This document shows positions 1 to 64,000 of a stretch of DNA of 64,000 nucleotides, one piece after another. This DNA is from Anaerolineae bacterium. GTDB lineage: Bacteria > Chloroflexota > Anaerolineae > Aggregatilineales > UBA2796. The notes below the pieces were generated by a model. It was given only the letters and a program-made list of their open reading frames with translations, did not search any database and was not told where the DNA came from. The translations under genes were made by a program, and so were the position numbers. Location of the stretch: NCBI GenBank assembly GCA_019637615.1, contig JAHBVJ010000003.1, positions 62,001 through 126,000 of the forward strand, read 5' to 3'. The first letter of the stretch is position 1; each line of letters opens with the position of its first letter.

Positions 1-1
1 T

Positions 2-409
2 GGATCAGCTATTGTCTTTGCTGCCATGAAAAAAGGGTTTGTTCATACGGAGTTGTTCACCGTTGATCCAACGGGCAGTAATGTAAAACAGGTCACCAAC
101 CTTTCAACTCAAGATTTTCTCTTTCCGCAGTGGTCACCGAATGGGTTATTTGTTGCCTCGCAGTTCCGCTCAGCCAACGAGAAAGATCTGCCAGAGCCTA
201 AAGTCATCGTCGTTCGCCTAGATAATAACCAGCAGCAGGTTGTCTACAGCGGGATATTCCCGACGTGGGCACCCAATGAAGAGTATTTGGCGTTCGGTTC
301 CTTCGATTGGTTTAATTCGCGTCTTCTGGCGGTTTCGGTCAACGGCGATTTCGCCTGTGTGCTTTCAGACAGGAAAGGTGATTTCCATCCTAACTGGACT
401 CGCGCCTAG
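2..409 (+). CDS. TolB-like beta-propeller protein, 3' end only
   Basis: The reading frame is open to the left window edge, so the start lies outside; 135 residues and the stop are present. Two blade-like signatures are visible (QWSPNGLFVASQF and TWAPNEEYLAFGS), each a W-S/A-P-N turn followed by a hydrophobic strand. This is the pattern of the PD40/TolB-type propeller repeat. Such proteins are usually exported and act in binding or as scaffolds; the substrate cannot be told. The related genes in this window (the IS-split gene near 7,450-9,520 and the one at 11,036) carry similar repeats. Family call good, function unknown. Confidence 0.75.
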   Translation, partial: GSAIVFAAMKKGFVHTELFTVDPTGSNVKQVTNLSTQDFLFPQWSPNGLFVASQFRSANEKDLPEPKVIVVRLDNNQQQVVYSGIFPTWAPNEEYLAFGSFDWFNSRLLAVSVNGDFACVLSDRKGDFHPNWTRA

Positions 410-637
410 TAGTCCAATATTTCTACTCGCTTGTTGTTTCACCGACTGAGCCAACCGTTTTACCCAGTCGGTTCAGCGGCGCACCGTTGTCGAGAAGGTA
501 CTTGAGAATATTCAGATCATTGGGTATGAGTATAATGCCCTCATCGGAAGACATCCGAAGAGTCGATTTGCGTCCGGATGTGTCTCCTACTATAGTTGGC
601 TTCGCAGGCGTTCAAGATCAAGAGAGAGCGTCGTGTT

Positions 638-1066
638 ATGGCATTTCCGGTTAATTCAGATTATTTTTTTCGGCCTTTTTGCTGGTGCTGGCAGCGGGAT
701 TCATCTTCCAATGGTCGTGGACGGTGAACATGTGGCCTTGGTCAGACTATTACACGACACCACATATGCTGTCATTCATGTTCATGGGATCGATCTGCGG
801 CGACGTATTTCGCGCTGGCGGTGTTCGATCCGAGCTGGCATAACGCGGCAGGGCAGTTACTTGGATTTTTGGCGTACGATGTAGTGCTGATCGTGCCGTT
901 CATCCAGCATTTTAGCGATGTGATCCCCGAACATCGGGTGAGCTTGATCGTGTATACGACGGTGGTGGTGGGGAGCGCGCTGCTGGCGATCTACTATTTG
1001 TTCATCCATCCAGAGACGCGGTTTCGGGTGGCAAGTGAACGCAGCAGTGAGAAGATGGCGGCGTGA
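638..1066 (+). pseudogene. Small membrane protein gene with two apparent frameshifts
   Basis: No single frame covers this gene, but one coherent protein appears when two one-base shifts are repaired. From ATG 638 the product starts MAFPVNSDYFFRPF. One T appears to be missing in the T-runs at 664-680, after which the frame reads LLVLAAGFIFQWSW. A surplus T at about 796 then breaks the frame again; without it the sequence reads GSIAATYFALAVFDPSW and runs to the stop at 1066. The repaired protein of about 143 residues has roughly three membrane segments. I do not recognise the family. The two shifts compensate each other, so this is either a young pseudogene or two indel errors in the sequence. 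Confidence 0.6.
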
Positions 1067-1071
1067 GCAGT

Positions 1072-1094
1072 CTGCCCGATTCATCATCGGGCAG
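1072..1094. terminator. Hairpin between convergent genes
   Basis: A 9-bp perfect stem (CTGCCCGAT / ATCGGGCAG) with a 5-base loop sits just after the frameshifted plus-strand gene and before the end of the minus-strand gene at 1106. Neither side has a clear T-run, so strength is uncertain. Confidence 0.5.
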
Positions 1095-1105
1095 CGTGAA
1101 TCCGA

Positions 1106-1525
1106 TTAGTTGGTGTCTTGATCGGTGTCTTGGTTATAGACGTTATCTTGCATGTATTGCACGACCCACTCGATGATCTGGACACCGCGTTCGTAGTAGG
1201 GCGCTTTGACGGCGCGGGGCGAGGTGTCATCAATCGAGAATGACTCAGCGTTGGGACGCTCATCCGCCGTCGTGTAATGAATTGCGGTCGCGGTCAGGAT
1301 GGGATCGCTCGTATCATCGTAATCATCCACCCATGCGACATCCAACGCGACTACGTTCGGATCATCCAACAGATTGCCGATGCCCATATCTTCGAGCATC
1401 GGATCGAAACGAATTTTTTGCGTTTCCATCCACAAGGTCGCGGAGGGAAGAATTACACTCCGTGATGTCCCATCGCTGGTCTTGCCGGATGCCAACAAAA
1501 ACGTGATGGTTAAGGTATCGTCCAC
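1106..1525 (-). CDS. Hypothetical protein, 139 aa, acidic
   Basis: I do not recognise this family. The start is a GTG at 1525 with GAGGA about six bases upstream, which supports translation. The product has no signal peptide or membrane segment and is strongly acidic, with clusters such as DVAWVDDYDDTSDP in the middle and a C-terminal tail rich in Asp, Gln and Asn. A predicted cytoplasmic soluble protein is the most that can be said. It ends 11 bases from the convergent hairpin and lies 17 bases downstream of the SH3 protein gene, so the two may share a transcript. Confidence 0.6.
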   Translation of the reverse strand: MDDTLTITFLLASGKTSDGTSRSVILPSATLWMETQKIRFDPMLEDMGIGNLLDDPNVVALDVAWVDDYDDTSDPILTATAIHYTTADERPNAESFSIDDTSPRAVKAPYYERGVQIIEWVVQYMQDNVYNQDTDQDTN

Positions 1526-1542
1526 GAGCAGTCCTCATAACA

Positions 1543-2343
1543 TCAGTCAATCACCGGAATAACACTAGTATACCCTAGCACCCGCAGATAATCCGAGAAA
1601 ACCCACCCCGTCCCGAATGGTCCGCTGATCAGGAAGTACCACCCATTGGCGCTGATGCCCTGAATGGTGTATTTCTCGCCCAAGCCGACGGTGGCGATGA
1701 CCGCGCCGTTGGGGTTGGGAGCGCTGCGCACGCGCACACGATAGGAGATGATCTCGCCAATCGAGAGCACGGTGCGATCCGTGAAGGGGATGTCGGTGAG
1801 GTCGCCAATAATCTGGACGAGTTCGCTATCGACCCAACCTACTTTGCCATCATCGAGGAGGATTTGCACCATCGTACCCTGACTGTGCCGCCCGACAATG
1901 TCGAGATCCGTGCCGTAGGGAAGCCGCGTGAGGACAGGATAACTGGCGAAGGGACCGGTACGCACATAGGCGAACGGGTTGGCGATGACGATGATGTGCG
2001 GCGCGATGTTGGTGATGGGCAGTTTGAGCAGATCGTCGGTGAGTAAGATGTACTGTGTGTTGATCCAGCCCTTGCCGAAGGGACTCAGGATTTCGATCCA
2101 TGTGCCGAGGCGATCACGCCCGATGACGGGGACAACCTCATTGATGTTGAGGATACCAATGACGCTGGCGGTGGTACGCGGAGCGCGACGGACATTCAGA
2201 TGGGCGATTTTGATGGTGGCACGGACGCCAGATTGATAAAGATGAGTGCTTGTAGGTGCAAGCGAGGCGGCTTGCACATGCAGTGGCAGCGTGAGGCTTA
2301 TCAGGATAAACGCTACCAACCAGCATATAAACCTGCGAAACAT
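1543..2343 (-). CDS. Exported protein with three bacterial SH3 domains
   Basis: The start chosen is ATG 2343, which follows a strong GGAGGGG site and opens a signal peptide (MFRRFICWLVAFILISL, cleavage near VQA). A longer in-frame ORF upstream lacks such a signal. The mature protein (266 aa with signal) holds three SH3-like repeats at roughly residues 45-105, 115-175 and 195-260. Each has the pattern LNVRxxP, a hydrophobic strand, W-[VIL] and a G-W turn (GKGWINTQ, GKVGWVDSE, GTGWVFSD). Bacterial SH3 domains commonly bind peptidoglycan or proteins outside the membrane. No catalytic domain is attached, so it is probably a binding or adaptor protein. Confidence 0.8.
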   Translation of the reverse strand: MFRRFICWLVAFILISLTLPLHVQAASLAPTSTHLYQSGVRATIKIAHLNVRRAPRTTASVIGILNINEVVPVIGRDRLGTWIEILSPFGKGWINTQYILLTDDLLKLPITNIAPHIIVIANPFAYVRTGPFASYPVLTRLPYGTDLDIVGRHSQGTMVQILLDDGKVGWVDSELVQIIGDLTDIPFTDRTVLSIGEIISYRVRVRSAPNPNGAVIATVGLGEKYTIQGISANGWYFLISGPFGTGWVFSDYLRVLGYTSVIPVID

Positions 2344-2452
2344 ACCCCCTCCAATACAATAACGATGAACAACAGCTCGGATACGCTTATTGTGTGATGA
2401 TTCAGGGGCAGTAAAATGCTCAAACTTATCACGATTCGACAATTATTCGGGA

Positions 2453-2845
2453 TTATTCAGGCGGATTTTTCGTTTTATCGCCCTGCATGGTACGGCGCAA
2501 GAGATCAATGAGGGTGGCGATCCGTTGGCGCATGAATTCGTGCGCGACGAGCATGACCAAGGTCTGGGCGATGAGCGCGCAAGAGAGGAAATAGAAGAGT
2601 CCCGCTTCGATAGGCGTGTTCAGGATCGGGATGTTGATCCCCATCGTGAGCGCGGGATTCAGCGTCCAGATGCCGCTGTTGAAGGCCAGTGCGTCGATGC
2701 AGGTGAGGTAGACGGTGGCGAACAGCACGCCGGGAACAAGCATCTTCCAGCGGCTCAGGAGAATATCGCCCGCGACGAGCCATTGCAGCAAGAGGATGGG
2801 CAGCAGCCAAATGACCAGTAGTAAAAGGTAGGTGAGATTTTCCAC
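2453..2845 (-). CDS. Single lycopene-cyclase-type domain membrane protein
   Basis: A 130-residue protein with about three membrane segments. The central stretch GIWTLNPALTMG, followed by NTPIEAGLFYF, matches the conserved region of the CrtY c/d-type lycopene cyclase domain (usual form G-I-W-x-x-N-P-x-x-x-x-G, then P-x-E-E/A-x-x-F). Known enzymes need two such domains, either fused or as a heterodimer, to cyclise the ends of lycopene. Only one is present here and no other carotenoid gene is adjacent. It could be one half of a split enzyme or a diverged relative. The start is GTG 2845 with a weak upstream site. Confidence 0.65.
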   Translation of the reverse strand: MENLTYLLLLVIWLLPILLLQWLVAGDILLSRWKMLVPGVLFATVYLTCIDALAFNSGIWTLNPALTMGINIPILNTPIEAGLFYFLSCALIAQTLVMLVAHEFMRQRIATLIDLLRRTMQGDKTKNPPE

Positions 2846-3065
2846 CGCGTGCGCCTGACATTACCTTCTGTAGCTTCACCGCCGCTTGATTGTACCGCTT
2901 GTTGTGCGAAGACTAGCCCCAACTCCCCGTGAGATGCGCGGTTGCTATTGTGATTCTAACGAAACTTTCCCTCTAGCCCCCCGTAATACTAACTATCAAG
3001 CATGACTATAAGGGGTAGGCGCGGCAATCAGCGCGCTGCTATACTCACGACAGAGGAAACGTATT

Positions 3066-4256
3066 ATGCGTATCATCGTACACACGGGTAAAGGTGGCGT
3101 CGGCAAGACGAGCATCTCGGCGGCAACCGCCTTGCGCTGCTCGGAGATGGGACTCAAAACGATTGTGTTGAGTACCGACACGGCGCACAGCCTTGGTGAT
3201 TCATTGGATATGGAGATCGGGCCGGAGCCGATTGAACTGCGACAAAATCTGTGGGCGCAAGAGGTTGATGCCCGCTATTCGATGGATAAGTACTGGGGAT
3301 CGTTCCAGAAGTACATGGTGGCGATGTTCACGCAGAAGGGCGTGAAGGACATCGTGGCGGAAGAAGTCACGATCCTGCCGGGGTTCGAGGAAGGCGCACA
3401 TCTACTTTGGATCGATAAGTACGTCAAGCAGAATTTCTACGATGTGATCATCGTGGATGCGGCTCCGACGGCGGAAACACTGCGGTTGCTCAGTCTGCCA
3501 GACGTGACACGCTGGTGGTTGGAGCGGGTGCTGTCGTTGACCAAAGGTGCAGCGAAATTCTTGCGTCCAATCGCGAAGCCACTGCTGAAAACTGACCTGC
3601 CTGATCAGGCGGCGTTCGAAGCGTTCGATGGCCTGTTCAAGACACTGGACAGCGTGCGCGTCCTGCTGAGTGATACGAGCGTGAGCAGTATGCGGTTGGT
3701 GATCAACCCTGAGAAGATGGTAATCAAAGAAACGCAGCGCACGTATACCTACCTGAGCTTGTACGGCTATGCCACCGACTGCGTGATCTGCAACCGCATC
3801 ATGCCGGACGAAGTGAATGATCCATATTTTGCGCAGTGGAAAGATCTGCAAAAGCAGAACATCAATCTGATCGGTGAAGTATTTGGCGAACTGCCGTTAC
3901 TCAAAGCGCCGATGTTTGACCGTGACGTGAACGGGATCGACACGCTGCACCGGTTAGGTGATATTCTATTCAAGGATCACAACCCGACGGACATCATGTT
4001 CAAAGGTACGACGCAGCAGATCAGCAAGAATGATGACGGTAACTATCAACTGCGCGTCAAGCTGCCCTTCGCGGATAAGAAAGACCTCGACCTGTATCGT
4101 TCGGCGGATGAATTGACTCTGCGCGTGGGGCCGTATCGCCGTAACATCGTCCTCCCGCACGCGCTGTGGGATATGGAAATTGGTGATGCAAAGTTCGAAG
4201 AAGCCGGCCTCAACATTCAGTTCGTCGCTAAGCCCGGAGCAGAGCAGCAGCGCTGA
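3066..4256 (+). CDS. ArsA/GET3-family ATPase with C-terminal HSP20-like domain
   Basis: The N-terminus carries the deviant Walker A motif GKGGVGKTS at residues 8-16. Switch regions follow (LSTDTAHSLGDSL, IIVDAAPTAET), as in ArsA/GET3 ATPases. Residues about 318-392 form a separate beta-rich module (YQLRVKLPFADKKDLDL, then LTLRVGPYRRNIVLP) like the alpha-crystallin/HSP20-type domain appended to many bacterial ArsA homologues. With one ATPase unit and no arsenic genes nearby, an arsenite pump is unlikely. A client-protein or membrane-protein handling role is inferred from the family. The downstream kinase gene overlaps its 3' end. Confidence 0.9.
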   Translation: MRIIVHTGKGGVGKTSISAATALRCSEMGLKTIVLSTDTAHSLGDSLDMEIGPEPIELRQNLWAQEVDARYSMDKYWGSFQKYMVAMFTQKGVKDIVAEEVTILPGFEEGAHLLWIDKYVKQNFYDVIIVDAAPTAETLRLLSLPDVTRWWLERVLSLTKGAAKFLRPIAKPLLKTDLPDQAAFEAFDGLFKTLDSVRVLLSDTSVSSMRLVINPEKMVIKETQRTYTYLSLYGYATDCVICNRIMPDEVNDPYFAQWKDLQKQNINLIGEVFGELPLLKAPMFDRDVNGIDTLHRLGDILFKDHNPTDIMFKGTTQQISKNDDGNYQLRVKLPFADKKDLDLYRSADELTLRVGPYRRNIVLPHALWDMEIGDAKFEEAGLNIQFVAKPGAEQQR

Positions 4257-6117
4257 TCTCGCCAAGCGGTTGAGCGCCTTCGCGCCGATGCCGGAGGCCG
4301 CCGCCGAGGAGACAGCCACAGCACAAGCATCTCGAACCACGCCGCAAGAGGAGGCTATTCCGCTTGCGGCGGATTTGCGTCCGATAGACGCAGACTCCGC
4401 GCATAAGCCATTCAAACTGAAGCAGGGACGTTACCGCCGTACGGTGTGGTTCTTCTCGTTCCTGTTCTTCCGCGTGATCGTGTGGGAAGTGTTCATCAGC
4501 CGGATCATGGGCGAGCGTTTCGTGGCGCGCGGGCGCAGTCAGCGCTGGCGACATTACGCGCGGAACTTCCGCAAGCTGGCAACGGATATGGGCGGCGTGA
4601 TGATCAAGCTTGGGCAGTTCGTGTCCAGCCGCGTCGATGTGCTGCCGCCAGAGATCACGGACGAGTTGATGGGGCTACAAGATCAAGTCCCGCTGGTGCC
4701 GTTCGATTACATCAAACAGACGGTGGAGCGCGAACTCGGCTCGCTGGAAGATCGCTTTTTGTGGTTCAACGCGGAACCAATCGCCGCCGCCTCGTTCGGG
4801 CAAGTTCACCGCGCGCAATTGCCTAACGGGGATCGCGTAGTGGTGAAGGTACAGCGCCCAAATATTAACGACATCGTGCAGACTGACCTCGCCTCGCTCA
4901 AGGTGGTGGCACGACTCGCGATGCGCTATGGCCCGATCCGTCGGCGGGCGAATGTGCCTGCGCTGTTGGAAGAATTCGCGCGGGTGCTGTGGGAAGAACT
5001 AGATTACGTCAAGGAAGCTGACCACGCGATGACCTTCGCCTCGATGTTCGAGCATGATCCGGGCATTTATGTGCCTGCGGTTTACCTTGAGCATTCGACG
5101 CATTTTGTGCTGACGCTGGAAGACGTGACCAGCATCAAGCTAAACGACTATACGGCGCTGGAAAAGGCAGGCATCGACCGCAAAGAAGTGGCGAGTCGGC
5201 TGCTGAACTGCTATTTGCGGCAAATTTTTGACGAGCGATTCTTCCACGCCGACCCGCATCCGGGGAATATTTTCGTGTATCCGCTGCCGGAAAAAGCCTA
5301 TATGAATGGCAACGGCAAGAAGCCCGCCACACAGCCTTTTTATCTGATCTTCATCGATTTCGGGATGGTGGGCAGGCTGACGCCGCGCTTGCAAGAAGGT
5401 CTGCGCGAGACGTTGATCGCGGTGATCACGCAAGACTCGAAGGGAATGATCGAGAGCTATCAGAAATTGGGCGTGCTAATGCCCGGTGCGGATTTGCAGC
5501 GGTTGGAAGACGCGACCAAGGCTGTGTTCAGCAAGGTGTGGGGGCTGAACATGAACGAACTGACCAATCTGCCGTTCGAGGAAATGGCGGATGTGGCGCA
5601 GGAGTTCAGCGATCTGCTGCTGTCGATGCCATTCCAGATGCCGCAGGACTTCATTTATTTGAGCCGCGCGGTGGGAATCCTCAGCGGGATGTGTACAGGG
5701 CTTGATCCGACCTTCGATCCGTGGCGGCAGATGCAGCCGTTTACCGAGAAGTTGTTAGCCGACCAGACAAAATCGTCCGCGATTCCGGCGGCTCCGCGCG
5801 TGGCGCTTGAAGCGGGCGTGAAGTTTGTGCGCGATTTCCTGACGCGGGCTTATCGTTTGCCGCAGTTGGCGGACACGGTGCTGGAACGGGCGGAAAGTGG
5901 GCGGCTGACGGTGCAGATCGCGCCGAACGATGGCCTGTACAAGCAGGTGAACCGGATCGAAACGGCGGTGAGCCAGATGTCGTTCGGGCTGATCTTCGCG
6001 ACGCTGGTGCTGGCGAGTACGCTGTTGTTTACGCAGCAGGAGCGCGGGTTGGGGCTGATCGGGTATGGGTTATCTGCGATCTCGTTCGTGTTTCTTGTGC
6101 TGCGCGGGAGAGGATGA
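4186..6117 (+). CDS. ABC1/AarF/UbiB-family atypical protein kinase
   Basis: An ADCK/UbiB-type kinase-like protein. Visible family features are the KLGQFVSSR motif in the N-terminal extension, the Ala-rich loop AAASFGQVH, the lysine in VVVKVQRP, HADPHPGN in the catalytic loop and the metal-binding DFG in FIDFGMVG. Two hydrophobic segments at the C-terminus (FGLIFATLVLAS and GLIGYGLSAISFVFL) anchor it in the membrane. Relatives support quinone biosynthesis or lipid homeostasis. The start is uncertain: TTG 4180, GTG 4183 and ATG 4186 stand in a row inside the ArsA gene, while ATG 4288 would avoid the overlap but lacks a ribosome site. Translational coupling to the ATPase is likely. Confidence 0.9.
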   Translation: MQSSKKPASTFSSSLSPEQSSSADLAKRLSAFAPMPEAAAEETATAQASRTTPQEEAIPLAADLRPIDADSAHKPFKLKQGRYRRTVWFFSFLFFRVIVWEVFISRIMGERFVARGRSQRWRHYARNFRKLATDMGGVMIKLGQFVSSRVDVLPPEITDELMGLQDQVPLVPFDYIKQTVERELGSLEDRFLWFNAEPIAAASFGQVHRAQLPNGDRVVVKVQRPNINDIVQTDLASLKVVARLAMRYGPIRRRANVPALLEEFARVLWEELDYVKEADHAMTFASMFEHDPGIYVPAVYLEHSTHFVLTLEDVTSIKLNDYTALEKAGIDRKEVASRLLNCYLRQIFDERFFHADPHPGNIFVYPLPEKAYMNGNGKKPATQPFYLIFIDFGMVGRLTPRLQEGLRETLIAVITQDSKGMIESYQKLGVLMPGADLQRLEDATKAVFSKVWGLNMNELTNLPFEEMADVAQEFSDLLLSMPFQMPQDFIYLSRAVGILSGMCTGLDPTFDPWRQMQPFTEKLLADQTKSSAIPAAPRVALEAGVKFVRDFLTRAYRLPQLADTVLERAESGRLTVQIAPNDGLYKQVNRIETAVSQMSFGLIFATLVLASTLLFTQQERGLGLIGYGLSAISFVFLVLRGRG

Positions 6118-6140
6118 TAGCTGATCAACTGAGAATAGCA

Positions 6141-6692
6141 ATGGACGAAAAACGTAAGGTACGCCTCAGTAAGTTTATTTCCAAGCACCTGCGGCACGAG
6201 CCGGAAGCATTAGGGCTGACGCTGCAAGTTGGCGGATGGGTGCCGGTAGAGGATTTGATCGAGGGATCGGCGCTGGTGGGCATGACGTTTACACGCGAAG
6301 AACTGCGTGAGGTGGTGGCTACCAATGATAAGCAGCGCTATTCGTTTGACGAGACAGGTACGCTGATCCGCGCAAATCAGGGGCACAGCACGCCCGTCGA
6401 TCTGCAATTGGAGCAAGCCGAACCGCCCGCCGTGTTGTATCATGGAACCGCAGCACGCAGCGTCGCGCCGATCATGGAGTCGGGATTGCTGCCGATGGCG
6501 CGGCATCATGTGCATTTATCGGCAGACGTGGAGACGGCGCGGAAAGTTGGCGCACGACACGGTAAGCCTGTGATATTTGAAGTGGACGCCGCGCAGATGC
6601 GGCACGAGGGAATTCTATTTTTCCGATCTGACAACGGCGTGTGGCTGACGGCGCATGTGCTGCCGAAGTTTTTGAAGCTGCTCAAAGGGTAA
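6141..6692 (+). CDS. kptA: RNA 2'-phosphotransferase KptA/Tpt1
   Basis: A 183-residue protein with the complete Tpt1/KptA layout. The N-terminal winged-helix part has LSKFISKHLRHEP (conserved Arg-His). The ADP-ribosyl-transferase-like part has YHGTAARSVAPI, GLLPMARHHVHLS and the closing strand GVWLTAHVLP. The enzyme removes an internal 2'-phosphate from RNA using NAD+. In bacteria without tRNA-splicing ligase its natural substrate is unclear, and it may serve RNA repair. I prefer ATG 6141; an ATG at 6114 overlaps the stop of the kinase gene (ATGA) and would add nine residues. It is followed after nine bases by rpe. Confidence 0.9.
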   Translation: MDEKRKVRLSKFISKHLRHEPEALGLTLQVGGWVPVEDLIEGSALVGMTFTREELREVVATNDKQRYSFDETGTLIRANQGHSTPVDLQLEQAEPPAVLYHGTAARSVAPIMESGLLPMARHHVHLSADVETARKVGARHGKPVIFEVDAAQMRHEGILFFRSDNGVWLTAHVLPKFLKLLKG

Positions 6693-6701
6693 GTTTTTGT
6701 C

Positions 6702-7367
6702 ATGACAACGATCAAGATTGCTCCGTCGATTCTGGCGGCGGATTTTACGCGGTTGGGTGAGCATGTCCGCGAAGCTGAAGCGGGCGGCGCAGAGCTGCTG
6801 CATCTGGATGTGATGGATGGGCAGTTCGTGCCGAATATCTCGTTTGGGCCGATGGTAGTAGAGGCGGTGCGCCGCGTGACCAAGCTACCGCTGGATGTGC
6901 ACTTGATGATCGAGAAGCCGGAACGGTATCTGGACGTGTTCGCTAAAGCGGGCGCGACGATGATGAACGTTCACGTCGAAACGTGCCCACATCTGCACCG
7001 CACGATCCAGCAGATCAAGGCGCTGAACGTCAAGGCAGGCGTGGCGATCAATCCGCATACGCCGTTTGAGATGATCCGCGAGATTCTTGGGGATGTGGAT
7101 CGCGTGCTGGTGATGACGGTCAATCCGGGGTTCGGCGGGCAGAAGTTGATCCATTCGACGCTGCCGAAGGTACGCCAGATCAGCGAGGCAATCAAGCAGT
7201 ACAAGCACGAGATCGAGGTCGGCGTGGACGGCGGGATCGATGCGCAGACAATCGCTGAGGTGCGCGGATACGGCGCGGATGTGTTCATCGCGGGATCGTC
7301 GGTGTTCGGGTACGCGGGCGGCGTGGCAGCGGGGATCAAGGCGCTGCGGGAGAAGGCGGGGAAGTAA
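6702..7367 (+). CDS. rpe: Ribulose-phosphate 3-epimerase
   Basis: A full-length (221 aa) TIM-barrel enzyme that interconverts ribulose 5-phosphate and xylulose 5-phosphate in the pentose-phosphate and Calvin pathways. Family motifs are all present: APSILAADF, LHLDVMDGQFVPN (metal-binding His and catalytic Asp), DVHLMIE, MTVNPGFGGQ, VDGGI (second catalytic Asp) and the phosphate-binding GSSVF. A GGGTAAG-like site (AAAGGGTAAG) precedes the start. It is the last gene of the forward run that starts with the ArsA-type ATPase; the functional link to KptA is not obvious and may be only positional. Confidence 0.97.
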   Translation: MTTIKIAPSILAADFTRLGEHVREAEAGGAELLHLDVMDGQFVPNISFGPMVVEAVRRVTKLPLDVHLMIEKPERYLDVFAKAGATMMNVHVETCPHLHRTIQQIKALNVKAGVAINPHTPFEMIREILGDVDRVLVMTVNPGFGGQKLIHSTLPKVRQISEAIKQYKHEIEVGVDGGIDAQTIAEVRGYGADVFIAGSSVFGYAGGVAAGIKALREKAGK

Positions 7368-7449
7368 CGTCGTTCAATTTCATCGATTGCCACACGGATA
7401 GAGTACGCTGTATCTCTCAAACTGCGTTTGTCCTTATGCTTGAATTGAT

Positions 7450-8133
7450 ATGGGAAAGCATGGGCGATGTGGCATGATGAAAACGAAATGGCTGATTATT
7501 ATTCTGTTGCTGGTGATGATCGGTTCTCCACAGCATATATCCGCACAACGCTCACGGCAGAAGATTTTTGAAGTTGACGGCATGATCTACGGTGGCTTTA
7601 TCTGGTCATCTGACAGCCGTTGGATAGGAATATATATTGATGATAAGGACAACCCATACTACGACCGCATCACGCAGACCCTTCAACGAGAACGACCACA
7701 AGCACTGATAGATACACGGACTATTTCAGCCGAGGAACACGCTTTTTTTCGTGTCGCCGACAACGTAAACGTCAGTATCTCGCCTAACGGACGCTACTTG
7801 CTATACGACAGCAGCGATCCGTTACCGCCGCCTGATTCGGAGAATGAAAAAATCGACCGTGAGGTGATGAAGTTACGTCCAACGTACCTTGCAGATCGCC
7901 AGCAACGAACTTATACACTATGGAGAATCACAGGCGGGTTAAGTAGTACATGGTGGAGTGACAATAGCAGTGGTGTGTTTGTGCGGGTAAATGGTTGGGA
8001 GAGCATTGGCGGCCTCGTTGGTTACGTGACGGGGTTTCAGGAAGATGTGACGCAGTTTCGCGATATGGATGTTTCGGAATTTATGGCGCAGGACAAACAT
8101 TATTTTTACTATGAACTGATTCAGACATATTGA
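7450..8133 (+). pseudogene. Exported propeller-like protein, N-terminal part, cut by IS
   Basis: The 5' part of a gene interrupted by the IS5-like element at 8113. The product has a signal peptide (KTKWLIIILLLVMIG, cleavage after ISA; true start perhaps ATG 7474) and propeller-like turns (FIWSSDSRWIGIYI, VSISPNGRYLLYDS). Native coding ends at codon 8110-8112 (Tyr). The last six residues before the stop at 8131 come from the IS end. Removing the element with one TAT copy joins this part in frame to the fragment at 9056-9520, giving a protein of about 375 residues. The truncated product lacks its C-terminal 154 residues and is probably non-functional. Confidence 0.85.
8113..8126 (+). repeat. 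IS terminal inverted repeat, left
   Basis: GAACTGATTCAGAC, an exact reverse-complement match to 9039-9052. It also encodes the spurious last residues of the truncated host protein. Confidence 0.9.
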
Positions 8134-8189
8134 GAAAGAAAAGAGGGTGCGTCATGATTGAGAAAACTCCGACCAAAGAGTAACCAAGC

Positions 8190-9044
8190 ATGAGCACCAT
8201 CCCAGAAAGTGTAACTGAAGACCAGTTTAGGGACTACATCTTGCCGTATTTGACGACAGCGCGGCGGGGGTATGTGAGTAAGACACCGCTGCAGGGGATA
8301 TTCAACTTGCTGTTGTACCGCCTGCATACAGGCTGTCAGTGGGATCGCTTACCAGTGTCGCATGAGGCGGCAGAGCGCCAGCGACATAACCAACCAAGTT
8401 GGCAAGCGGTCTATGACCATTGGCGCAAATGGAGTACAGATGGCAGTTTGGAGAAGGTTTGGCAAGAAAGTATTGGGCGCATCAAGGATGAACTAGACTT
8501 GCACCAGATGAATTTGGATGGTAGTCATGCCATTGCCAAGAAAGGTGGGGAAAGTGTGGCGTACCAAGCTCGCAAACGGGCGAAGACCAGCAATATTTTG
8601 CCCATTACCGATAGCAACGGCTATGTGGTGGCTTCCACAGGTATCATAGCTGGTAACCATAACGATGCGTTTCAGCTCAAAGCCCATCTTCAAAGTGCAT
8701 TCAAAGCCATGAAGCACATAGGATTGGTTATTGCTGGTGCCCTTTTCAATGCGGATAGTGCTTTTGACACCAAAGAAGCCCGCAAAGTCTGTTTCAATCA
8801 TCAGGTGGTGCCCAACATGGCTGAAAACAAACGCAACCGAAAATCGGTCAAGCGTGGACGTAAGCGGCTATTTAACGCTGAGGTCTACAAAGTTCGTTTC
8901 GTCAGTGAGCGCTCGTTTGCTTGGATTGACAAGTTTCGTGCTCTACTGCTTCGTTTTGACCGCAAGGATGCTAATTTCTTGGCAGGGCATCATCTCGCTT
9001 TTGCTTTGATTAACCTGCGTCACCTATTTGCCATGAAAGTCTGA
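8190..9044 (+). CDS. IS5-family DDE transposase
   Basis: A 284-residue transposase that fills the element. The N-terminal DUF4096-type region has YVSKTPLQGIFNLLLYRLHTG and W-x-x-LP. The DDE core has the first Asp in MNLDGSHA, the second in LFNADSAFD and the Glu in SERSFAWIDKFRALLLRF, the classic IS5-type YREK-like region. The ORF is intact and uses an ATG start about 75 bases inside the left end. The stop falls within the right inverted repeat, a common compact arrangement. No frameshift is needed for expression. It mediates cut-and-paste type movement of its own element. Confidence 0.93.
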   Translation: MSTIPESVTEDQFRDYILPYLTTARRGYVSKTPLQGIFNLLLYRLHTGCQWDRLPVSHEAAERQRHNQPSWQAVYDHWRKWSTDGSLEKVWQESIGRIKDELDLHQMNLDGSHAIAKKGGESVAYQARKRAKTSNILPITDSNGYVVASTGIIAGNHNDAFQLKAHLQSAFKAMKHIGLVIAGALFNADSAFDTKEARKVCFNHQVVPNMAENKRNRKSVKRGRKRLFNAEVYKVRFVSERSFAWIDKFRALLLRFDRKDANFLAGHHLAFALINLRHLFAMKV

Positions 9045-9052
9045 ATCAGTTC
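9039..9052 (-). repeat. IS terminal inverted repeat, right
   Basis: GTCTGAATCAGTTC, the complement of the left end at 8113-8126; followed directly by the TAT target duplicate at 9053-9055. Confidence 0.9.
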
Positions 9053-9055
9053 TAT

Positions 9056-9520
9056 GACAGCAACAATGGCGATGGAGACAATATGTATGCCTTCGCCGGT
9101 CATAAGCTTTTAATGACGGCGAGCGACGAGGCAACAGGACTTAAAGATGATCCTAGCATACGTAGCCTGATCTCTTTTGACGTGAATGATCCATCGAAAC
9201 ATCGCATCGTTGAGTATGACGTTGATCTGCTGCCGTTTCCTAATTCATGGTCTGATCGTAGTCTGCTGATTGGCGGCGCGGGGTTCGGGACAGACGTAGA
9301 GCGTTATGTATGGGTATTGAGCGACCGAGGCTTGCTGCTGTATGACCTGCAAAACCGAACAGTGCGGTTGGTGGATACCTCGATTGTGCCAGATACGACA
9401 TGCTGTCATGGACTAGGGGAATTTTCGCCAGATGGCAAGTGGTTAGTTTATATCGTTTATGACAATGAGACGTCACGCTCGGTAGTATATCTAGTTGACC
9501 TTGAGCAGCTAATGAATTAG
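9056..9520 (+). pseudogene. Exported propeller-like protein, C-terminal part, cut by IS
   Basis: The 3' part of the gene split by the IS5-like element. The host frame resumes at the TAT codon 9053-9055 and reads DSNNGDGDNMYAFAG. An internal ATG at 9083 could start a shorter product, but this piece would have no signal peptide. Propeller-like strands continue (FGTDVERYVWVLSDRGLLLYD, LGEFSPDGKWLVYIVYD). Together with 7450-8112 it makes one protein of about 375 residues. The fragment alone is unlikely to fold or be exported. Confidence 0.85.
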
Positions 9521-9580
9521 GTAAGAACTTCGCGGTTCGAGTAAACTTAGAGTAGAAGCAATATGTGGTGAGGTGTGGCG

Positions 9581-10141
9581 ATGGTAGCTAATCCCAAACA
9601 ACAGCAGATGACGCTAGAGGAATTTGAGCGTTTTGCCGTGCTGCCAGAAAATCGTCATCGGCGGTTTGAATTGATTGACGGGGAGGTTGTCGAATTGGTC
9701 TCCAACGAAATCCCGGCGCATATTACGTCGTTACTCACGATCCTCGTCGGTAGTTTTATCGTACAGCATCAACTCGGTTACACGACCAGTTCTGAAAGCG
9801 GGTTTCGGATCGGCAACAACGACTACATGCCCGATTTCGCGTTCATCTCGAAACAGCGCCGCGAGAAGCCAGCGGGCGAAACGTGGATCACCGTAGTGCC
9901 CGATCTGGTGATTGAGGTCAAGTCACCAACAGATTCGCTGGTTGGCCTGATCAGCAAGGCGGCGGATTATCTCGAAGCGGGTGTTCGCACGGTGTGGGTC
10001 GTGCTGCCGGAAAAGCGGCGGGTGGATGTCTACACGCAAGAGGATATGCTGCAATACGGTGTGGAAGGCCTCATTATAGGCGGTGATGTGCTGCCCGGCT
10101 TTACGCTCAAGGTAGCTGAGATTTTCGCACACTTATCGTAA
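9581..10141 (+). CDS. Uma2-family (DUF820) putative endonuclease
   Basis: A 186-residue protein of the Uma2 family, a PD-(D/E)XK-type nuclease fold that is often present in many copies in cyanobacteria and Chloroflexota. Seen here are the N-terminal MTLEEFERF and RFELIDGEVVEL, the catalytic-type PDFAFIS and DLVIEVKSPTDS (Asp, then Glu-x-Lys), and the C-terminal VDVYTQEDM. ATG 9581 has AGG at seven bases upstream; a GTG six bases earlier lies too close to that site. No partner gene is adjacent, so its role (defence, mobile-element association or other) cannot be inferred. Confidence 0.9.
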   Translation: MVANPKQQQMTLEEFERFAVLPENRHRRFELIDGEVVELVSNEIPAHITSLLTILVGSFIVQHQLGYTTSSESGFRIGNNDYMPDFAFISKQRREKPAGETWITVVPDLVIEVKSPTDSLVGLISKAADYLEAGVRTVWVVLPEKRRVDVYTQEDMLQYGVEGLIIGGDVLPGFTLKVAEIFAHLS

Positions 10142-10212
10142 TCCACACTAGCATTCGGGCGTATGATTGAGCATAGGTTGATTCTCTTTTCCTCAAGGAA
10201 TAAGTTCAGCAT

Positions 10213-10908
10213 ATGCCACAAACTCCTCATATTGAACATCATTTCACGGCATCGGACACTATTCGCGACATCATCATCGGCATGTCAGACGGCTTAACCG
10301 TGCCATTTGCGTTGGCGGCGGGACTTTCGGGCGCAGCGGCTTCGACGGCAGTAGTCGTCACGGCGGGATTGGCGGAGATCGCAGCGGGGTCGATCTCGAT
10401 GGGCTTGGGCGGCTATCTGGCGGCGCGCAACGACGCCGATCACTATGAATCCGAGCGACGGCGGGAACAGCAAGAAGTGGTCGAGATGCCGCAAGCCGAA
10501 AAACGCGAAGTGAAAGAAATCTTTTTGGGATATGGGTTAACAGATGAAGCGAGTGCGCAAATCACGGAGGCCATCGCCAAGAAGCCCGAAGCATGGGTGG
10601 ACTTCATGATGCGCTTTGAGCTTGCGCTCGAAAAACCTGAGCCGAGTCGCGCCTTGCGCAGCGCGTTGACCATCGCCGTTTCGTATGCGGTTGGTGGATT
10701 TATCCCGTTGACTCCGTACATCATCTTTTCTTCGATCCCGACGGCGCAGATCGTGTCCGTGATCGCGACGTTGATCGCGCTAGTGATATTCGGCTATATC
10801 AAGGGGCGATTTACGGGCACAAACCCAGTGCGGAGCGCGTTGCAGACAATGCTCGTAGGCGGGTTGGCGGCAGCGACGGCGTTCGCCATCGCCAAGCTGA
10901 TCAGTTGA
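10213..10908 (+). CDS. VIT1/CCC1-family iron/manganese transporter
   Basis: A 231-residue membrane protein with the VIT1 layout. An N-terminal segment has IRDIIIGMSDGLTVPFALAAG, containing the family motif G-M-x-D-G-L-T-V-P-F. A second helix carries AEIAAGSISMGLGGYLA. A charged cytoplasmic region (about residues 75-150, with EREVKEIF-like helices) corresponds to the metal-binding domain. Three more C-terminal helices follow. Plant and yeast relatives move Fe2+ or Mn2+ out of the cytosol into vacuoles; a bacterial export or detoxification role is inferred. It stands alone, with a hairpin downstream that better serves the convergent gene. Confidence 0.92.
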   Translation: MPQTPHIEHHFTASDTIRDIIIGMSDGLTVPFALAAGLSGAAASTAVVVTAGLAEIAAGSISMGLGGYLAARNDADHYESERRREQQEVVEMPQAEKREVKEIFLGYGLTDEASAQITEAIAKKPEAWVDFMMRFELALEKPEPSRALRSALTIAVSYAVGGFIPLTPYIIFSSIPTAQIVSVIATLIALVIFGYIKGRFTGTNPVRSALQTMLVGGLAAATAFAIAKLIS

Positions 10909-10922
10909 GCGCAGATGGCAAT

Positions 10923-10949
10923 AAAAAGGGCAGGGATGATACCCTGCCC
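10923..10949 (-). terminator. Rho-independent terminator, minus strand
   Basis: An 8-bp stem (GGGCAGGG at 10928-10935 with CCCTGCCC at 10942-10949) is followed on the minus strand by TTTTTAT. It lies 87 bases beyond the stop of the minus-strand SH3/propeller gene. Its stem is nearly the same as that of the gyrA terminator at 13016. Confidence 0.8.
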
Positions 10950-11035
10950 GAATAATTGACGGCTTATGAGCGGAGACAAACAGCCGCGAGTGAGTATTAT
11001 CTCAGCTTACTACAGATCGGTAGATTACGCCCAAT

Positions 11036-12793
11036 TCAGTCACCAATTTTGGGGAATTCTTCCGGCGGAATGGGGACTACTTGAGCCGTCCCGCCCTGCA
11101 CTGGATGTAGTGTTACCGTATAGACTGTATGATTGCGGCCCGTATCATTAAATGTAAGCTTATTAGCGAATCGTTCAAACTGTGCATCCACTGTGAATTG
11201 ATCGAGACTGTCGTCCCACTGCTGACCAACCATGTAAAACAGGTCAAAATCTCCATTGGCAATTGACATAAGCGTAAATTTGTCGCCACTGCGCACATAC
11301 ACTGCATTTGTTAATTCATCTTGGGTGCGCTTTAGTACGACGACGGCATCTAGATTTAGGCCATTGTCAATGATTAACTCGTTGTTCGCTAACTTGTCAG
11401 AAAACGAACTGCTAATCCGGCATCGGTCTGAAAGAGCCATTCCGGTAACAGGGCGATTCGATAGAGAGGTAGGGCTAGCACTATATCCCCAAGCGGGGGA
11501 AGCATGCAGAACAACATATCGATTTGCAGCTGGTCGGCGCAGGTTGGAACCATCGGCATTGATCACGAATATTTTTGCGCTTCCATCTTGATTCAGCGCG
11601 TTCACCGCAATATATTTACTATCTGGTGACCACAACGGCGGCGTCTGTATGTAGATAGAGTCGGTCAACTGATGTACATCAGTGCTATCTGGTTGTATTA
11701 CGAGAAGATTATTATCGCTTACGTATGCCAGATATTGACCATCTGGAGACCAAGTAAGTAGACTGAGCGAGTGCCTGCTGATCGAATTTTCTAAAAGCTG
11801 CTCGTCCTTTCCATCAAGCGTGGAGACGAAAATTGCATATCGAGATTCGGTTTCGGACACGTATGCAACGTGTTGACTATCCGGTGACCACGCTGGGTAC
11901 CGATCATCAACTTTGTTATGCGTAAGTTGAATAGTTGAGCCGCCAACCTGAGTAACTACGATATCTGTGCCTTGAGTGGCTTTGGTTGTAAAAGCAATCC
12001 ATCGACTATCTGGCGACCAAACCGGACTGTCTGCAAAAGCATAGGCAGGATCAGCAATGCCGAGAAATTTGAAATTTCCTCCGTTCGCGTCGGTAACGGC
12101 AACCTGATATTGACCTGTATTGTTGCTCTGAACTACGTATGCGATGTATCGTCCATCCGGAGACCAAAGCGGTGATATCTGATCATGAAATTGGAGTGAC
12201 CCTGACCGCCTAGATAGATCAAGCAAAACATGCCGAGCGTTATCCGAAATATTTATCACATACGCGATATTGCCATTAAAATAAGCAATTCGGTGTCCAT
12301 CCGGAGATAGTGTTGGTTGCGATGAATATTGTTCTTCGAACTGACTCGTATAGTTGGTAAGATGTGAACCATCAGGTTGTACGCTATAAATATCGATCCG
12401 GTTGTCGCAACTTGATGCACTGAAAGTTAGGATGAGAGATTCGTCTCTAGCAACAGGTAACGGTGTAGCTTCCTCTTCGTTAGGCGATGTAGTTTCAAGT
12501 TGGACCAATCCCGACCATATATAACCCTCGATGCCAGACTTAAGACGCACCTTGTACCAAGTTGAACTGGTCGTCCCACCGAGCGTAACAGACTGTCCAT
12601 TTTCAGCGGCCAAAACGGTGACAGAGGTACCTGCGGGTAGGGTTACTAAGACAGAAGTCTGTGTAGAGGCTTCTTTGCGAACGGACGCGGTGGTGATTAT
12701 TGTGCCTTGTCTGGGTATTTCCTGAGCTTGTACAGCACTGACGACAAAAGCGGAACTAAGTATGAGTGTGAAAATGCGTAATAAGGTCTTCAT
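11036..12793 (-). CDS. Exported SH3 plus TolB-like beta-propeller protein
   Basis: ATG 12793 was chosen because it follows GAGAAAG and opens a signal peptide (MKTLLRIFTLILSSAFVV, cleavage after VQA); the product is 585 residues. A bacterial SH3 domain (about residues 28-95) is followed by a beta-propeller with at least six clear PD40-type repeats (LSPDGHRIAYF, WSPDGRYIAYV, WSPDSRWIAFT, WSPDSQHVAYV, WSPDGQYLAYV, WSPDSKYIAVN). A beta-rich C-terminal module of about 130 residues contains AVYVRSGDKFTLMSI. The layout suggests an extracytoplasmic binding protein; no catalytic residues are evident. It is monocistronic between two similar terminators. Confidence 0.85.
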   Translation of the reverse strand: MKTLLRIFTLILSSAFVVSAVQAQEIPRQGTIITTASVRKEASTQTSVLVTLPAGTSVTVLAAENGQSVTLGGTTSSTWYKVRLKSGIEGYIWSGLVQLETTSPNEEEATPLPVARDESLILTFSASSCDNRIDIYSVQPDGSHLTNYTSQFEEQYSSQPTLSPDGHRIAYFNGNIAYVINISDNARHVLLDLSRRSGSLQFHDQISPLWSPDGRYIAYVVQSNNTGQYQVAVTDANGGNFKFLGIADPAYAFADSPVWSPDSRWIAFTTKATQGTDIVVTQVGGSTIQLTHNKVDDRYPAWSPDSQHVAYVSETESRYAIFVSTLDGKDEQLLENSISRHSLSLLTWSPDGQYLAYVSDNNLLVIQPDSTDVHQLTDSIYIQTPPLWSPDSKYIAVNALNQDGSAKIFVINADGSNLRRPAANRYVVLHASPAWGYSASPTSLSNRPVTGMALSDRCRISSSFSDKLANNELIIDNGLNLDAVVVLKRTQDELTNAVYVRSGDKFTLMSIANGDFDLFYMVGQQWDDSLDQFTVDAQFERFANKLTFNDTGRNHTVYTVTLHPVQGGTAQVVPIPPEEFPKIGD

Positions 12794-13010
12794 GGTTGCT
12801 TTCTCTATCAAAATAAGTAACGGCGAAAGCACGACTCCAAGGTTAAATAAGGAAGAAAAAGGATCTTCGCATCTAGCCACGATGAACACATTATAGTATT
12901 CATTGTGGTTTTTGATGTAGTAACGCTTAGATTGTAAGGAATAACTTCCGAGATTTTAATTCGTAAAACATCGGTATTGAAGGCAATCCATTGAGCAGCT
13001 TTTGTCCCAA

Positions 13011-13036
13011 TAAAAGGGCAGGTTGACAGCCTGCCC
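13011..13036 (-). terminator. Rho-independent terminator of gyrA
   Basis: A GGGCAGG / CCTGCCC stem (13016-13022 with 13030-13036) is followed on the minus strand by TTTTATT, 34 bases past the gyrA stop. Confidence 0.85.
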
Positions 13037-13069
13037 TGATTGTCAAGCGTTTAGTAGTGGAATGTTGCG

Positions 13070-15733
13070 CTATTCCTCGTCTTCGTCATCGAGGGGTTCG
13101 TCGCCTAAGTCCTCATCGTCTAGTTCGTCGTCCACATCGAGCGCTTCATCCAGTTCGGCGTCTTCCAACTCGGTATCGGGATCAACGATCACATCGAGGA
13201 CTTCTTCGGGCGCTCCATCAGGATGTGCCCCATTGCCGGATGGCACAATCGCCTCGATCACATTGCCGTTCTCGTCCAGCTCTTTTTCTTCCGGCGAGCC
13301 TTCGACCACTGCGACACTCACGACTTGATCACGCTTGGGCAGCTTGATCAGATGGACACCATGCGTAGCACGACCCGCGATACGCACGTTGGCGGAACGG
13401 GTACGGAGCGCAATGCCTTCTGCCGTGATGAGCGTGATGTCTTCCTCGTCTCGCAGTGCGTGGGCGCTCACAATATCGCCCGTCTTGGGCAGTGCCGAAC
13501 GGGCGATGTTCAAGACGCCCATCCCATTACGCCCACGAATCGGGTAGAGGTCAACGGGGGTTTGCTTGCCGAAGCCACGCGCCGTGACAACCAATATCGT
13601 TTTCACGGTTTCATCCAAGACATCGACACCTGCCAAACGATCACCCTCGCGCAGACGGATCGCTCTTACGCCCGCCGCTTGGCGTCCCATCACGCGCACT
13701 TCATCTTCATGGAAGCGAATGGCACGTCCCTTGGCGGTCACGATTAGGAGAGTGTCATTGCCGGACGATCGGCGTACCCAACGCAGTGTGTCTTCTTCAT
13801 TTAGCCCGATGGCAATCAGACCGTTGGAGCGAACAGCAGAAAACTCGGAGAGTTCTACCCGCTTGATGCGCGCGTTCTGGGTGCAGAAGACGAAATAGCC
13901 GTTTTCAAAGTTGTTGACGCACGCAATGGTGGTAATGTGCTCGTCAGGCTCCAAGGCCAGCAGCGCATTGATGAGCGTACCTTTGCCGTTGCGATCCGCT
14001 TCTGGGATGGCAAACGTACGCTCGGCGTAGACCTTGCCCTTGTTGGTAAAGAACAGGATATGACTGAGCGAGTTGGCGCTGACCAGATGCGCGACGGTAT
14101 CTTCGTTGCGGGTTGCCATGCCCGTCACCCCGCGTCCGCCGCGATGCTGCGCCCGATACAAGGCGGAAGGCGTACGCTTGATGTAGCCACGCTGCGTAAT
14201 GGAGACCAAGACCTCTTCTTCGCGGATCAGGTCGGCCTCGTTGAAGTCCGCACCACTTTCGTAGTCCATCTTGGTGCGCCGTTTGTCGCCATATTTGTCC
14301 GCGATCTCGTTGACATCGGCACGGATGACGGCAAGCAGTTTCTCGTCGTGTGCCAAGAGGTCTTCCAAGTAGGCGATGCGATCCGTGACCTGCGTGTATT
14401 CTTCCTCGATCTTGAGGCGTTCGAGGCTGGCGATACGTCGCAACTGCAGATCGAGGATAGCACGCGCTTGGAGTTCGCTCAGATCGAAGCTTGCCATTAA
14501 CGACGTGCGGGCGGCGTCGGTATCTTCCGCGCCGCGAATGATGGCAATCACGCGGTCGATATTGGCGAGAGCCTTGAGATAGCCTTCAAGAATGTGGGCA
14601 CGCGCTTGTGCTTGCTTCAGTTCGAAGCGAGAGCGACGGGTGATCACTTCGCGACGGTGATCGATATAGATTTGCAGCGCCTTCTTGAGGCCGATGGTAC
14701 GCGGTTCGCCATCCACCAAGGCCAACATTTGCACGCTGAAGGTGGTTTGCAACTGCGTGTATTTGTAGAGCTGGTTGAGTACTTTTTTGGGTTGGGCGTT
14801 GCGCTTCAATTCGATGACAATGCCCATGCCGTGCCGATCTGACTCGTCACGCAGATCGCTGATCTGGTCGAGCTTGCCATCTTTGACCATCTCGGCAATA
14901 CGCTCGATCACGGTGACTTTGTTGAGCTGATAGGGAATCTCGGTGACGACGATGCGATGCCGCTCACCACCCTTCATTTCTTCGATCTCCGCAGTCGCCC
15001 GCACGGTCAAGCGCCCACGTCCGGTGGAATAGACCTCGCGCAGTTCTTCGCCCGCCAAAATGGACGCACCGGTGGGGAAATCTGGCCCCTTCACGAATTC
15101 CATCAGTTCATCGATGCTGATGTCATCGACACGGTGATTGTTGTCGATTAGATAGCTGATCGCGCCGACGAGTTCGCGTAGATTGTGGGGCGGGATATTG
15201 GTCGCCATACCCACCGCGATGCCGCTGGAACCGTTGAGCAGCAGATTGGGCAGGCGGGCGGGCATAACGGTTGGCTCTTGCAGCGACCCATCAAAGTTAT
15301 CGCCCCAATCAACGGTATCCATGTTGAGATCGACCAATAGTTCGTCCGCGACACGGGCCATGCGCGCTTCGGTGTAACGCATGGCCGCCGGACTGTCGCC
15401 ATCGACACTACCGAAGTTACCTTGACCATCAACCAGCGGATAGCGCATGGCAAAATCTTGCGCCATACGCGCCATCGCTTCATACACGGAAAGGTCGCCG
15501 TGCGGGTGATATTTACCCAAAACTTCGCCCACGATACGGGCGCTCTTCTTGTATGCTGAGTTTGGACGCAAGCCCATGTCGTACATTGCGTAGAGGATGC
15601 GCCGATGGACGGGTTTGAGGCCATCTCGCGCATCGGGCAGGGCACGCGCCACGATCACGCTCATCGCATAATCGAGGTAGCTCCCGCGCATCTCTTCGTC
15701 AATACTGACTGGACGAATCGTACCTATTGCCAT
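13070..15733 (-). CDS. gyrA: DNA gyrase subunit A
   Basis: The 887-residue breakage-reunion subunit of gyrase. The start [15 protein letters not shown] at 15733 fits the family; an upstream extension would not. The catalytic tyrosine is Tyr120 in [10 protein letters not shown]. The GyrA box, which separates it from ParC, is QHRGGRGV. Six beta-pinwheel repeats follow, and the tail is long and very acidic (about 45 residues rich in Asp, Glu and Leu), as in several gyrases with a regulatory tail. At the quinolone-determining site [12 protein letters not shown], residue 81, equivalent to E. coli Ser83, is Leu. The gene has its own terminator; gyrB is not nearby. Confidence 0.98.
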
Positions 15734-15795
15734 GTTAGAAAACCCCAGACTTGGTTGGTAAATTACCCGCAACTACACTTGTGATAATATGTTCG

Positions 15796-15801
15796 ATTAT
15801 A
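15796..15801 (-). promoter_or_regulatory. Candidate -10 box for gyrA
   Basis: TATAAT on the minus strand, 62 bases upstream of the gyrA start. No convincing -35 box at normal spacing was seen. Confidence 0.4.
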
Positions 15802-15900
15802 CCTCAAAACCGACCCTTTGGCGAGGGGCGGAATCCATCGTCAGCATCGCGATCTTTGCACGCTAAAAAAGTCCTCTGTAAAGGATGGTTTAGGATAGGT

Positions 15901-15943
15901 GGGATAATGGGGATTTTTTTGCCCGTTTTTGCCACATTATCCC
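15901..15943. repeat. Inverted repeat upstream of gyrA
   Basis: GGGATAATG (15901-15909) and CATTATCCC (15935-15943) form a perfect 9-bp inverted repeat around a 25-base centre. It lies between the 199-aa gene and gyrA, about 170 bases before the gyrA start. No T-run follows on either strand, so a regulatory site is as likely as a terminator. Confidence 0.4.
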
Positions 15944-15982
15944 GCAGTTTCCAACGTGGGATTCGGTGGGATATTTTCGAGG

Positions 15983-16582
15983 TTAGGGTGCGTTATAGAC
16001 CGCGCCGGATAGCAGATGGAGGTTGCTGACTTGGCTTTTCCCACCTTTTGCCACGAGATTGATCAGGGTTGGATAGGGTGTGGTGGGAAATTGACCTTCC
16101 CACGCGATCTCATGGTTGAGTCTAAGCACAGCATGACCGGAACCTTCGACATTGATATAAATCTCGTTGGCTTGAAGGTCAGCATGTAAATGGATGAAGC
16201 GATTGGTATCGGGCGCGAACGGATACAGGTTGAAGTAACCATCTAGCGTGAGTAAGAGCAGAACGCCAGCCTCGCCGCAGTTAAGTTGAGCGAGGGTATC
16301 GCAGAGTTGGATGCCCCACTGCATGTCGGGATCGTTAGGGGAGTCAACCTGTGCCGTGAGGATGACGGTATAGGGCGGGTAGAGCGGCTTGATCAGCGCG
16401 ATAGGATGCCGGATTTGTTGGTTAGGCGGGATAACAAGCTGCGCGGACGGAATCGTCATGAGCAGGCTGCCAGCGACGGGCGGATCCGCGAGTCCGGCGG
16501 CGAGAGAAGCCGCTAAGGAAATCCCACCGATGAGGAAAATCAGCAAAAACTGACGGGCAAGGCGCAAAAGTTGCATGGTCAT
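15983..16582 (-). CDS. Hypothetical exported protein, 199 aa
   Basis: I do not recognise the family. The first 30 residues form a signal peptide or anchor (LLRLARQFLLIFLIGGISLAA, then ADPP). GGAAAA stands about eight bases before the ATG. The remainder is predicted beta-rich (YTVILTAQVDS, LLLTLDGYFNLYPF, HAVLRLNHEIAWEG) with two cysteines, in LCDTLAQLNCGE, that could pair outside the membrane. The strand pattern would suit a concanavalin-like or carbohydrate-binding fold, but no catalytic motif supports a function. It is transcribed in the same direction as gyrA, 249 bases upstream of it. Confidence 0.6.
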   Translation of the reverse strand: MTMQLLRLARQFLLIFLIGGISLAASLAAGLADPPVAGSLLMTIPSAQLVIPPNQQIRHPIALIKPLYPPYTVILTAQVDSPNDPDMQWGIQLCDTLAQLNCGEAGVLLLLTLDGYFNLYPFAPDTNRFIHLHADLQANEIYINVEGSGHAVLRLNHEIAWEGQFPTTPYPTLINLVAKGGKSQVSNLHLLSGAVYNAP

Positions 16583-16737
16583 GTTGGCGTTTTCCGCTGC
16601 AAATGGCGGCTTTTTCTAGTCCAGCGCACTCTCGGTATTTTAGTCGGCAGCCGGAAGCGGTACAATAGGGGTCTCTCAAGTGATGATCTTTCGTGAGGTG
16701 TGACCCTTGCACCTCTATCCCTCGGACGGAAAAGCCT

Positions 16738-17955
16738 TTGCCAGAACCAACAGTAATCATCCGATCAGACCGTGCCAGAGTGTTCGGTAATCGTCATCCG
16801 TGGGTATTCAGCGGCGCGATCCACGAAGTCCAAGGTTCTCCCGCTGATGGCGACATCGTCGCATTGCGCGACCGAGATGGTAACTTCCTCGCGCGGGGGT
16901 ATTGGAATCATCATTCGCAGATCAACGTACACGTCCTTACTTGGGATGAAGATCAAGCGATTGATGACGCATGGTGGCGCAACCAATTGACGCGGGCGAT
17001 CAGTGCGCGGGCCGTGGAAAACGCCCTGCACGAACGGACGCCGAACGCTTATCGGCTGGTGAACGCCGAAAATGACAATATCCCCGGCCTTGTGGTAGAC
17101 CGTTACGCCGATTTTGTGGTGATCCAAGCCCTGACGCTCGGCATTGACCGCCGTAAACAGATGCTTGCCAAGCTGCTGATGGAAATGCTATCGCCCACTG
17201 GCATCTACGAGCGCAGTGATGCTGATGTGCGCGTTAAAGAGGGCTTGACGCCCGTCACGGGATTGCTGGCGGGACGCAAACCGCCACCGCTCATTGAGAT
17301 CGATGAGAATGGGCGACGCTTCCTCGTTGATATTTACAACGGGCACAAGACTGGCTTCTATCTCGATCAGCGTTCCAACCGTGCCACGCTCGGCAATTGG
17401 CTGCGCTTCGATCCCGAAGCCGATACGCGCACGATCCTCAACTGCTTCAGCTATTCAGGCGGATTTTCGGTATACGCACTGGACGGGATGGCGAAACGGG
17501 TCATCAATATCGACGCTTCGGCGGACGCGCTGGCGCTGGCAAAACGCAACGTTGCGCTGAACGGATTCCCGACGCCGGAGGAAGATTTCGTGCTAGGCGA
17601 TGTATTCGACGTGCTGCGCAAATATCGCGCGGAGAATCAGCGCTTCGACGTGATCATCCTTGACCCGCCAAAGTTCGCAAACAATCAGAAACAAGTGGAA
17701 GGTGCGACACGCGGCTACAAGGACATCAATATGCTGGCGTTTCAACTGCTGAAGCCGGGTGGAATGCTGATGACGTATTCGTGCTCCGGACTGGTGGACG
17801 CTGACTTGTTCCAAAAGGTGGTATTCGGGGCGCTTTTGGACGCCCGACGGGACGCACAGATCGTCATGAAATTGACGGCGGGCACCGATCATCCAGTGTC
17901 ACTGACGTTCCCAGAAGGCGCATATCTGAAGGGGCTGCTATGCCGCGTTTGGTAA
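16738..17955 (+). CDS. rlmI: Class I SAM-dependent 23S rRNA methyltransferase, RlmI-like
   Basis: A 405-residue PUA-containing methyltransferase of the RlmI/YccW type, which in E. coli makes m5C1962 in 23S rRNA. The PUA domain (about 1-80) begins with NRHPWVFSGAI and DGNFLARGYWN. The Rossmann methyltransferase domain shows KTGFYLDQRSNR, motif I NCFSYSGGFSVYA, motif IV DPPKFANN and the catalytic cysteine in TYSCSG. TTG 16738 with an upstream GGAAAAG places HPW at residue 20-22, as usual for the family; GTG 16693 is an alternative. The exact rRNA position is inferred from homology only. Confidence 0.88.
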   Translation: MPEPTVIIRSDRARVFGNRHPWVFSGAIHEVQGSPADGDIVALRDRDGNFLARGYWNHHSQINVHVLTWDEDQAIDDAWWRNQLTRAISARAVENALHERTPNAYRLVNAENDNIPGLVVDRYADFVVIQALTLGIDRRKQMLAKLLMEMLSPTGIYERSDADVRVKEGLTPVTGLLAGRKPPPLIEIDENGRRFLVDIYNGHKTGFYLDQRSNRATLGNWLRFDPEADTRTILNCFSYSGGFSVYALDGMAKRVINIDASADALALAKRNVALNGFPTPEEDFVLGDVFDVLRKYRAENQRFDVIILDPPKFANNQKQVEGATRGYKDINMLAFQLLKPGGMLMTYSCSGLVDADLFQKVVFGALLDARRDAQIVMKLTAGTDHPVSLTFPEGAYLKGLLCRVW

Positions 17956-18036
17956 GCCGACGCGCGTAAGTAAGTAGCATCACAACGTCTCTACGATCAT
18001 GCGCACTATGCATATGGAGGATATTGAGGGTTATCA

Positions 18037-18348
18037 ATGACTACTAACGACTATGAAATCATCCATAATCTCGACCGGAACCGTTTTGAAGTCACGATTG
18101 AAGGGTTGACCGCCGAATTGGTGTACCGTAAAGCGGGCGACACGATCAATTTCCGTCACACGGGCGTGCCAGAAGCTATCGAAGGACGCGGGATCGGGAG
18201 CGCATTGGCGCGGACGGGCTTGGAATATGCCAAACAAGAGGGGTTGACCGTGATCCCGTCGTGCCCATTTGTGCGTCACTACATCGACAGACATCCTGAG
18301 TATCAACCACTGCTTACGCCAAGCCAGCACGGCACCGATCATGAGTGA
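18037..18348 (+). CDS. Small GNAT-like N-acetyltransferase (COG2388 type)
   Basis: A 103-residue single-domain protein of the YjdJ/COG2388 group of minimal GNAT proteins. The signature is a short strand pair (FEVTIEGLTAELVYRKAG), the acyl-CoA loop GRGIGSALARTGLEYAKQEG and the ending VIPSCPFVRHYIDRHPEY, with the conserved Cys and the W/F-V-x-x-Y-I-x-x-H-P-E-Y motif. The substrate is unknown for the group. GAGGG is placed six bases before the ATG. The end overlaps the start of the next gene by eight bases, so the two are co-translated. Confidence 0.88.
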   Translation: MTTNDYEIIHNLDRNRFEVTIEGLTAELVYRKAGDTINFRHTGVPEAIEGRGIGSALARTGLEYAKQEGLTVIPSCPFVRHYIDRHPEYQPLLTPSQHGTDHE

Positions 18349-18997
18349 TAGCGTCAAACGCTACACCAGCGAGGCGATTGACGTAACCTATGATACTCAG
18401 CGCTGCATTCATGCCGCCGAATGTGTGCGCCGATTGCCAGCCGTGTTTGACACGAAGAAGCGACCATGGATACAGCCAGCAGAAGCGGCAGCCGATAAGG
18501 TAGCAGAAACCGTGATTCAGTGCCCCTCTGGCGCGCTGCACTTTGAGCGGAAAGATGAAGGGATTGCCGAGGCGATCCCCGCTGTAAACAGCATCCACAT
18601 CCAAGCGAACGGGCCGTATTACGTACGCGGCGATGTGCGGATCGAGACGACAACGGGCGACGTGCTGCTGACCGATGTGCGAGTGGCGTTATGCCGTTGT
18701 GGACAATCGCGCAATAAGCCGTTTTGCGATAACTCGCACATTCCGGCGCGGTTTGAGGATGCGGGCGAGATCGGACAGGCAGAGAATGCCAGCACTGAGG
18801 TCGCACCAACAAGTAAGCTGATCATTACGCCGACGACGGACGGCTCGTATCATGTGCAGGGGAATGTGGAAATCCGCGCGGCGGATGGCGTCCATGTGCA
18901 TCGCGGTGACGATATGTGGTTGTGCCGCTGTGGTGGGTCGAGCAAGAAGCCATTTTGCGACAGTACCCACGAGCGAATCGGGTTCAAGGCTACGTAG
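18341..18997 (+). CDS. Fe-S protein: ferredoxin-like domain plus two CDGSH-type motifs
   Basis: The 218-residue product starts at ATG 18341, inside the end of the GNAT gene. Residues 1-70 form a divergent mono-cluster ferredoxin-like domain (CIHAAEC, then QCPSGAL: Cys22, Cys28, Cys61). Two CDGSH iron-sulphur motifs follow, CRCGQSRNKPFCDNSH and CRCGGSSKKPFCDSTH, each with three Cys and one His for a 2Fe-2S cluster. Both replace the Gly of CDGSH with Asn or Ser. Related proteins are thought to act in redox or Fe-S transfer. Coupling to a small GNAT is a recurring neighbourhood as I recall, but the joint role is unknown. Confidence 0.9.
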   Translation: MSDSVKRYTSEAIDVTYDTQRCIHAAECVRRLPAVFDTKKRPWIQPAEAAADKVAETVIQCPSGALHFERKDEGIAEAIPAVNSIHIQANGPYYVRGDVRIETTTGDVLLTDVRVALCRCGQSRNKPFCDNSHIPARFEDAGEIGQAENASTEVAPTSKLIITPTTDGSYHVQGNVEIRAADGVHVHRGDDMWLCRCGGSSKKPFCDSTHERIGFKAT

Positions 18998-19046
18998 CTC
19001 CTCACGCGTCTTATCTCCCAGCGGGCTACCAGCCAATAAACTTGCC

Positions 19047-19079
19047 AAAAAAATCCCCCTCGCTGTGAGGGGGATTTTT
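19047..19079. terminator. Bidirectional terminator
   Basis: The stem AAAATCCCCCT / AGGGGGATTTT with a short loop is followed by T-runs on both strands. It serves the Fe-S gene from the left and the 987-aa gene from the right. Confidence 0.92.
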
Positions 19080-19101
19080 CATACTAGCGTGCGTGTGTAC
19101 G

Positions 19102-22065
19102 TTATTGGCGGGTGAACAACTCTACACCGGAGATGTTGGCTAACCCACCGCCCGCTGTGATTAACAGGTTGCCATCGGTGATGGTGACGGCGTAGGGGCC
19201 TTGTCGGCTCCACCAGCCTGCACTACCGGTGGTGATGCTAGGCACCAAGACCTGACCGCCTTCGAGCGCCATCCAGAAGGTGGTGGAGGCGTCGTTTTCC
19301 CAGACCGTTACATACACATCATAGTTACCGTTCGGGACGTTGGCAATGCTGATGCTCATATCGTTCGTGCCATTGGCGTTGTAGGACGAACGGATCATTT
19401 GCGCTTTGTTGCCACTTGCCGTCGGGTTGAGCGTGATGGTCTGGTTGGCGAAGGACGTGCCGTTCGTCACCGTCACACCGTTGGTTGCGTTGCCCGCTAA
19501 CCAGACGCGACTGCTGATGGTGTACTGCGGCCCGTTCATGTTATAGGCTCTGAAGAACGTGATCACAGGCGTCGCTGTGCGAGTCGGCGTACGGGTTGCC
19601 GTCGAAGTACGAGTCGCCGTCGAGGTGCGGCTTGGCGTATTGGTCGGCCCCACTGATGTATTCGATGGTGTGAGCGTTTGGGACGGCGTATTGGTCGGCC
19701 CTGCCGTGTTGGTACGCGTGGCAGTTGCCGTGGGTCCAACCGTGTTGGTGAAGGTAGCGGTAGCCGTAGGCCCTGCCGTGCTTGTGTTGGTACGTGTCAT
19801 GGTCGGGGTGGCACTGGCTCCGCCGCCTGATGTCGTACTGTAGACTTCAAAACCAGACAGATTGGCTAATCCGCCCGACGTTTGCAGGGTGATGGTGCCT
19901 GCCGTGACATTGGCTACCCACGGGCCAAGGCGATCCCATTTACCGGCTGGACCGGACTGATAGTTGGCTAAGACCGTCTGGCCTTGCAGCGAGAAGCTGT
20001 ATGCTGGCGGATTTCCATCTGACCAATCAAGCCATGTGTAAACATAGACTTGATAGGTGCCGTTCGGTACGCCACTCATCACGACGTTGTGCGCCCAGTG
20101 CTGCTGTGAGCACGAGATCATGGTGGCGCGGTTGGTATCGGTGGTCGGCGTCAGCGGCTGCCAAGGATTGCACAAAATGCTGCCCGTGGTCGTAAAGTTC
20201 GGCGTGGTGCCGGTATTGGCTTCCCAGTTGTTGCCATCGATGACGAGCGCTGGCCCACCCATATTGACAGCACGGTAGAAGGTCGTCGAACCGGGTGGTG
20301 GCGTATTGGTCGCCGTGTTTGTCAACGTCGCACTCGGCGTATTTGACGGCGTATTCGATGGTCCGGTGGTTGACGTGCGAGACGGTGTCGCGCTTGGCCC
20401 TGTAGTCGGCGTCCGAGAGGGCGTCGCGCTCGGAGCAGGCGTGTTCGTGCTGATGCTGCCACCGCTGCCCGCATCCGCGATCATGCGGTTCAACACGTTC
20501 TGGGTGATACGCTGGATACGTGTATCCAGAGGCCAAATCCAGTTACCCTCCAAGAAGTACTGCCAATAGTTGACCGAAACATTGAGCACCCATGCACCGC
20601 TCGGCGCTTGCCAGATCACGGCTTGATGCAAGAAGGTGCCTTCCGAACTGGTGATCGGCGTTTGCCCGAAGACGGTCATGTTGGCAGGGCTGTAGCCATT
20701 GTTCCAGACGCGATCCCATTCGTAGCCCATGAGTTTGGGGATCGTGCTGCCATTGGTCAGACCCGTACCTTGATAAATCCAATGGCTCGCATTCGTGACG
20801 ACCCAGTCGCGGTAATCACCGAAGCCGACCAAACTTTCAAACATCACGCCGAGAATTTGGTTTTCTGGTTTGTTGACAGGCGCGTCACGGAACAAGACCG
20901 TCGTGCGCATCTTCTTTTGCGGATCAGGATCGTTCAGCCACGGGTCACGCGAGGTGCTCGGATCGTCGGTTTCCTTCTTGTAGCAAACGATGACGCGCAG
21001 AGGACTGCCCGCGCTGTTGTTTTCGTAACGAATCTGCCAGTAGATATTGTTGGATGTGAAATAAGCAAGACTCTTGCCCGCGTCGCGCATAGCTTTCACA
21101 TTGTCGAACATTTCCATCGAGTAGTATTCGTCGTGGAAGTCCGACAAAAGCAGCTTACGACCATTCATCAGCGCGGGATTACTGTGCAAGTCTTCGCTGG
21201 TGGCATAAGTGACGTTGTAGCCGTTATGCTCCAGCCATTGGATCATATTGTAGTCGCCGCTGTAGTAGTGCCCTGAACCGTCGTTCTGATCGTAGGGACG
21301 GTCATAGGAAACTTTTAGCGCGCGTCCATCCGGCGAATTGTATTCGTAGAGGCTCTTGCCACCCCAACCGTTATAGGCTTGCCATGTGCTGGTGGCGACC
21401 AAATACAGGATGTCGGCGGTCTGGCTATCGTTGCGCACGATGAACGGAATGTAAGCGACATAGGTGCTATCGAGATTGCGCAGCCATACCATGTAGATGC
21501 CGCTGACCCAATTGGAACCAACATTGACCGTGTAGGATACAGGCCAATTGGCGGCGATCATGCCGTTGGCATCGGGCGTGGGATTGGCGCGGTTGAAGCC
21601 TTGTAGAGTCGTCGTGGGGACGACTTCGGTGCCGCCGTTGCCGTTGTACCAGCCCATGCGGTAAATCGTCAATTCGTACTGCGAAGACGTGGAGCTGATA
21701 TGCAGGGTAAGCTGACCGCCAACATTCACACTGGTTTTGCTGGCATAACCTTTAATATTCTGGGTATCGACCCAAGCAGCGGCGGGCGCGGCCTGACCAC
21801 CACCCGAATCTGCTGATTTCAGATCCGCAGCGTGTTCTAAGCGCTCGGCATCCATCATATTCTGGATGTACTGATCAAAGTTGGGCGATTTCCAGTTCTG
21901 CGTTCCCGACTTCTGGTTCTCCGCGATGATCGGATTGACCGGCGCAGAGGATGGGGAGGTTGAACTGGCTGTAATGTGTGACCGTTGCGCGTTCCACAGG
22001 AAGCCTCCTGTTATCAGCAGCGCGACGACAACAATTAGTCCCATTATACGCCGTTGTACTCTCAT
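19102..22065 (-). CDS. Large exoprotein, dimethylformamidase-like domain with two beta-modules
   Basis: A 987-residue secreted or anchored protein (N-terminal hydrophobic [15 protein letters not shown]). Residues about 95-530 resemble the large-subunit domain of N,N-dimethylformamidase ([67 protein letters not shown]). Two related modules of about 150 residues follow (592-750 and 837-987), both opening with F-x-R-A-x-N-M-x-G-P and ending GGLANxSGxE; they look like carbohydrate-binding or malectin-like folds. Thr/Ser/Pro-rich linkers (535-592, 752-837) join them. Catalytic function is not proven: the homologous domain is common in exported proteins of unknown role. Confidence 0.82.
19559..19810 (-). 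repeat. Degenerate tandem repeat coding Thr/Pro/Ser linker
   Basis: Imperfect short repeats within the 987-aa gene encode units such as [12 protein letters not shown] and SRTSTATRT. It is a flexible, probably glycosylated linker rather than a CRISPR-like array. Confidence 0.75.
20290..20460 (-). repeat. Second Thr/Pro/Ser linker repeat
   Basis: Imperfect repeats encoding units of the type GPSATPSRT between the dimethylformamidase-like domain and the first beta-module. Confidence 0.75.
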
Positions 22066-22737
22066 CGGATAATACCTTTACACTTCGCACGCTATCCACA
22101 CCTCAGCATAGAAAAGGCACTTTGCAATCAAATAACGTTTTTTCTTCCGTAAAGCTGTAAGGCAACTTACAAAACTGAAAAACGTAAAGTTCCGGCGTAA
22201 TGTTTGTCAAGAAACTGATTGGATTGTATGAAGAAGCATGTGAAAAAAGGGCGGTGAGGGTTTCGGAAAATAAGGAAGTGACCCGAATAGTTATGAATGT
22301 ATTGTGCTTGCTGCATAATCCAAAGATTCCTTACAACGTCGAGGCGAGAGGGTGACGCGAAAAACTGCGTTGTGAAAGGGCAAAAATGCAGATTTTGTAA
22401 GGTCTATTGAGAAAGTCGGCGCAAACTACTTAATTTTTCCGCGTGAGATCGCGACAAGACGGTAGCGTGATGCAAGGTCAGGTGAATTCTGGACGCGAAA
22501 AAAGCAAGTGCAAAAATTACAGACTTTGTCCAGCGCTCTAACATACGACTTTATAAGGCGCTGTTAATTTCTTTAGAATCCACATCCGCACGGGACAAGG
22601 AATTTGAACATTAGAAGGCGTGAACGTCTAGCCCAAGGGCGGCGTTGTAATAGGATGGTCACAGCTTTGAAGATTGGCCTACCAATTGGCGGCACGCAAT
22701 ATTAACTACGCTATAATCCCCCAACAGTTAACAATAG
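22066..22737. other. Gene-free AT-rich stretch of about 670 bases
   Basis: It separates two divergent genes and holds no plausible ORF. Two partly similar blocks are visible at 22354-22398 and 22492-22529 (both begin GACGCGAAAAA, pass through GCAAAAAT and end in AGA-TTTGT). Only a TATAAT at 22712 is promoter-like. Confidence 0.5.
22712..22717 (+). promoter_or_regulatory. Candidate -10 box
   Basis: TATAAT, 29 bases upstream of the ATG of the sorbosone-dehydrogenase-like gene; a TTGGCG upstream is 20 bases away, too far for a normal -35. Confidence 0.4.
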
Positions 22738-22746
22738 TTGGTTATC

Positions 22747-23793
22747 ATGCGAATATGCCGTATGCTGATCGCTCTCGTGATCGCGTTCATCATCACGAGC
22801 TGTGGATCAGGCATCCCCACTCCTGTTGTGTCGCCACTGACAAGCGAACATGATCCCCAGACTGGCCTAACGCTGCCAGTCGGTTGGACGGTTAGCGTGC
22901 TATACAGCGGACTAACCCAACCGACTCATGCCGCGTTTGCGCCGGACGGGACATTGTATGTTACGCAGCTTAACGGTGATGAAAATGCTGGTCTCGGTCA
23001 GGTGCTGCGCTTGCATGAAGGTCAGACGCCTGAGGTGGTCATCGATAAGCTGAACAAACCAACTGGCTTGACATGGGCAGACGGGGCGTTATACATCGTC
23101 GCCCGTGAGTTTGTGCTGGCAACGCGCCCGAACACGGATGGTAGTTTCCCGCCGCCACAACGGGTCACCGAGGCGCTGCCGTTCAATGGTCGCAGCAACG
23201 GGCAAATCTTCACGGGGCCGGATGGCGCGTTATATTTCCAGAGCACTGGCAATGAGAATGACCCCGAAAATTCTGGCTTGATCTTGACGGCGAAAGCAGG
23301 CGAAGCGCCGTTGAAAGTTGAGCGTGCCGCGCGGGGCTTGAAAAATGCCTACGCTTTGGCATGGAATCCCGTCACTGGGCAACTCTATACGACGGATATT
23401 GGTGATGGCAACATCGCCGGATATGGGCAGCCGCCAGAAGAATTGAACGTCGTACATCGGGGCAGCAACTTTGGATGGCCTCGCTGCTATGGCAATCAGT
23501 TGGAAAACGCGCAGTTTGGCGGTGAACGCGTTTATTGTTCGGATACGGATGTCCCCCTTGCCATGTTCCCAGCGCGATCTACGCCCAGCGGGTTGGCGTT
23601 CTTCGACGGTAAGCTGATCGTGGCGTTGTATGGCCTCCAAAAGTTGGTGAGTGTAGACCCGAATTCGGGCGCGGTGGGCGAGTTTGCCAGTGGATTCAAG
23701 CATCCTGTCGCGCTGACCGTTACACCTGACCGGCAAGCGATGCTGGTCGTAGATATAGACGCTGGCATTATTTATCGTTTTTTCAAACAGTAA
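22747..23793 (+). CDS. Sorbosone/glucose dehydrogenase-like propeller lipoprotein
   Basis: A 348-residue protein with a lipobox (MLIALVIAFIITSC, Cys19 from ATG 22747). The mature part resembles the GSDH/L-sorbosone dehydrogenase propeller family: QPTHAAFAPDGTLYVTQ, NKPTGLTWADGALYIV, TGPDGALYFQSTGNEND, GLKNAYALAWNPVTGQLYTTDIG and RGSNFGWPRCYG. Proven members use PQQ to oxidise sugars at the cell surface. The catalytic His normally following a G-x-L-x-x-x-P stretch is not evident, so a binding role is possible. An in-frame TTG 22738 could also start translation. It precedes, in the same direction, an MFS transporter. Confidence 0.8.
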   Translation: MRICRMLIALVIAFIITSCGSGIPTPVVSPLTSEHDPQTGLTLPVGWTVSVLYSGLTQPTHAAFAPDGTLYVTQLNGDENAGLGQVLRLHEGQTPEVVIDKLNKPTGLTWADGALYIVAREFVLATRPNTDGSFPPPQRVTEALPFNGRSNGQIFTGPDGALYFQSTGNENDPENSGLILTAKAGEAPLKVERAARGLKNAYALAWNPVTGQLYTTDIGDGNIAGYGQPPEELNVVHRGSNFGWPRCYGNQLENAQFGGERVYCSDTDVPLAMFPARSTPSGLAFFDGKLIVALYGLQKLVSVDPNSGAVGEFASGFKHPVALTVTPDRQAMLVVDIDAGIIYRFFKQ

Positions 23794-23860
23794 TTCAATT
23801 TTTTGAAGCGACCATGCCAGTTCGTGGCAGTGTCGTCGCCCGTAGGAAGAAGGATCAAGA

Positions 23861-25135
23861 ATGTCCACTGGTGGTTCCGGGTTCATTCGACGTGAAGCAG
23901 TTATTTCGTCCACCAAAGGGAAGACGAGCAGCATGGCTGCTTTCCAGTATCCCGCCTATCGTACCTATTTCTTCGGTCAGTTGGTTTCGATTTCTGGCAC
24001 GTGGATGCAGTCGATAGCCCAACAAGTGGTCGTTTACAACATGACCGGTTCCGAGCTGGCACTTGGCCTGACCGCCGCCGCACAGGGCGTGCCCTCGTTG
24101 ATCTTGATCCCGTTCGCGGGGGTGATCGTGGAACGGATGTCGATCCGCAAGTTGCTGATCTTCACGCAGACCATGATGATGATTTTGGCCTTCATCCAAG
24201 CGGCGTTGCAATTTACGGGTACGTTGCAGGTCTGGCATCTGATCGTGTTATCGTTCGGATTAGGCATGTTGAACGCGCTGGATGCGCCTGCACGTCAGTA
24301 CATCACGGTGCAGTTGGTGGGGCGTGATCACTTGCCGAGCGGGATCGCGCTAAATGCTATCATGTTCAACTCGGCGCGTATTATTGGCCCGATGTTCGGC
24401 GGGATCGCGCTGGCGACGGTGGGCGCGGCATGGTGCTTCCTGTTGAACGGCTTGAGTTTCATCGCCGTGATCTGGGGCTTAATCGTGATGCATCTCAACG
24501 TCGCGCCGCGACCTGAGCAAACTGAGAAACCAGAATACATCAAGCCATTGATCGAAGGCTTTCAACTCGCCCGCCGCGATCCGGTGATCGGGCCGCTGCT
24601 GCTGCTATCTGGCATCAATGCGTGTTTGGGCATCTCCTACGCTACGCAGATCGCGCCTTACGCCGAGCATATCCTGCACAATGTCGAGGTCGGCACGTCG
24701 GCGCTGACTACTGCACAGGGCGTCGGTACGGTGATCGCGGCGGTTGCCATCGCCAGATTCACGAACAGTGGTAAACGCGGTTGGATTTTGTTCTGGATGA
24801 CCTTGATCGCACCGTTGGGTGTGATCGGATTGGGGCTGACGAGCAGTTTCGCGCTGTCGCTGCCGTTGGCTGCCCTTGCCAGCGGCGGCTACATTTGCCA
24901 GTTCATTATCATGAACACGCTGATTCAAAACGTGGTGCCGGACGATTTTCGTGGTCGAATCTTGAGTTTGTATACGCTCACGTTCTTCGGGTTAGGCCCG
25001 TTCGCCATCCTCGCATTGGGCGCGCTGGCGCAGGAAGTGAGCGCCTCCATCGCGATGGTGGTCTTAGGATTTTCGTCGCTGATCACGAGCGGTTTTATCG
25101 TACTCAAGGTCAAGGCGCTGAGGTACTTACCCTGA
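23861..25135 (+). CDS. MFS transporter, MFS_3/enterobactin-exporter-like
   Basis: A 424-residue permease with about 12 membrane helices. Typical MFS_3 features are FRxYxxGQ-type FQYPAYRTYFFGQLVSISGTWMQ at the start, GxLxDRxxRR-like GVIVERMSIRKLL between helices 2 and 3, and LNALDAPARQYITVQLVGRDHL after helix 4 (the D-A-P-A-R motif of this subfamily). AAGGATCAAGA precedes the ATG. Members export drugs, siderophores or unknown solutes; the substrate is not predictable. It lies between the propeller lipoprotein and the CrtC-like gene in the same orientation, so a common transcript is possible. Confidence 0.93.
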   Translation: MSTGGSGFIRREAVISSTKGKTSSMAAFQYPAYRTYFFGQLVSISGTWMQSIAQQVVVYNMTGSELALGLTAAAQGVPSLILIPFAGVIVERMSIRKLLIFTQTMMMILAFIQAALQFTGTLQVWHLIVLSFGLGMLNALDAPARQYITVQLVGRDHLPSGIALNAIMFNSARIIGPMFGGIALATVGAAWCFLLNGLSFIAVIWGLIVMHLNVAPRPEQTEKPEYIKPLIEGFQLARRDPVIGPLLLLSGINACLGISYATQIAPYAEHILHNVEVGTSALTTAQGVGTVIAAVAIARFTNSGKRGWILFWMTLIAPLGVIGLGLTSSFALSLPLAALASGGYICQFIIMNTLIQNVVPDDFRGRILSLYTLTFFGLGPFAILALGALAQEVSASIAMVVLGFSSLITSGFIVLKVKALRYLP

Positions 25136-25223
25136 GCAACCCTGTGATTTGGCAGGCCGCAGCAGATTGGCGATAGTTTGTGTACTACAATCTATTCAAC
25201 ATTGACTGAGTATTGCTGAAGCT

Positions 25224-26438
25224 ATGTCTAAACGACCTATTCTCCTCCTGCTCATCGCCGTGATCGCAATCGGTGGCTTGATTTTCGGGATTTCGCGGTT
25301 GCAGAGCGCCAATGCCGTCGAGTACAGCGCCGATGTGATCGTGCAACTGAACAGCAACAACATCGAAGGGTTCGCACGGGCTAACGATGTGCGCGAATTC
25401 AAGTTCCCGCAAGATTTTGGCGCGCATCCGGAGTACCAGACCGAGTGGTGGTATTACACAGGCAATCTTGCCACGAGTGAGGATCGGCGGTTCGGGTTCC
25501 AGTTGGCATTGTTCCGCCGCGCGATCACGCCCACGATGCCGGAGCGCAGTTCCGAGTGGGCGTCGAATCAGGTGTATTTCGGGGATTTCGCGCTGACGAA
25601 TGTGGGCGATAACCAATTCTTCGCCACGAATCGATTCAGTCGCGGCGCGGCGGGACTTTCCGGCGCGAGCGTCGATCCGCGTTTTCATGTGTGGGTGGAA
25701 GATTGGAGCGTAACGGCGCTCAATGATGACGCCAGCCAACTGCGCATCAAGGCACAGGGCGAAACAGCGCAAGGCACGTATGCCATTGACCTCACCACGA
25801 CGCGGAACAAGCCGCTGGTGTTTCACGGCGAGAAAGGCTTGAGCCGTAAGAATGCCGACGTGGGAAACGCCAGCTACTATTTTTCGCAGACACGCTTGAT
25901 CACCGAAGGCACGATCACGATCAACGGGCAGAACTTCGCGGTCAAGGGAAGCTCGTGGATGGATCAGGAATTCAGCACGAGCGTGCTCGGCAAAGACGCC
26001 GTTGGTTGGGATTGGTTCGCGCTGCAACTGGATAATCAGCGCGAGATCATGTTGTTTTACATCCGCATGGCAGATGGCAGCATCGAACCGCTGTCGAAGG
26101 GAACGTTGGTGGAAGCCGATGGCAGCACTACGACGCTCAACCTTGAAGATTATAAGATCGAGGTGCTGGATCACTGGCTGAGTCCGCGCACGGGTGCAAA
26201 TTATCCGTCGGGATGGCGCATCCAGATTAACGCGAGCAGCGGGGTGATTGCGCTGGAAGTCCAGCCGTTGATCAAGGATCAAGAGTTGAATTCGGTGACT
26301 GCCTACTGGGAAGGGGCATCACGCATCACGGGGACTGATAACGGGCAACCTGTGACGGGATACGGCTATGTCGAGATGACGGGCTATAACCACGCCACCA
26401 GTGGCGAACGCGGCGGGAGTGCTAATCTGGGCAATTAG
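25224..26438 (+). CDS. CrtC/AttH-like lipocalin-fold protein, membrane-anchored
   Basis: A 404-residue protein with an N-terminal hydrophobic segment (ILLLLIAVIAIGGLIFGI). It has the paired lipocalin-like domains of the AttH/carotenoid 1,2-hydratase (CrtC) group. Hallmarks are YQTEWWYYTGNL, RRFGFQLALFRR, GSSWMDQEFS and the late WGYVEMTG-type YGYVEMTGY. CrtC adds water to acyclic carotenoids; many AttH-like homologues have other or unknown roles. Export suggests hydrophobic ligand handling in the envelope. The only other carotenoid-type gene in the window is the isolated cyclase domain at 2453. It is followed after 21 bases by the GH43 gene. Confidence 0.88.
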   Translation: MSKRPILLLLIAVIAIGGLIFGISRLQSANAVEYSADVIVQLNSNNIEGFARANDVREFKFPQDFGAHPEYQTEWWYYTGNLATSEDRRFGFQLALFRRAITPTMPERSSEWASNQVYFGDFALTNVGDNQFFATNRFSRGAAGLSGASVDPRFHVWVEDWSVTALNDDASQLRIKAQGETAQGTYAIDLTTTRNKPLVFHGEKGLSRKNADVGNASYYFSQTRLITEGTITINGQNFAVKGSSWMDQEFSTSVLGKDAVGWDWFALQLDNQREIMLFYIRMADGSIEPLSKGTLVEADGSTTTLNLEDYKIEVLDHWLSPRTGANYPSGWRIQINASSGVIALEVQPLIKDQELNSVTAYWEGASRITGTDNGQPVTGYGYVEMTGYNHATSGERGGSANLGN

Positions 26439-26459
26439 GAGCTGGAGGAACAGACATCG

Positions 26460-27518
26460 ATGAAAAAACAGGTTACACGCCGCCAATTTATCGGCATTGG
26501 ACTCATGGCGGGAGCAGGGCTTGGCGTGATCCTTGCTGGATCGGGCAGCCTGCCGACGCAAGCACAAAGCCCCACCGCGACGGCGAAAAATGATAGCAAT
26601 GACAAAATGGGACTCGATCTTAGCGGCACGATCAGACGCATCCATGATCCGGTCGTGATCAAGGGCGAGGATGCTTACTATTTGTTTTGTACAGGTGCGG
26701 GCATCCCGATGCGCCGATCCGAGGATTTGCTCCAGTGGGAGATCGCGTCCCCGCCGAGCGTGTTCACGGTGCTGCCAGCATGGGTGCGCCAAGTGATCCC
26801 CGGTCAGGGCGACGTGTGGGCACCGGATATAGCCTACTTCAACGACAAGTATCACCTGTACTATGCCGTCTCGACGTTTGGCAAGAACCGCTCGGTGATC
26901 GGGCTGGCGACGAATGTTACGTTGGATTCCAAAGACCCTCACTATGCGTGGGTAGATGAAGGGTTGGTCATCGAGTCCGTCTCCACCAACAATTACAACT
27001 GTATCGATCCGAACCTCGTGATCGATGCGGATGGCGGTGCGTGGTTGGCGTTCGGCAGTTTTTGGAGCGGGATCAAGATGCGGCGGCTGGATTACGCGAC
27101 GGGGAAGCTCTCGACCGAGGATACCAAGCTGTATTCGCTGGCGACGCGCTTCGTGAACAGCGGCTCGGTGGAAGCGCCGTTCATCATCCGACAAGGCGAG
27201 TTTTACTATCTGTTCGTGTCCTTCGATTTTTGCTGCCGAGGCGCAGATAGTACCTATCGTGTGATGGTGGGGCGCTCACCGACGATCACGGGGCCATACG
27301 TCGATAAAGATGGCGTCGCGATGACACAGGGTGGCGGCACGCAGATCACCTTCCCGACGGAGCGTTGGAAAGGGCCGGGGCATAACGGGATCGTGCGCGA
27401 AAAGGATGCTGATTATATTGTGTATCACGCCTATGACGCGGCGAATAACGGCGTGCCCACGCTGAAGATCAGCAAATTGGTGTGGGACGCGGAAGGTTGG
27501 CCTTCGCTGGAGGCATGA
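26460..27518 (+). CDS. GH43 arabinan endo-1,5-alpha-L-arabinosidase, Tat-exported
   Basis: A 352-residue five-bladed propeller glycosidase. The Tat signal is TRRQFIGIGLMAGAG. The GH43 catalytic triad is visible: the base Asp in IRRIHDPVVI, the pKa-modulating Asp in NYNCIDPNL and the acid Glu in SGSVEAPFI. GDVWAPDIAYFNDKYHLYYA and WLAFGSFWSGIKM are typical of arabinanases. It would cut alpha-1,5-arabinan outside the cytoplasm, feeding the GH51 enzymes encoded at 35,035-38,058. The short gap to the CrtC-like gene suggests a common mRNA. A hairpin follows at 27532. Confidence 0.93.
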   Translation: MKKQVTRRQFIGIGLMAGAGLGVILAGSGSLPTQAQSPTATAKNDSNDKMGLDLSGTIRRIHDPVVIKGEDAYYLFCTGAGIPMRRSEDLLQWEIASPPSVFTVLPAWVRQVIPGQGDVWAPDIAYFNDKYHLYYAVSTFGKNRSVIGLATNVTLDSKDPHYAWVDEGLVIESVSTNNYNCIDPNLVIDADGGAWLAFGSFWSGIKMRRLDYATGKLSTEDTKLYSLATRFVNSGSVEAPFIIRQGEFYYLFVSFDFCCRGADSTYRVMVGRSPTITGPYVDKDGVAMTQGGGTQITFPTERWKGPGHNGIVREKDADYIVYHAYDAANNGVPTLKISKLVWDAEGWPSLEA

Positions 27519-27531
27519 GATACAACGTGAT

Positions 27532-27552
27532 AGGGCGATTTCACGTCGCCCT
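27532..27552. terminator. Hairpin between convergent GH43 and moaA
   Basis: A 7-bp stem AGGGCGA / TCGCCCT with a 7-base loop lies 14 bases after the GH43 stop and 10 bases before the moaA stop; T-runs are weak on both sides. Confidence 0.6.
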
Positions 27553-27562
27553 ATTGAATTGA

Positions 27563-28546
27563 TCAGCCGCCGATCTGGCTCATGACGCGGGTGAGCGGGA
27601 TAACCTCTTCCGCGAGGCCATGTCCCCACGGCTTTTCCCAGATGCCGCCGCGAATAATATGCTTGAGATCATCCAGTGTCGCGCCTTCACGCAACGGATG
27701 GAGTAGATCGACTTCTTTATCGCGCAGTAAGCACAAGCGGATAACACCTTCAGCGGTCAGGCGGGCACGGGTGCAACTGGCGCAAAACGGCTGCGTTACG
27801 CTGCTGATCATGCCGAGCGTGCCCTGTGCCCCGTGAATGCGGTAGAGACGCGCTTCGCCATCCAACTTGCCATCATCGACCAGCTCAAGCGGGCCGAACT
27901 CGGATTCGATGGTCTGGCGGATTTCGGCCTCGGTGACGACCTGCGCTTGCTGGAAGCCCGCCACGTCTCCGAACGGCATCATTTCGATGTAGCGCATTTG
28001 CCAATTATGATTGAGCGTGAGCGCCGCTAGTTCGAGGATGTCGTCTTGATCGTTGAAGCCGCGCACGACCACGGCGTTCAGTTTGATCGGCGTGAGGCCA
28101 GCCGCTTCCGCCGCGAGGATGCCGTTCCAGACCGTATCAATGTTGCCCCAACGGGTGATCTTCTTAAATTTGACGGGATCGAGCGTATCGACGCTGATGT
28201 TGACGCGCTGTAAGCCCGCCTGTTTCAGCGGTTCCGCCAAAGTGGGCAGCAACACGCCGTTGGTCGTCATGGTGATGGCACCGACGCCGGAGATGCCTTT
28301 CATCTCGCGCACGATGTCTACGATATTCGGGCGGATGGTCGGCTCTCCACCGGTCAGGCGATATTTATCAAAGCCGAGGTCGGCAAACAAACGAATCAGG
28401 GTGATCAACTCGTCATCTTGCATGAGGGCGGGATTGGGCAGGAAGGTCATGTCCTCTTTCATGCAGTAAACGCAGCGTAGATTGCATTTATCAGTCAGTG
28501 AAACCCGCAAATAGTGGATATTCCTGCCAAATCGATCTCTGGACAC
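27563..28546 (-). CDS. moaA: GTP 3',8-cyclase MoaA
   Basis: A radical-SAM enzyme for the first step of molybdenum cofactor synthesis. The N-terminal 4Fe-4S cluster motif is CNLRCVYC. RLTGGEPTIR, TTNGVLL and RVNISVDTLD follow the family pattern. The second cluster motif is FCASCTRARLT with a later Cys in RLCLL, and the chain ends in the expected IGG. Start GTG 28546 (after AGGTGTAAG) gives 327 residues beginning near DRFGR; ATG 28597 would add 17 residues without family support. No other moa gene is in the window. Confidence 0.96.
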   Translation of the reverse strand: MSRDRFGRNIHYLRVSLTDKCNLRCVYCMKEDMTFLPNPALMQDDELITLIRLFADLGFDKYRLTGGEPTIRPNIVDIVREMKGISGVGAITMTTNGVLLPTLAEPLKQAGLQRVNISVDTLDPVKFKKITRWGNIDTVWNGILAAEAAGLTPIKLNAVVVRGFNDQDDILELAALTLNHNWQMRYIEMMPFGDVAGFQQAQVVTEAEIRQTIESEFGPLELVDDGKLDGEARLYRIHGAQGTLGMISSVTQPFCASCTRARLTAEGVIRLCLLRDKEVDLLHPLREGATLDDLKHIIRGGIWEKPWGHGLAEEVIPLTRVMSQIGG

Positions 28547-28704
28547 CTTACACCTGCTTCGCTCTTGTACATCGGATTCTAGGAGTAGACCTAACATTTG
28601 TCAAATCATCATCTTCTTTATTCATCTTCGGTACATCCATCATCGATTCTGGCAACAAGCACATGGATCACGACTGATTGTAGAACTTTCAGTCAATACC
28701 AGCC

Positions 28705-28732
28705 TTGAAATGCTCTCGCGTTCTGGTATTAT
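28705..28732 (+). promoter_or_regulatory. Candidate sigma-70 promoter
   Basis: TTGAAA, 16-base spacer, TATTAT. It lies about 365 bases before the LysR start, so its transcript would have a long leader. Confidence 0.4.
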
Positions 28733-29034
28733 ACGAACAAATTATCAAAATTGGAAGTGACCATTTTTCTGGACGAAGTAAGGTAACTTCCGACTCAATC
28801 ATCTCTCACATAGTCTCGATAGCGGGCAAATCGTTACAGTAGTCGAATAAAACATGATCTTCGGCCTAGTGCGGACATTGACCAAGCGCTGGCGGAGAGG
28901 TCTACGCCCACTGGCTACCCCGTGAATGGTACGGAAGTTTTGGTCATAAGTGGATCTTTGTGCGGAGCCATTATTATGATAAGGTACATGCATCAAAAAC
29001 TTCCAACAAGCGGACGAAGGATAGCATAACGATC

Positions 29035-29048
29035 TCTACTCTAGTAGA
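29035..29048. promoter_or_regulatory. Palindrome upstream of LysR gene
   Basis: TCTACT, two bases, AGTAGA, ending 46 bases before the start codon. Position and dyad symmetry suit an autoregulatory LysR site. Confidence 0.4.
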
Positions 29049-29094
29049 TATCGTATAGACGACAGCGCATACAGCCATATTACGGGACATAAGC

Positions 29095-30027
29095 ATGGAT
29101 TTTCAACAATTACGCTCGTTCCAGTTGGTGGCACGCACGCTGAGTTTTACGCGTGCTGCCGAGGTGCTTGACTATGCCCAGTCGAGTGTCACTGCACAGA
29201 TTCAGTCTTTGGAGAAGGAACTCGACGTCCGGCTGTTTGATCGCTTGGGACGGCGCATCGTGCTCACCGAGGCGGGACGGCGGCTGCTGGAATATGCCGA
29301 GCGCATCCTTCAGATGACCGACGAGGCGCTGTTGGCGGTGACGCACCCCGAAAAGCCGACGGGACACCTGCATATGAGCGCGCCAGAAACACTGACAGCA
29401 TTCCGACTGCCGTTTCTGCTGCGCAAATTCCGCAGTAAATTCCCGGGCATCCAGTTGTTGCTCCAATATGTGCATCGTTCGGAAGTATTCCAGCGCATTT
29501 CCGAAGGCAAAGTGGACATCGCGTTCAATTTTGACGTGCCGAATTTCGAGCCGCCGACAAACATCTGTGTGCGCGAATTGGCACGCGAACGGCTACTGGT
29601 CATCGCGCCGCCGGATCATCCGTTGGCGGGATGCGCACATGTCGAGGCGCAGGACTTCCGGCACGAATTGATGCTGTTGACGGAAACTTTCTGCACGTAC
29701 CGTCATATGTTTGAAGATGCCGTCGCCGCGCAAGGCGTCCGGCTGGCAGAGACGATGGAATATCACAGCGTCGAGGCCATCAAGCAGTGCGTGATGGCGG
29801 GCGTGGGGTTGGGCGTGCTGCCGGAAGTTGCCGTAGCAAGGGAACTGCGCGAGGAACGGTTGGTGGCGCTGGAATGGTCAGAAGAACCGCTGATATTGTC
29901 TACTTACGTGATGTGGCACCGCGAACGGGCATTGACACCCGTGATGGAAGAACTGCTGCGGATCACGGACAGCTATTTCCTTGACCCATCGCCGTTATCG
30001 ATGGACTTCATCAATTCTTTTCGTTGA
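29095..30027 (+). CDS. LysR-family transcriptional regulator
   Basis: A 310-residue regulator. The N-terminal winged HTH is canonical (LRSFQLVARTLSFTRAAEVLDYAQSSVTAQI, then LEKELDVRLFDRLGRRIVLTEAG). The C-terminal part is a periplasmic-binding-protein-like effector domain (about 90-300) with GHLHMSAPETLTAFRLP at its start. Such proteins usually control an adjacent divergent gene, but the upstream neighbour (moaA) is about 550 bases away and the downstream gene is a DinB-like protein on the same strand. The effector is unknown. Confidence 0.93.
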   Translation: MDFQQLRSFQLVARTLSFTRAAEVLDYAQSSVTAQIQSLEKELDVRLFDRLGRRIVLTEAGRRLLEYAERILQMTDEALLAVTHPEKPTGHLHMSAPETLTAFRLPFLLRKFRSKFPGIQLLLQYVHRSEVFQRISEGKVDIAFNFDVPNFEPPTNICVRELARERLLVIAPPDHPLAGCAHVEAQDFRHELMLLTETFCTYRHMFEDAVAAQGVRLAETMEYHSVEAIKQCVMAGVGLGVLPEVAVARELREERLVALEWSEEPLILSTYVMWHRERALTPVMEELLRITDSYFLDPSPLSMDFINSFR

Positions 30028-30053
30028 TGGTCGAAGCGTCGGGCATTTATAAT
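30024..30053 (+). promoter_or_regulatory. Candidate sigma-70 promoter for DinB-like gene
   Basis: TTGATG at 30024, an 18-base spacer and TATAAT at 30048; the ATG of the next gene is 33 bases downstream. Confidence 0.55.
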
Positions 30054-30085
30054 GCGTGGTTTAGTCAACAGCATCGAGGTGTCCC

Positions 30086-30574
30086 ATGCTCACAAACGAC
30101 CAACGCAGCGCTAAGATCGAGGCGATCCGCCGCTTTCCCGATGAACTCGCCAACATCGTCAGCGGCCTGAGTAAAACACAGCTCACCACGCCGTATCTGG
30201 CGGAGGAATGGTCAGCCCAGCGCATCGTGCATCATACCGCCGATTCGCATATGAATGGGCTGATCCGGCTGAAACTGGTGTTAACGGCTGAGGAACCGCC
30301 GCTGGTCGCTTATGATCAGGATGAATGGTCAACACTGCCCGATGTTGAGCTGCCGATTGAGGTGTCGCTCGGCATTTTGCGCGGCGTGCATCAGCGGTGG
30401 TGTGCCATCTGGGACAGCCTTCAGGAGGCGGATTGGACACGGACGGGGATTCATACGGAAAATGGGCGTATTTCTACAGAAGATTTGTTGAATATCTATG
30501 ACAATCACTGTCGGGCGCATCTTGACCAGCTAAAACGCGTTTTGGCGGCTGCCAACACCGCGCCAACCACCTAA
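30086..30574 (+). CDS. DinB/YfiT-like putative metal-dependent hydrolase or thiol transferase
   Basis: A 162-residue four-helix-bundle protein of the DinB superfamily, closest in pattern to YfiT/BstA. The metal-binding histidines are seen in RIVHHTADSHMNGL and NHCRAHLDQL, giving the usual three-His site. Relatives act as bacillithiol or mycothiol S-transferases or unknown hydrolases. GAGGTG stands before the ATG and a good promoter lies 33 bases upstream. Which thiol or substrate is used cannot be told; no thiol biosynthesis gene is adjacent, although an MshA-like glycosyltransferase occurs at 50,267. Confidence 0.85.
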   Translation: MLTNDQRSAKIEAIRRFPDELANIVSGLSKTQLTTPYLAEEWSAQRIVHHTADSHMNGLIRLKLVLTAEEPPLVAYDQDEWSTLPDVELPIEVSLGILRGVHQRWCAIWDSLQEADWTRTGIHTENGRISTEDLLNIYDNHCRAHLDQLKRVLAAANTAPTT

Positions 30575-30655
30575 TTTGCAACCAACTTGCTCAATCTGGT
30601 GTTTAGAAGACAGCGCAATGCGGTGTGTTAAACGCTGCTAAAGGTAAGGAAATCC

Positions 30656-31564
30656 ATGCTTAACTGGATATTGTTTGGATTGTTAGGTCTCATCTGGGGA
30701 TCGTCGTTTCTGTTGATCAAAATTGGTGTGGTGGACTTTGGCCCCTTCCCACTGGTCGCGACGCGCGTCGGGTTGGCATCGATTGCGTTCATCATCACGC
30801 TGTTGGCGCTACGTAAGCCGCTGCCACGTGACCGCCGCACATGGCTGATTCTGGCGCTCATCGGGTTGACGAATACGGCGCTGCCGTTCCTGCTGATCAC
30901 GTGGGGCGAGCAGACCATCGACAGCGGGTTGGCGGGCGTGCTCAACAGCACCGTGCCGTTGTTCAGCGTAATCATTGCGCACCTCGCGCTGAAAGACGAC
31001 AAAATCCACTTCGGGAAGATCATGGGCTTGATCGGCGGTTTCACAGGCGTGTTGATCCTCGCGCTGCGTTCGGCCGACCCGACTCATGTGAATTCGGTGT
31101 GGGGACAAGTCGCGGTGGTGCTGGCTGCAATCTGCTATGCCTTCTCGGTAGTGATCATCCGCGCGAATTTGCGGCACCTTGATTCGATGGTGACGGCAGG
31201 CACGACGATCACGTTCGGGGCGATCTACACCCTGATCGCGACGTTCATCATCGTCCACCCGCTGCCTAACTTAAGCCAACTCCCCGTGAATTCCGTGATC
31301 GCGGTGGTGGTGTTGGGGCTGTTGAACACCTTCGTGGCGTATATCTTGAATTTTCGGCTGATTAAGGCGTGGGGTGCATCACGATCCACGACTGTCACCT
31401 ATTTGATGCCGCCGATCAGCTTGATGCTAGGTATCTTGTTCGGTAACGAGCAGTTCGATTGGCGGCTCGTGATCGCGGCGGTGTTGATCATCGGCGGTGT
31501 GCTACTGGCGAACCTGTGGAAGCCCGCGAATCCGCAAGTTGTGGTGGCGACCGCCAAAACGTAG
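30656..31564 (+). CDS. EamA-family (DMT) transporter
   Basis: A 302-residue protein with ten predicted membrane helices arranged as two EamA repeats. The first begins FGLLGLIWGSSFLLIKIG, a hallmark of the family, and LINSTVPLF-type LAGVLNSTVPLFSVIIAHLALKDD closes repeat one. The second repeat has YAFSVVIIRANL and ends in LMLGILFGNEQFDWRLVIAAVLIIGGVLLANL. Members export metabolites or amino acids; the substrate is unknown. The gene is preceded by AAGGTAAGGA and stands 81 bases after the DinB-like gene. Confidence 0.92.
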   Translation: MLNWILFGLLGLIWGSSFLLIKIGVVDFGPFPLVATRVGLASIAFIITLLALRKPLPRDRRTWLILALIGLTNTALPFLLITWGEQTIDSGLAGVLNSTVPLFSVIIAHLALKDDKIHFGKIMGLIGGFTGVLILALRSADPTHVNSVWGQVAVVLAAICYAFSVVIIRANLRHLDSMVTAGTTITFGAIYTLIATFIIVHPLPNLSQLPVNSVIAVVVLGLLNTFVAYILNFRLIKAWGASRSTTVTYLMPPISLMLGILFGNEQFDWRLVIAAVLIIGGVLLANLWKPANPQVVVATAKT

Positions 31565-31641
31565 CACAGACTGCCATAGAATCGGGAAAGCGTCGGGCAA
31601 GGATGCGTACAGACGTGGTAGGATAACGGTCGGTACGCACT

Positions 31642-33267
31642 ATGATGACTCAACGCTTTCTTCACATCGCACGCTTCGGCCTGTTGACTATTATCTTATC
31701 GGCCTGTTCAGGTATGGGAGGGGCTGCCCCTACCTCGAATCCTGAATTTGGTACGCAGGTGGCGCTGGCGGCTTCGGCAACGGCTACACCGACCCGCACC
31801 GCTACTCCAGCCGGTACCCAACAACCCGCGTTTGGGCCAGTTGTGGGGCCGACCCTGCCGATCACGAGCGATCAGACGGCGCGCACGATTACGCCGCTAC
31901 CCATCGCTACCCAGCCGGGGATAGTGCCCACCTACGGTGCCATTATCGGTGCCGGAGATACCCCGATCCCAAGCGCGACACCAGCGACACCAACGCAACC
32001 ATCGTTCGTTATCCCCGCCACCAGCAGCGCTCCAACAGCGACTTTTGGCGCGATCATCGATCCGAATTATACGCCGCCGCCAACACAAACAGCCGCGCCG
32101 CCTGCCGTCACGCTGCCCGCTATAGCGACGGAAGGCCCATCGCCTACCCCCGCGCCAATCCTGCGCTCTGATCTGATGGGCATCCAGATGCATTCGAACC
32201 TGTCAGACGCGGATTGGGATACGATGCTGGATCGGGCGAAGGCGCTAGGAGTCGGTTGGTTGAAGGTGCAGGTAGCTTGGAGCGAGGCTGAACCGCAACA
32301 AGGCGTATATACGGAAGCGTACAACGGCTTGGTGCTGCAAATCCAGCGGGCACATCTGCGGGGGTTCCGCACGTTCGTGACGGTAGCAAAATCCCCCGCG
32401 TGGGCACGTCCGAATGGCGCAAGCTCGGTGGAGGATGGACCACCTACCAACGCTGTCGATTATGCCAACTTCGTCGGCAAACTGGTCAGGGAAGTCAAAC
32501 CAGAATTCATCGACGCGGTCGAGGTGTGGAACGAACCTAATCTGCAACGCGAATGGCGCGATAAGCCAATTTCGGGCGCAGAATATATGGTGCTGTTCCG
32601 TCCCACTTATGATGCAATCGTGGCGGAACAACAGAAACAGCCCGCACCGCACCGTATCATGGTGATTGTAGCTGGCCCTGCGCCGACCTATACCGCTGCC
32701 TCCGGTTCGTCGCTGGATGACCGCGCATGGTTGCAGCAAGTGTATGACGCTGGCATAGCGCAATATGGCGATGATGTGGCAATCGGCGCGCATCCCTACG
32801 GTTGGGTGAATCCACCGGACGCGACTTGCTGCCAACCACAACCCGGCGTTACCGGCTGGTATGAATATCCGGTGTTTTATTTCCGCAACACCATCGATGA
32901 TTACCGCGCGATCATGGTGCGCAACAACAATGAGCAGCGCAAATTGTGGGTAACGGAATTCGGCTGGGCAACCTTCGATGGATTGAAGCGCAGTGATGGC
33001 AGCGGCGGGCAACCGCAGGCCGAGTCGGGCTGGCAAGGGGTGCTCTCGCAAGCACAACAGGCCGATTACACGCTACGGGCATTCTCACTGGCGCAGCATG
33101 ACCCCTACTATGCGTTCATGGGGCCGATGATCCTGTGGAATCTGAACTTCGCGACACTGCCCGGTTTCGTGGATAACAGCCGCGAAGAATCGGCGTTTTC
33201 GCTGCTCGATCAGAACGGCAACCCGCGCCAGATATTCATCGCGATCAAGGATGCGCCAAAGCAATAA
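31642..33267 (+). CDS. Glycoside-hydrolase-like lipoprotein (GH39/GH5-type TIM barrel)
   Basis: A 541-residue lipoprotein: lipobox LLTIILSAC (Cys22), then about 140 residues rich in Thr, Pro and Ala (tether), then a TIM-barrel glycosidase-like domain from about residue 170. The probable acid/base Glu is in AVEVWNEPNLQ and the nucleophile Glu in LWVTEFGW, the pair expected for clan GH-A. MHSNLSDADWDTML and GVGWLKVQVAWSEAEP open the barrel. The sugar specificity is unknown; the family arrangement recalls GH39 and GH5. A surface-held hydrolase fits the other arabinose-polymer enzymes nearby. Confidence 0.85.
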   Translation: MMTQRFLHIARFGLLTIILSACSGMGGAAPTSNPEFGTQVALAASATATPTRTATPAGTQQPAFGPVVGPTLPITSDQTARTITPLPIATQPGIVPTYGAIIGAGDTPIPSATPATPTQPSFVIPATSSAPTATFGAIIDPNYTPPPTQTAAPPAVTLPAIATEGPSPTPAPILRSDLMGIQMHSNLSDADWDTMLDRAKALGVGWLKVQVAWSEAEPQQGVYTEAYNGLVLQIQRAHLRGFRTFVTVAKSPAWARPNGASSVEDGPPTNAVDYANFVGKLVREVKPEFIDAVEVWNEPNLQREWRDKPISGAEYMVLFRPTYDAIVAEQQKQPAPHRIMVIVAGPAPTYTAASGSSLDDRAWLQQVYDAGIAQYGDDVAIGAHPYGWVNPPDATCCQPQPGVTGWYEYPVFYFRNTIDDYRAIMVRNNNEQRKLWVTEFGWATFDGLKRSDGSGGQPQAESGWQGVLSQAQQADYTLRAFSLAQHDPYYAFMGPMILWNLNFATLPGFVDNSREESAFSLLDQNGNPRQIFIAIKDAPKQ

Positions 33268-33274
33268 CCGAGGT

Positions 33275-33592
33275 TCAGGTAATGCTGTCGATAGGGATGA
33301 TCTTATCGGCATAATCCGGCGCAAAGGAACGCACCAGATCGCCACAGCAAAAGGTGACCTGCTCCTGATTGAGCGTGTAAAAACGCTGGCGACCTTCTTG
33401 CCGGATGATCACCAATTTGGCCTCTTCCAACTTCTTCAAGTGATGGCTGACCGTGGGTTGATTGACCTTGCCGTCGAGCTTGTCCACCACGTCATTCACA
33501 CTTAACCACACGCAGCATAAGTGCCCCATGATCTCCATGCGGGTGTCATCGGCAATCGCTTTGGCAAATAGAAGTTGATCGGAGGTAAACAT
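33275..33592 (-). CDS. ArsR-family HTH repressor
   Basis: A 105-residue winged-helix regulator. The DNA-recognition helix region reads NQPTVSHHLKKLEEAKLVIIRQEGRQRFYTLN. In place of the ELCVCDL metal site of ArsR, helix 3 has HLCCVWLSVND (Cys pair), and a further Cys pair lies in VTFCCGDL near the C-terminus. Four cysteines in two pairs could bind a thiophilic metal or a cluster, but this is inference. No metal pump or arsenic gene is adjacent. The start overlaps a region of ATAGGTT repeats that may be its operator. Confidence 0.92.
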   Translation of the reverse strand: MFTSDQLLFAKAIADDTRMEIMGHLCCVWLSVNDVVDKLDGKVNQPTVSHHLKKLEEAKLVIIRQEGRQRFYTLNQEQVTFCCGDLVRSFAPDYADKIIPIDSIT

Positions 33593-33630
33593 AGGTTCAA
33601 CATCTCACCTTGAATATAGGTTAAGCATAT
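33591..33630. promoter_or_regulatory. Candidate ArsR operator region
   Basis: ATAGGTT occurs twice (33591 and 33616), the second within ATATAGGTTAAGCATAT at 33614-33630, which has ATAT arms around a short centre. It lies directly upstream of the ArsR start. Confidence 0.4.
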
Positions 33631-33696
33631 CAGAAATGCCCCGTTCAGCCCACCCGCAACGTGCCGTGAGGAACAGATAATAGTTCGCATAGTAAT

Positions 33697-33725
33697 TTGA
33701 AGTGGACTAAGGAGCGCGATACAAT
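33697..33725 (+). promoter_or_regulatory. Sigma-70-like promoter of lipoprotein gene
   Basis: TTGAAG, an exact 17-base spacer and TACAAT. The transcript would begin near 33732, just before the hairpin at 33740. Confidence 0.6.
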
Positions 33726-33739
33726 CCCCGTTACTTCAT

Positions 33740-33764
33740 GGGACGGTGCGAAATCGTCCCTTTT
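33740..33764 (+). terminator. Terminator-like hairpin in leader
   Basis: GGGACG / CGTCCC stem (33740-33745 with 33755-33760) followed by TTTT. It sits between the promoter at 33697 and the lipoprotein start at 33793, so it could act as an attenuator. Confidence 0.6.
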
Positions 33765-33792
33765 ACCTGTTAAGTGACCGATAGGATTTGCG

Positions 33793-34482
33793 ATGCTCAG
33801 GAAGTTCTCACGCCATTGGAAAGCGATCATCTTGCTGCTTGTCGGCGGCTTAGTGCTGGCAAGCTGCTCGCCCCCTCCTCCGCTCCGTTCGGATAAATAT
33901 CTAAACGATACCAGCCTGATCACAGGTAAACCCTGCGATATTCCTTGTTATCAAAACATCACGGTAGGGAAGACCACCTTCGCGGATGCAGTGAGCATCG
34001 TGAAATCGAATGCCGCTTTCAAGGATGTGCAGAACCGCGACGCCACCAGCGACCAGCCAGCGGCGGCGGTATGGTCGTCTGCCAGCAGCGGTGAACAGTG
34101 CTGCCAGATGATTTCCGATAGCAAGGGCTTGGTCGAGTCGATCACGCTGCGCCTCGCGCCCAATATGACGATCGGGCAAGTGATCGAAAAGCTCGGTGAA
34201 CCACAGTACACCTTCAGCACCGAGTATACGGATGAAGAAGCGGTAATCCAGTTGCTGTATCCTGAAAAAGGTATCGTGCTGCTGGTCGTGCCGGGTGATG
34301 CCAACAGCTCGCTCGAAGCGGGTGATCCGGCGGTGGCGGTGATTTACTTAGACCCTGTTCGTTTCAAAGACTTAATCAAGGAAGCGACCTTGCAAGGGTG
34401 GGCAGGCTACCAGACCTTCAAAGTCTATAAAGATGCCACGCCAATCGTGACGGCAGTGCCTTCCGCGACACCAGCGCCTTAA
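33793..34482 (+). CDS. Hypothetical lipoprotein, 229 aa
   Basis: The signal peptide ends in a lipobox (LVGGLVLASC, Cys25). The rest contains PCDIPCYQNITVGKTTFADAV, with a close cysteine pair and a G-x-T-T-x-x-x-A element, and TLRLAPNMTIGQVIEKLGEPQY. The second stretch resembles the helix-turn of small outer-envelope BamE/SmpA-like or I-set proteins, but the similarity is weak. It ends in a Thr/Pro tail. Promoter-like and terminator-like sequences precede it. Predicted to be attached to the membrane surface; function unknown. Confidence 0.7.
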   Translation: MLRKFSRHWKAIILLLVGGLVLASCSPPPPLRSDKYLNDTSLITGKPCDIPCYQNITVGKTTFADAVSIVKSNAAFKDVQNRDATSDQPAAAVWSSASSGEQCCQMISDSKGLVESITLRLAPNMTIGQVIEKLGEPQYTFSTEYTDEEAVIQLLYPEKGIVLLVVPGDANSSLEAGDPAVAVIYLDPVRFKDLIKEATLQGWAGYQTFKVYKDATPIVTAVPSATPAP

Positions 34483-34516
34483 CGGGCTGTGCTGCTCATC
34501 TGAGGTAAATAACTGG

Positions 34517-34553
34517 CGTCCTTCTGATTGTACAGAGGGACGTTTCTTTTTCT
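34517..34553 (+). terminator. Rho-independent terminator
   Basis: CGTCC / GGACG short stem with a 16-base loop followed by TTTCTTTTTCT, 35 bases after the lipoprotein stop. Confidence 0.6.
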
Positions 34554-34617
34554 GACTAAATTACTGTACAATTAGATTCAAATAGATTTTTTTGCTACAA
34601 GGGAATGAGGAGGGTTT

Positions 34618-34851
34618 ATGCGAACCGGTAGTTACGTGGACGCGCTAGATGAATCCTTTGAGTACATGGTCTCCTCACCGACGCCACAATCTGTTCTCGA
34701 TTATTACGCCACCGAAGTACGCCAACAGGCAGCCCAACCAACACAAGCCGACCAGCCCACAGCCCCCCAATCGGAAGTGTCTGACAACCTGATCAATCGG
34801 TTGGCGGCTCGTGCGCGCGATCTGTTTTCGCTGTTCAGCCGTCCACAATAA
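34618..34851 (+). CDS. Small hypothetical protein, 77 aa
   Basis: A short gene with a strong ribosome site (GAGGAGGG) directly upstream of the ATG and flanking terminators on both sides, which supports it as real. The product has an acidic N-terminal part (YVDALDESFEYMV), a Gln/Pro/Thr-rich middle and an amphipathic C-terminal helix (LINRLAARARDLFSLF). No domain is recognised. The C-terminal helix could touch a membrane or a partner protein, but there is no direct evidence. Confidence 0.6.
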   Translation: MRTGSYVDALDESFEYMVSSPTPQSVLDYYATEVRQQAAQPTQADQPTAPQSEVSDNLINRLAARARDLFSLFSRPQ

Positions 34852-34868
34852 GACGTTCGGCGGTCTGA

Positions 34869-34891
34869 CAGGGCGAGATCATCCCGCCCTG
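34869..34891. terminator. Hairpin after small gene
   Basis: CAGGGCG / CGCCCTG stem with a 9-base loop, 17 bases after the stop of the 77-aa gene; no T-run. Confidence 0.5.
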
Positions 34892-34934
34892 TGCCTTGTG
34901 TAGCTGGCTGTTACATCCTCAGTGTTTTGCTAAG

Positions 34935-34965
34935 AAGGCAGCGTTTTGTAGGCTGCCTTCCTCTT
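34935..34965 (+). terminator. Second hairpin before the GH51 gene end
   Basis: AAGGCAGC / GCTGCCTT stem (34935-34942 with 34952-34959) followed by CCTCTT; it lies between the convergent small gene and GH51 gene and may stop either. Confidence 0.55.
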
Positions 34966-35034
34966 AACGTCGGCCTGTTGGACGAGCACCATTACGCCGA
35001 ATTTTCTGCTGAGGATGCACGATTGCGTACAAAC

Positions 35035-36522
35035 TCAGGCGATCACGACGGTTGCCATCGAGTGCGGCGGGAGTTCTACGCACCAACCATCCACACCGTC
35101 ACGATTGACGGCTAGATCGACGAGATGAACCGCATTTGGCGCATCGGCGGTGTTGCCCATATTAGCCTTGTCCGCACTCAGCAGTTTGCCAGATGCCGCC
35201 TTGCCAGCCGCCTTGAAGCGCACGGTGGCTTGATCGGTGTAATGTCGGTTGATGAAAGTGACCGCCATCCCGCGTGGACTGGTCGAAGCGGTTGCCGTCA
35301 CCGCGCTGGTACCATCGGGAAGGCTGTCACCCTGCGCTACTTCGACGGGCAAGGCTTGCGCGCCGATATGCGCCGTGTGCAGATGCAGCGCGTGATAGGT
35401 TGGCGTCAACCACATGCGCTGACTGTCGGTGTTCACGACGGATTGCAGCACGTTGACGATCTGCGCGAGATTCGCCAGTGACAGCACGTTGCATTGACGG
35501 TGGATGCCTTCCAAGGCGATGCCCGCTGCCAGAGCGTCACGCAGTGTGTTGGCCTGCTCATACGTGATCGGATCACGGCGTTCGACCTGCCCCGGCCCCC
35601 ACGGACGCGCTTCGGGATGCCAGACGCCCCACTCATCTAACGCGATCCCGATCTTGCGGTTGCCAGCTTCTTCGTGCAGCATTTGCGCGGTGTTTTTGAT
35701 GGCCTCTTCGGTGTGGTGCGCCTCACCGAGCAAGCCATAATATTCCTCCGCCGTAAAAGCGCTTTCCGCACCGCCGTGAATCCAGTAGACATGGATCGAA
35801 ATGTGGTCAACCAGATCCAAGTTTCGATTCAGCGTCTGGATCAGTTCGGTATTCCAGCGTTCGAGCCAATCCGGCGTACCTACTGCTCCGCCAGCGCCAC
35901 CAAGCACGAGTTCCACGCTCGGATCGACGTGCCGGAGCATAGTGGCGTAGCGGCGGTATTCCTTAGCATAGGTGACGGAGTCATAGTTGCCACCACAGCC
36001 CCAATTTTCGTTGCCGACGCCCCACAGTTTGACGCCGAACGGCTTGTCACTGCCGTTGGCGCGGCGTTCTTGCACCAGTGATGTATTGATCGCGGCGTTG
36101 CAGTATTCGAGCCAATCGCACAATTCTTGCGGTGTGCCCGACCCGACATTGCCCGCCAGATATGGCTCCGCGCCGATCTGCCGACACAGCGAAATGAACT
36201 CATGCGTGCCAAGGCTGTTATCGTCTTCGACAATCAACCCGCACGACATGCCTAGCCGCCGCGTGCGCTTATCTTGCGGGCCGATGCCATCGCGCCAGTG
36301 ATAGTGGTCGGCGTAGCAGCCACCGGGCCAGCGCAACATCGGGACGGGCAACGCTTTGAGCGCCGTTAGCACATCGCTGCGGAAGCTGGATTTACCCTGC
36401 TGATCTTTGACCCACAGACCGTCATAGCAACAGCGGCCAAGATGCTCGGCAAAATGACCGTACAAACGCGGATTGATGGTGCCAATCGGCGCATTGTTCA
36501 GAATATTCAGTGTGGTTTCCAC
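35035..36522 (-). CDS. GH51 alpha-L-arabinofuranosidase (copy 1)
   Basis: A 495-residue cytoplasmic retaining glycosidase that removes arabinofuranose from oligosaccharides. GH51 features: NPRLYGHFAEHLGRCCYDG at the N-terminus, RWPGGCYADHYHW, the acid/base Glu in WGVGNENWGCGG and the nucleophile Glu in IALDEWGVW. The C-terminal beta-sandwich completes the fold. It has no signal peptide, so it acts on imported arabino-oligosaccharides. It lies 21 bases downstream of the second GH51 gene with AAAGGAGAT before the ATG, so the two form an operon. The next upstream regulator is a LacI protein. Confidence 0.95.
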   Translation of the reverse strand: METTLNILNNAPIGTINPRLYGHFAEHLGRCCYDGLWVKDQQGKSSFRSDVLTALKALPVPMLRWPGGCYADHYHWRDGIGPQDKRTRRLGMSCGLIVEDDNSLGTHEFISLCRQIGAEPYLAGNVGSGTPQELCDWLEYCNAAINTSLVQERRANGSDKPFGVKLWGVGNENWGCGGNYDSVTYAKEYRRYATMLRHVDPSVELVLGGAGGAVGTPDWLERWNTELIQTLNRNLDLVDHISIHVYWIHGGAESAFTAEEYYGLLGEAHHTEEAIKNTAQMLHEEAGNRKIGIALDEWGVWHPEARPWGPGQVERRDPITYEQANTLRDALAAGIALEGIHRQCNVLSLANLAQIVNVLQSVVNTDSQRMWLTPTYHALHLHTAHIGAQALPVEVAQGDSLPDGTSAVTATASTSPRGMAVTFINRHYTDQATVRFKAAGKAASGKLLSADKANMGNTADAPNAVHLVDLAVNRDGVDGWCVELPPHSMATVVIA

Positions 36523-36543
36523 GTTGCAATCTCCTTTTATTGG

Positions 36544-38058
36544 CTACATCACCGCGTCAAGTGCTGTGAACGATAGTGGTGGAACGGTGAGCGTGGCGGA
36601 TTTGTCGCTGACCTGTGGCACAGCAACGGGTACGGACACGATCTGATTCGGGTTCTCGTAGCTGTTTGCCGCTTTGGGATCCGTCCCTGCAACTTGGTAG
36701 GCCGCTTTGAAGCTCTGCGGTACGCAGTCAAGCCAGTTGAGATCGATGGTCATTGATTCGGTCAGGCTGCGGTTGACGATGAAGATCGCGCCCGCATGGT
36801 TGGCCTCGTCGTAGGAGGCAGAGACATCGATCAATGGCATGTCGCCAAACTGGGCCGTGTGGTACATGGGCGCGTTCACCGATATGTCTAGCGCGGTGCC
36901 TGCTGCCAATTTGCTGAACAGCATGAACGGGTAATAGATTGACTGCTTGAGCATGGCATCCCGCGTGGTCAGAATCGGCGCGATCACGTTGACGGCCTGC
37001 GCGAGACAGGCGATCTTGAGGACATCGGATTTGCGCAGGAAAACGTTCATCCACTGCGCTACGACCAGCGCATCTTCGAGGTTGTAGACTTCTTCGATCA
37101 GATGCGGGGAGGGCGTCCATTTGCCTTCCATGTCGGAACGACCACGCGCCTTGTACCACACATTCCACTCGTCCCACGACAGATACACATCATGCTTGGA
37201 GCGGCGCTTGGCCTTGACATAGCGCAGTGTTCCCGCCAGCGTATCCAAGAACGCCTCGAATTCGGTGCTCAAGGCGAGGAAGCTAGGCGTATCATTTTTC
37301 TCGTTGCTGGCATAGTAGTGCAGCGAGTGATAGTTGACCTGCTCCCATGCCAATTCAAGCGCGACACGATCCCATTCAGGGTAGGTGGGCATCAACGACG
37401 ATGACGAACCGCACAGGATTAACTCAATCGAGTCGTCCTGCCAGCGCATCATCTTGGCGGCTTCACGCGCTTTTCTGCCGTACTCGTCCGCTTCTAGATG
37501 CCCGATCTGCCACGGGCCGTCCATCTCGTTGCCGAGACACCACAATTTGACGTTGTGGGGATCGCGATAGCCGTGCGCGATACGCATATCTGCATATTTC
37601 GTGCCGGGGGTGCCGTTGCAATATTCAACTAGATTGGAGGCATCCTGAATAGTGCCGGTTCCCATATTGACGCCGAGCATGGGCTGCGCGTTCACCTGTT
37701 TGCAGAAGTCCATGAATTCGTTCGTGCCGAACTGGTTGGTTTCCAGTGATTGCCATGCCAGATCGCGACGGGCAGGGCGTTGATCGCGCGGGCCGACGCC
37801 ATCTTCCCAACGATAACCACTCAGAAAGTTGCCCCCCGGATAGCGGATGCTGCGGAAATTGAGTTCGCGCAACGCCGCTAACACGTCCTTGCGCAGACCG
37901 CTTTCGTCGGCGTGTGGTGAGGCGGGGTCGTAGATGCCATCGTAAATCATGCGCCCCATATGCTCGGCAAACCCACTAAAGACGAGCGGTGAGATGGGAC
38001 TGATGACGCGGTTGGTATCGATGGAAACCTTGGATCTACTTAACTTTGAGGTACTCAT
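36544..38058 (-). CDS. GH51 alpha-L-arabinofuranosidase (copy 2)
   Basis: A 504-residue GH51 enzyme, first gene of the two-gene arabinofuranosidase operon. Features: [39 protein letters not shown], the acid/base Glu in [11 protein letters not shown] and the nucleophile Glu in [11 protein letters not shown]. It is clearly diverged from copy 1 (different acid/base context, GNEMDGPW against GNENWGCG), so the two probably prefer different linkages or oligosaccharides and are not a recent duplication. No signal peptide. AAGAGAGAAC stands before the ATG. The upstream 360 bases separate it from the LacI gene on the same strand. Confidence 0.95.
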
Positions 38059-38420
38059 TAGTTCTCTCTTTGGAATAATGTGATAGATGCTCTATTCCGA
38101 CCGACTCGCATGAACATCACTGCTCAGAGCGAGGAAATGCGACACTATACGATTTAGGCCACTTCATCAGGCGGCAACCCCAAAACAAAGCTGGTTAGTT
38201 TCGCAACATCAGCCACGCAGAGCAGCCAAAAGGATGTTTCTAAATCGCTAGCAGTTTCCGAAGATGACTTAGCGGCCTCCCATTCCAGAAAGGGTACTGC
38301 CCTTAATAATCCAGCGCTGGCAACTGATGTGGATGCCGATGATAGGTGTTCCCGTCAACATCGTCGGAGGATGCTATCCGAGCGCCCGTGATCCCAGCCT
38401 TGCTGCGCGGAAGGTGTGAT
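38059..38420. other. Gene-free stretch upstream of GH51 operon
   Basis: It presumably holds the promoter of the GH51 operon. A GGAATA / TATTCC inverted repeat lies at 38072-38098. No copy of the CAACGTTG-type operator found upstream of the LacI gene is present here. Confidence 0.45.
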
Positions 38421-39497
38421 TTAAATCGACCGTATATCTCTACGAACAGGTTTGGGCGGCGACATCGCTTGCCCCCCTACCTGTGGTGGAGGTGATGAAC
38501 GCCGTTGGATAAGCTCAGTCTTCATAATGATTTCTCTGGGACTGTCTACCCCGTCCATATGATCGAACAGCATCTGCACTGCCTTGACACCGATTTCCGC
38601 CTTTGGCACGCGCAGCGTTGTTAGCGAGATGCGACTGAGTCCCGATAGTTGGATGTCATCGAACCCGATGATGGCGACTTGTTCGGGGATCGGAATATGT
38701 AAATCGTCGCACGCTTCCATCGCGGCGATGGCGGTCACATCGTTGAAGCAAATCATGCCGTCTATATCGGGATTTTCTAGCAGCTTCGCCCGCGCCACTT
38801 GAAACCGATCCTCGATAGAGCCGCCACACGCCCAAAAGTGCTCCGGCAGAATCGAGATGTTGGCAAGCGCGGTCGCATCTTCTATGCCCCGTATACGTTC
38901 AGTGAAGGTGTAGTAGGATTCCGTCGGGCTGAAATAACACAGATTGCGTCTGCCCGCCGCGACTAGCGCGTTGACCGCCTGAACCGCAGCGTCGTAGAAA
39001 TCCACACGGATAATGCCCGTGGCTGCTTCAAAGGGGACATGATCCACCAAAATCGTGGCTTTCTGGCGAGACAAAATCGTTGCTAATTCGGAGTCGGGCA
39101 GGAATGGAAAATAACTAATAATGCCATCGGCACGGTTGTCTTCAAGAAATTGGTACGCGGCACGCTCGCGATCAAGACGCGCTTCTGTACTGAACAGCAG
39201 TACATTATAGTCACGTTCAAGGGCGGTATCTTCGATGGCGCGTACGACTTCCGGGAAGAAGGGGTTGTTGATGTCTGGAATGACGACGCCAATCACACCG
39301 CTGCGGTCTGAAACGAGGCTTTGCGCGGCACGATTGGGACGATACCCCAGCCGCTTGATGACACTCTGGATTTTTTGGCGTGTCTGTTCGCTGACGTAGC
39401 CATCGCCACGCATTACACGTGAGACCGTTTTGGGGGAGACGTTCGCTTCGCGAGCGACATCAATGATCGTTACTCTGGTTTGATTGCGGCGCACCAT
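38421..39497 (-). CDS. LacI-family transcriptional regulator
   Basis: A 358-residue regulator with the LacI layout: N-terminal HTH (TIIDVAREANVSPKTVSRVMRG), hinge helix (NRAAQSLVSDRSGVIGVVIP) and a sugar-binding periplasmic-type core. The hinge-type residues predict an operator with a central CG, in agreement with the two CAACGTTG palindromes 38-94 bases upstream of its start. It lies upstream of the GH51 pair on the same strand, so arabinose or an arabino-oligosaccharide is the likely effector. ATG 39497 is preferred to an upstream ATG at 39512. Confidence 0.94.
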   Translation of the reverse strand: MVRRNQTRVTIIDVAREANVSPKTVSRVMRGDGYVSEQTRQKIQSVIKRLGYRPNRAAQSLVSDRSGVIGVVIPDINNPFFPEVVRAIEDTALERDYNVLLFSTEARLDRERAAYQFLEDNRADGIISYFPFLPDSELATILSRQKATILVDHVPFEAATGIIRVDFYDAAVQAVNALVAAGRRNLCYFSPTESYYTFTERIRGIEDATALANISILPEHFWACGGSIEDRFQVARAKLLENPDIDGMICFNDVTAIAAMEACDDLHIPIPEQVAIIGFDDIQLSGLSRISLTTLRVPKAEIGVKAVQMLFDHMDGVDSPREIIMKTELIQRRSSPPPQVGGQAMSPPKPVRRDIRSI

Positions 39498-39534
39498 AAC
39501 GTACTCAATCACAAAGCAATTTTATGCACTAGTT

Positions 39535-39550
39535 ATGGCAACGTTGCCAT
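39535..39550. promoter_or_regulatory. LacI-type operator O1
   Basis: ATGGCAACGTTGCCAT is a perfect 16-bp palindrome with the central CG typical of LacI-family sites. It begins 38 bases before the start of the regulator gene. Confidence 0.85.
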
Positions 39551-39575
39551 TTCACAAAATGGGTAAAAAATGGAT

Positions 39576-39591
39576 ATGACAACGTTGGCAT
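39576..39591. promoter_or_regulatory. LacI-type operator O2
   Basis: ATGACAACGTTGGCAT matches O1 at 14 of 16 positions. Its centre is 41 bases from that of O1, about four helical turns, which would allow looping or cooperative binding. Confidence 0.85.
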
Positions 39592-39738
39592 AACTGTATA
39601 AGGGAACTTTTTTTCTGTCAAGTAGGACATTTTCTGAAATAGGATCGCATCATTATTGCCCGTTTGGGGATTCCATGTTCGCCGTCAAATGCGACTTCCG
39701 AATTCGATTACAATGAACACTATTGTTGGAGGATTTTT

Positions 39739-40566
39739 ATGACACTTCCCCTCGTTGGTTTTTACCTACCGGAATTTGTCCACTTGGTCGAGGAGCTGGC
39801 TAAGGAGGTGCAGCACAAACAGATCACGGATGAAATGATGTTAGAACGACGGGTGCGCCGATTCTTCACACCTGCCACGATCGATCATGTCGACTCGATC
39901 ATCCCCGGTTGGCGAGCGATGGCGTCCTACGCGGATGGTCAAACGTTGATTCATACCGTGACCGTGTTTGCGGCGTTGTTGATGTGCCCGGAATATCAAC
40001 AGGCAAATGAGACGCAACGCACCCTGATGCAGTGGATCGTGCTGTTCCACGATCTCTCGAAGGTACTCATCGACGGCAAGCGCGATCCGACACACAGCTT
40101 TAAATCGGCAGCGTTGGCGGGCAAGCTGATCGCGCGGTTCCCTGTCGAGACGACTCCGGTGTACGAAGAACACATCGCAGCATGGGTAGCTTTGACGACC
40201 TCGGCAGCCCTACCATCCGTTGAAGCAGGCAGCATGATTCAGGATAACAGTCAGTTGCCTGAAATTATGGAGGGAATCAAGCGGATGTTTGGCGAGGATA
40301 CGCCCGCCGCGTTGATCGTGAAGACGGTGCTCTTCCATCAGTCGATCAATGTCGTCGTCGCATGGCCTCAAGCGGCTCCGCTGACTGAGTTGGAAATCAC
40401 ACGCTATATCAGCCCAACATTGCTGCCGCTGCTAACGATGATGATGCTGGTCGATAATGATGCTTATGCGTTTTTCGATGAACCCTTGAAGCAGGGACAT
40501 CGCGCCGAAACACTGGCGGTGTTCAGCCATATTGGGAAGCTATTGGATGCCGCCGATGGAAGTTGA
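39739..40566 (+). CDS. HD-domain-like hypothetical protein
   Basis: A 275-residue soluble protein starting at ATG 39739, after GGAGG. It carries an HD-superfamily pattern: a first His in QTLIHTVTVFAALLM, the His-Asp pair in WIVLFHDLSKVL and another His in DPTHSFKSAALAG. This suggests a metal-dependent phosphohydrolase acting on a nucleotide or phosphoester. The later YEEHIAAWVALT and VDNDAYAFFD could complete the metal site. The substrate is unknown. It is divergent from the LacI gene, and the operator O2 at 39576 could affect it too. Confidence 0.7.
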   Translation: MTLPLVGFYLPEFVHLVEELAKEVQHKQITDEMMLERRVRRFFTPATIDHVDSIIPGWRAMASYADGQTLIHTVTVFAALLMCPEYQQANETQRTLMQWIVLFHDLSKVLIDGKRDPTHSFKSAALAGKLIARFPVETTPVYEEHIAAWVALTTSAALPSVEAGSMIQDNSQLPEIMEGIKRMFGEDTPAALIVKTVLFHQSINVVVAWPQAAPLTELEITRYISPTLLPLLTMMMLVDNDAYAFFDEPLKQGHRAETLAVFSHIGKLLDAADGS

Positions 40567-40870
40567 GATGTGCTGCATAGGTACCTTGACGCGGCTTTCC
40601 TGTCACGGTTTGAAATCGTGAGTAAGCCTAAAGTAGTGGCATCGTACGTGTTTTCATTTACGTGACCAAAATCATCAAGATGATGGACTCACTCGGTTTT
40701 AGTCAGTGACGGCGCTGAATTTGACGTATCCACATTAAAGATTATACTTTTTTTCACGAAGCTACTGCGCTTTTCCAAATCACTGTTATAATTTCGCAAA
40801 ATATAAGTTTCACAAGCTCAATCTCTCCTTATCTATTTTACCTGTTTACTTGCGACGGAGTACACCACCC
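40567..40870. other. Leader region of the oxidase operon
   Basis: About 300 bases without a gene. It contains an extended -10 element (TGTTATAAT, 40784-40792) and AT-rich stretches; nothing else was recognised. Confidence 0.45.
40784..40792 (+). promoter_or_regulatory. Extended -10 promoter of cta operon
   Basis: TGTTATAAT fits the TGnTATAAT extended -10 form, which can work without a good -35; the start of ctaC is about 78 bases downstream. Confidence 0.55.
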
Positions 40871-42043
40871 GTGAAACTGAGTCGTTTAGTCCCAGTCATC
40901 GTTGTGCTCGCTATCTTCACCGCCATTGGCATTGTGGTGGGGCTGACGGCGAATTGGTTCCCGGTACAAGCATCGGTGGAGGCCAACAGCGTAGACGCGC
41001 TGTTTAACTTCATGCTTGCCATTGCTACCGTCATCTTCCTGATCGTTGAAGGCGGCATCATTTACGTGATCGTCCGGTTCCGCGCCAAGAAAGGCGACAC
41101 CTCGGATGGTCGCAATTATCATGGCAACACGGCGCTTGAAGTCACATGGACAGCTATCCCGGCTGTGATCGTGTTTGTATTGGCGATCCTCAGTTTCCAA
41201 GTCTTCGCGGATTTGCGGACTCCGGGCGAAAATGCGACGGTCATCACTGCCGTTGGTCAGCAGTTCCAGTGGAGCTTCCACTACAAACTGCCCGCCAACA
41301 CCGACCCTAACCTGACCGATGAGCAGCGTCAAAAGCTCGAATCCTACATGGTTTCCAGCAACCTGTATGTGCCTCTCAATAAGCCCGTCACCATGAATAT
41401 CGAAGCGCTGGACGTGATGCACGGCTTTTTCATTCCAGAATTACGCATCAAGCAAGATGCGATTCCGGGACGTGTCGAAAATACCTATTTCACCGCGACG
41501 GTGCTGCATACGCCGGATATGGAGCAGCAGCAGACACAAGCTGGCGACGTTAACGCGGTGTGGTGGGTGGAATGCTCGTTACTGTGCGGGTCAGGACATG
41601 GCAATATGTCGATGGTCAGCCACTTTTATGTAGTCGAGCAGGCGGATTACGACAAGTTTATCGATGACATGTACCAAAAAGGGATAGCGATCCTGAACGA
41701 TCCGCGTAATCCTGAAGTCGGCAAGCAGTTGATGGCGTCCGGTCACTACCCATGTAAAGCGTGTCACACGTTGGCAGATGCCTATCCTGACCAACAAAAG
41801 ATCGGCCCTGATCTGGACGGCATTGCCACCCGCGCGGCTGATCATGCTGCCAAGGGCGAAGGCACCATCGGTGGTTCGGATGCGGCGGCTTATATCCGCA
41901 CCTCTATCGTCAATCCCAACGCTTATGTTGTTTCGGGCTTCCAACCCAACATCATGCCGCAAATCTTCGGTGACCGTTCGGTCATGCCTGAAGACGATCT
42001 CGAAGCTATTGTCAACTACCTGCTGACTCAGACCGCACCGTAG
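40871..42043 (+). CDS. ctaC: Cytochrome c oxidase subunit II fused to cytochrome c
   Basis: A 390-residue caa3-type subunit. Two N-terminal membrane helices (VPVIVVLAIFTAIGIVVGL and FMLAIATVIFLIVEGGIIYVI) precede the cupredoxin domain. CuA ligands are visible: His in DVMHGFFIP and the cluster ECSLLCGSGHGNMSM (Cys, Cys, His, Met). The C-terminal cytochrome c domain has the haem site CKACH and a Met ligand in NIMPQIF. It accepts electrons at the outer membrane face and passes them to subunit I. The start is taken as GTG 40871, with GGAG upstream; TTG 40850 is possible. ctaD follows after 40 bases. Confidence 0.96.
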   Translation: MKLSRLVPVIVVLAIFTAIGIVVGLTANWFPVQASVEANSVDALFNFMLAIATVIFLIVEGGIIYVIVRFRAKKGDTSDGRNYHGNTALEVTWTAIPAVIVFVLAILSFQVFADLRTPGENATVITAVGQQFQWSFHYKLPANTDPNLTDEQRQKLESYMVSSNLYVPLNKPVTMNIEALDVMHGFFIPELRIKQDAIPGRVENTYFTATVLHTPDMEQQQTQAGDVNAVWWVECSLLCGSGHGNMSMVSHFYVVEQADYDKFIDDMYQKGIAILNDPRNPEVGKQLMASGHYPCKACHTLADAYPDQQKIGPDLDGIATRAADHAAKGEGTIGGSDAAAYIRTSIVNPNAYVVSGFQPNIMPQIFGDRSVMPEDDLEAIVNYLLTQTAP

Positions 42044-42083
42044 CTGACGTTTATTACGCGATAAAGAGTTCACGAGGTTTGTT

Positions 42084-43802
42084 ATGGCTACTAGCGCAAC
42101 TACTGCCGGAGCAATCCCTCAGCCACGAGGGATACTGAAATATCTGACATGGAGTGTCGATCACAAAGTGATCGGCATCCAATATATCAGCGCAGCCTTG
42201 ATCTTTTTCTTGATCGGCGGCGTGCTGGCGGAACTGATCCGCATCGAGTTGATTTCGCCACAAGCCAGTCTGATGGCAAACGGCAGCGCGTATAACGCCC
42301 TGTTCACCATGCACGGCTCGGTCATGCTGTTCCTGTTCATCATCCCGATGCTGGCAGGGTTCGGCAATTACTTCGTCCCGCTGATGTTGGGCGCGAAGGA
42401 CATGGCTTTCCCGTGGTTGAACGCTTTCGCGTTCTGGCTGATCGTCGGCGCTGGCATCACCATGTTGAGTGGTTGGCTGGTCGGCCCCGCGCAAGCTGGT
42501 TGGACATCTTACTTCCCGCTGTCTGGCCCGAAGTACAGCCCCTTTGACGGTCAAACGCTGTGGGCAATCAGCCTGCACATGCTCGGCGCATCCTCCATCC
42601 TCGGCGCGATCAACTTCATCGTGACGATCCGCAACATGCGCCCGAAGGGCATGGGCTACTGGCAGATGCCGCTGTTCGTGTGGTCGGTGCTGGCACAGTC
42701 GATCATCGTGCTGCTGGCAACACCGTTCCTCGCGGGTGGTCTGACGCTGATGCTGCTTGACCGTCTGGCTGGCACGAGCTTCTTCTCGGTGGCGACGGGC
42801 GGCGATCCGCTGCTATGGCCTAACGTATTCTGGTTCTATTCGCACCCTGCCGTGTACATCATGGTGCTGCCCGCGATGGGCATCCTCTCCGAAGTGCTTT
42901 CGATCCACTCGCGCAAGCCGATTTTCGGTTACAAAGCGGTGGCGCTGTCCTCGATGGGCATCGCGCTAATCGGCTTCGTCGTGTGGGGACATCACATGTT
43001 CACCTCGCTGGCGGAATGGGCGCGTATCCCGTTCATGATCACGACGATGATCATCGCGGTGCCGACGGGCATCAAGATATTTAGTTGGCTAGGCACGCTG
43101 TGGGATGGCAAAATCCGCTTCACCACCGCCAACATGTTCGCCATCGGCTTTTTGTCGATGTTCGTGATCGGCGGTATCTCTGGCGTGTTCCTCGGCTCGG
43201 TGCCAGTGGACATCCACATCCACGACACATATTTTGTGGTCGCGCACTTCCACTTCGTGTTGTACGGCGGCAGTGTGTTCGGCGTCTTCGCGGGCATTTA
43301 TCACTGGTATCCGAAGATGTTCGGCAAGATGATGGATGAACGCTTGGGGAAGATTCATTTCTGGCTGAATTATGTCGGCTTCTTCCTGACCTTCTTCCCG
43401 ATGCACTTCCTCGGCCTCAACGGAATGCCACGCCGCATCTATGTTTACGATCCGCGCTACACTGAACTCAACGTGCTGGCGACTATCGGCGCGTTGATCA
43501 TGGCGGTGGCTGCTGTGCCGTTCATCATCAACTTCTTCGCCTCGATGTACAGCCGCCGGATCGCGGGCAACAATCCGTGGCGCGCCATCACTCTAGAATG
43601 GCAGACGTCATCGCCACCACCGGCGCATAACTTCGACAGCGATCCCATCCCCTTCTACGATCCGTACGGGTACGGGACGGCTGACGCGAATGCCTACATC
43701 GATAGCGGTGGGACGTTGTTGATCGCTGCACCAACGGGTCACGCGCCCGCGCAGCACATCGATACGCCGCCCGCTGAGACTCCCGCTGGTGGTGACCGCT
43801 AA
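42084..43802 (+). CDS. ctaD: Cytochrome c oxidase subunit I, A2-type
   Basis: A 572-residue haem-copper oxidase core with 12 helices. Metal ligands: the low-spin haem His in FTMHGSVMLF, the CuB cluster WFYSHPAVYIM and WGHHMFTSL, and the haem His pair in HFHFVLYGG. The site before CuB is YSHP rather than HPEVY, so the proton-channel Glu of A1 enzymes is absent and the A2 Tyr-Ser motif is present. The His-Tyr cross-link is expected from the SHPAVY segment. It reduces O2 to water and pumps protons. It is followed by a strong hairpin and then ctaE. Confidence 0.97.
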   Translation: MATSATTAGAIPQPRGILKYLTWSVDHKVIGIQYISAALIFFLIGGVLAELIRIELISPQASLMANGSAYNALFTMHGSVMLFLFIIPMLAGFGNYFVPLMLGAKDMAFPWLNAFAFWLIVGAGITMLSGWLVGPAQAGWTSYFPLSGPKYSPFDGQTLWAISLHMLGASSILGAINFIVTIRNMRPKGMGYWQMPLFVWSVLAQSIIVLLATPFLAGGLTLMLLDRLAGTSFFSVATGGDPLLWPNVFWFYSHPAVYIMVLPAMGILSEVLSIHSRKPIFGYKAVALSSMGIALIGFVVWGHHMFTSLAEWARIPFMITTMIIAVPTGIKIFSWLGTLWDGKIRFTTANMFAIGFLSMFVIGGISGVFLGSVPVDIHIHDTYFVVAHFHFVLYGGSVFGVFAGIYHWYPKMFGKMMDERLGKIHFWLNYVGFFLTFFPMHFLGLNGMPRRIYVYDPRYTELNVLATIGALIMAVAAVPFIINFFASMYSRRIAGNNPWRAITLEWQTSSPPPAHNFDSDPIPFYDPYGYGTADANAYIDSGGTLLIAAPTGHAPAQHIDTPPAETPAGGDR

Positions 43803-43859
43803 TTCACTTAGAATCCCGACGTGGGAGCCGAGAATCAGTAACGCGTAATAGCTTATTCA

Positions 43860-43886
43860 GGGCGGGTTTCCAGAAACCCGCCCTTT
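43860..43886 (+). terminator. Strong hairpin between ctaD and ctaE
   Basis: A perfect 10-bp stem GGGCGGGTTT / AAACCCGCCC with a 4-base loop followed by TTT. It probably ends part of the ctaCD transcript before ctaE. Confidence 0.85.
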
Positions 43887-43921
43887 ATCGTAGTGCGGTC
43901 TTAGTAAAAGGTATTGTTATC

Positions 43922-44512
43922 GTGGATGCTCAATTTGCGACCAGCAAATTCACGGAAAATGAGTCGATTAGCCCCGATGTCGCTCTCAAGAATAAGCGCT
44001 TTGCGCTGCTCCTGTGGCGGATCGCGAACGGTATGGTGTTTCTCTTCTTCGTATTCGCCAACTATCTGATGCGCGCCTCGCAGAAATCATGGCCTCCCGA
44101 AGGCGCGATCCGCCCTGATCTGGTGATACCGACGATTGTATCGGTGCTGTTGCTGCTGAGTTCGATTCCGGCGGCGCGGGCGCTCAACGCGATCCGGCGC
44201 GATGATCGGAACGGTATGATGTCCAACCTGTGGGCGGTGGTGGCACTCGGCGTGATTTTCATCTTGGGCGTGCTTTCCACGATGGTGCAGTTGCCGTGGT
44301 CAGGGCCGTACAGCTCCATCGTGTTGACGATGAATGGCTTCCATATTGCCCATGCACTGGTCGGGTTGCTGCTGTTTGCTTACGTCATCCGGCGGGCACG
44401 GCAAGGGGCGTATTCAAAGGAGAATAATTGGACGGTCGAAGGTGCTGTCGTATTCTGGCACTTTGTCGATCTGATGTGGGTGGTGTTCTTCTTGGTGCTG
44501 TATGTCGTTTAG
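43922..44512 (+). CDS. ctaE: Cytochrome c oxidase subunit III
   Basis: A 196-residue subunit III of the short, five-helix type. Family signs are FALLLWRIANGMVFLFFVFANYL, NGFHIAHALVGLLLFAYV and the C-terminal WHFVDLMWVVFFLVLYV. It stabilises the core subunits and lines their proton uptake side. The start is GTG at 43922 with AAAGG upstream. A strong terminator-like hairpin separates it from ctaD, so its level may be set separately. No ctaF, ctaA or ctaB gene follows; assembly genes must be elsewhere. Confidence 0.93.
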   Translation: MDAQFATSKFTENESISPDVALKNKRFALLLWRIANGMVFLFFVFANYLMRASQKSWPPEGAIRPDLVIPTIVSVLLLLSSIPAARALNAIRRDDRNGMMSNLWAVVALGVIFILGVLSTMVQLPWSGPYSSIVLTMNGFHIAHALVGLLLFAYVIRRARQGAYSKENNWTVEGAVVFWHFVDLMWVVFFLVLYVV

Positions 44513-44530
44513 TTCGCGTGCATGAATCAG

Positions 44531-44567
44531 CCGCCTGTGTAGCGATGCTGCTGCTCAGGCGGTTTTT
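44531..44567 (+). terminator. Rho-independent terminator after ctaE
   Basis: CCGCCTG / CAGGCGG stem (44531-44537 with 44556-44562) followed by TTTTTGTTT, 18 bases after the ctaE stop. Confidence 0.85.
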
Positions 44568-44684
44568 GTTTGTGACCAAGTCAGCAACCCGGACTTTGAG
44601 AAAAATATAGCAAAATGCGCCGAATCGTTTTATTATTGACCGTAAGCCATGATATATCGATGATGATAGAGAGGGTCGCTCCCT

Positions 44685-45458
44685 ATGCGTTCGGGAATTC
44701 CGCGTTTCATTATGCGCCTTTTCGGCAGTCCCAGCTTTTTGCGGGGCATTATCGGCCTAGTTATCTGTGCGCCACTGTTCGCCGCGATTTATTACCTGTT
44801 GCGCTTCCTAACGGGCAACCCGATGGATTGGACACTGCCTGATGGTGGCGGCGCAAGCGGGGCTACGCTGCTGTTCGCGGGGCTAGGCGGGGCAATTGGA
44901 ATGCTCCTCGGTGTAGGCGGGTTCTCGCCGGGTTCGTCGGCACATGAAGGGCCATACGTCACGTACCTAGAGAATGCGGAGAAAGAGCACGCCCCCGGCC
45001 TGTTGCAGATCGGATTGCAGAACCTCGTCAAGTTCATCAATTGGGCGAGACCGCATATCGTGTCCAACATTCGTCCGCTGTTGATCGCGCTCGGCGTGGT
45101 CATTGCCATTGTCGCTATCATCATGTTCATCGGCGCTAATCCGATTGTGCGTGTGGCGCGGACACAAACCTACGATGTGAATGCTTCTGTGGCGTCTATG
45201 ACTGGCGATAAGTTCCTGTGGTTCGTGCTCGTGGTTGTCGTTGTGTTCGTTTCACTGATCGGGGCGGCCTTCCTCCTCTCGCTCGTCATGACTTCGGTCA
45301 GTCGGCAGGTGGAAGTTGCTAAGAAGATGAAGGTGTCGCGTTTGCCGGATGATTCGCCTGTTAATAAGTTAGGTCGCTACTTCGAGCGCTTGATCGAGTT
45401 TAACCTCGCGTGGGTGCGTGATATTGTGGAGTGGATCCGCGTCACATCATCGCGCTAG
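44685..45458 (+). CDS. Hypothetical membrane protein, four helices
   Basis: A 257-residue protein with four predicted membrane segments (about residues 20-42, 60-82, 128-150 and 178-204) and a soluble, charged loop between the second and third that contains GGFSPGSSAHEGPYVTYLENAEKEHAPG. A cytoplasmic tail follows. GAGAGGG precedes the ATG. I do not recognise the family. Its position after the cytochrome oxidase genes suggests, by neighbourhood only, a role in respiration. It stands between two terminators and is probably transcribed alone. Confidence 0.65.
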   Translation: MRSGIPRFIMRLFGSPSFLRGIIGLVICAPLFAAIYYLLRFLTGNPMDWTLPDGGGASGATLLFAGLGGAIGMLLGVGGFSPGSSAHEGPYVTYLENAEKEHAPGLLQIGLQNLVKFINWARPHIVSNIRPLLIALGVVIAIVAIIMFIGANPIVRVARTQTYDVNASVASMTGDKFLWFVLVVVVVFVSLIGAAFLLSLVMTSVSRQVEVAKKMKVSRLPDDSPVNKLGRYFERLIEFNLAWVRDIVEWIRVTSSR

Positions 45459-45485
45459 TTCATCATTTAGGGCTGCAAGATACTA

Positions 45486-45512
45486 AGGCGAGTCAACCGA
45501 CTCGCCTTTTTG
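45486..45512. terminator. Bidirectional terminator
   Basis: A 9-bp perfect stem AGGCGAGTC / GACTCGCCT with a 4-base loop, followed by TTTTTGTTT to the right. It separates convergent genes. Confidence 0.88.
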
Positions 45513-45526
45513 TTTACCGTACTTTA

Positions 45527-46729
45527 TTAGGCTGACTGCGTTGGCGTCCCGATCACCTGCGCGAACGAAAACGGCGCTAGGTCGATCTTACTACTGCCTG
45601 TCGTAACCAGATCCGCCAAGACTTCGCCAATCGCCGCCGAATGCTTGAACCCGTGCCCCGAACATGGGGAAGCGACGATCACCTGTGGATGCGCCGGATG
45701 CTGATCGATGATGAAGCGTGACCCCGGCGTCACCGTATAAAAGCAGGTTGCGGCTTTCACACACTGGTTGCTCACACTGGGAAATTGCGGCGCGACGTAG
45801 CGGCGATACATGGCGTCGGTTTCTTCCGCCGTCACCGTGCGAGAAACTGTATCAGGATCGGTGCTCGTCTCCATTTGCTCGGCGGCGATCTTCAGCCCTC
45901 CCTGTACGCCATCAATGGCAGGGAAGCCGTACAAGTATTCATCGTCCGCCTCGCCAAACATCCAGATGTAGATCGGGCACACCTCAGGCGTAAAGGCCGC
46001 GTAATTCGCGGAAACATCGAACCAATACAGCACTTGCCGATAGATATTGATGAAGTTGGCGTACTCAGCGCCTAGAAAATCCTTCACCCACGCGCCCGCC
46101 GAAATGATCACTTTTTCGGCGGTGAAGCGCCCTTGCGAGGTGATCACGGTACATAGGCCGTTATTCGTCACCTCGATGCCCTGCACTTTGGTGTTTGTCT
46201 GGAGCGTTGCGCCGAAGCGTTCAGCCAGTTTCAACTGTGCCCTGATGCAGTTTTCCGGACGTAAGAAGCCCGCCAGCGGCTCATAGTAGCCGATCTCGTC
46301 GCCGTGCAGATTGAAAGGCGGAAAACGGCGCTTGATCTCGGCAACCCGTAACACTTCATGCGCGATCTGGAACTGCGAGGCCAGTTTGATGGTTTGCTGG
46401 ACGAAGTTCTCTTTGCCGTGATGTCGTGTTTGCTGATGTTCACGCCCGATGATCAGACCGCCCGTGACAGTGTAGAGATCATCACCCGTTTGCGCTTCGA
46501 TCTCGCGCCACAATTCATGAGATCGCATTACTAACGGCACGTAAGCCGCGCCTTCGCCCACCGCTTGCCGTGTGATGCGCGTATCGCCGTGTGAAGACCC
46601 TAATGTGTGTGGCGGCGCGAACTGATCGATCCCCAATACACGCTTGCCCCGCTTCGCCAGTTGGTACAGCGCGGCGCTGCCCATCGCGCCTACGCCAACT
46701 ACAATCGCCTCGTAGACCGTTTCTGCCAT
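45527..46729 (-). CDS. FAD-dependent sarcosine/N-methyltryptophan oxidase-like
   Basis: A 400-residue flavin amine oxidase of the monomeric sarcosine oxidase type. The dinucleotide-binding motif is VVGVGAMGSAALYQL. GSSHGDTRITRQAV contacts the flavin. The covalent-flavin Cys is in AATCFYTVTPGSRFIID, and SPCSGHGFKHSAAIGE closes the active site. It oxidises the N-methyl group of an N-methyl amino acid, giving formaldehyde and peroxide. ATG 46729 gives the right N-terminus; the longer upstream frame runs into the next gene. It is 50 bases downstream of the APH-like gene on the same strand. Confidence 0.92.
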   Translation of the reverse strand: MAETVYEAIVVGVGAMGSAALYQLAKRGKRVLGIDQFAPPHTLGSSHGDTRITRQAVGEGAAYVPLVMRSHELWREIEAQTGDDLYTVTGGLIIGREHQQTRHHGKENFVQQTIKLASQFQIAHEVLRVAEIKRRFPPFNLHGDEIGYYEPLAGFLRPENCIRAQLKLAERFGATLQTNTKVQGIEVTNNGLCTVITSQGRFTAEKVIISAGAWVKDFLGAEYANFINIYRQVLYWFDVSANYAAFTPEVCPIYIWMFGEADDEYLYGFPAIDGVQGGLKIAAEQMETSTDPDTVSRTVTAEETDAMYRRYVAPQFPSVSNQCVKAATCFYTVTPGSRFIIDQHPAHPQVIVASPCSGHGFKHSAAIGEVLADLVTTGSSKIDLAPFSFAQVIGTPTQSA

Positions 46730-46779
46730 GATGTTCCTTCGCTGCTCATGCTGCCATGTGTTTTGCGTAGAAGCGCCGA

Positions 46780-48135
46780 TTATACTGGATCGGGCAGCGT
46801 ACGCAGCATCCGCCGCAGCCATTCCGGCACACCCCAGACCATTTCTCGTTTGGAGGTCGGCTCCAAGATCGCCAAAATGTGTCGATAACTTACGGCTTGA
46901 TGCAGCGATCCAAGTGGTTCCGCCAGCCGCCATGCCGCTTGGATGCGTTCTAGCGATTCATAGGTCGTCCATGCGCGGAAATAGGTTTCTAGCAAGCGCT
47001 CTCGCCCTTCGATGTTGTCCCGTTCGAGGTTTTCCATGACGGTACACAGATCGAGGAAAGGATGCGCGATGCAGGCGTCCGTCCAATCGAAAAACAACAG
47101 GGTTTCGCCCGTAATATTGCCGCTGTGGAAGTCACCATGCACCAGTGCATAGGGGATGCTGAACTGCGCCAACTCGTCGCACATCGCTTTCAGGCGCGGC
47201 GCGAGGGCACGTAACCGCGTGATCTCATCGGGTGAGAGCGGCGCCAATGCCTCGTCATCGCTCAACAAGGGATCGATCTGACTGCGCAGCACATCGAGGC
47301 GGCGGTCTAGGCAACCGACCGCCAATAACTCATCGATGGTGGAGGCGGATTGAACCTGCAACCGCGCATAGTGATCCAACACAATAGACCACTTGTCAAA
47401 GGATGGCGCGCGGCTGAGTACCATCCCGAAATCACGCATCAGCATCCAGCGCGACTCATGTTCGACGGCGAGCGGCGGCGGCACCTCATCAGGATAGCGG
47501 GCGGCGAGGGCAGCTTGCAGGGCAGGTTCATTGCCAAACAGCGGCAGCGCCGTCGCCACTTTGAAATAGATCGTGCCTCGATCTGTCTCCGCGCGCAGTA
47601 GGCACGAAATCCCCCAACTCTTGAACTGCGTGATCGGGCTGGTGAGCGTATAACCTTGCTCGACAAGCGTTTGGCACATCCATCCGGCGGCCTTCGTGTA
47701 CCAGCCGGGTTGCGCCCACGGTGGACGCAGAATCGGCTGCTGCCCGCGTGCGACTTCCATTAGATTTTCCGCGATGATGGCGCGGTGATCGGGCTGCGCA
47801 AGGGGCAGATCAGCCAGTATGTCCTGAGCGACCCAATGCGCATTGGCTGGTGGCGTCCACGGACTGGTGTGATTTTCCAGCCGATATGTCAGCGCGCGAT
47901 GCTGCCAATTTGCCGAGTACACGGCATCGACGTTGCGCAACACGGTGATGTCAGCGCCTAGCAACGCGCTCATCGATTCCGACACGATGCCGACCTGATG
48001 AAGATAGATCCGCGTTTCCAGATGGATTTGAGGCAGCGTCCACTGTCCTGAGTCATCATGCAGCAGCAGCACGCACAAGGTGTCCGTATCGATCAACAGA
48101 CCGTAAATGTCGGAGGTAAAGTGAGTTTCGGTCAT
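46780..48135 (-). CDS. APH-like phosphotransferase with Nudix-like N-terminal region
   Basis: A 451-residue protein in two parts. Residues about 1-140 resemble a Nudix-type alpha/beta fold (IYGLLIDTDTLCVLLLH, GQWTLPQIHLE) but lack the GX5EX7REUXEEXGU box, so no pyrophosphatase activity is expected. The remainder is an aminoglycoside-phosphotransferase/choline-kinase-type domain with the catalytic loop ALVHGDFHSGNI and the metal Asp in LLFFDWTDA. Substrates of such domains range from antibiotics to sugars and choline. ATG 48135 is preceded by GGTGGAGAC. The joint arrangement suggests a small-molecule kinase with a degenerate sensing domain. Confidence 0.82.
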   Translation of the reverse strand: MTETHFTSDIYGLLIDTDTLCVLLLHDDSGQWTLPQIHLETRIYLHQVGIVSESMSALLGADITVLRNVDAVYSANWQHRALTYRLENHTSPWTPPANAHWVAQDILADLPLAQPDHRAIIAENLMEVARGQQPILRPPWAQPGWYTKAAGWMCQTLVEQGYTLTSPITQFKSWGISCLLRAETDRGTIYFKVATALPLFGNEPALQAALAARYPDEVPPPLAVEHESRWMLMRDFGMVLSRAPSFDKWSIVLDHYARLQVQSASTIDELLAVGCLDRRLDVLRSQIDPLLSDDEALAPLSPDEITRLRALAPRLKAMCDELAQFSIPYALVHGDFHSGNITGETLLFFDWTDACIAHPFLDLCTVMENLERDNIEGRERLLETYFRAWTTYESLERIQAAWRLAEPLGSLHQAVSYRHILAILEPTSKREMVWGVPEWLRRMLRTLPDPV

Positions 48136-48271
48136 GTCTCCACCTTGAATAACCGCGCAGCTTGAGGTGGCGCGCCTCAGCAGGGACACTCAATGATAGC
48201 ATAGGACGTGCTGGCGGCTGCCCACCGTCATCATACGTGGGCAGCATGGAGTGCTAGTCAGGGAAAACAAA

Positions 48272-48964
48272 CTATACGTTAGGCTGTTTCTCAAAACGGT
48301 AGCCGACACGGTGCTCGGTCAGAATGTAGGTGGGATTCGCCGCATCCGGCTCGACCTTGCGGCGCAGTTGGCTGATGTAGACGCGCGGATAGTAAATATC
48401 ATCAATGTATTCTGGCCCCCACACCTGCTCCAGCAGTTCTTTTTGCGTCACCACGCGTCCGGAATTTTCCATTAGTACGATCAGCAGTTTGAACTCGGTC
48501 GGGGTCAGATGAATCTTCGCGCCAGCCACGTAGACATGCCGTCGCTGTAAATCGATCCGTAAATAGCCATCGTTATAGCCGAATTCTGATTCGCTGCTCG
48601 TCATCTGCGAGCGCCGCAGCAAGGCTTGAATCCGCGCCACGAATTCATTCAAGCGAATCGGCTTGATCAGGTATTCATCCGCGCCCGCGTTCAGACCGAG
48701 CACGATGTCTTCCTCGGTGATGGCGTTGGCGGACAGCATCATGATCGGTGTTTCCGCCACTTCGCGAATCCGCTGGCAGACGGTCAGCCCATCCATTTCC
48801 GGCATGACGATATCTAACACCACCAGATCGGGGCGTTCGGCATGAAACGTGCGCAAGCCTTCGATGCCGCTGCCGCCCAAAAAGACCGTGTATCCTTCTC
48901 GCCGCAATTTGCGACCTAGCGCATCGCGGATTGCCTGTTCATCATCAACTACCAGAATTTTCAT
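48272..48964 (-). CDS. OmpR/PhoB-type response regulator
   Basis: A 230-residue regulator: receiver domain at 1-118 (ILVVDDEQAIRDAL, phosphorylation Asp in LVVLDIVMPEMDG, Lys in YLIKPIR) and winged-helix DNA-binding domain at about 130-228 (LTPTEFKLLIVLMENSGRVVTQKELLEQVWG, then YYPRVYISQLRRKVE). No histidine kinase gene is adjacent, so its partner is an orphan kinase elsewhere. It stands alone between the APH-like gene and the divergent GNAT gene. Target genes are unknown. Confidence 0.96.
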   Translation of the reverse strand: MKILVVDDEQAIRDALGRKLRREGYTVFLGGSGIEGLRTFHAERPDLVVLDIVMPEMDGLTVCQRIREVAETPIMMLSANAITEEDIVLGLNAGADEYLIKPIRLNEFVARIQALLRRSQMTSSESEFGYNDGYLRIDLQRRHVYVAGAKIHLTPTEFKLLIVLMENSGRVVTQKELLEQVWGPEYIDDIYYPRVYISQLRRKVEPDAANPTYILTEHRVGYRFEKQPNV

Positions 48965-49216
48965 AACTTTTCACCGTATACAATAGCAAAGATGAATGAC
49001 CAATTATCTAGTTTACTCAAAAATGTAAAGGCGGCAGTTGACAATCTTATCTCAACCTTAATGAACGCTTGCTAAGATGTGAAATTGCGCAAAGCCGTAA
49101 GATTCTATCTCCAATAGTACTCTTATGTGTGAGTCTGTCATTCATTCGTATAATCTGAAAAATTGATTGTCATTGACTTCTTCAACTCACTCAACTGATC
49201 ATTAAAGGATTCGCCG

Positions 49217-50233
49217 TTGAAACTCGATCTAATCGCGACCATTGACAGGTTTGAAGCGCTGCAACCGGAATGGAACGATTTGCTGCCGACGAGCAGTACG
49301 AACCAGATTTTTCTGACCTTCCAGTGGCAGCGTGCATGGTGGAACGCCTATCAACCGGGCGAGTTGTTCATTATCACGGGACGCAATGAAGCTGGTCTAC
49401 TGGTGGGCATCGCGCCGTGGTTTATCGAAGCCGATACCCGCATCATCCGCTGCATCGGCTGCGTTGACGTAACCGACTATCTTGACGTGTTGGCTCCTGC
49501 CGAGTATCGCGAACCCTTCCTCGCGGCGGTGGCAGATTTGTTGGTGGCGCAGTCTGCCAAGTTCAGCAAGCTCGATTTGTGTAATATCCCCTTCGGTTCC
49601 GCGACGTTGGAGATATTGCCCCGTTTCTTGACCGAGCGGGGTTTTTCTTTGGACATTAAGCAGCAGGAAGTCTGCCCGATCATCGATCTGCCTACCGACT
49701 TCGAGGGGTACCTCGCGCAGCTCGACAAAAAGCAGCGCCATGAATGCCGCCGCAAACTGCGCCGCATTCAGGAAAATCAGGTCGATAAGGTGGAATGGTA
49801 CATCGTCGGGCGCAATCACGATCTTGATGCCGAGATCGATAAATTCCTGAATCTGATGCGCGCGAGCCACCCCGAAAAAGCAGAGTTTCTCACCAACGAG
49901 CAGCACTTGACGTTTTTCCGCACGATGGTGCATCAAGTCGCCCGCTGCGGCTGGTTACAACTGAGCTTCTTGACGGTGAACGGCACGCCCGTCTCGACCT
50001 ACATGAACTTTGACTTCAACAACCGTATTCTGGTGTATAACTCCGGCTTGCTGCCGGAAGGCTACTCGCAGTTCAGTCCCGGCATCGTCCTGCTGTTGTA
50101 TAACATCCAGCACGCCATCGATCTACGCCGTCCTGTTTTCGACTTTTTGCGCGGCAACGAGGAGTACAAATATCGGATGGGTGGTAAAGATCATCCCGTC
50201 ATGAATCTGGAAGCCTCGCTGGTGGCGAATTAA
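49217..50233 (+). CDS. GNAT/FemAB-like acetyltransferase (BioF2/CelD type)
   Basis: A 338-residue protein of the GNAT_CelD (BioF2-like) family. Features: FLTFQWQRAWWNAY near the N-terminus, the central basic helix KKQRHECRRKLRRIQE and the C-terminal YNSGLLPEGYSQFSPGIVLLLYNIQHAI followed by FDFLRGNEEYKYRMG. The last is the characteristic D-F-x-x-G-x-E-x-Y-K element. Such proteins serve exopolysaccharide synthesis or peptidoglycan or lipid acylation. The start is TTG 49217 with AAAGGA upstream. The glycosyltransferase gene follows after 33 bases, which suits a cell-surface glycan role. Confidence 0.87.
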   Translation: MKLDLIATIDRFEALQPEWNDLLPTSSTNQIFLTFQWQRAWWNAYQPGELFIITGRNEAGLLVGIAPWFIEADTRIIRCIGCVDVTDYLDVLAPAEYREPFLAAVADLLVAQSAKFSKLDLCNIPFGSATLEILPRFLTERGFSLDIKQQEVCPIIDLPTDFEGYLAQLDKKQRHECRRKLRRIQENQVDKVEWYIVGRNHDLDAEIDKFLNLMRASHPEKAEFLTNEQHLTFFRTMVHQVARCGWLQLSFLTVNGTPVSTYMNFDFNNRILVYNSGLLPEGYSQFSPGIVLLLYNIQHAIDLRRPVFDFLRGNEEYKYRMGGKDHPVMNLEASLVAN

Positions 50234-50266
50234 GCGGAGACTGCACCAACGGATGGAGAGCTTGTG

Positions 50267-51538
50267 ATGACCGTCATCAAGCGTATTGCGATGTTAAGCG
50301 TGCATACCTGCCCGTTAGCCGTCCTCGGCGGCAAAAAAACGGGCGGGATGAACGTGTATGTCCGTGAATTGGCGCGTGAATTTGCCCGTCGTGGCATCGC
50401 GGTGGATGTGTTCACCCGTAGTCACGCGAACGGCGTCCCGCATATCGGCGGTACGCTCGGTGAAGGCGCGCGGGTGGTGCATATTCCGGCTGGCCCCGAT
50501 GACACACTTGATCCCGATCAGGTTTATCCGTATCTGCCCGCTTTCGTAGACAATGTGATCAACTTCGCGGCGCGGGAAAATCTCCACTATGACCTGATCT
50601 ACAGCCATTACTGGTTGAGCGGCATCGTCGCGCACAGCTTGCGGGCGGCGTGGAATGTGCCCGTGGCGCAGATGTTTCACACGCTCGGCATGATGAAGGA
50701 TCGCATCGCCCATAAGGCCGTCAGTTGGCCCGCCGATCTGCGCGCCTTCTCCGAAGCCGACATCATGACGTGGGCGGATCGACTGATCGCGGCGACGCCC
50801 GCCGAACGGGAGCAGATGTTGTGGCTGTACCGCGCCCCGCGCCGCAAAATCGAGATCGTGCCACCGGGCGTCGATCTCACCAATTTCCATCCAATGTCCA
50901 CTGATCACGCCAAACGTTCGCTTGGTCTGTCGCCGCAGGATCGCGTGCTGCTGTTCGTCGGGCGGATAGAGCCGCTGAAAGGCATCGACAGCATTTTCGG
51001 CGCGTTAGCCATCCTAAAACGCACACAACCCGATCTGCTGCGCCACTTACATCTAGTCATCATTGGCGGCGACCCGAACACGGATACCGATGACAGCGAG
51101 ATGGGGCGGATCAAGGCGCTGCGGAGCGAGATGAACCTCGATGACATCATCTGGCTGATGGGAGCCAAAGATCAGGATGTGTTGAACAATTTCTATTCTG
51201 CCTCGGAAGCGCTGATCATGCCCTCGGACTACGAGAGCTTTGGCATGGTGGCGCTCGAAGCGATGGCAAGCGGCACGCCCGTGATCGCGTCCGAGGTCGG
51301 CGGGTTGGCCTTTCTCGTGCAAGATGATGTCAACGGCTATCATGTGCCCGTGCGCGAACCGGACGCCTTAGCCGAGAAAATCGCCTTGATCCTCAGCCAC
51401 CCGCAGAAACGCCAACTATTGGCTTGCAACGCCATCGAGACTGCGCAACAGTACGCATGGCCTGTCATCGCAGATCGGCTGTTGGCAGTCTTCGAAACAA
51501 TGAAGCCTCCACGTTCGGAAGCCGTCACCGCCCTATAA
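50267..51538 (+). CDS. GT4 glycosyltransferase, MshA/sucrose-phosphate-synthase-like
   Basis: A 423-residue GT-B enzyme. Visible features are MLSVHTCPLAVLGGKKTGGMNVYVRELA (the donor-sugar glycine loop of MshA and SPS), HYDLIYSHYWLSG, VPPGVDLTNFHP, VGRIEPLKGID and the retaining-GT4 EX7E motif in ESFGMVALEAMASGTP. Relatives make sucrose phosphate, mycothiol precursors or surface glycans; the acceptor is not predictable. ATG 50267 (GTG 50264 just before it). It forms a pair with the GNAT/FemAB-like gene. Confidence 0.93.
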   Translation: MTVIKRIAMLSVHTCPLAVLGGKKTGGMNVYVRELAREFARRGIAVDVFTRSHANGVPHIGGTLGEGARVVHIPAGPDDTLDPDQVYPYLPAFVDNVINFAARENLHYDLIYSHYWLSGIVAHSLRAAWNVPVAQMFHTLGMMKDRIAHKAVSWPADLRAFSEADIMTWADRLIAATPAEREQMLWLYRAPRRKIEIVPPGVDLTNFHPMSTDHAKRSLGLSPQDRVLLFVGRIEPLKGIDSIFGALAILKRTQPDLLRHLHLVIIGGDPNTDTDDSEMGRIKALRSEMNLDDIIWLMGAKDQDVLNNFYSASEALIMPSDYESFGMVALEAMASGTPVIASEVGGLAFLVQDDVNGYHVPVREPDALAEKIALILSHPQKRQLLACNAIETAQQYAWPVIADRLLAVFETMKPPRSEAVTAL

Positions 51539-51701
51539 ACGGGCATGGCGACCATAAGCGTCCGCAACCCGCATCAGCCTGACGGTTCCTCGTGACCACG
51601 AAGTCATGAATATTTAGGACTGCGTGAGACTCCCACGCCTATACTGCGCTGCATTGGTACCGCATATGACAATGTGACAATGCACTTGGCGTGAGGGATT
51701 T

Positions 51702-53057
51702 GTGACCAATTCACCAACAATGCGCGACTCAGACAAGGTCATTCCACATCAGGAGCCGATGGGGGGAACCGGCAGCGCCGAAGCCGCGCAGCAAACCGGC
51801 AAACCAACCCTGAAACGGATTCTTAAGGTGCTTGGCCCCGGTCTGGTCACGGGCGCATCCGACGATGATCCGTCCGGCATCGGCACCTATTCGCAGTCAG
51901 GAGCGTCGCTCGGCTTTGGGATACTGTGGTTAGCGCTGTGGACGCTGCCCTTGATTGCGACGGTACAGTATATCTGCGCCAAGATCGGCTTAGTCAGCGG
52001 GCGTGGCTTGGCGGGTGTGCTGCGCGAAAATTATCCGCGCAAGTTGTTGTATCCGGTCGTGGTATGTCTGATCGTCGCCAACGTGATCAATGCGGGCGTC
52101 GATCTCGGCGCGATTGGTGCGGCGCTGCATCTGCTGATTCCCATCCCGATCACCATCCTCATTATTCCCGTCACCATCGGTATTCTGCTGCTGCAAATCT
52201 TCGGTTCCTATCGACTGATTGCCAAGGTGTTCAAATGGCTGACCTTGGCGCTATTCGCCTACATCGGCGCGGCTTTCTTCGCGCGGCCTGATCTTGGCGA
52301 AGTGCTCAGAAGTCTCATTATCCCCACCTTCAGCCTTGACAAGACCTTCCTCGCCACGGTGGTGGCTATCCTTGGCACCACGATCTCACCCTATCTTTTC
52401 TTCTGGCAGGCTAGTCAAGAAGTAGAAGAAGAAGTGAGCATGGGGCGTAAGCAGCTCTGGCAGCGGAAAGGCGCGACCAACGATGAACTGACGTATGCGG
52501 CGTGGGATGTCAACATCGGCATGTTTTTCTCTAACCTCGTGATGTTTTTCATCATTCTGGCGACGGCTTCGACGCTGCACACGGCGGGCAAAACCGATAT
52601 TCAAACGGCGACCGATGCGGCGGAGGCACTGCGCCCGTTGGCGGGAGACATGGCGGGAGTCTTGTTAGCGGTAGGCTTGGTCGGCGCGGGCATCCTCGCG
52701 GTGCCAGTGCTAACCGGATCAGCCGCCTATGCCGTGGCGGAGGCATTTGGCTGGCATTATGGGTTGGACCGTAAGCCGCAGCAAGCCAAGCGTTTCTACC
52801 TGCTGATTACTGGCGCGACCGTCATCGGGATGCTGATCAATTATCTCGGCATCAACCCGATCCAAGCGCTGTTTTGGACAGGCGTGATCAATGGCTTTAT
52901 CGCCGTGCCTTTGTTAGCGATCATCATGCTGGTCGCCAATAATCATGATGTGATGGGCAAGCGGGTGAATTCGCGCATGGAGAATATCATCGGTTGGCTG
53001 ACCGTCGTCATCATGGGCGCGGCGGCGATCAGCCTCGTGCTAACGTGGAATGGATAA
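51702..53057 (+). CDS. Nramp-family divalent metal transporter, variant
   Basis: A 451-residue membrane protein with the 11-helix Nramp layout. Helix 1 has GASDDDPSGIGTYSQSG where classical Nramp transporters have DPGN. Helix 6 has LGTTISPYLFFWQASQEVEEE instead of the A-x-x-M-P-H of Mn/Fe transporters. The metal-selecting Met is thus missing, which suggests a different substrate (for example Mg2+ as in Nramp-related transporters). GTG 51702 follows GAGGGA. It runs convergently with the cyclase-receiver gene, with only 12 bases between them and no terminator visible. Confidence 0.9.
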   Translation: MTNSPTMRDSDKVIPHQEPMGGTGSAEAAQQTGKPTLKRILKVLGPGLVTGASDDDPSGIGTYSQSGASLGFGILWLALWTLPLIATVQYICAKIGLVSGRGLAGVLRENYPRKLLYPVVVCLIVANVINAGVDLGAIGAALHLLIPIPITILIIPVTIGILLLQIFGSYRLIAKVFKWLTLALFAYIGAAFFARPDLGEVLRSLIIPTFSLDKTFLATVVAILGTTISPYLFFWQASQEVEEEVSMGRKQLWQRKGATNDELTYAAWDVNIGMFFSNLVMFFIILATASTLHTAGKTDIQTATDAAEALRPLAGDMAGVLLAVGLVGAGILAVPVLTGSAAYAVAEAFGWHYGLDRKPQQAKRFYLLITGATVIGMLINYLGINPIQALFWTGVINGFIAVPLLAIIMLVANNHDVMGKRVNSRMENIIGWLTVVIMGAAAISLVLTWNG

Positions 53058-53069
53058 GTCAGCTACCGA

Positions 53070-54911
53070 CTACGACGCGATCTTGCGTAGATAATCGACT
53101 ACGGTAGATACGCTGAAGGGTTTTTCCAGATACCCATCGAAGCCCATTTTGCGGATTTCGTCGGCGGTTTCGGTCGAGTAATGCGCGGTGGTCGCCACGA
53201 CGCTGCAATCGAGCTTCATTTGCCGAATTTTCTCGAACGCCTGATAGCCAGACATACCGGGCATGACGAGATCGATCACCACGATGTCGGGCACTTTGTG
53301 TTCCAAATAGCGTAAGGCGCTGGCGGCATCTTCCATGATGGTGAAATCCCACTCATAATAGGCCATCGTGGCTTCGAACACGCGCCGCCAACTGGGGTTA
53401 TCGTCCACGTACAGCACCGAGATCGGCTTCGTTTCCGTGGCGGGGAAATATTCACGGTTTGCCGCTGCTAACGCAAGCTGACGCAGCCAGCGCTCCAATG
53501 GCTTGAGGTAGTACAGCGACTTCCCGATCCACAAGGAGCGATAATCGGTGGCACCTGTACTGAGGTACGCTCCTGCCTGACGGATGGGTCTATCGATCAA
53601 GTCGGCACGGATTATGTTGGCCTTACGGAGTTTGTCCAGCGCCAAGACCGAGCAGCTCGTTTCCTGTACCGTCGATCCCTGCCAGCCCCAACTTCCGTTG
53701 GCTAATTGATGGTCAAGCAGACTGTAGCCCGCCCGCCGTGCCAGCGATTGTGCCTGTGGATGCGGAATATCGGCAAATAGGCGTCCGATCTCGCCAAGCG
53801 TATAGAATGGGGAGCTGTGCCACTTGCAGTGGGGCAAGTCTTCTTGTTTAGTCATCTCTTTGGCGATCCAGTCGAGGATGACCGGTGCATGAGGATTTTC
53901 GGGCCATGCCGCAACCGCATGGACATTCGTCGTCACCGATGGCGTACGTTCGTAGCGGAAGGTGATGTAATGATCTTCGTGGAACATGTCCTCGAAAGCG
54001 CTCATGATGCGCGCCCGTTCGGCGGTCGGCAAGTTCAGGCCGATGATCGCGCAGGCCGTCGTATCCATATCACCGGGGAAGGTCGAGTCACCCGCAACGG
54101 AGACTAATTTGCCCTGTTCCGCCAGCGTCGCCCGCAGCGCCGTGATCGACTCCGTATTGGGGATAGGCTCCCCATACGAGTGATCGATATACAGCAACAA
54201 CCATGACGTCACAAAATGCGGCACCTGATCGAGAATCCCAACTTCTTTGTTGAACGGATTCAGGCTTTCTACATAGTTGCGCAGTCTCGTGACCTGCTCC
54301 GACTCCAAGTGCCTATCCTTGCACGCAATCAGGCAGAAGGCTGAGGCGCTCGGTGAATTGCTGATCGAGCCATTTTCTACCTGAAAATTGTTGATCAGCC
54401 GCTCGATATCCAGATTCGGTAGAATATACGCCCATTCTGCGAAGAAGCCAGCGATGGACTTCAACGGATCGTAGAAGGCGTCATGCCCGACGATGGTACG
54501 CCACTTCTTCGAGTCATAGGTGATCGCCGTTTGCACTTTTTCGTGATGATCGACCGTCAGGCCAAGCCGCCAGAACGCGAAGGTATCGACCGCCGCGACC
54601 AGCCCGCCGAAATTGGCTGTCCAGTTCTCCGGGTAACAATCGGGGATTTCCTCTAATTCGTCGAGACTCTCGTACCCAAGCGTGGTGTTGCCACTCGCCA
54701 TCATCGCAACAGCCGCGCTATACGTACACAGATAGCGATCTTGCCATGAGAGCGTTTCGCCCCAACTTCCATCGGCATTCCGATGGTCGATTAACCAGCG
54801 TACGCACTCTTCGCGCTGGCTACCATCGAACAAGGCGACAACAGCGACATCATAGATAGACGACGATAGGTGATCTGCATCAGTGAGTAGGTCGAGTAGT
54901 GTGTTACCCAT
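53070..54911 (-). CDS. Class II diterpene cyclase fused to a C-terminal receiver domain
   Basis: A 613-residue fusion in one uninterrupted frame. Residues about 15-485 form an alpha/alpha-barrel terpene cyclase of class II: QW-type repeats (NADGSWGE at 45-52, ANGSWGWQ at 404-411), the general-acid motif DMDTT at 281-285 (Asp283 as proton donor, DxDTT variant of DxDD) and LWIGKSLYYLK at 460-470, the counterpart of WIGKxLYR in copalyl-diphosphate synthases. After a short linker, residues 497-613 are a CheY-like receiver: acidic pair in YVDDNP, phosphorylation Asp547 in VVIDLVMPGMSG, Thr in ATTAHY and Lys597 in LEKPFS. It follows three receivers and a histidine kinase in the same orientation. 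A direct signal-controlled cyclase is inferred. Confidence 0.9.
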   Translation of the reverse strand: MGNTLLDLLTDADHLSSSIYDVAVVALFDGSQREECVRWLIDHRNADGSWGETLSWQDRYLCTYSAAVAMMASGNTTLGYESLDELEEIPDCYPENWTANFGGLVAAVDTFAFWRLGLTVDHHEKVQTAITYDSKKWRTIVGHDAFYDPLKSIAGFFAEWAYILPNLDIERLINNFQVENGSISNSPSASAFCLIACKDRHLESEQVTRLRNYVESLNPFNKEVGILDQVPHFVTSWLLLYIDHSYGEPIPNTESITALRATLAEQGKLVSVAGDSTFPGDMDTTACAIIGLNLPTAERARIMSAFEDMFHEDHYITFRYERTPSVTTNVHAVAAWPENPHAPVILDWIAKEMTKQEDLPHCKWHSSPFYTLGEIGRLFADIPHPQAQSLARRAGYSLLDHQLANGSWGWQGSTVQETSCSVLALDKLRKANIIRADLIDRPIRQAGAYLSTGATDYRSLWIGKSLYYLKPLERWLRQLALAAANREYFPATETKPISVLYVDDNPSWRRVFEATMAYYEWDFTIMEDAASALRYLEHKVPDIVVIDLVMPGMSGYQAFEKIRQMKLDCSVVATTAHYSTETADEIRKMGFDGYLEKPFSVSTVVDYLRKIAS

Positions 54912-54987
54912 GCATGTTTCTGTGGCAGTGCCTGCTGTGAGGAAAGACTGCCTCTCCTTTAGAAATACCTTTGATTGGTTGATGTCT

Positions 54988-55029
54988 GGTACGCGCCATC
55001 CGAAAACTCAGGAATGACGGCGCGGTACC
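54988..55029. other. Imperfect stem-loop before the cyclase gene
   Basis: GGTACGCGCC (54988-54997) pairs with GGCGCGGTACC (55019-55029) with one bulge. It lies in the 126-base gap between the last receiver gene and the cyclase-receiver gene; no T-run follows. Confidence 0.4.
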
Positions 55030-55037
55030 GATAACGG

Positions 55038-55415
55038 TTAATTAAATGATGCGATAACTTGATCGAGGTAGGTAACGAGATTCTCTGGCTGAATTGGTTT
55101 GAGTAAATAGCCATTGAAACCACGCTGCTCGAAGGTGGGCGTGCTGTCGAGCGTGTAATAGGCCGTCGTCGCCACCACCGGACAGTGTACTTGCGGTAGT
55201 TCCCGAATGCGCTTGAGAATTTTGTAACCGTCTTTGTTACCGGGCAACACGATGTCCAGCACGATGATGTCGGGCTTCGTGTGAGATAAAATGTCCACCA
55301 CTTCCGGCTCCGATTGTGCTACGACGAGATTCACATCGTGATAACTCAGGATGGTCTCGAATAGCTGCCGCGTGGAGGCGTCATCATCGACAAGTAAAAC
55401 TAGTTTTGAACTCAT
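55038..55415 (-). CDS. Stand-alone CheY-like receiver (C)
   Basis: A 125-residue receiver domain without output. Acidic pair in LLVDDDAS, phosphorylation Asp in IIVLDIVLPGNKDG, Thr in VVATTAYYT and Lys in YLLKPIQ. It resembles the receiver fused to the cyclase (both have VVATTA-Y and a GF-N/D-GYLxKP end), suggesting duplication. The start overlaps the stop of the preceding receiver gene by four bases (ATGA), so the two are translationally coupled. GAGGAAGG is upstream. A phosphate-relay or sink role is inferred. Confidence 0.94.
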   Translation of the reverse strand: MSSKLVLLVDDDASTRQLFETILSYHDVNLVVAQSEPEVVDILSHTKPDIIVLDIVLPGNKDGYKILKRIRELPQVHCPVVATTAYYTLDSTPTFEQRGFNGYLLKPIQPENLVTYLDQVIASFN

Positions 55416-55828
55416 ACCTTCCTCGTTTCCTTACAGGTAGCTAAGATGTCCGCGATCTGCTCGATAAATGTGCCAGCATCTACGGGCTTCATGATGTACC
55501 CGTTGAAACCAGCAGCTAAGATGCGTTCCCGGTCACCTTGCATCGCCAGCGCCGTCACTGCGATGACAGGTACTTGGCTGATGGCTGGCAGTGGGCGTCC
55601 ACGCACTTCCTTCAAGAGCTGCCAACCAGACATATGCGGCATTTGGATGTCGAACAAGCAAAAAGTCAAGTCGGTTAGCTTATCCAACAGTACGACGGCT
55701 TCCTCGCCCGAAGCGGCCTCAAATACTTCAGCGTCGTAAAAACGTAAGATGTGCGAGACGACCATGCGGTTGCTATCGTCATCTTCGACTACAAGGACTT
55801 TCCATGTGGCGGCTTCATCGTAGAGCAT
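55412..55828 (-). CDS. Stand-alone CheY-like receiver (B)
   Basis: A 138-residue receiver domain protein: acidic residues in VLVVEDDDSNRMV, phosphorylation Asp in TFCLFDIQMPHMSGWQLL, Thr in VIAVTALAM and Lys in GYIMKPVD. It follows the histidine kinase gene after 17 bases and overlaps the next receiver. The D-I-Q-M-P-x-M-S-G form is common in receivers of phosphorelay hybrid systems. GAGGA is placed seven bases before the ATG. No output domain is present. Confidence 0.95.
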   Translation of the reverse strand: MLYDEAATWKVLVVEDDDSNRMVVSHILRFYDAEVFEAASGEEAVVLLDKLTDLTFCLFDIQMPHMSGWQLLKEVRGRPLPAISQVPVIAVTALAMQGDRERILAAGFNGYIMKPVDAGTFIEQIADILATCKETRKV

Positions 55829-55845
55829 AGTTCCTCATCAAGGTA

Positions 55846-57201
55846 TTAGGCGGCTTCAGGTTGTCTGGGAAGATGGATTATAAAGGTGGTTCCAGAGCCT
55901 ACTACCGATTCGGCTTTTATCGTGCCGTGATGCAGTTCAACATAACTCTTGGCAATCGCCAATCCTAAGCCGGTGCCTTCCCGTGCGCGGGTATCAGTGC
56001 TATCCGCTTGATAGAAGGGTTCAAAAACGTGTTTCAGCGCGTCTTCTTTGATGCCGATGCCCGTATCTTTCACGGTTAACTGCCATTTATCCATGCCGAG
56101 CGGGCCGATGTCCACGCTCACTTTGCCATGATCGGTGAATTTGATGGCGTTGCCGACGAGATTTTTAACCACCTGTTTGATTTGCGGCGCGTCACATTGC
56201 ACTTGCGCGGGCGTATTGGGATCAAAGGTGAGTTCGAGATCGATCTCCTTGTTGATGGCGAGGCTGCGCAGGCTGTTAATGGTGCCGATGATGAACGACT
56301 CGTCACACGGGTTGACCGAAGCGAGTGTCGCTTGCATACGCCCGGACGAAATACGCGTTAGGTCGAGGATGCCGTTAATCAGCGTCAACAGTGCCTCGGC
56401 GTTATAACGGATGTCTTTGATCATCTTCTTCTGGGTGGCGGACAGTTCGCGGGCTTCTTCTTTGGGCTTAATCATGCCCATTTCGAGGATGCCGAGGAAG
56501 CCGATGATGGCCCCTAGCGGCGTCCGCAACTCGTGCGACATCGTAGACAGGAAGCTGGATTTAGCGGCGTTGGCGCGTTCGGCTTCTTGCGTCTTCAGTT
56601 CAGCGATCTTTAACGCTTGTTCCGTTTGACGGCGCGAGGCTTCCGCATCCAGCAGTTTGTCGTCATATTCTTTGCGCAGGTTGTACAGCAAAATGGCGAG
56701 CGTCCCCAAGGTGATCAAGCTGTTCGAGATCAGCTCAGACCCATTGGTAATGCTGCTGTGAAGCGAGACAATGGCGACGATGAGCGTGGCAGAAACGGCG
56801 GCAAAGGCATAAATCGCCCGACGATCCATAACTAAGGCGACGACCACCAGACTCATAATATAGTTGGTCAGGAAGGTGTCGGAAATCGCAGAATCAGCCG
56901 CCATCGTGAAGGTGGAAAAGAACACAAACATCGAGACGAGCAAATAACCCGCCTGCGTGATCTTGCCCCGACTGACGGCAATGCCAGAAAGCACAAGCAA
57001 CACACCGGCGACCACTTCCGCCGTAGGATAGGAAATCAGCGTCCACTCTGATTTAAAGACCACGATCGAGGTGATGAAGGAGAGAATGATGAGGACCAAG
57101 GTCAATGGCAAGATGATACGGATGGTTTTCTCACGGAACTTCAGATTCGGGTCTGTCGTCCGTGGCGCTAACCATTGCTGTGCCGCAGGAAAAGTAATCA
57201 T
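55846..57201 (-). CDS. Membrane sensor histidine kinase
   Basis: A 451-residue kinase. About six membrane segments span residues 28-172 (no large periplasmic domain, so the signal is in or near the membrane). A coiled coil (175-215) leads to HisKA with His223 in FLSTMSHELRTPLGAIIGF and the HATPase domain (N-box VKNLVGNAIKFTD, G1 VKDTGIGIK, G2 GTGLGLAIAKSYVELH). It has no receiver of its own, but receiver genes flank it on both sides with gaps of 11 and 17 bases. It is the probable phosphate donor for the cyclase-receiver protein. Confidence 0.95.
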   Translation of the reverse strand: MITFPAAQQWLAPRTTDPNLKFREKTIRIILPLTLVLIILSFITSIVVFKSEWTLISYPTAEVVAGVLLVLSGIAVSRGKITQAGYLLVSMFVFFSTFTMAADSAISDTFLTNYIMSLVVVALVMDRRAIYAFAAVSATLIVAIVSLHSSITNGSELISNSLITLGTLAILLYNLRKEYDDKLLDAEASRRQTEQALKIAELKTQEAERANAAKSSFLSTMSHELRTPLGAIIGFLGILEMGMIKPKEEARELSATQKKMIKDIRYNAEALLTLINGILDLTRISSGRMQATLASVNPCDESFIIGTINSLRSLAINKEIDLELTFDPNTPAQVQCDAPQIKQVVKNLVGNAIKFTDHGKVSVDIGPLGMDKWQLTVKDTGIGIKEDALKHVFEPFYQADSTDTRAREGTGLGLAIAKSYVELHHGTIKAESVVGSGTTFIIHLPRQPEAA

Positions 57202-57212
57202 CGTTCTACACC

Positions 57213-57593
57213 TCAGTGAATAGAAACAGGGCGCGTCGTTTTGAGTAAACGTTGAGCGAACAGCGCCAAATCCTCAACGTCAAGTGGTTTCAACATCACA
57301 AAATCGGCAAGTTCTTCGATCTCACTACTATTCATGTGTGAATTGGCAGTCACCACCACGATATACATTTGCTCGTAGCTACCCATCTGGCGGATTACCT
57401 TAAGTACAGTGGCACCACTCATGGTTGGCATATTTAAGTCGAGGAACATAATGTGAAAAGTTTGCTCGCGGAGTCGCGCCAGTGCTTCGGCCCCGTTGCA
57501 AGCCACTTCCACGTCAAAGCCAGCATATTCAAGCGCCATACGGATGATCGTTTGGAAGGCGGGGGTATCCTCTACGACGAGTGCTCGAGTCAT
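57213..57593 (-). CDS. Stand-alone CheY-like receiver (A)
   Basis: A 126-residue receiver and the first gene of the signalling operon. Acidic pair in LVVEDTPAFQT (Glu-Asp), phosphorylation Asp in IMFLDLNMPTMSGATVL, Thr in VVVTANSH and Lys in FVMLKPLD. No output domain is present. The gap to the kinase gene is 11 bases. AAGGCAG stands upstream of the ATG. It might receive phosphate from the kinase or carry a signal in from another kinase. Confidence 0.94.
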   Translation of the reverse strand: MTRALVVEDTPAFQTIIRMALEYAGFDVEVACNGAEALARLREQTFHIMFLDLNMPTMSGATVLKVIRQMGSYEQMYIVVVTANSHMNSSEIEELADFVMLKPLDVEDLALFAQRLLKTTRPVSIH

Positions 57594-58045
57594 CTGCTTC
57601 TGCCTTTATCAAAGAGCCGTGCGGATTGAATTTTCATACGTCCTCAAGGCTCATCGCATACGCTCTGTATCACCTCAAAGACGCGGTCGTTCCATCTGCG
57701 TGCTGCTCATCAAGCCCTATCCCAAGGGATAGATAATGATGGCTTCAAAATCATGTGTTATCGTATTCTGTAGTATTGTGTTCGTTGTAGTGTTGCGATG
57801 CAGAATTTATGCTAAATTAAGAATATCATCATCGTGTTCAGCAGAACGATCCAACCTATAACAAGTCCATCACGTTTCTTGATCAATCGGGGTTGATGGC
57901 GCAATTATGCTGGCAAATCGCCCTCGATAACATTCATAATGCGGGCGACTAATAATCGTGAACATTTTATCAGACACTATCGTAATAGGTTAACACACCA
58001 TACGATAAATTAATGTCTCGTGAACAGCGTATAGGAGAAATGCCC
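57594..58045. other. Divergent regulatory region of the diterpenoid locus
   Basis: About 450 bases without a gene between the signalling operon and the diterpene synthase-like gene. The perfect palindrome at 57717 and AT-rich stretches around 57770-57830 are the only features I see; both promoters should lie here. Confidence 0.55.
57717..57732. promoter_or_regulatory. Perfect 16-bp palindrome
   Basis: CTATCCCAAGGGATAG-type dyad: CTATCCC (57717-57723), AA, GGGATAG (57726-57732). It lies 124 bases upstream of the first receiver gene, a fitting place for an operator of the divergent locus. Confidence 0.5.
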
Positions 58046-58960
58046 ATGAGCGTTGTCGTTCCCCCTCTACCAGAATGGTTAGCGATGCCACGTTCCGAAC
58101 TAGCCGAGTATGTAGCAAAGCAGCCTCTCGCTGTTTTGTTTTCCGTCGATGGTACGCGGCGTCACTACCTGATTCAAACTGGCAAGGATGAGATCACGGA
58201 CTTTGCTGAATTTGCCGAGCATGGCGCGGAAAGCTATGTGCGTGCTTATGACGTGCTGTTCGGGCTAGGCGTAGAGACGGTCATGATACCGCTGCTGTAT
58301 CCACCGAATTTCGTGCGGCGCGACAACTATCTGACGCAATCGCTCAAGATGTGTCGGCAGCTCCTCGCCACCGCGCCATTCACTGACCTGTATCAACGCT
58401 GGCAACTCAAAGCGCGCCTCTATGGGGACTATGATGTTGCGCCCAACGCAGCGAGCAGTCACCAAGAAATTGCTGAGTTGGCGACGGTGCTCACGAACCT
58501 CACCCCGACCGGAGAGCGGAAACTACTGCTTGGCTTCAACGCTGGCTCATTTTCGGAAGAAATGATTGCACGCTCTGTCGCGTTGTATCAGTCACTAGGC
58601 CGTGCGCCAAGCGAGGCCGAATTGATGACGGCGTGTTTCCCCGACGGCCCTACGCAAGTGCATATCTGGCTCGGCGCGGGTTGGCTGCGACTCGGCATTA
58701 CCCTGCCGACGCTGCTCGATGGCGGCAGGACGGATGTTTATGGCCTTTCTCACCTCGCGCTGGATCTTCAGGAAGGCGAGTTACGCCGCATTTTGTACGA
58801 TCACCTCTTCCGTCGCTGGGCTGGCCCCGAAGATGACGTAAGCTATACCCCCGATGACCTCCGCGAACTGGGCGATTTCTACCGTGAACACAAGGATTGT
58901 GTGGTAGGGCTTGGGACGTGCGTCGGGCCGGGGCTGTGGTATCCCGATCACGCACATTAG
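58046..58960 (+). CDS. Diterpene synthase-like, cis-prenyltransferase fold (Rv3378c type)
   Basis: A 304-residue protein starting at ATG 58046, after AGGAGA. The N-terminal LAVLFSVDGTRRHYL (Asp35) corresponds to the MDGNRRW motif of undecaprenyl-diphosphate synthases, in the modified DGTRR form of tuberculosinol/kolavelool synthases. Those enzymes share the cis-prenyltransferase fold but remove diphosphate from a bicyclic class II product. GLGVETVMIPLLYPPNF and LARLYGDY-type KARLYGDYDV keep the UPPS-like layout. With the class II cyclase 3 kb away on the other strand it completes a two-step diterpene pathway. Product not predictable. Confidence 0.82.
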   Translation: MSVVVPPLPEWLAMPRSELAEYVAKQPLAVLFSVDGTRRHYLIQTGKDEITDFAEFAEHGAESYVRAYDVLFGLGVETVMIPLLYPPNFVRRDNYLTQSLKMCRQLLATAPFTDLYQRWQLKARLYGDYDVAPNAASSHQEIAELATVLTNLTPTGERKLLLGFNAGSFSEEMIARSVALYQSLGRAPSEAELMTACFPDGPTQVHIWLGAGWLRLGITLPTLLDGGRTDVYGLSHLALDLQEGELRRILYDHLFRRWAGPEDDVSYTPDDLRELGDFYREHKDCVVGLGTCVGPGLWYPDHAH

Positions 58961-59037
58961 CACTGCTATGGGTCGCTTGGACACGCTACAATTAGCGTTT
59001 TGGATTGAAGCATATAGCAACTAAGGATTTTGCTTTC

Positions 59038-59958
59038 ATGACACAGATTGGATTAATGCTCGAAGGGCAAGCGGGGCTGACGTGGTCGCGTTGGCAGCGC
59101 TTGCTAGAAGCCGTCGAAACGCTAGGGTATCAATGCCTGTTCCGTTCCGACCATTTCACGATTGCACCGCCTTATGAAGAGTCATTGGAAACGTGGGTTT
59201 CGCTGACTTACGCCGCCAGCCACACCAAACGGATCGAGTTCGGGACGTTAGTTTGCCCCACCACGTTCCGCCATCCCTCCATGACGGTGCGTATGGCAGC
59301 GGCGGTCGATGACTTGAGCAATGGACGGCTGGTGTTGGGCTTGGGCGCGGGCTGGAACGAGCACGAACATACCCAGTTTGGTATCCCCTTCTATGATGTG
59401 CCCACTCGCTTCGATATGTTGGTGGACGCGCTGGAAATCTCGACGCACCTACTCCAGCAGGAGCAACCCGTCATCTATCACGGCAAGCATTTCTCGCTGG
59501 ATGGCGCTGTGCTGCTGCCCCGTCCACAGCGGGCAGGCGGGCCGCCTATCTTGATCGGCGGCAACGGCCTGACGAAGACCTTACCGCTGGCAGCCAAGTA
59601 CGCCAACGAATGGAATGGCGTATTCATCTCGCCTGCCGATTACAAAGAGCGCAACGCTCGCCTGAACGAACTGCTCGAACAGGATGAGCGCGATCTGAAA
59701 CACGTGAAGCGTTCGTTGATGACGCAAATCGTATTTGCGGCGGATGACGCGGCGTTGAAATCGAAACTCGCGGAACATCCTGATCTTGCCGAGGATCAGC
59801 GGCGGATCGTCGGTACGGCGTCTCAAGTTGTGGACAAGATCGGCGCGTATGTCGATGCTGGCGTAGAGCGCTTCATGCTCCAATGGCTCGATCTGGACGA
59901 TCTAAAGAGCATTGAGCTGATCGCGCGTGATGTCCTGCCTCATTTCCATAAAGCCTAA
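59038..59958 (+). CDS. Luciferase-like F420-dependent oxidoreductase
   Basis: A 306-residue TIM-barrel flavin/F420 oxidoreductase of the LLM class. Family features are GYQCLFRSDHFTI, RIEFGTLVCPTTFRHPSM, LSNGRLVLGLGAGWNEHEH, HLLQQEQPVIYHGKHFSL, PPILIGGNGLTKTLPLAAKYANEWN and a C-terminal FMLQWLD. ATG 59038 is preferred, with AAGGA upstream; TTG 59005 would extend it by 11 residues. It lies 77 bases after the diterpene synthase-like gene on the same strand and might oxidise or reduce its product; this is inferred from position only. Confidence 0.88.
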   Translation: MTQIGLMLEGQAGLTWSRWQRLLEAVETLGYQCLFRSDHFTIAPPYEESLETWVSLTYAASHTKRIEFGTLVCPTTFRHPSMTVRMAAAVDDLSNGRLVLGLGAGWNEHEHTQFGIPFYDVPTRFDMLVDALEISTHLLQQEQPVIYHGKHFSLDGAVLLPRPQRAGGPPILIGGNGLTKTLPLAAKYANEWNGVFISPADYKERNARLNELLEQDERDLKHVKRSLMTQIVFAADDAALKSKLAEHPDLAEDQRRIVGTASQVVDKIGAYVDAGVERFMLQWLDLDDLKSIELIARDVLPHFHKA

Positions 59959-59973
59959 CAACTAGCCGATTAC

Positions 59974-60007
59974 ATTCGACGGCGGCGAATATTCACTGCC
60001 GTCGAAT
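59974..60007. terminator. Hairpin between convergent genes
   Basis: A 10-bp perfect stem ATTCGACGGC / GCCGTCGAAT with a 14-base loop lies between the oxidoreductase and ferritin-like gene ends; no T-run. Confidence 0.6.
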
Positions 60008-60026
60008 GTGTTACCGTTTCGCGCCT

Positions 60027-61022
60027 CTAGTTGGGCATCTGGGGCAGCGCGGCGCAGTTGCCCGTACCTGCCACTACATCCGAGCGCACAAAGCCGCCGC
60101 CCTTGATCAGATACCATGTGAAACCGTCGTTATCGCCCAGTTGTCCCGTCACCGCCATCGATTCGCCCGGTTTCAACTTGCCGACAATCTCAAAGCTGAT
60201 GCCAGCCCCGCTGCGGATGTTGACGTTGTAATTGCCTCCCGGCGCGACGGCACAGTCGCCGCTGCCTGTGACATTACTGGCCTGATTCAGCGTGGGATCG
60301 GTGAACGGTTTGATCGGCAGCACCCCGACATCCCCGATCAGGTCTTGGATCGCTTCCGCGCTGGGGAATTTGCGTGGCCCGCTCCTTCCCTCGCCGCCTT
60401 CGAGGAACGGTTGCAAGATCGGCGTCGCTTCTGACACATCGTAGATCAACGCCTGACCGAGCGACACATGGTTCGGGTTGCGCCCGCCGATCTGTCGGAT
60501 CAGCGCCAAATGCGCTTGCTCCACGACGGCGATCTGCGCTGCCGAGGCCGCCAGCAAGGAATTACCGAGTTGTGCGATGCGCCGCACCGCCGCCAGATAA
60601 GCCGCCACGAAGGCCGCTTCTGCCTGTTCCGTGATCTCCGAAAATTGCGCTCTGTCGGTGTAAATGTTGTCTGGAAAATAAAATTCTGTCGCCAACGCCG
60701 CCGCACCGTTCGCGTTCAGATATTCAAGATGGTGCAGTTCCGCATCGATGGCAGATTTCAGGATGTTGGTTTCGGCGGGCGTCAGGGCGATATTACTGTC
60801 CGTCAGGACGTTGTAATAATGCGTACAAGCCAGCGTTTCCGCCGTCGCCGCCAGATTCAAGATCGTTTGCGCATCGTCACCATCTTGCCCAAAGACACGT
60901 GTGTAGCCAAATAATTGATTGAAACTCACGAGGGAAGCGCCCAGCGTGGCGGCGATGGCTCCGCCCTTCAACACAGTCCGCCGCGAGATGCCATTCTCAG
61001 TTGGCATGGTCATTTTCTCCAT
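60027..61022 (-). CDS. Tat-exported ferritin-like protein with C-terminal SH3 domain
   Basis: A 331-residue protein with a Tat signal (SRRTVLKGGAIAATLGASLVSF). Residues about 50-215 form a ferritin-like four-helix domain of the Ferritin_2/DUF4439 kind (LNLAATAETLACTHYYNVL, AELHHLEYLNANG, EQAEAAFVAAYLAAVRRIA, VVEQAHLALIRQIGG), with Glu and His residues suited to a di-metal site. A bacterial SH3 domain (about 260-325: YNVNIRSGAGISFEIVGKL, GGFVRSDVV) is attached, which its paralogue lacks. The function is unknown; desiccation-related relatives exist. It lies 56 bases downstream of that paralogue's stop, with a terminator between. Confidence 0.86.
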   Translation of the reverse strand: MEKMTMPTENGISRRTVLKGGAIAATLGASLVSFNQLFGYTRVFGQDGDDAQTILNLAATAETLACTHYYNVLTDSNIALTPAETNILKSAIDAELHHLEYLNANGAAALATEFYFPDNIYTDRAQFSEITEQAEAAFVAAYLAAVRRIAQLGNSLLAASAAQIAVVEQAHLALIRQIGGRNPNHVSLGQALIYDVSEATPILQPFLEGGEGRSGPRKFPSAEAIQDLIGDVGVLPIKPFTDPTLNQASNVTGSGDCAVAPGGNYNVNIRSGAGISFEIVGKLKPGESMAVTGQLGDNDGFTWYLIKGGGFVRSDVVAGTGNCAALPQMPN

Positions 61023-61036
61023 GAACTAGCCTGAAA

Positions 61037-61062
61037 ATGGCTGATCTGGGTAGATCAGCCAT
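61037..61062 (-). terminator. Rho-independent terminator
   Basis: A perfect 11-bp stem ATGGCTGATCT / AGATCAGCCAT with a 4-base loop, followed on the minus strand by TTTTC, after the stop of the second ferritin-like gene. Confidence 0.82.
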
Positions 61063-61078
61063 CTATTTGCCAACGAGA

Positions 61079-61804
61079 CTACTTGTTGAACAGGGTCGGG
61101 TCGGTGAACGGCTTGACCGCCATCACGCCATCGGAGCCGATGACCTTGCGGATTTCGTCTGCGCCGGGGAACTTACGTGGCCCGGCGAAATCAGCGCCGC
61201 CTTCAAGGAAGCCTTGCAGCACCGGCTTGACGTCTGATGTATTCGCGAATAAGGCTTGCCCCAACGACACATGATTCGGCACGCGCCCGCCGATCTGCCG
61301 GATCAGCGCCAAGTGTACCTGCTCGGTCGCGGCAACCTGCGCCGCCGTCGCCGCCAACAGCGGATTGCCCAACTGCGCGATGCGTCGAACCGCCGCTAGA
61401 TAAGCCGAGACGAACGATGTTTCCGCCATTTCGGTGATCTCCGAAAATTGGGCGCGGTCAGTGTACACATTGCGCGGAAAATAGAATTCGCTGAGGAGGC
61501 TGGTCGCCGCGTTCGCATTCAAATACTCAAGATGCTGAAGTTCGGTATCCAGCGCCGATTTCAAAATAGCGACTTCGGCGGGCACCAGTGCGATGTTGCT
61601 ATCCGTCAGGACGTTGTAATAGTGCGTGCAGGCCAGCGTTTCCGCCGTCGCCGCGAGGTTGAGGATTACTTCGAGCGTATCGGCATCCTGCGCAAAGACA
61701 CGTTCGAAGCCAAAGAGCTGACTAAAGCTAAAGGTAGCGGCTCCGGCAACAACGGCTGAGTTTCTTAGAAAATGGCGTCGGGAAATAGAATTGCTCGTGG
61801 ACAT
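61079..61804 (-). CDS. Tat-exported ferritin-like protein (paralogue)
   Basis: A 241-residue paralogue of the protein at 60,027. The Tat signal is SRRHFLRNSAVVAGAATFSF. The ferritin-like domain is nearly the same in pattern (LNLAATAETLACTHYYNVL, LQHLEYLNAN, SFVSAYLAAVRRIAQL, TEQVHLALIRQIGGR), ending in the shared VKPFTDPTLF. It lacks the SH3 tail. The two genes are a tandem duplication. A terminator between them suggests separate or attenuated expression. Substrate unknown, an oxidative role of the di-metal domain is possible. Confidence 0.88.
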   Translation of the reverse strand: MSTSNSISRRHFLRNSAVVAGAATFSFSQLFGFERVFAQDADTLEVILNLAATAETLACTHYYNVLTDSNIALVPAEVAILKSALDTELQHLEYLNANAATSLLSEFYFPRNVYTDRAQFSEITEMAETSFVSAYLAAVRRIAQLGNPLLAATAAQVAATEQVHLALIRQIGGRVPNHVSLGQALFANTSDVKPVLQGFLEGGADFAGPRKFPGADEIRKVIGSDGVMAVKPFTDPTLFNK

Positions 61805-61933
61805 ACTAATCTCCGTTCATAAAAATCGCTGCACGACGTTGAACACTCAACATTCATTGCAACACTACGGAGCATTCATCACGCTTAGATCTGCCCGCTG
61901 AGAATTTTTAGACGAATTTTACAGGTTGGGAAG

Positions 61934-61975
61934 TGAACAAAAAATCGCGGTTGCGTGAATCCGCGCAACCGCGAT
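61934..61975 (-). terminator. Strong terminator of the GAF kinase gene
   Basis: A perfect 12-bp stem ATCGCGGTTGCG / CGCAACCGCGAT (61944-61955 with 61964-61975), followed on the minus strand by TTTTTGTTC. Confidence 0.9.
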
Positions 61976-62006
61976 GGTATCAATAGGAATTTGCGTGTTG
62001 CCGTCG

Positions 62007-64000
62007 TTACGCGTTACTGACCTCGACAGAACTCGCCAGCGGGATGAAGAAATGGAATGTAGTGCCGACGTTCAGCCTACTTTCCACCCACAGCCGCCCG
62101 CCGTGCGACTCGACCAGCCCACGCGTCAGCGTCATGCCCAAGCCAGTGCCGGGTTGTTCACGCGCGCGGGGATTATCGCTGCGCCAATATGCGGTAAACA
62201 ATTTCGCCAGATCGGTGTCATCCATGCCGATGCCTGTATCCGAGATCGCGCAGTACATCACATCCCCGATCTTTTGCAGATCCCAGATATTTTGCCGGAC
62301 TTCTGCCGTGATGGTGATGGTGCCTTCTGTTGGCGTGTACTTGTGCGCATTGCTGATGAAATTGGTCATGATCTGGATCAGGCGCAGTTCATCACCCCAC
62401 ACGGGCGGCAAGTTTTCGACCACATTCAGGACGACGGTTTGCTCTTTCTCATCGATGGCACGCTGCTGTGGACGCAGCGACTCGAGGATGACATTGTTGA
62501 AGCTGACGGGCGCGAACCGCAGCGTCAGTTTGCCGGATTCTTGCGCCACAAGGTCGCGAAGGTCATCCACCAACTGCTGCATACGCACGACGTTTTTGCG
62601 GATGACGGCGATAAAATTCTGCTGCTGATCGTTAAGCTGCCCCGTCAAGCCGCCGAGTAGCACTTCTGCATAGCCCTTGATCGAAGCCATCGGGTTCTTC
62701 AACTCGTGCGCCACGAAGCCGACGAATTTGGTGCGTGATTGGTTCGCCTCGTCAAGCTGCGTATACAGTTGCGCATTCGTGATCGCGGTGTTGGCGTGTT
62801 CTGCCAACGCCTGAATTTGTGCCAGCGAGGTCGGGCTAAAGGCGTTCGGTTCAAGGCTTTCGAGCAGCAGTACCGCGCTGATCGTCTGCCCTGTAATCAG
62901 CGGCACGGCGAGTTGGCTTTGCGCATCGGGTAACAGCGCCAGCGCAGGCAGCATCGAATCGCCCTGCACTGTCCACGCGTGTCCGGTCTGGTAGACGCGG
63001 CCCAACGTGCCTTCGGTCAGATCAAGCGTCATCGATGGCTGCATGATGTCCGGCGGATAGTTCCGGCTGCCAGCCACCACAAACTGCGATGTTTCGGGAT
63101 AAGAGAGTACCAACGCGCCGACCGTCGCGTTACTCTCGCGCAACGCGTTCTCGACGGTCAGATCAATCACACGTTGAAGATCGAGCGTGCGGTTCAATTC
63201 TTGGTCGATTTTCTGCATCGAGTCGAGCTGCTGGACGCGGATCGCCAATTGTTCGTCCGTGCTACGATACAGCCGTGCATTATCGATGGCGACAGCGGCT
63301 TGGCTGGCAAATGTGTTCAGCAGTTCAAGGTCTTGGTCATTGAAGTTATGACCATCCTTTTTGTTGATTACTTCCAGCACGCCGATCACCACGCCACGGG
63401 CGGTCAGTGGCACAGCAAGGATCGCGTTGGTGGTGAAGGCTTGCCCGCGCTGCGTATCGATTTCGCCAAACCAACGATTATCGCGCTGCGTATCGTTCAC
63501 GATCACGGGACGTCCAGTCGTCGCCACGGTGCCCGCGATGCCGCTCGTCAACGGAATGCGCTTGCCCATCAGTTCGCTGCCTGTGCCGCCCACGCCGAGC
63601 GCAAAGACAAGCTCTTGATCGTTGTCGGCGCGCAACAGCAAACTACCCGCTTGGCAGTTCAAGATTTCGACAGCAGATTCCGTGATGATCCCCAACAGTT
63701 GGTCAACATCTTCGAAGGCCGTCGCCAAGCGCGAACTGATATCGTTCAGCGCTTTCATCTGCCGTTCACGTTCTTGCGCGGAATTCAGCAGGCGTGTCTT
63801 GTACAGCGCCGTCGCCGCCAAGCTGGCGATGTCCCAGAAGATGCGCATCTGATCGCCAGAATAGGTCACGGTGGGATCGGTGGTCGCCAGCGCCAGACAG
63901 CCGAGGTTGATACCTTCACCAGCGTTCAGTGGCACACCCATCCATGCTCGCAGTGCCGGATTGTCGATGCGGCTGCGCGGATCGCGACGCTGAGTTTCCT
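62007..64000 (-). CDS. GAF-domain histidine kinase, 5' end outside window
   Basis: The frame is open to the right window edge and only its C-terminal part is present (at least 664 residues). Order: the end of one GAF domain (RAWMGVPLNAG), a second GAF (LASRLATAFEDVDQLLG-type start through VLEVINKKDG), a third GAF (IDLTVENALRESNATVG through ISAVLLLESLEPN), then HisKA with the His in FVGFVAHELKNPMASIKGY and HATPase (FISNAHKYTPTEG, ISDTGIGMD, GTGLGMTLTRGLVESHGG). A cytoplasmic sensor of small ligands or redox state is expected. Its receiver is not in the window. A strong terminator follows. Confidence 0.95.
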   Translation of the reverse strand, partial: ETQRRDPRSRIDNPALRAWMGVPLNAGEGINLGCLALATTDPTVTYSGDQMRIFWDIASLAATALYKTRLLNSAQERERQMKALNDISSRLATAFEDVDQLLGIITESAVEILNCQAGSLLLRADNDQELVFALGVGGTGSELMGKRIPLTSGIAGTVATTGRPVIVNDTQRDNRWFGEIDTQRGQAFTTNAILAVPLTARGVVIGVLEVINKKDGHNFNDQDLELLNTFASQAAVAIDNARLYRSTDEQLAIRVQQLDSMQKIDQELNRTLDLQRVIDLTVENALRESNATVGALVLSYPETSQFVVAGSRNYPPDIMQPSMTLDLTEGTLGRVYQTGHAWTVQGDSMLPALALLPDAQSQLAVPLITGQTISAVLLLESLEPNAFSPTSLAQIQALAEHANTAITNAQLYTQLDEANQSRTKFVGFVAHELKNPMASIKGYAEVLLGGLTGQLNDQQQNFIAVIRKNVVRMQQLVDDLRDLVAQESGKLTLRFAPVSFNNVILESLRPQQRAIDEKEQTVVLNVVENLPPVWGDELRLIQIMTNFISNAHKYTPTEGTITITAEVRQNIWDLQKIGDVMYCAISDTGIGMDDTDLAKLFTAYWRSDNPRAREQPGTGLGMTLTRGLVESHGGRLWVESRLNVGTTFHFFIPLASSVEVSNA

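Follow-up and report, generated by a model that had tools for sequence, protein, structure and literature searches.

Among described diterpene pathways, the Rv3377c/Rv3378c pair of Mycobacterium tuberculosis is one of the closest to the locus reported here. The solved Rv3377c chain comprises 501 residues and carries no receiver, unlike the fusion found in our window, a 64,000-nucleotide stretch of an Anaerolineae bacterium contig. Excerpts of PMC9814783 propose a DxxxxE motif as metal-binding in Tpn2, PtmT2 and Rv3377c; the window-type cyclase lacks the Glu of this motif. The same excerpts report that Haur_2145 makes (+)-kolavenyl diphosphate, and this enzyme of Herpetosiphon aurantiacus has been linked to O-methylkolavelool (PMC5704754, excerpts), in a paper whose available text returned no kinase or regulation terms in a term search. 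The Haur_2145 cyclase is unfused and belongs to the canonical clade, which sets it apart from the window fusion. Diterpene synthases of another type have been reported from Anaerolineae (PMC12363642); two-component and gene cluster terms are absent from the available portion of that paper.

Receivers are found on metabolic enzymes in an archaeal two-component census (PMC5847659, excerpts), which also includes HTH-REC and other output-first domain orders. Its enzymatic-output response regulators, such as KaiC-REC and BcsA-like glycosyltransferase-REC, likewise carry a receiver on a metabolic enzyme and show a narrow phyletic spread; the window fusion differs in having a terpene cyclase as output. 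In its main text, as available, the census never uses the word 'terpene'. Literature searches, which left aside preprints and covered few subscription papers, returned no terpene cyclase as a receiver output and no description of such a neighbourhood. Within the scope of these searches, the terpene cyclase as output domain is new and unexpected; receivers joined to metabolic enzymes were already known.

The fusion gene and its apparent operon

The initial annotation described a complete class II diterpene cyclase joined in one gene to a complete receiver, and domain, alignment and model evidence bear this out (Table 1). The beta-gamma double-barrel fold, a feature of bacterial class II diterpene cyclases, spans the whole cyclase part. 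The DMDTT motif containing D283 is invariant in all 12 aligned sequences and pairs with DCDTT of 6vpt. The fused receiver has the full PF00072 residue set (D503, D504, D547, T575 and K597), and across six fused receivers these places hold Asp (4) or Glu (2), Asp (6), Asp (6), Thr (6) and Lys (6). Enzyme and receiver occupy a single chain, as in enzymatic-output response regulators. The C-terminal position of the receiver, first described as out of its usual place, is indeed unusual, but the output-first orders in excerpts of the PMC5847659 census mean that it is not unique.

At the pocket mouth, window-type cyclases have no DxxxxE motif; Gly stands at the aligned place, within an invariant FGG. 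This motif is an accessory rather than a family-defining feature, with a metal role proposed for three enzymes. The Asp preceding KWH is replaced by Cys in the alignment of window-type cyclases, and a paralogous cyclase of the same genome (locus L009) has Pro at the place of the DxxxxE Glu, as judged by eye. Because this Glu is missing and Cys stands for the Asp before KWH, catalysis or substrate binding may differ in the window-type cyclase, or another substrate may be used.

Structure prediction, proposed as a check when the gene was first described, gave a fold with cyclase and receiver in one chain (pTM 0.78). Only about 12 residues lie between the last cyclase helix (470-485) and the first receiver strand (498). 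With this pTM and a linker (488-494) below pLDDT 50, the modelled arrangement of cyclase and receiver relative to each other may not be reliable.

Upstream of the fusion and on its strand lie REC3, the kinase, REC2 and REC1, in that order, with successive gaps of 11, 17, -4 and 126 bases from REC3 to the fusion. The product of the divergent gene aligns with 3wqn over nearly its full length (residues 20-311), including the DGTRR stretch, which is presumably important in Rv3378c-type diterpene synthases. The whole gene set, Rv3378c-like synthase included, is collinear with the window in genome G006, and likewise in G002, where one receiver was not called. A second locus of the window genome, L009, combines a canonical cyclase that is not fused with a kinase, an Rv3378c-like gene and three receivers. 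A regulator of the OmpR type (48272-48964), which includes a DNA-binding domain, lies 4 kb past the fusion, with three genes on the other strand between the two. The window also contains a tandem pair of ferritin-like genes (PF13668), apparently duplicates, at 60027-61022 and 61079-61804 (-); the first additionally has a bacterial SH3 domain and the second a weak Tat-signal match.

Table 1. Features of the fusion gene and its neighbours, in window coordinates
Feature	Position	Strand	Remarks
Class II diterpene cyclase with C-terminal receiver, fusion gene	53070..54911	-	613 aa
Cyclase part of fusion, residues 1-490	53442..54911	-	
Asp283 codon, central Asp of DMDTT, predicted proton donor	54063..54065	-	12-sequence alignment and 6vpt alignment
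Receiver domain of fusion, residues 497-613 plus stop	53070..53423	-	
Asp547 codon, predicted phospho-acceptor	53271..53273	-	Asp in 6/6 fused receivers
Stand-alone receiver REC1, same lineage as fused receiver	55038..55415	-	
Stand-alone receiver REC2, second lineage	55412..55828	-	4-base overlap with next gene
Sensor histidine kinase, 451 aa	55846..57201	-	Six hydrophobic stretches, HisKA, HATPase_c
Predicted membrane sensor part of kinase	56623..57201	-	No Pfam family above cut-off
Stand-alone receiver REC3, third lineage	57213..57593	-	Receiver of second fusion groups here, more deeply
Rv3378c-like diterpene synthase, 315 aa, divergent	58013..58960	+	PDB 3wqn, E 1e-25

Recurrence of the fusion and lineages of its receivers

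About 5.8 billion proteins were searched with the cyclase part, and scoring was confined to the 7999 candidates that had the most words in common with it. Twenty-two of these matched, and 5 of the 22 carry PF00072: a 98% copy (P0001) and four proteins at 52-59% identity, named 'halimadienyl-diphosphate synthase' (P0002 and P0003) or 'response regulator' (P0005 and P0006) in the database. The receiver fusion is therefore found in the window plus four clearly distinct proteins. Window-type cyclases occur in 3 of the 154 genomes of the window's order (E<=1e-25), all as open frames of 620-645 aa, and Pfam confirmed the receiver in the G002 and G006 proteins. The same domain pair, which the initial annotation suggested might be sought elsewhere in Chloroflexota, is thus present both in separate proteins at 52-59% identity and in these two genomes. 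The annotation had also allowed for a frame error, with the fusion absent from relatives; its presence in distinct proteins speaks for a real fusion and rules out a sequencing or frame error as its origin.

Fused window-type cyclases form a clade with support of 1.0 in a FastTree analysis of 105 cyclases. P0004 (498 aa, on a 2.5-kb contig) is unfused yet placed inside this clade; it could reflect fusion loss, or a frame break exactly where the receiver would begin. P0008 (54% identity) has no receiver, but at 340 aa it is shorter than the cyclase and is a fragment. For P0007 and P0009-P0013, more distant unfused relatives at 36-44% identity, the tree gives positions outside the clade of fused proteins. 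Ten of 12 named loci are assigned to Anaerolinea, Anaerolineae, Anaerolineales or Chloroflexi, the other two to Allokutzneria and a gammaproteobacterial MAG. The unfused relative of the window-type cyclase in the actinobacterial Allokutzneria (L054) adjoins a polyprenyl synthase, a class I terpene synthase and a P450, neighbours that support a diterpene role for the window-type cyclase.

A canonical DCDD cyclase in genome G012 (locus L047, 8752-10740) also terminates in a receiver. This protein and its 99% identical database counterpart P0026, named 'response regulator [Anaerolineae bacterium]', lie far from the window clade in the same tree, among unfused enzymes of the canonical clade, and the relatives that come next in the database (from P0027, 61%) have no fusion. 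Its model is as confident as that of the window fusion (mean pLDDT 92.6, pTM 0.82). On the sequence evidence, cyclase-receiver fusion arose twice independently. Such fusion looks rare, since P0026 is the only PF00072 carrier among the 120 of 1344 matches listed. Other long cyclase frames were not counted as receiver fusions: by Pfam, L051 (1322-3403) combines the cyclase with a Y1 (IS200-like) transposase in one frame, L050 (7086-9299) runs by eye into a class I terpene synthase-like part, and four profiles gave no second domain in L106.

The origin of the fused receivers was examined in a tree of 110 receivers from cyclase loci. Window-type fused receivers group with REC1 (support 0.899 with 20 members, 0.981 with 23 members), the free receiver encoded after the cyclase and the kinase where a cluster has no fusion, and apart from REC2, the next receiver. 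Mean identity of the window fused receiver is 0.41 to 11 REC1 sequences versus 0.31 to 10 REC2 sequences. Elsewhere in the window genome, it is matched best (46%) by the receiver that lies two genes past the L009 cyclase. When it was used as a query against 20 genomes picked for having cyclase clusters, 17 of them without the fusion, the best match was a cyclase-cluster receiver in 16 of these 17, G118 giving none at 1e-15.

The L047 receiver falls among the receivers resident with its own cyclase subfamily (support 1.0, 15 members), and a deeper node (support 0.892) joins it to the REC3 lineage. As a query in 15 other genomes, it was matched best by a cluster receiver in 12; G273, G484 and G407 each gave a better match elsewhere. 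Capture of one receiver twice was rejected, the window type belonging to the REC1 lineage and L047 grouping with that of REC3. As grouped here, the receiver in each fusion is of the sort that sits beside that type of cyclase. A kinase beside an unfused cyclase (L096:7153-9249, minus strand) has a C-terminal receiver (Pfam, 573-678) of the L047 group; receivers of this group are thus met free, kinase-joined and cyclase-joined, which ties kinase, receiver and cyclase together. Receivers of the REC3 lineage keep to the vicinity of the clusters; where there is no fusion, they are often encoded on the opposite strand (positions +5 to +7).

Kinases and receivers around diterpene cyclases

Relatives of the canonical cyclase are carried by 43 of the order's 154 genomes and by 43 genomes in a sample of 400 from the phylum, the window genome being in both sets. 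Neighbourhoods were analysed by script, with profiles made from the genes of the window and of L009 and then widened. The script covered 95 loci with 94 cyclase genes, the cyclase frame of L079 having been lost, apparently to a longer antisense frame. Counts are given for 70 cyclases; 24 of the 94 were left out for having less than 2.5 kb on a side, and G352:C175 was not included. Gene calls were mechanical and missed some receivers, such as one in L034, where an antisense frame was retained.

A same-strand kinase lies within 3 genes and 5 kb of the cyclase in 51 of the 70 loci, a receiver (fused ones included) is near it in 42, and an Rv3378c-like gene lies within 5 genes in 48. Control genes of at least 200 aa, neither kinase nor receiver, were taken from 20 stretches of 20 kb at hand-picked positions, flanks of the same loci being too few (0/7), and were scored by the same 3-gene rule without the 5-kb limit. 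Of these 158 control genes, 5 had a kinase in range and 14 a receiver. The Fisher p (5e-29) ignores relatedness, so the counts of genera (28/36) and families (11/14) with the kinase are safer. The 19 loci without a close kinase include all of families f32 (0/4), f35 (0/5) and f68 (0/1). Cyclase and kinase genes frequently overlap or almost touch.

Stand-alone receivers within 4 genes of a cyclase are mostly short: 61 of 67 have 175 aa or fewer, a length that would leave no space for an output domain. The six longer ones include the OmpR-type regulator of the window. In two loci the Rv3378c-like gene is followed by a HAD-type hydrolase of about 220 aa, possibly a pathway phosphatase (PF00702; L037:12115-12783 and L066:6295-6951); genes of similar size occupy this place in several other loci. 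The wider picture points to a widespread neighbourhood of diterpene and two-component genes, of which the fusion would be one derived state. The initial annotation had seen an odd single gene.

Six loci of family f42 (L125, L126, L128, L129, L131 and L132) share one gene order: hybrid kinase, free receiver, class II cyclase, Rv3378c-like gene, a 285-311 aa gene and another free receiver. Pfam identifies the 285-311 aa gene as a methyltransferase in L126, the sole one tested. We take cyclase, Rv3378c-like gene and methyltransferase to be the gene make-up of the O-methylkolavelool cluster, which these loci resemble, with a kinase alongside. From their gene content, we infer that they belong to Herpetosiphon.

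The first 193 residues of the window kinase contain six hydrophobic stretches (Kyte-Doolittle) and gave no Pfam family above cut-off. A search with this sensor part across the 154 genomes of the order returned 23 matches at E<=1e-8. They fall in 22 genomes, each of which is one of the 43 with a cyclase; 22 of the 23 lie within about 2 kb of a cyclase, and the other (G069:C48) is at a contig edge. This near-exclusivity is not a by-product of few kinases, as the window genome alone has 135 HisKA matches. Five weaker matches (E 7.8e-8 to 8.9e-7; G048 twice, G106, G114 and G102) are not beside a listed cyclase, and three of the genomes concerned (G048, G106 and G102) are outside the cyclase-bearing set; a further weak match (G111:C51, E 2.3e-5) is likewise away from the cluster. 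The other 21 cyclase-bearing genomes of the order gave no sensor match at E<=1e-8. Since the sensor was matched in just 22 of 43, the other cyclase clusters evidently use diverged or different sensors.

A proposed phosphorylation path and its rivals

We put at roughly 60% the probability that the adjacent kinase phosphorylates Asp547 and so switches the cyclase on or off without transcription. The six hydrophobic stretches of the kinase would detect a signal at the membrane, phosphate would pass from the kinase to the resident receiver, and the receiver would alter cyclase activity, by contact when free and by covalent joining in the fusion. The cyclase would cyclise geranylgeranyl diphosphate via Asp283, and the Rv3378c-like enzyme would convert the cyclic diphosphate to a diterpene alcohol or similar product. 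In unfused clusters, this role would fall to the free receiver encoded two genes beyond the cyclase, acting through binding; fusion would make the last contact of the path permanent.

Direct phospho-switching is well motivated by a sensor nearly confined to cyclase loci, resident receivers with intact phospho-sites, two independent fusions and mostly short receivers, and a phosphorylation path from kinase through receiver to cyclase would be the simplest account. The broader proposal is a dedicated and widespread Chloroflexota pathway, in which a membrane-sensor kinase acts on the cyclase via a free or fused receiver and a lipid-like molecule is made within seconds, with no gene switched. We hold this more tentatively, at a little under even odds. 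A separate transcriptional output through the OmpR-type regulator is also possible, because that regulator lies in the window and six longer receivers lie near cyclases.

The receiver might instead be a docking or assembly part that tethers the cyclase to the kinase at the membrane, or brings cyclases together in pairs, for handover of the intermediate to the Rv3378c-like enzyme; phosphorylation would then shift location or assembly, not turnover. Such a role would suit the frequent dimerisation of receivers, the short spacer between cyclase helix and receiver strand in the model, and the many loci that keep kinase, receiver, cyclase and Rv3378c-like genes together. Plain docking would have no need of the phospho-site residues, however, and all six fused receivers retain them, which makes this reading unlikely. 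We consider product-sensing feedback less probable again, with the membrane part of the kinase sensing the diterpenoid or a precursor and the fused receiver serving as a brake or phosphate sink. A lipid sensor of the pathway's own product would be expected to be nearly confined to cyclase loci, as the strong sensor matches are, and the operon has several receivers for one kinase, but the candidate for a separate target, the OmpR-type regulator, is unlinked.

Very improbable, in our judgement, is a neutral read-through in which stop-codon loss merged neighbouring genes with no functional effect. The fusion has outlasted cyclase divergence to 52-59% identity with the key residues of its receiver retained, and it appears to have arisen twice. 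These observations stand against the ease with which genes that overlap or nearly touch, as cyclase and kinase genes often do, could merge, the free receiver of the same lineage (REC1) still found beside the fusion, and the possible loss of the fusion in P0004.

Control of terpene pathways is commonly described in terms of transcription and the supply of precursors. If the phosphorylation path from kinase to receiver to cyclase is true, bacteria would gate terpene cyclisation by phosphorylation, and the kinase-linked neighbourhood is present in 11 of the 14 Chloroflexota families with a usable locus. Should the switch work, the fusion would be a ready-made phosphorylation-controlled cyclase for synthetic biology. 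The sensor part of the kinase is a candidate new membrane sensor domain, and the system offers a route to ask what these diterpenoids do.
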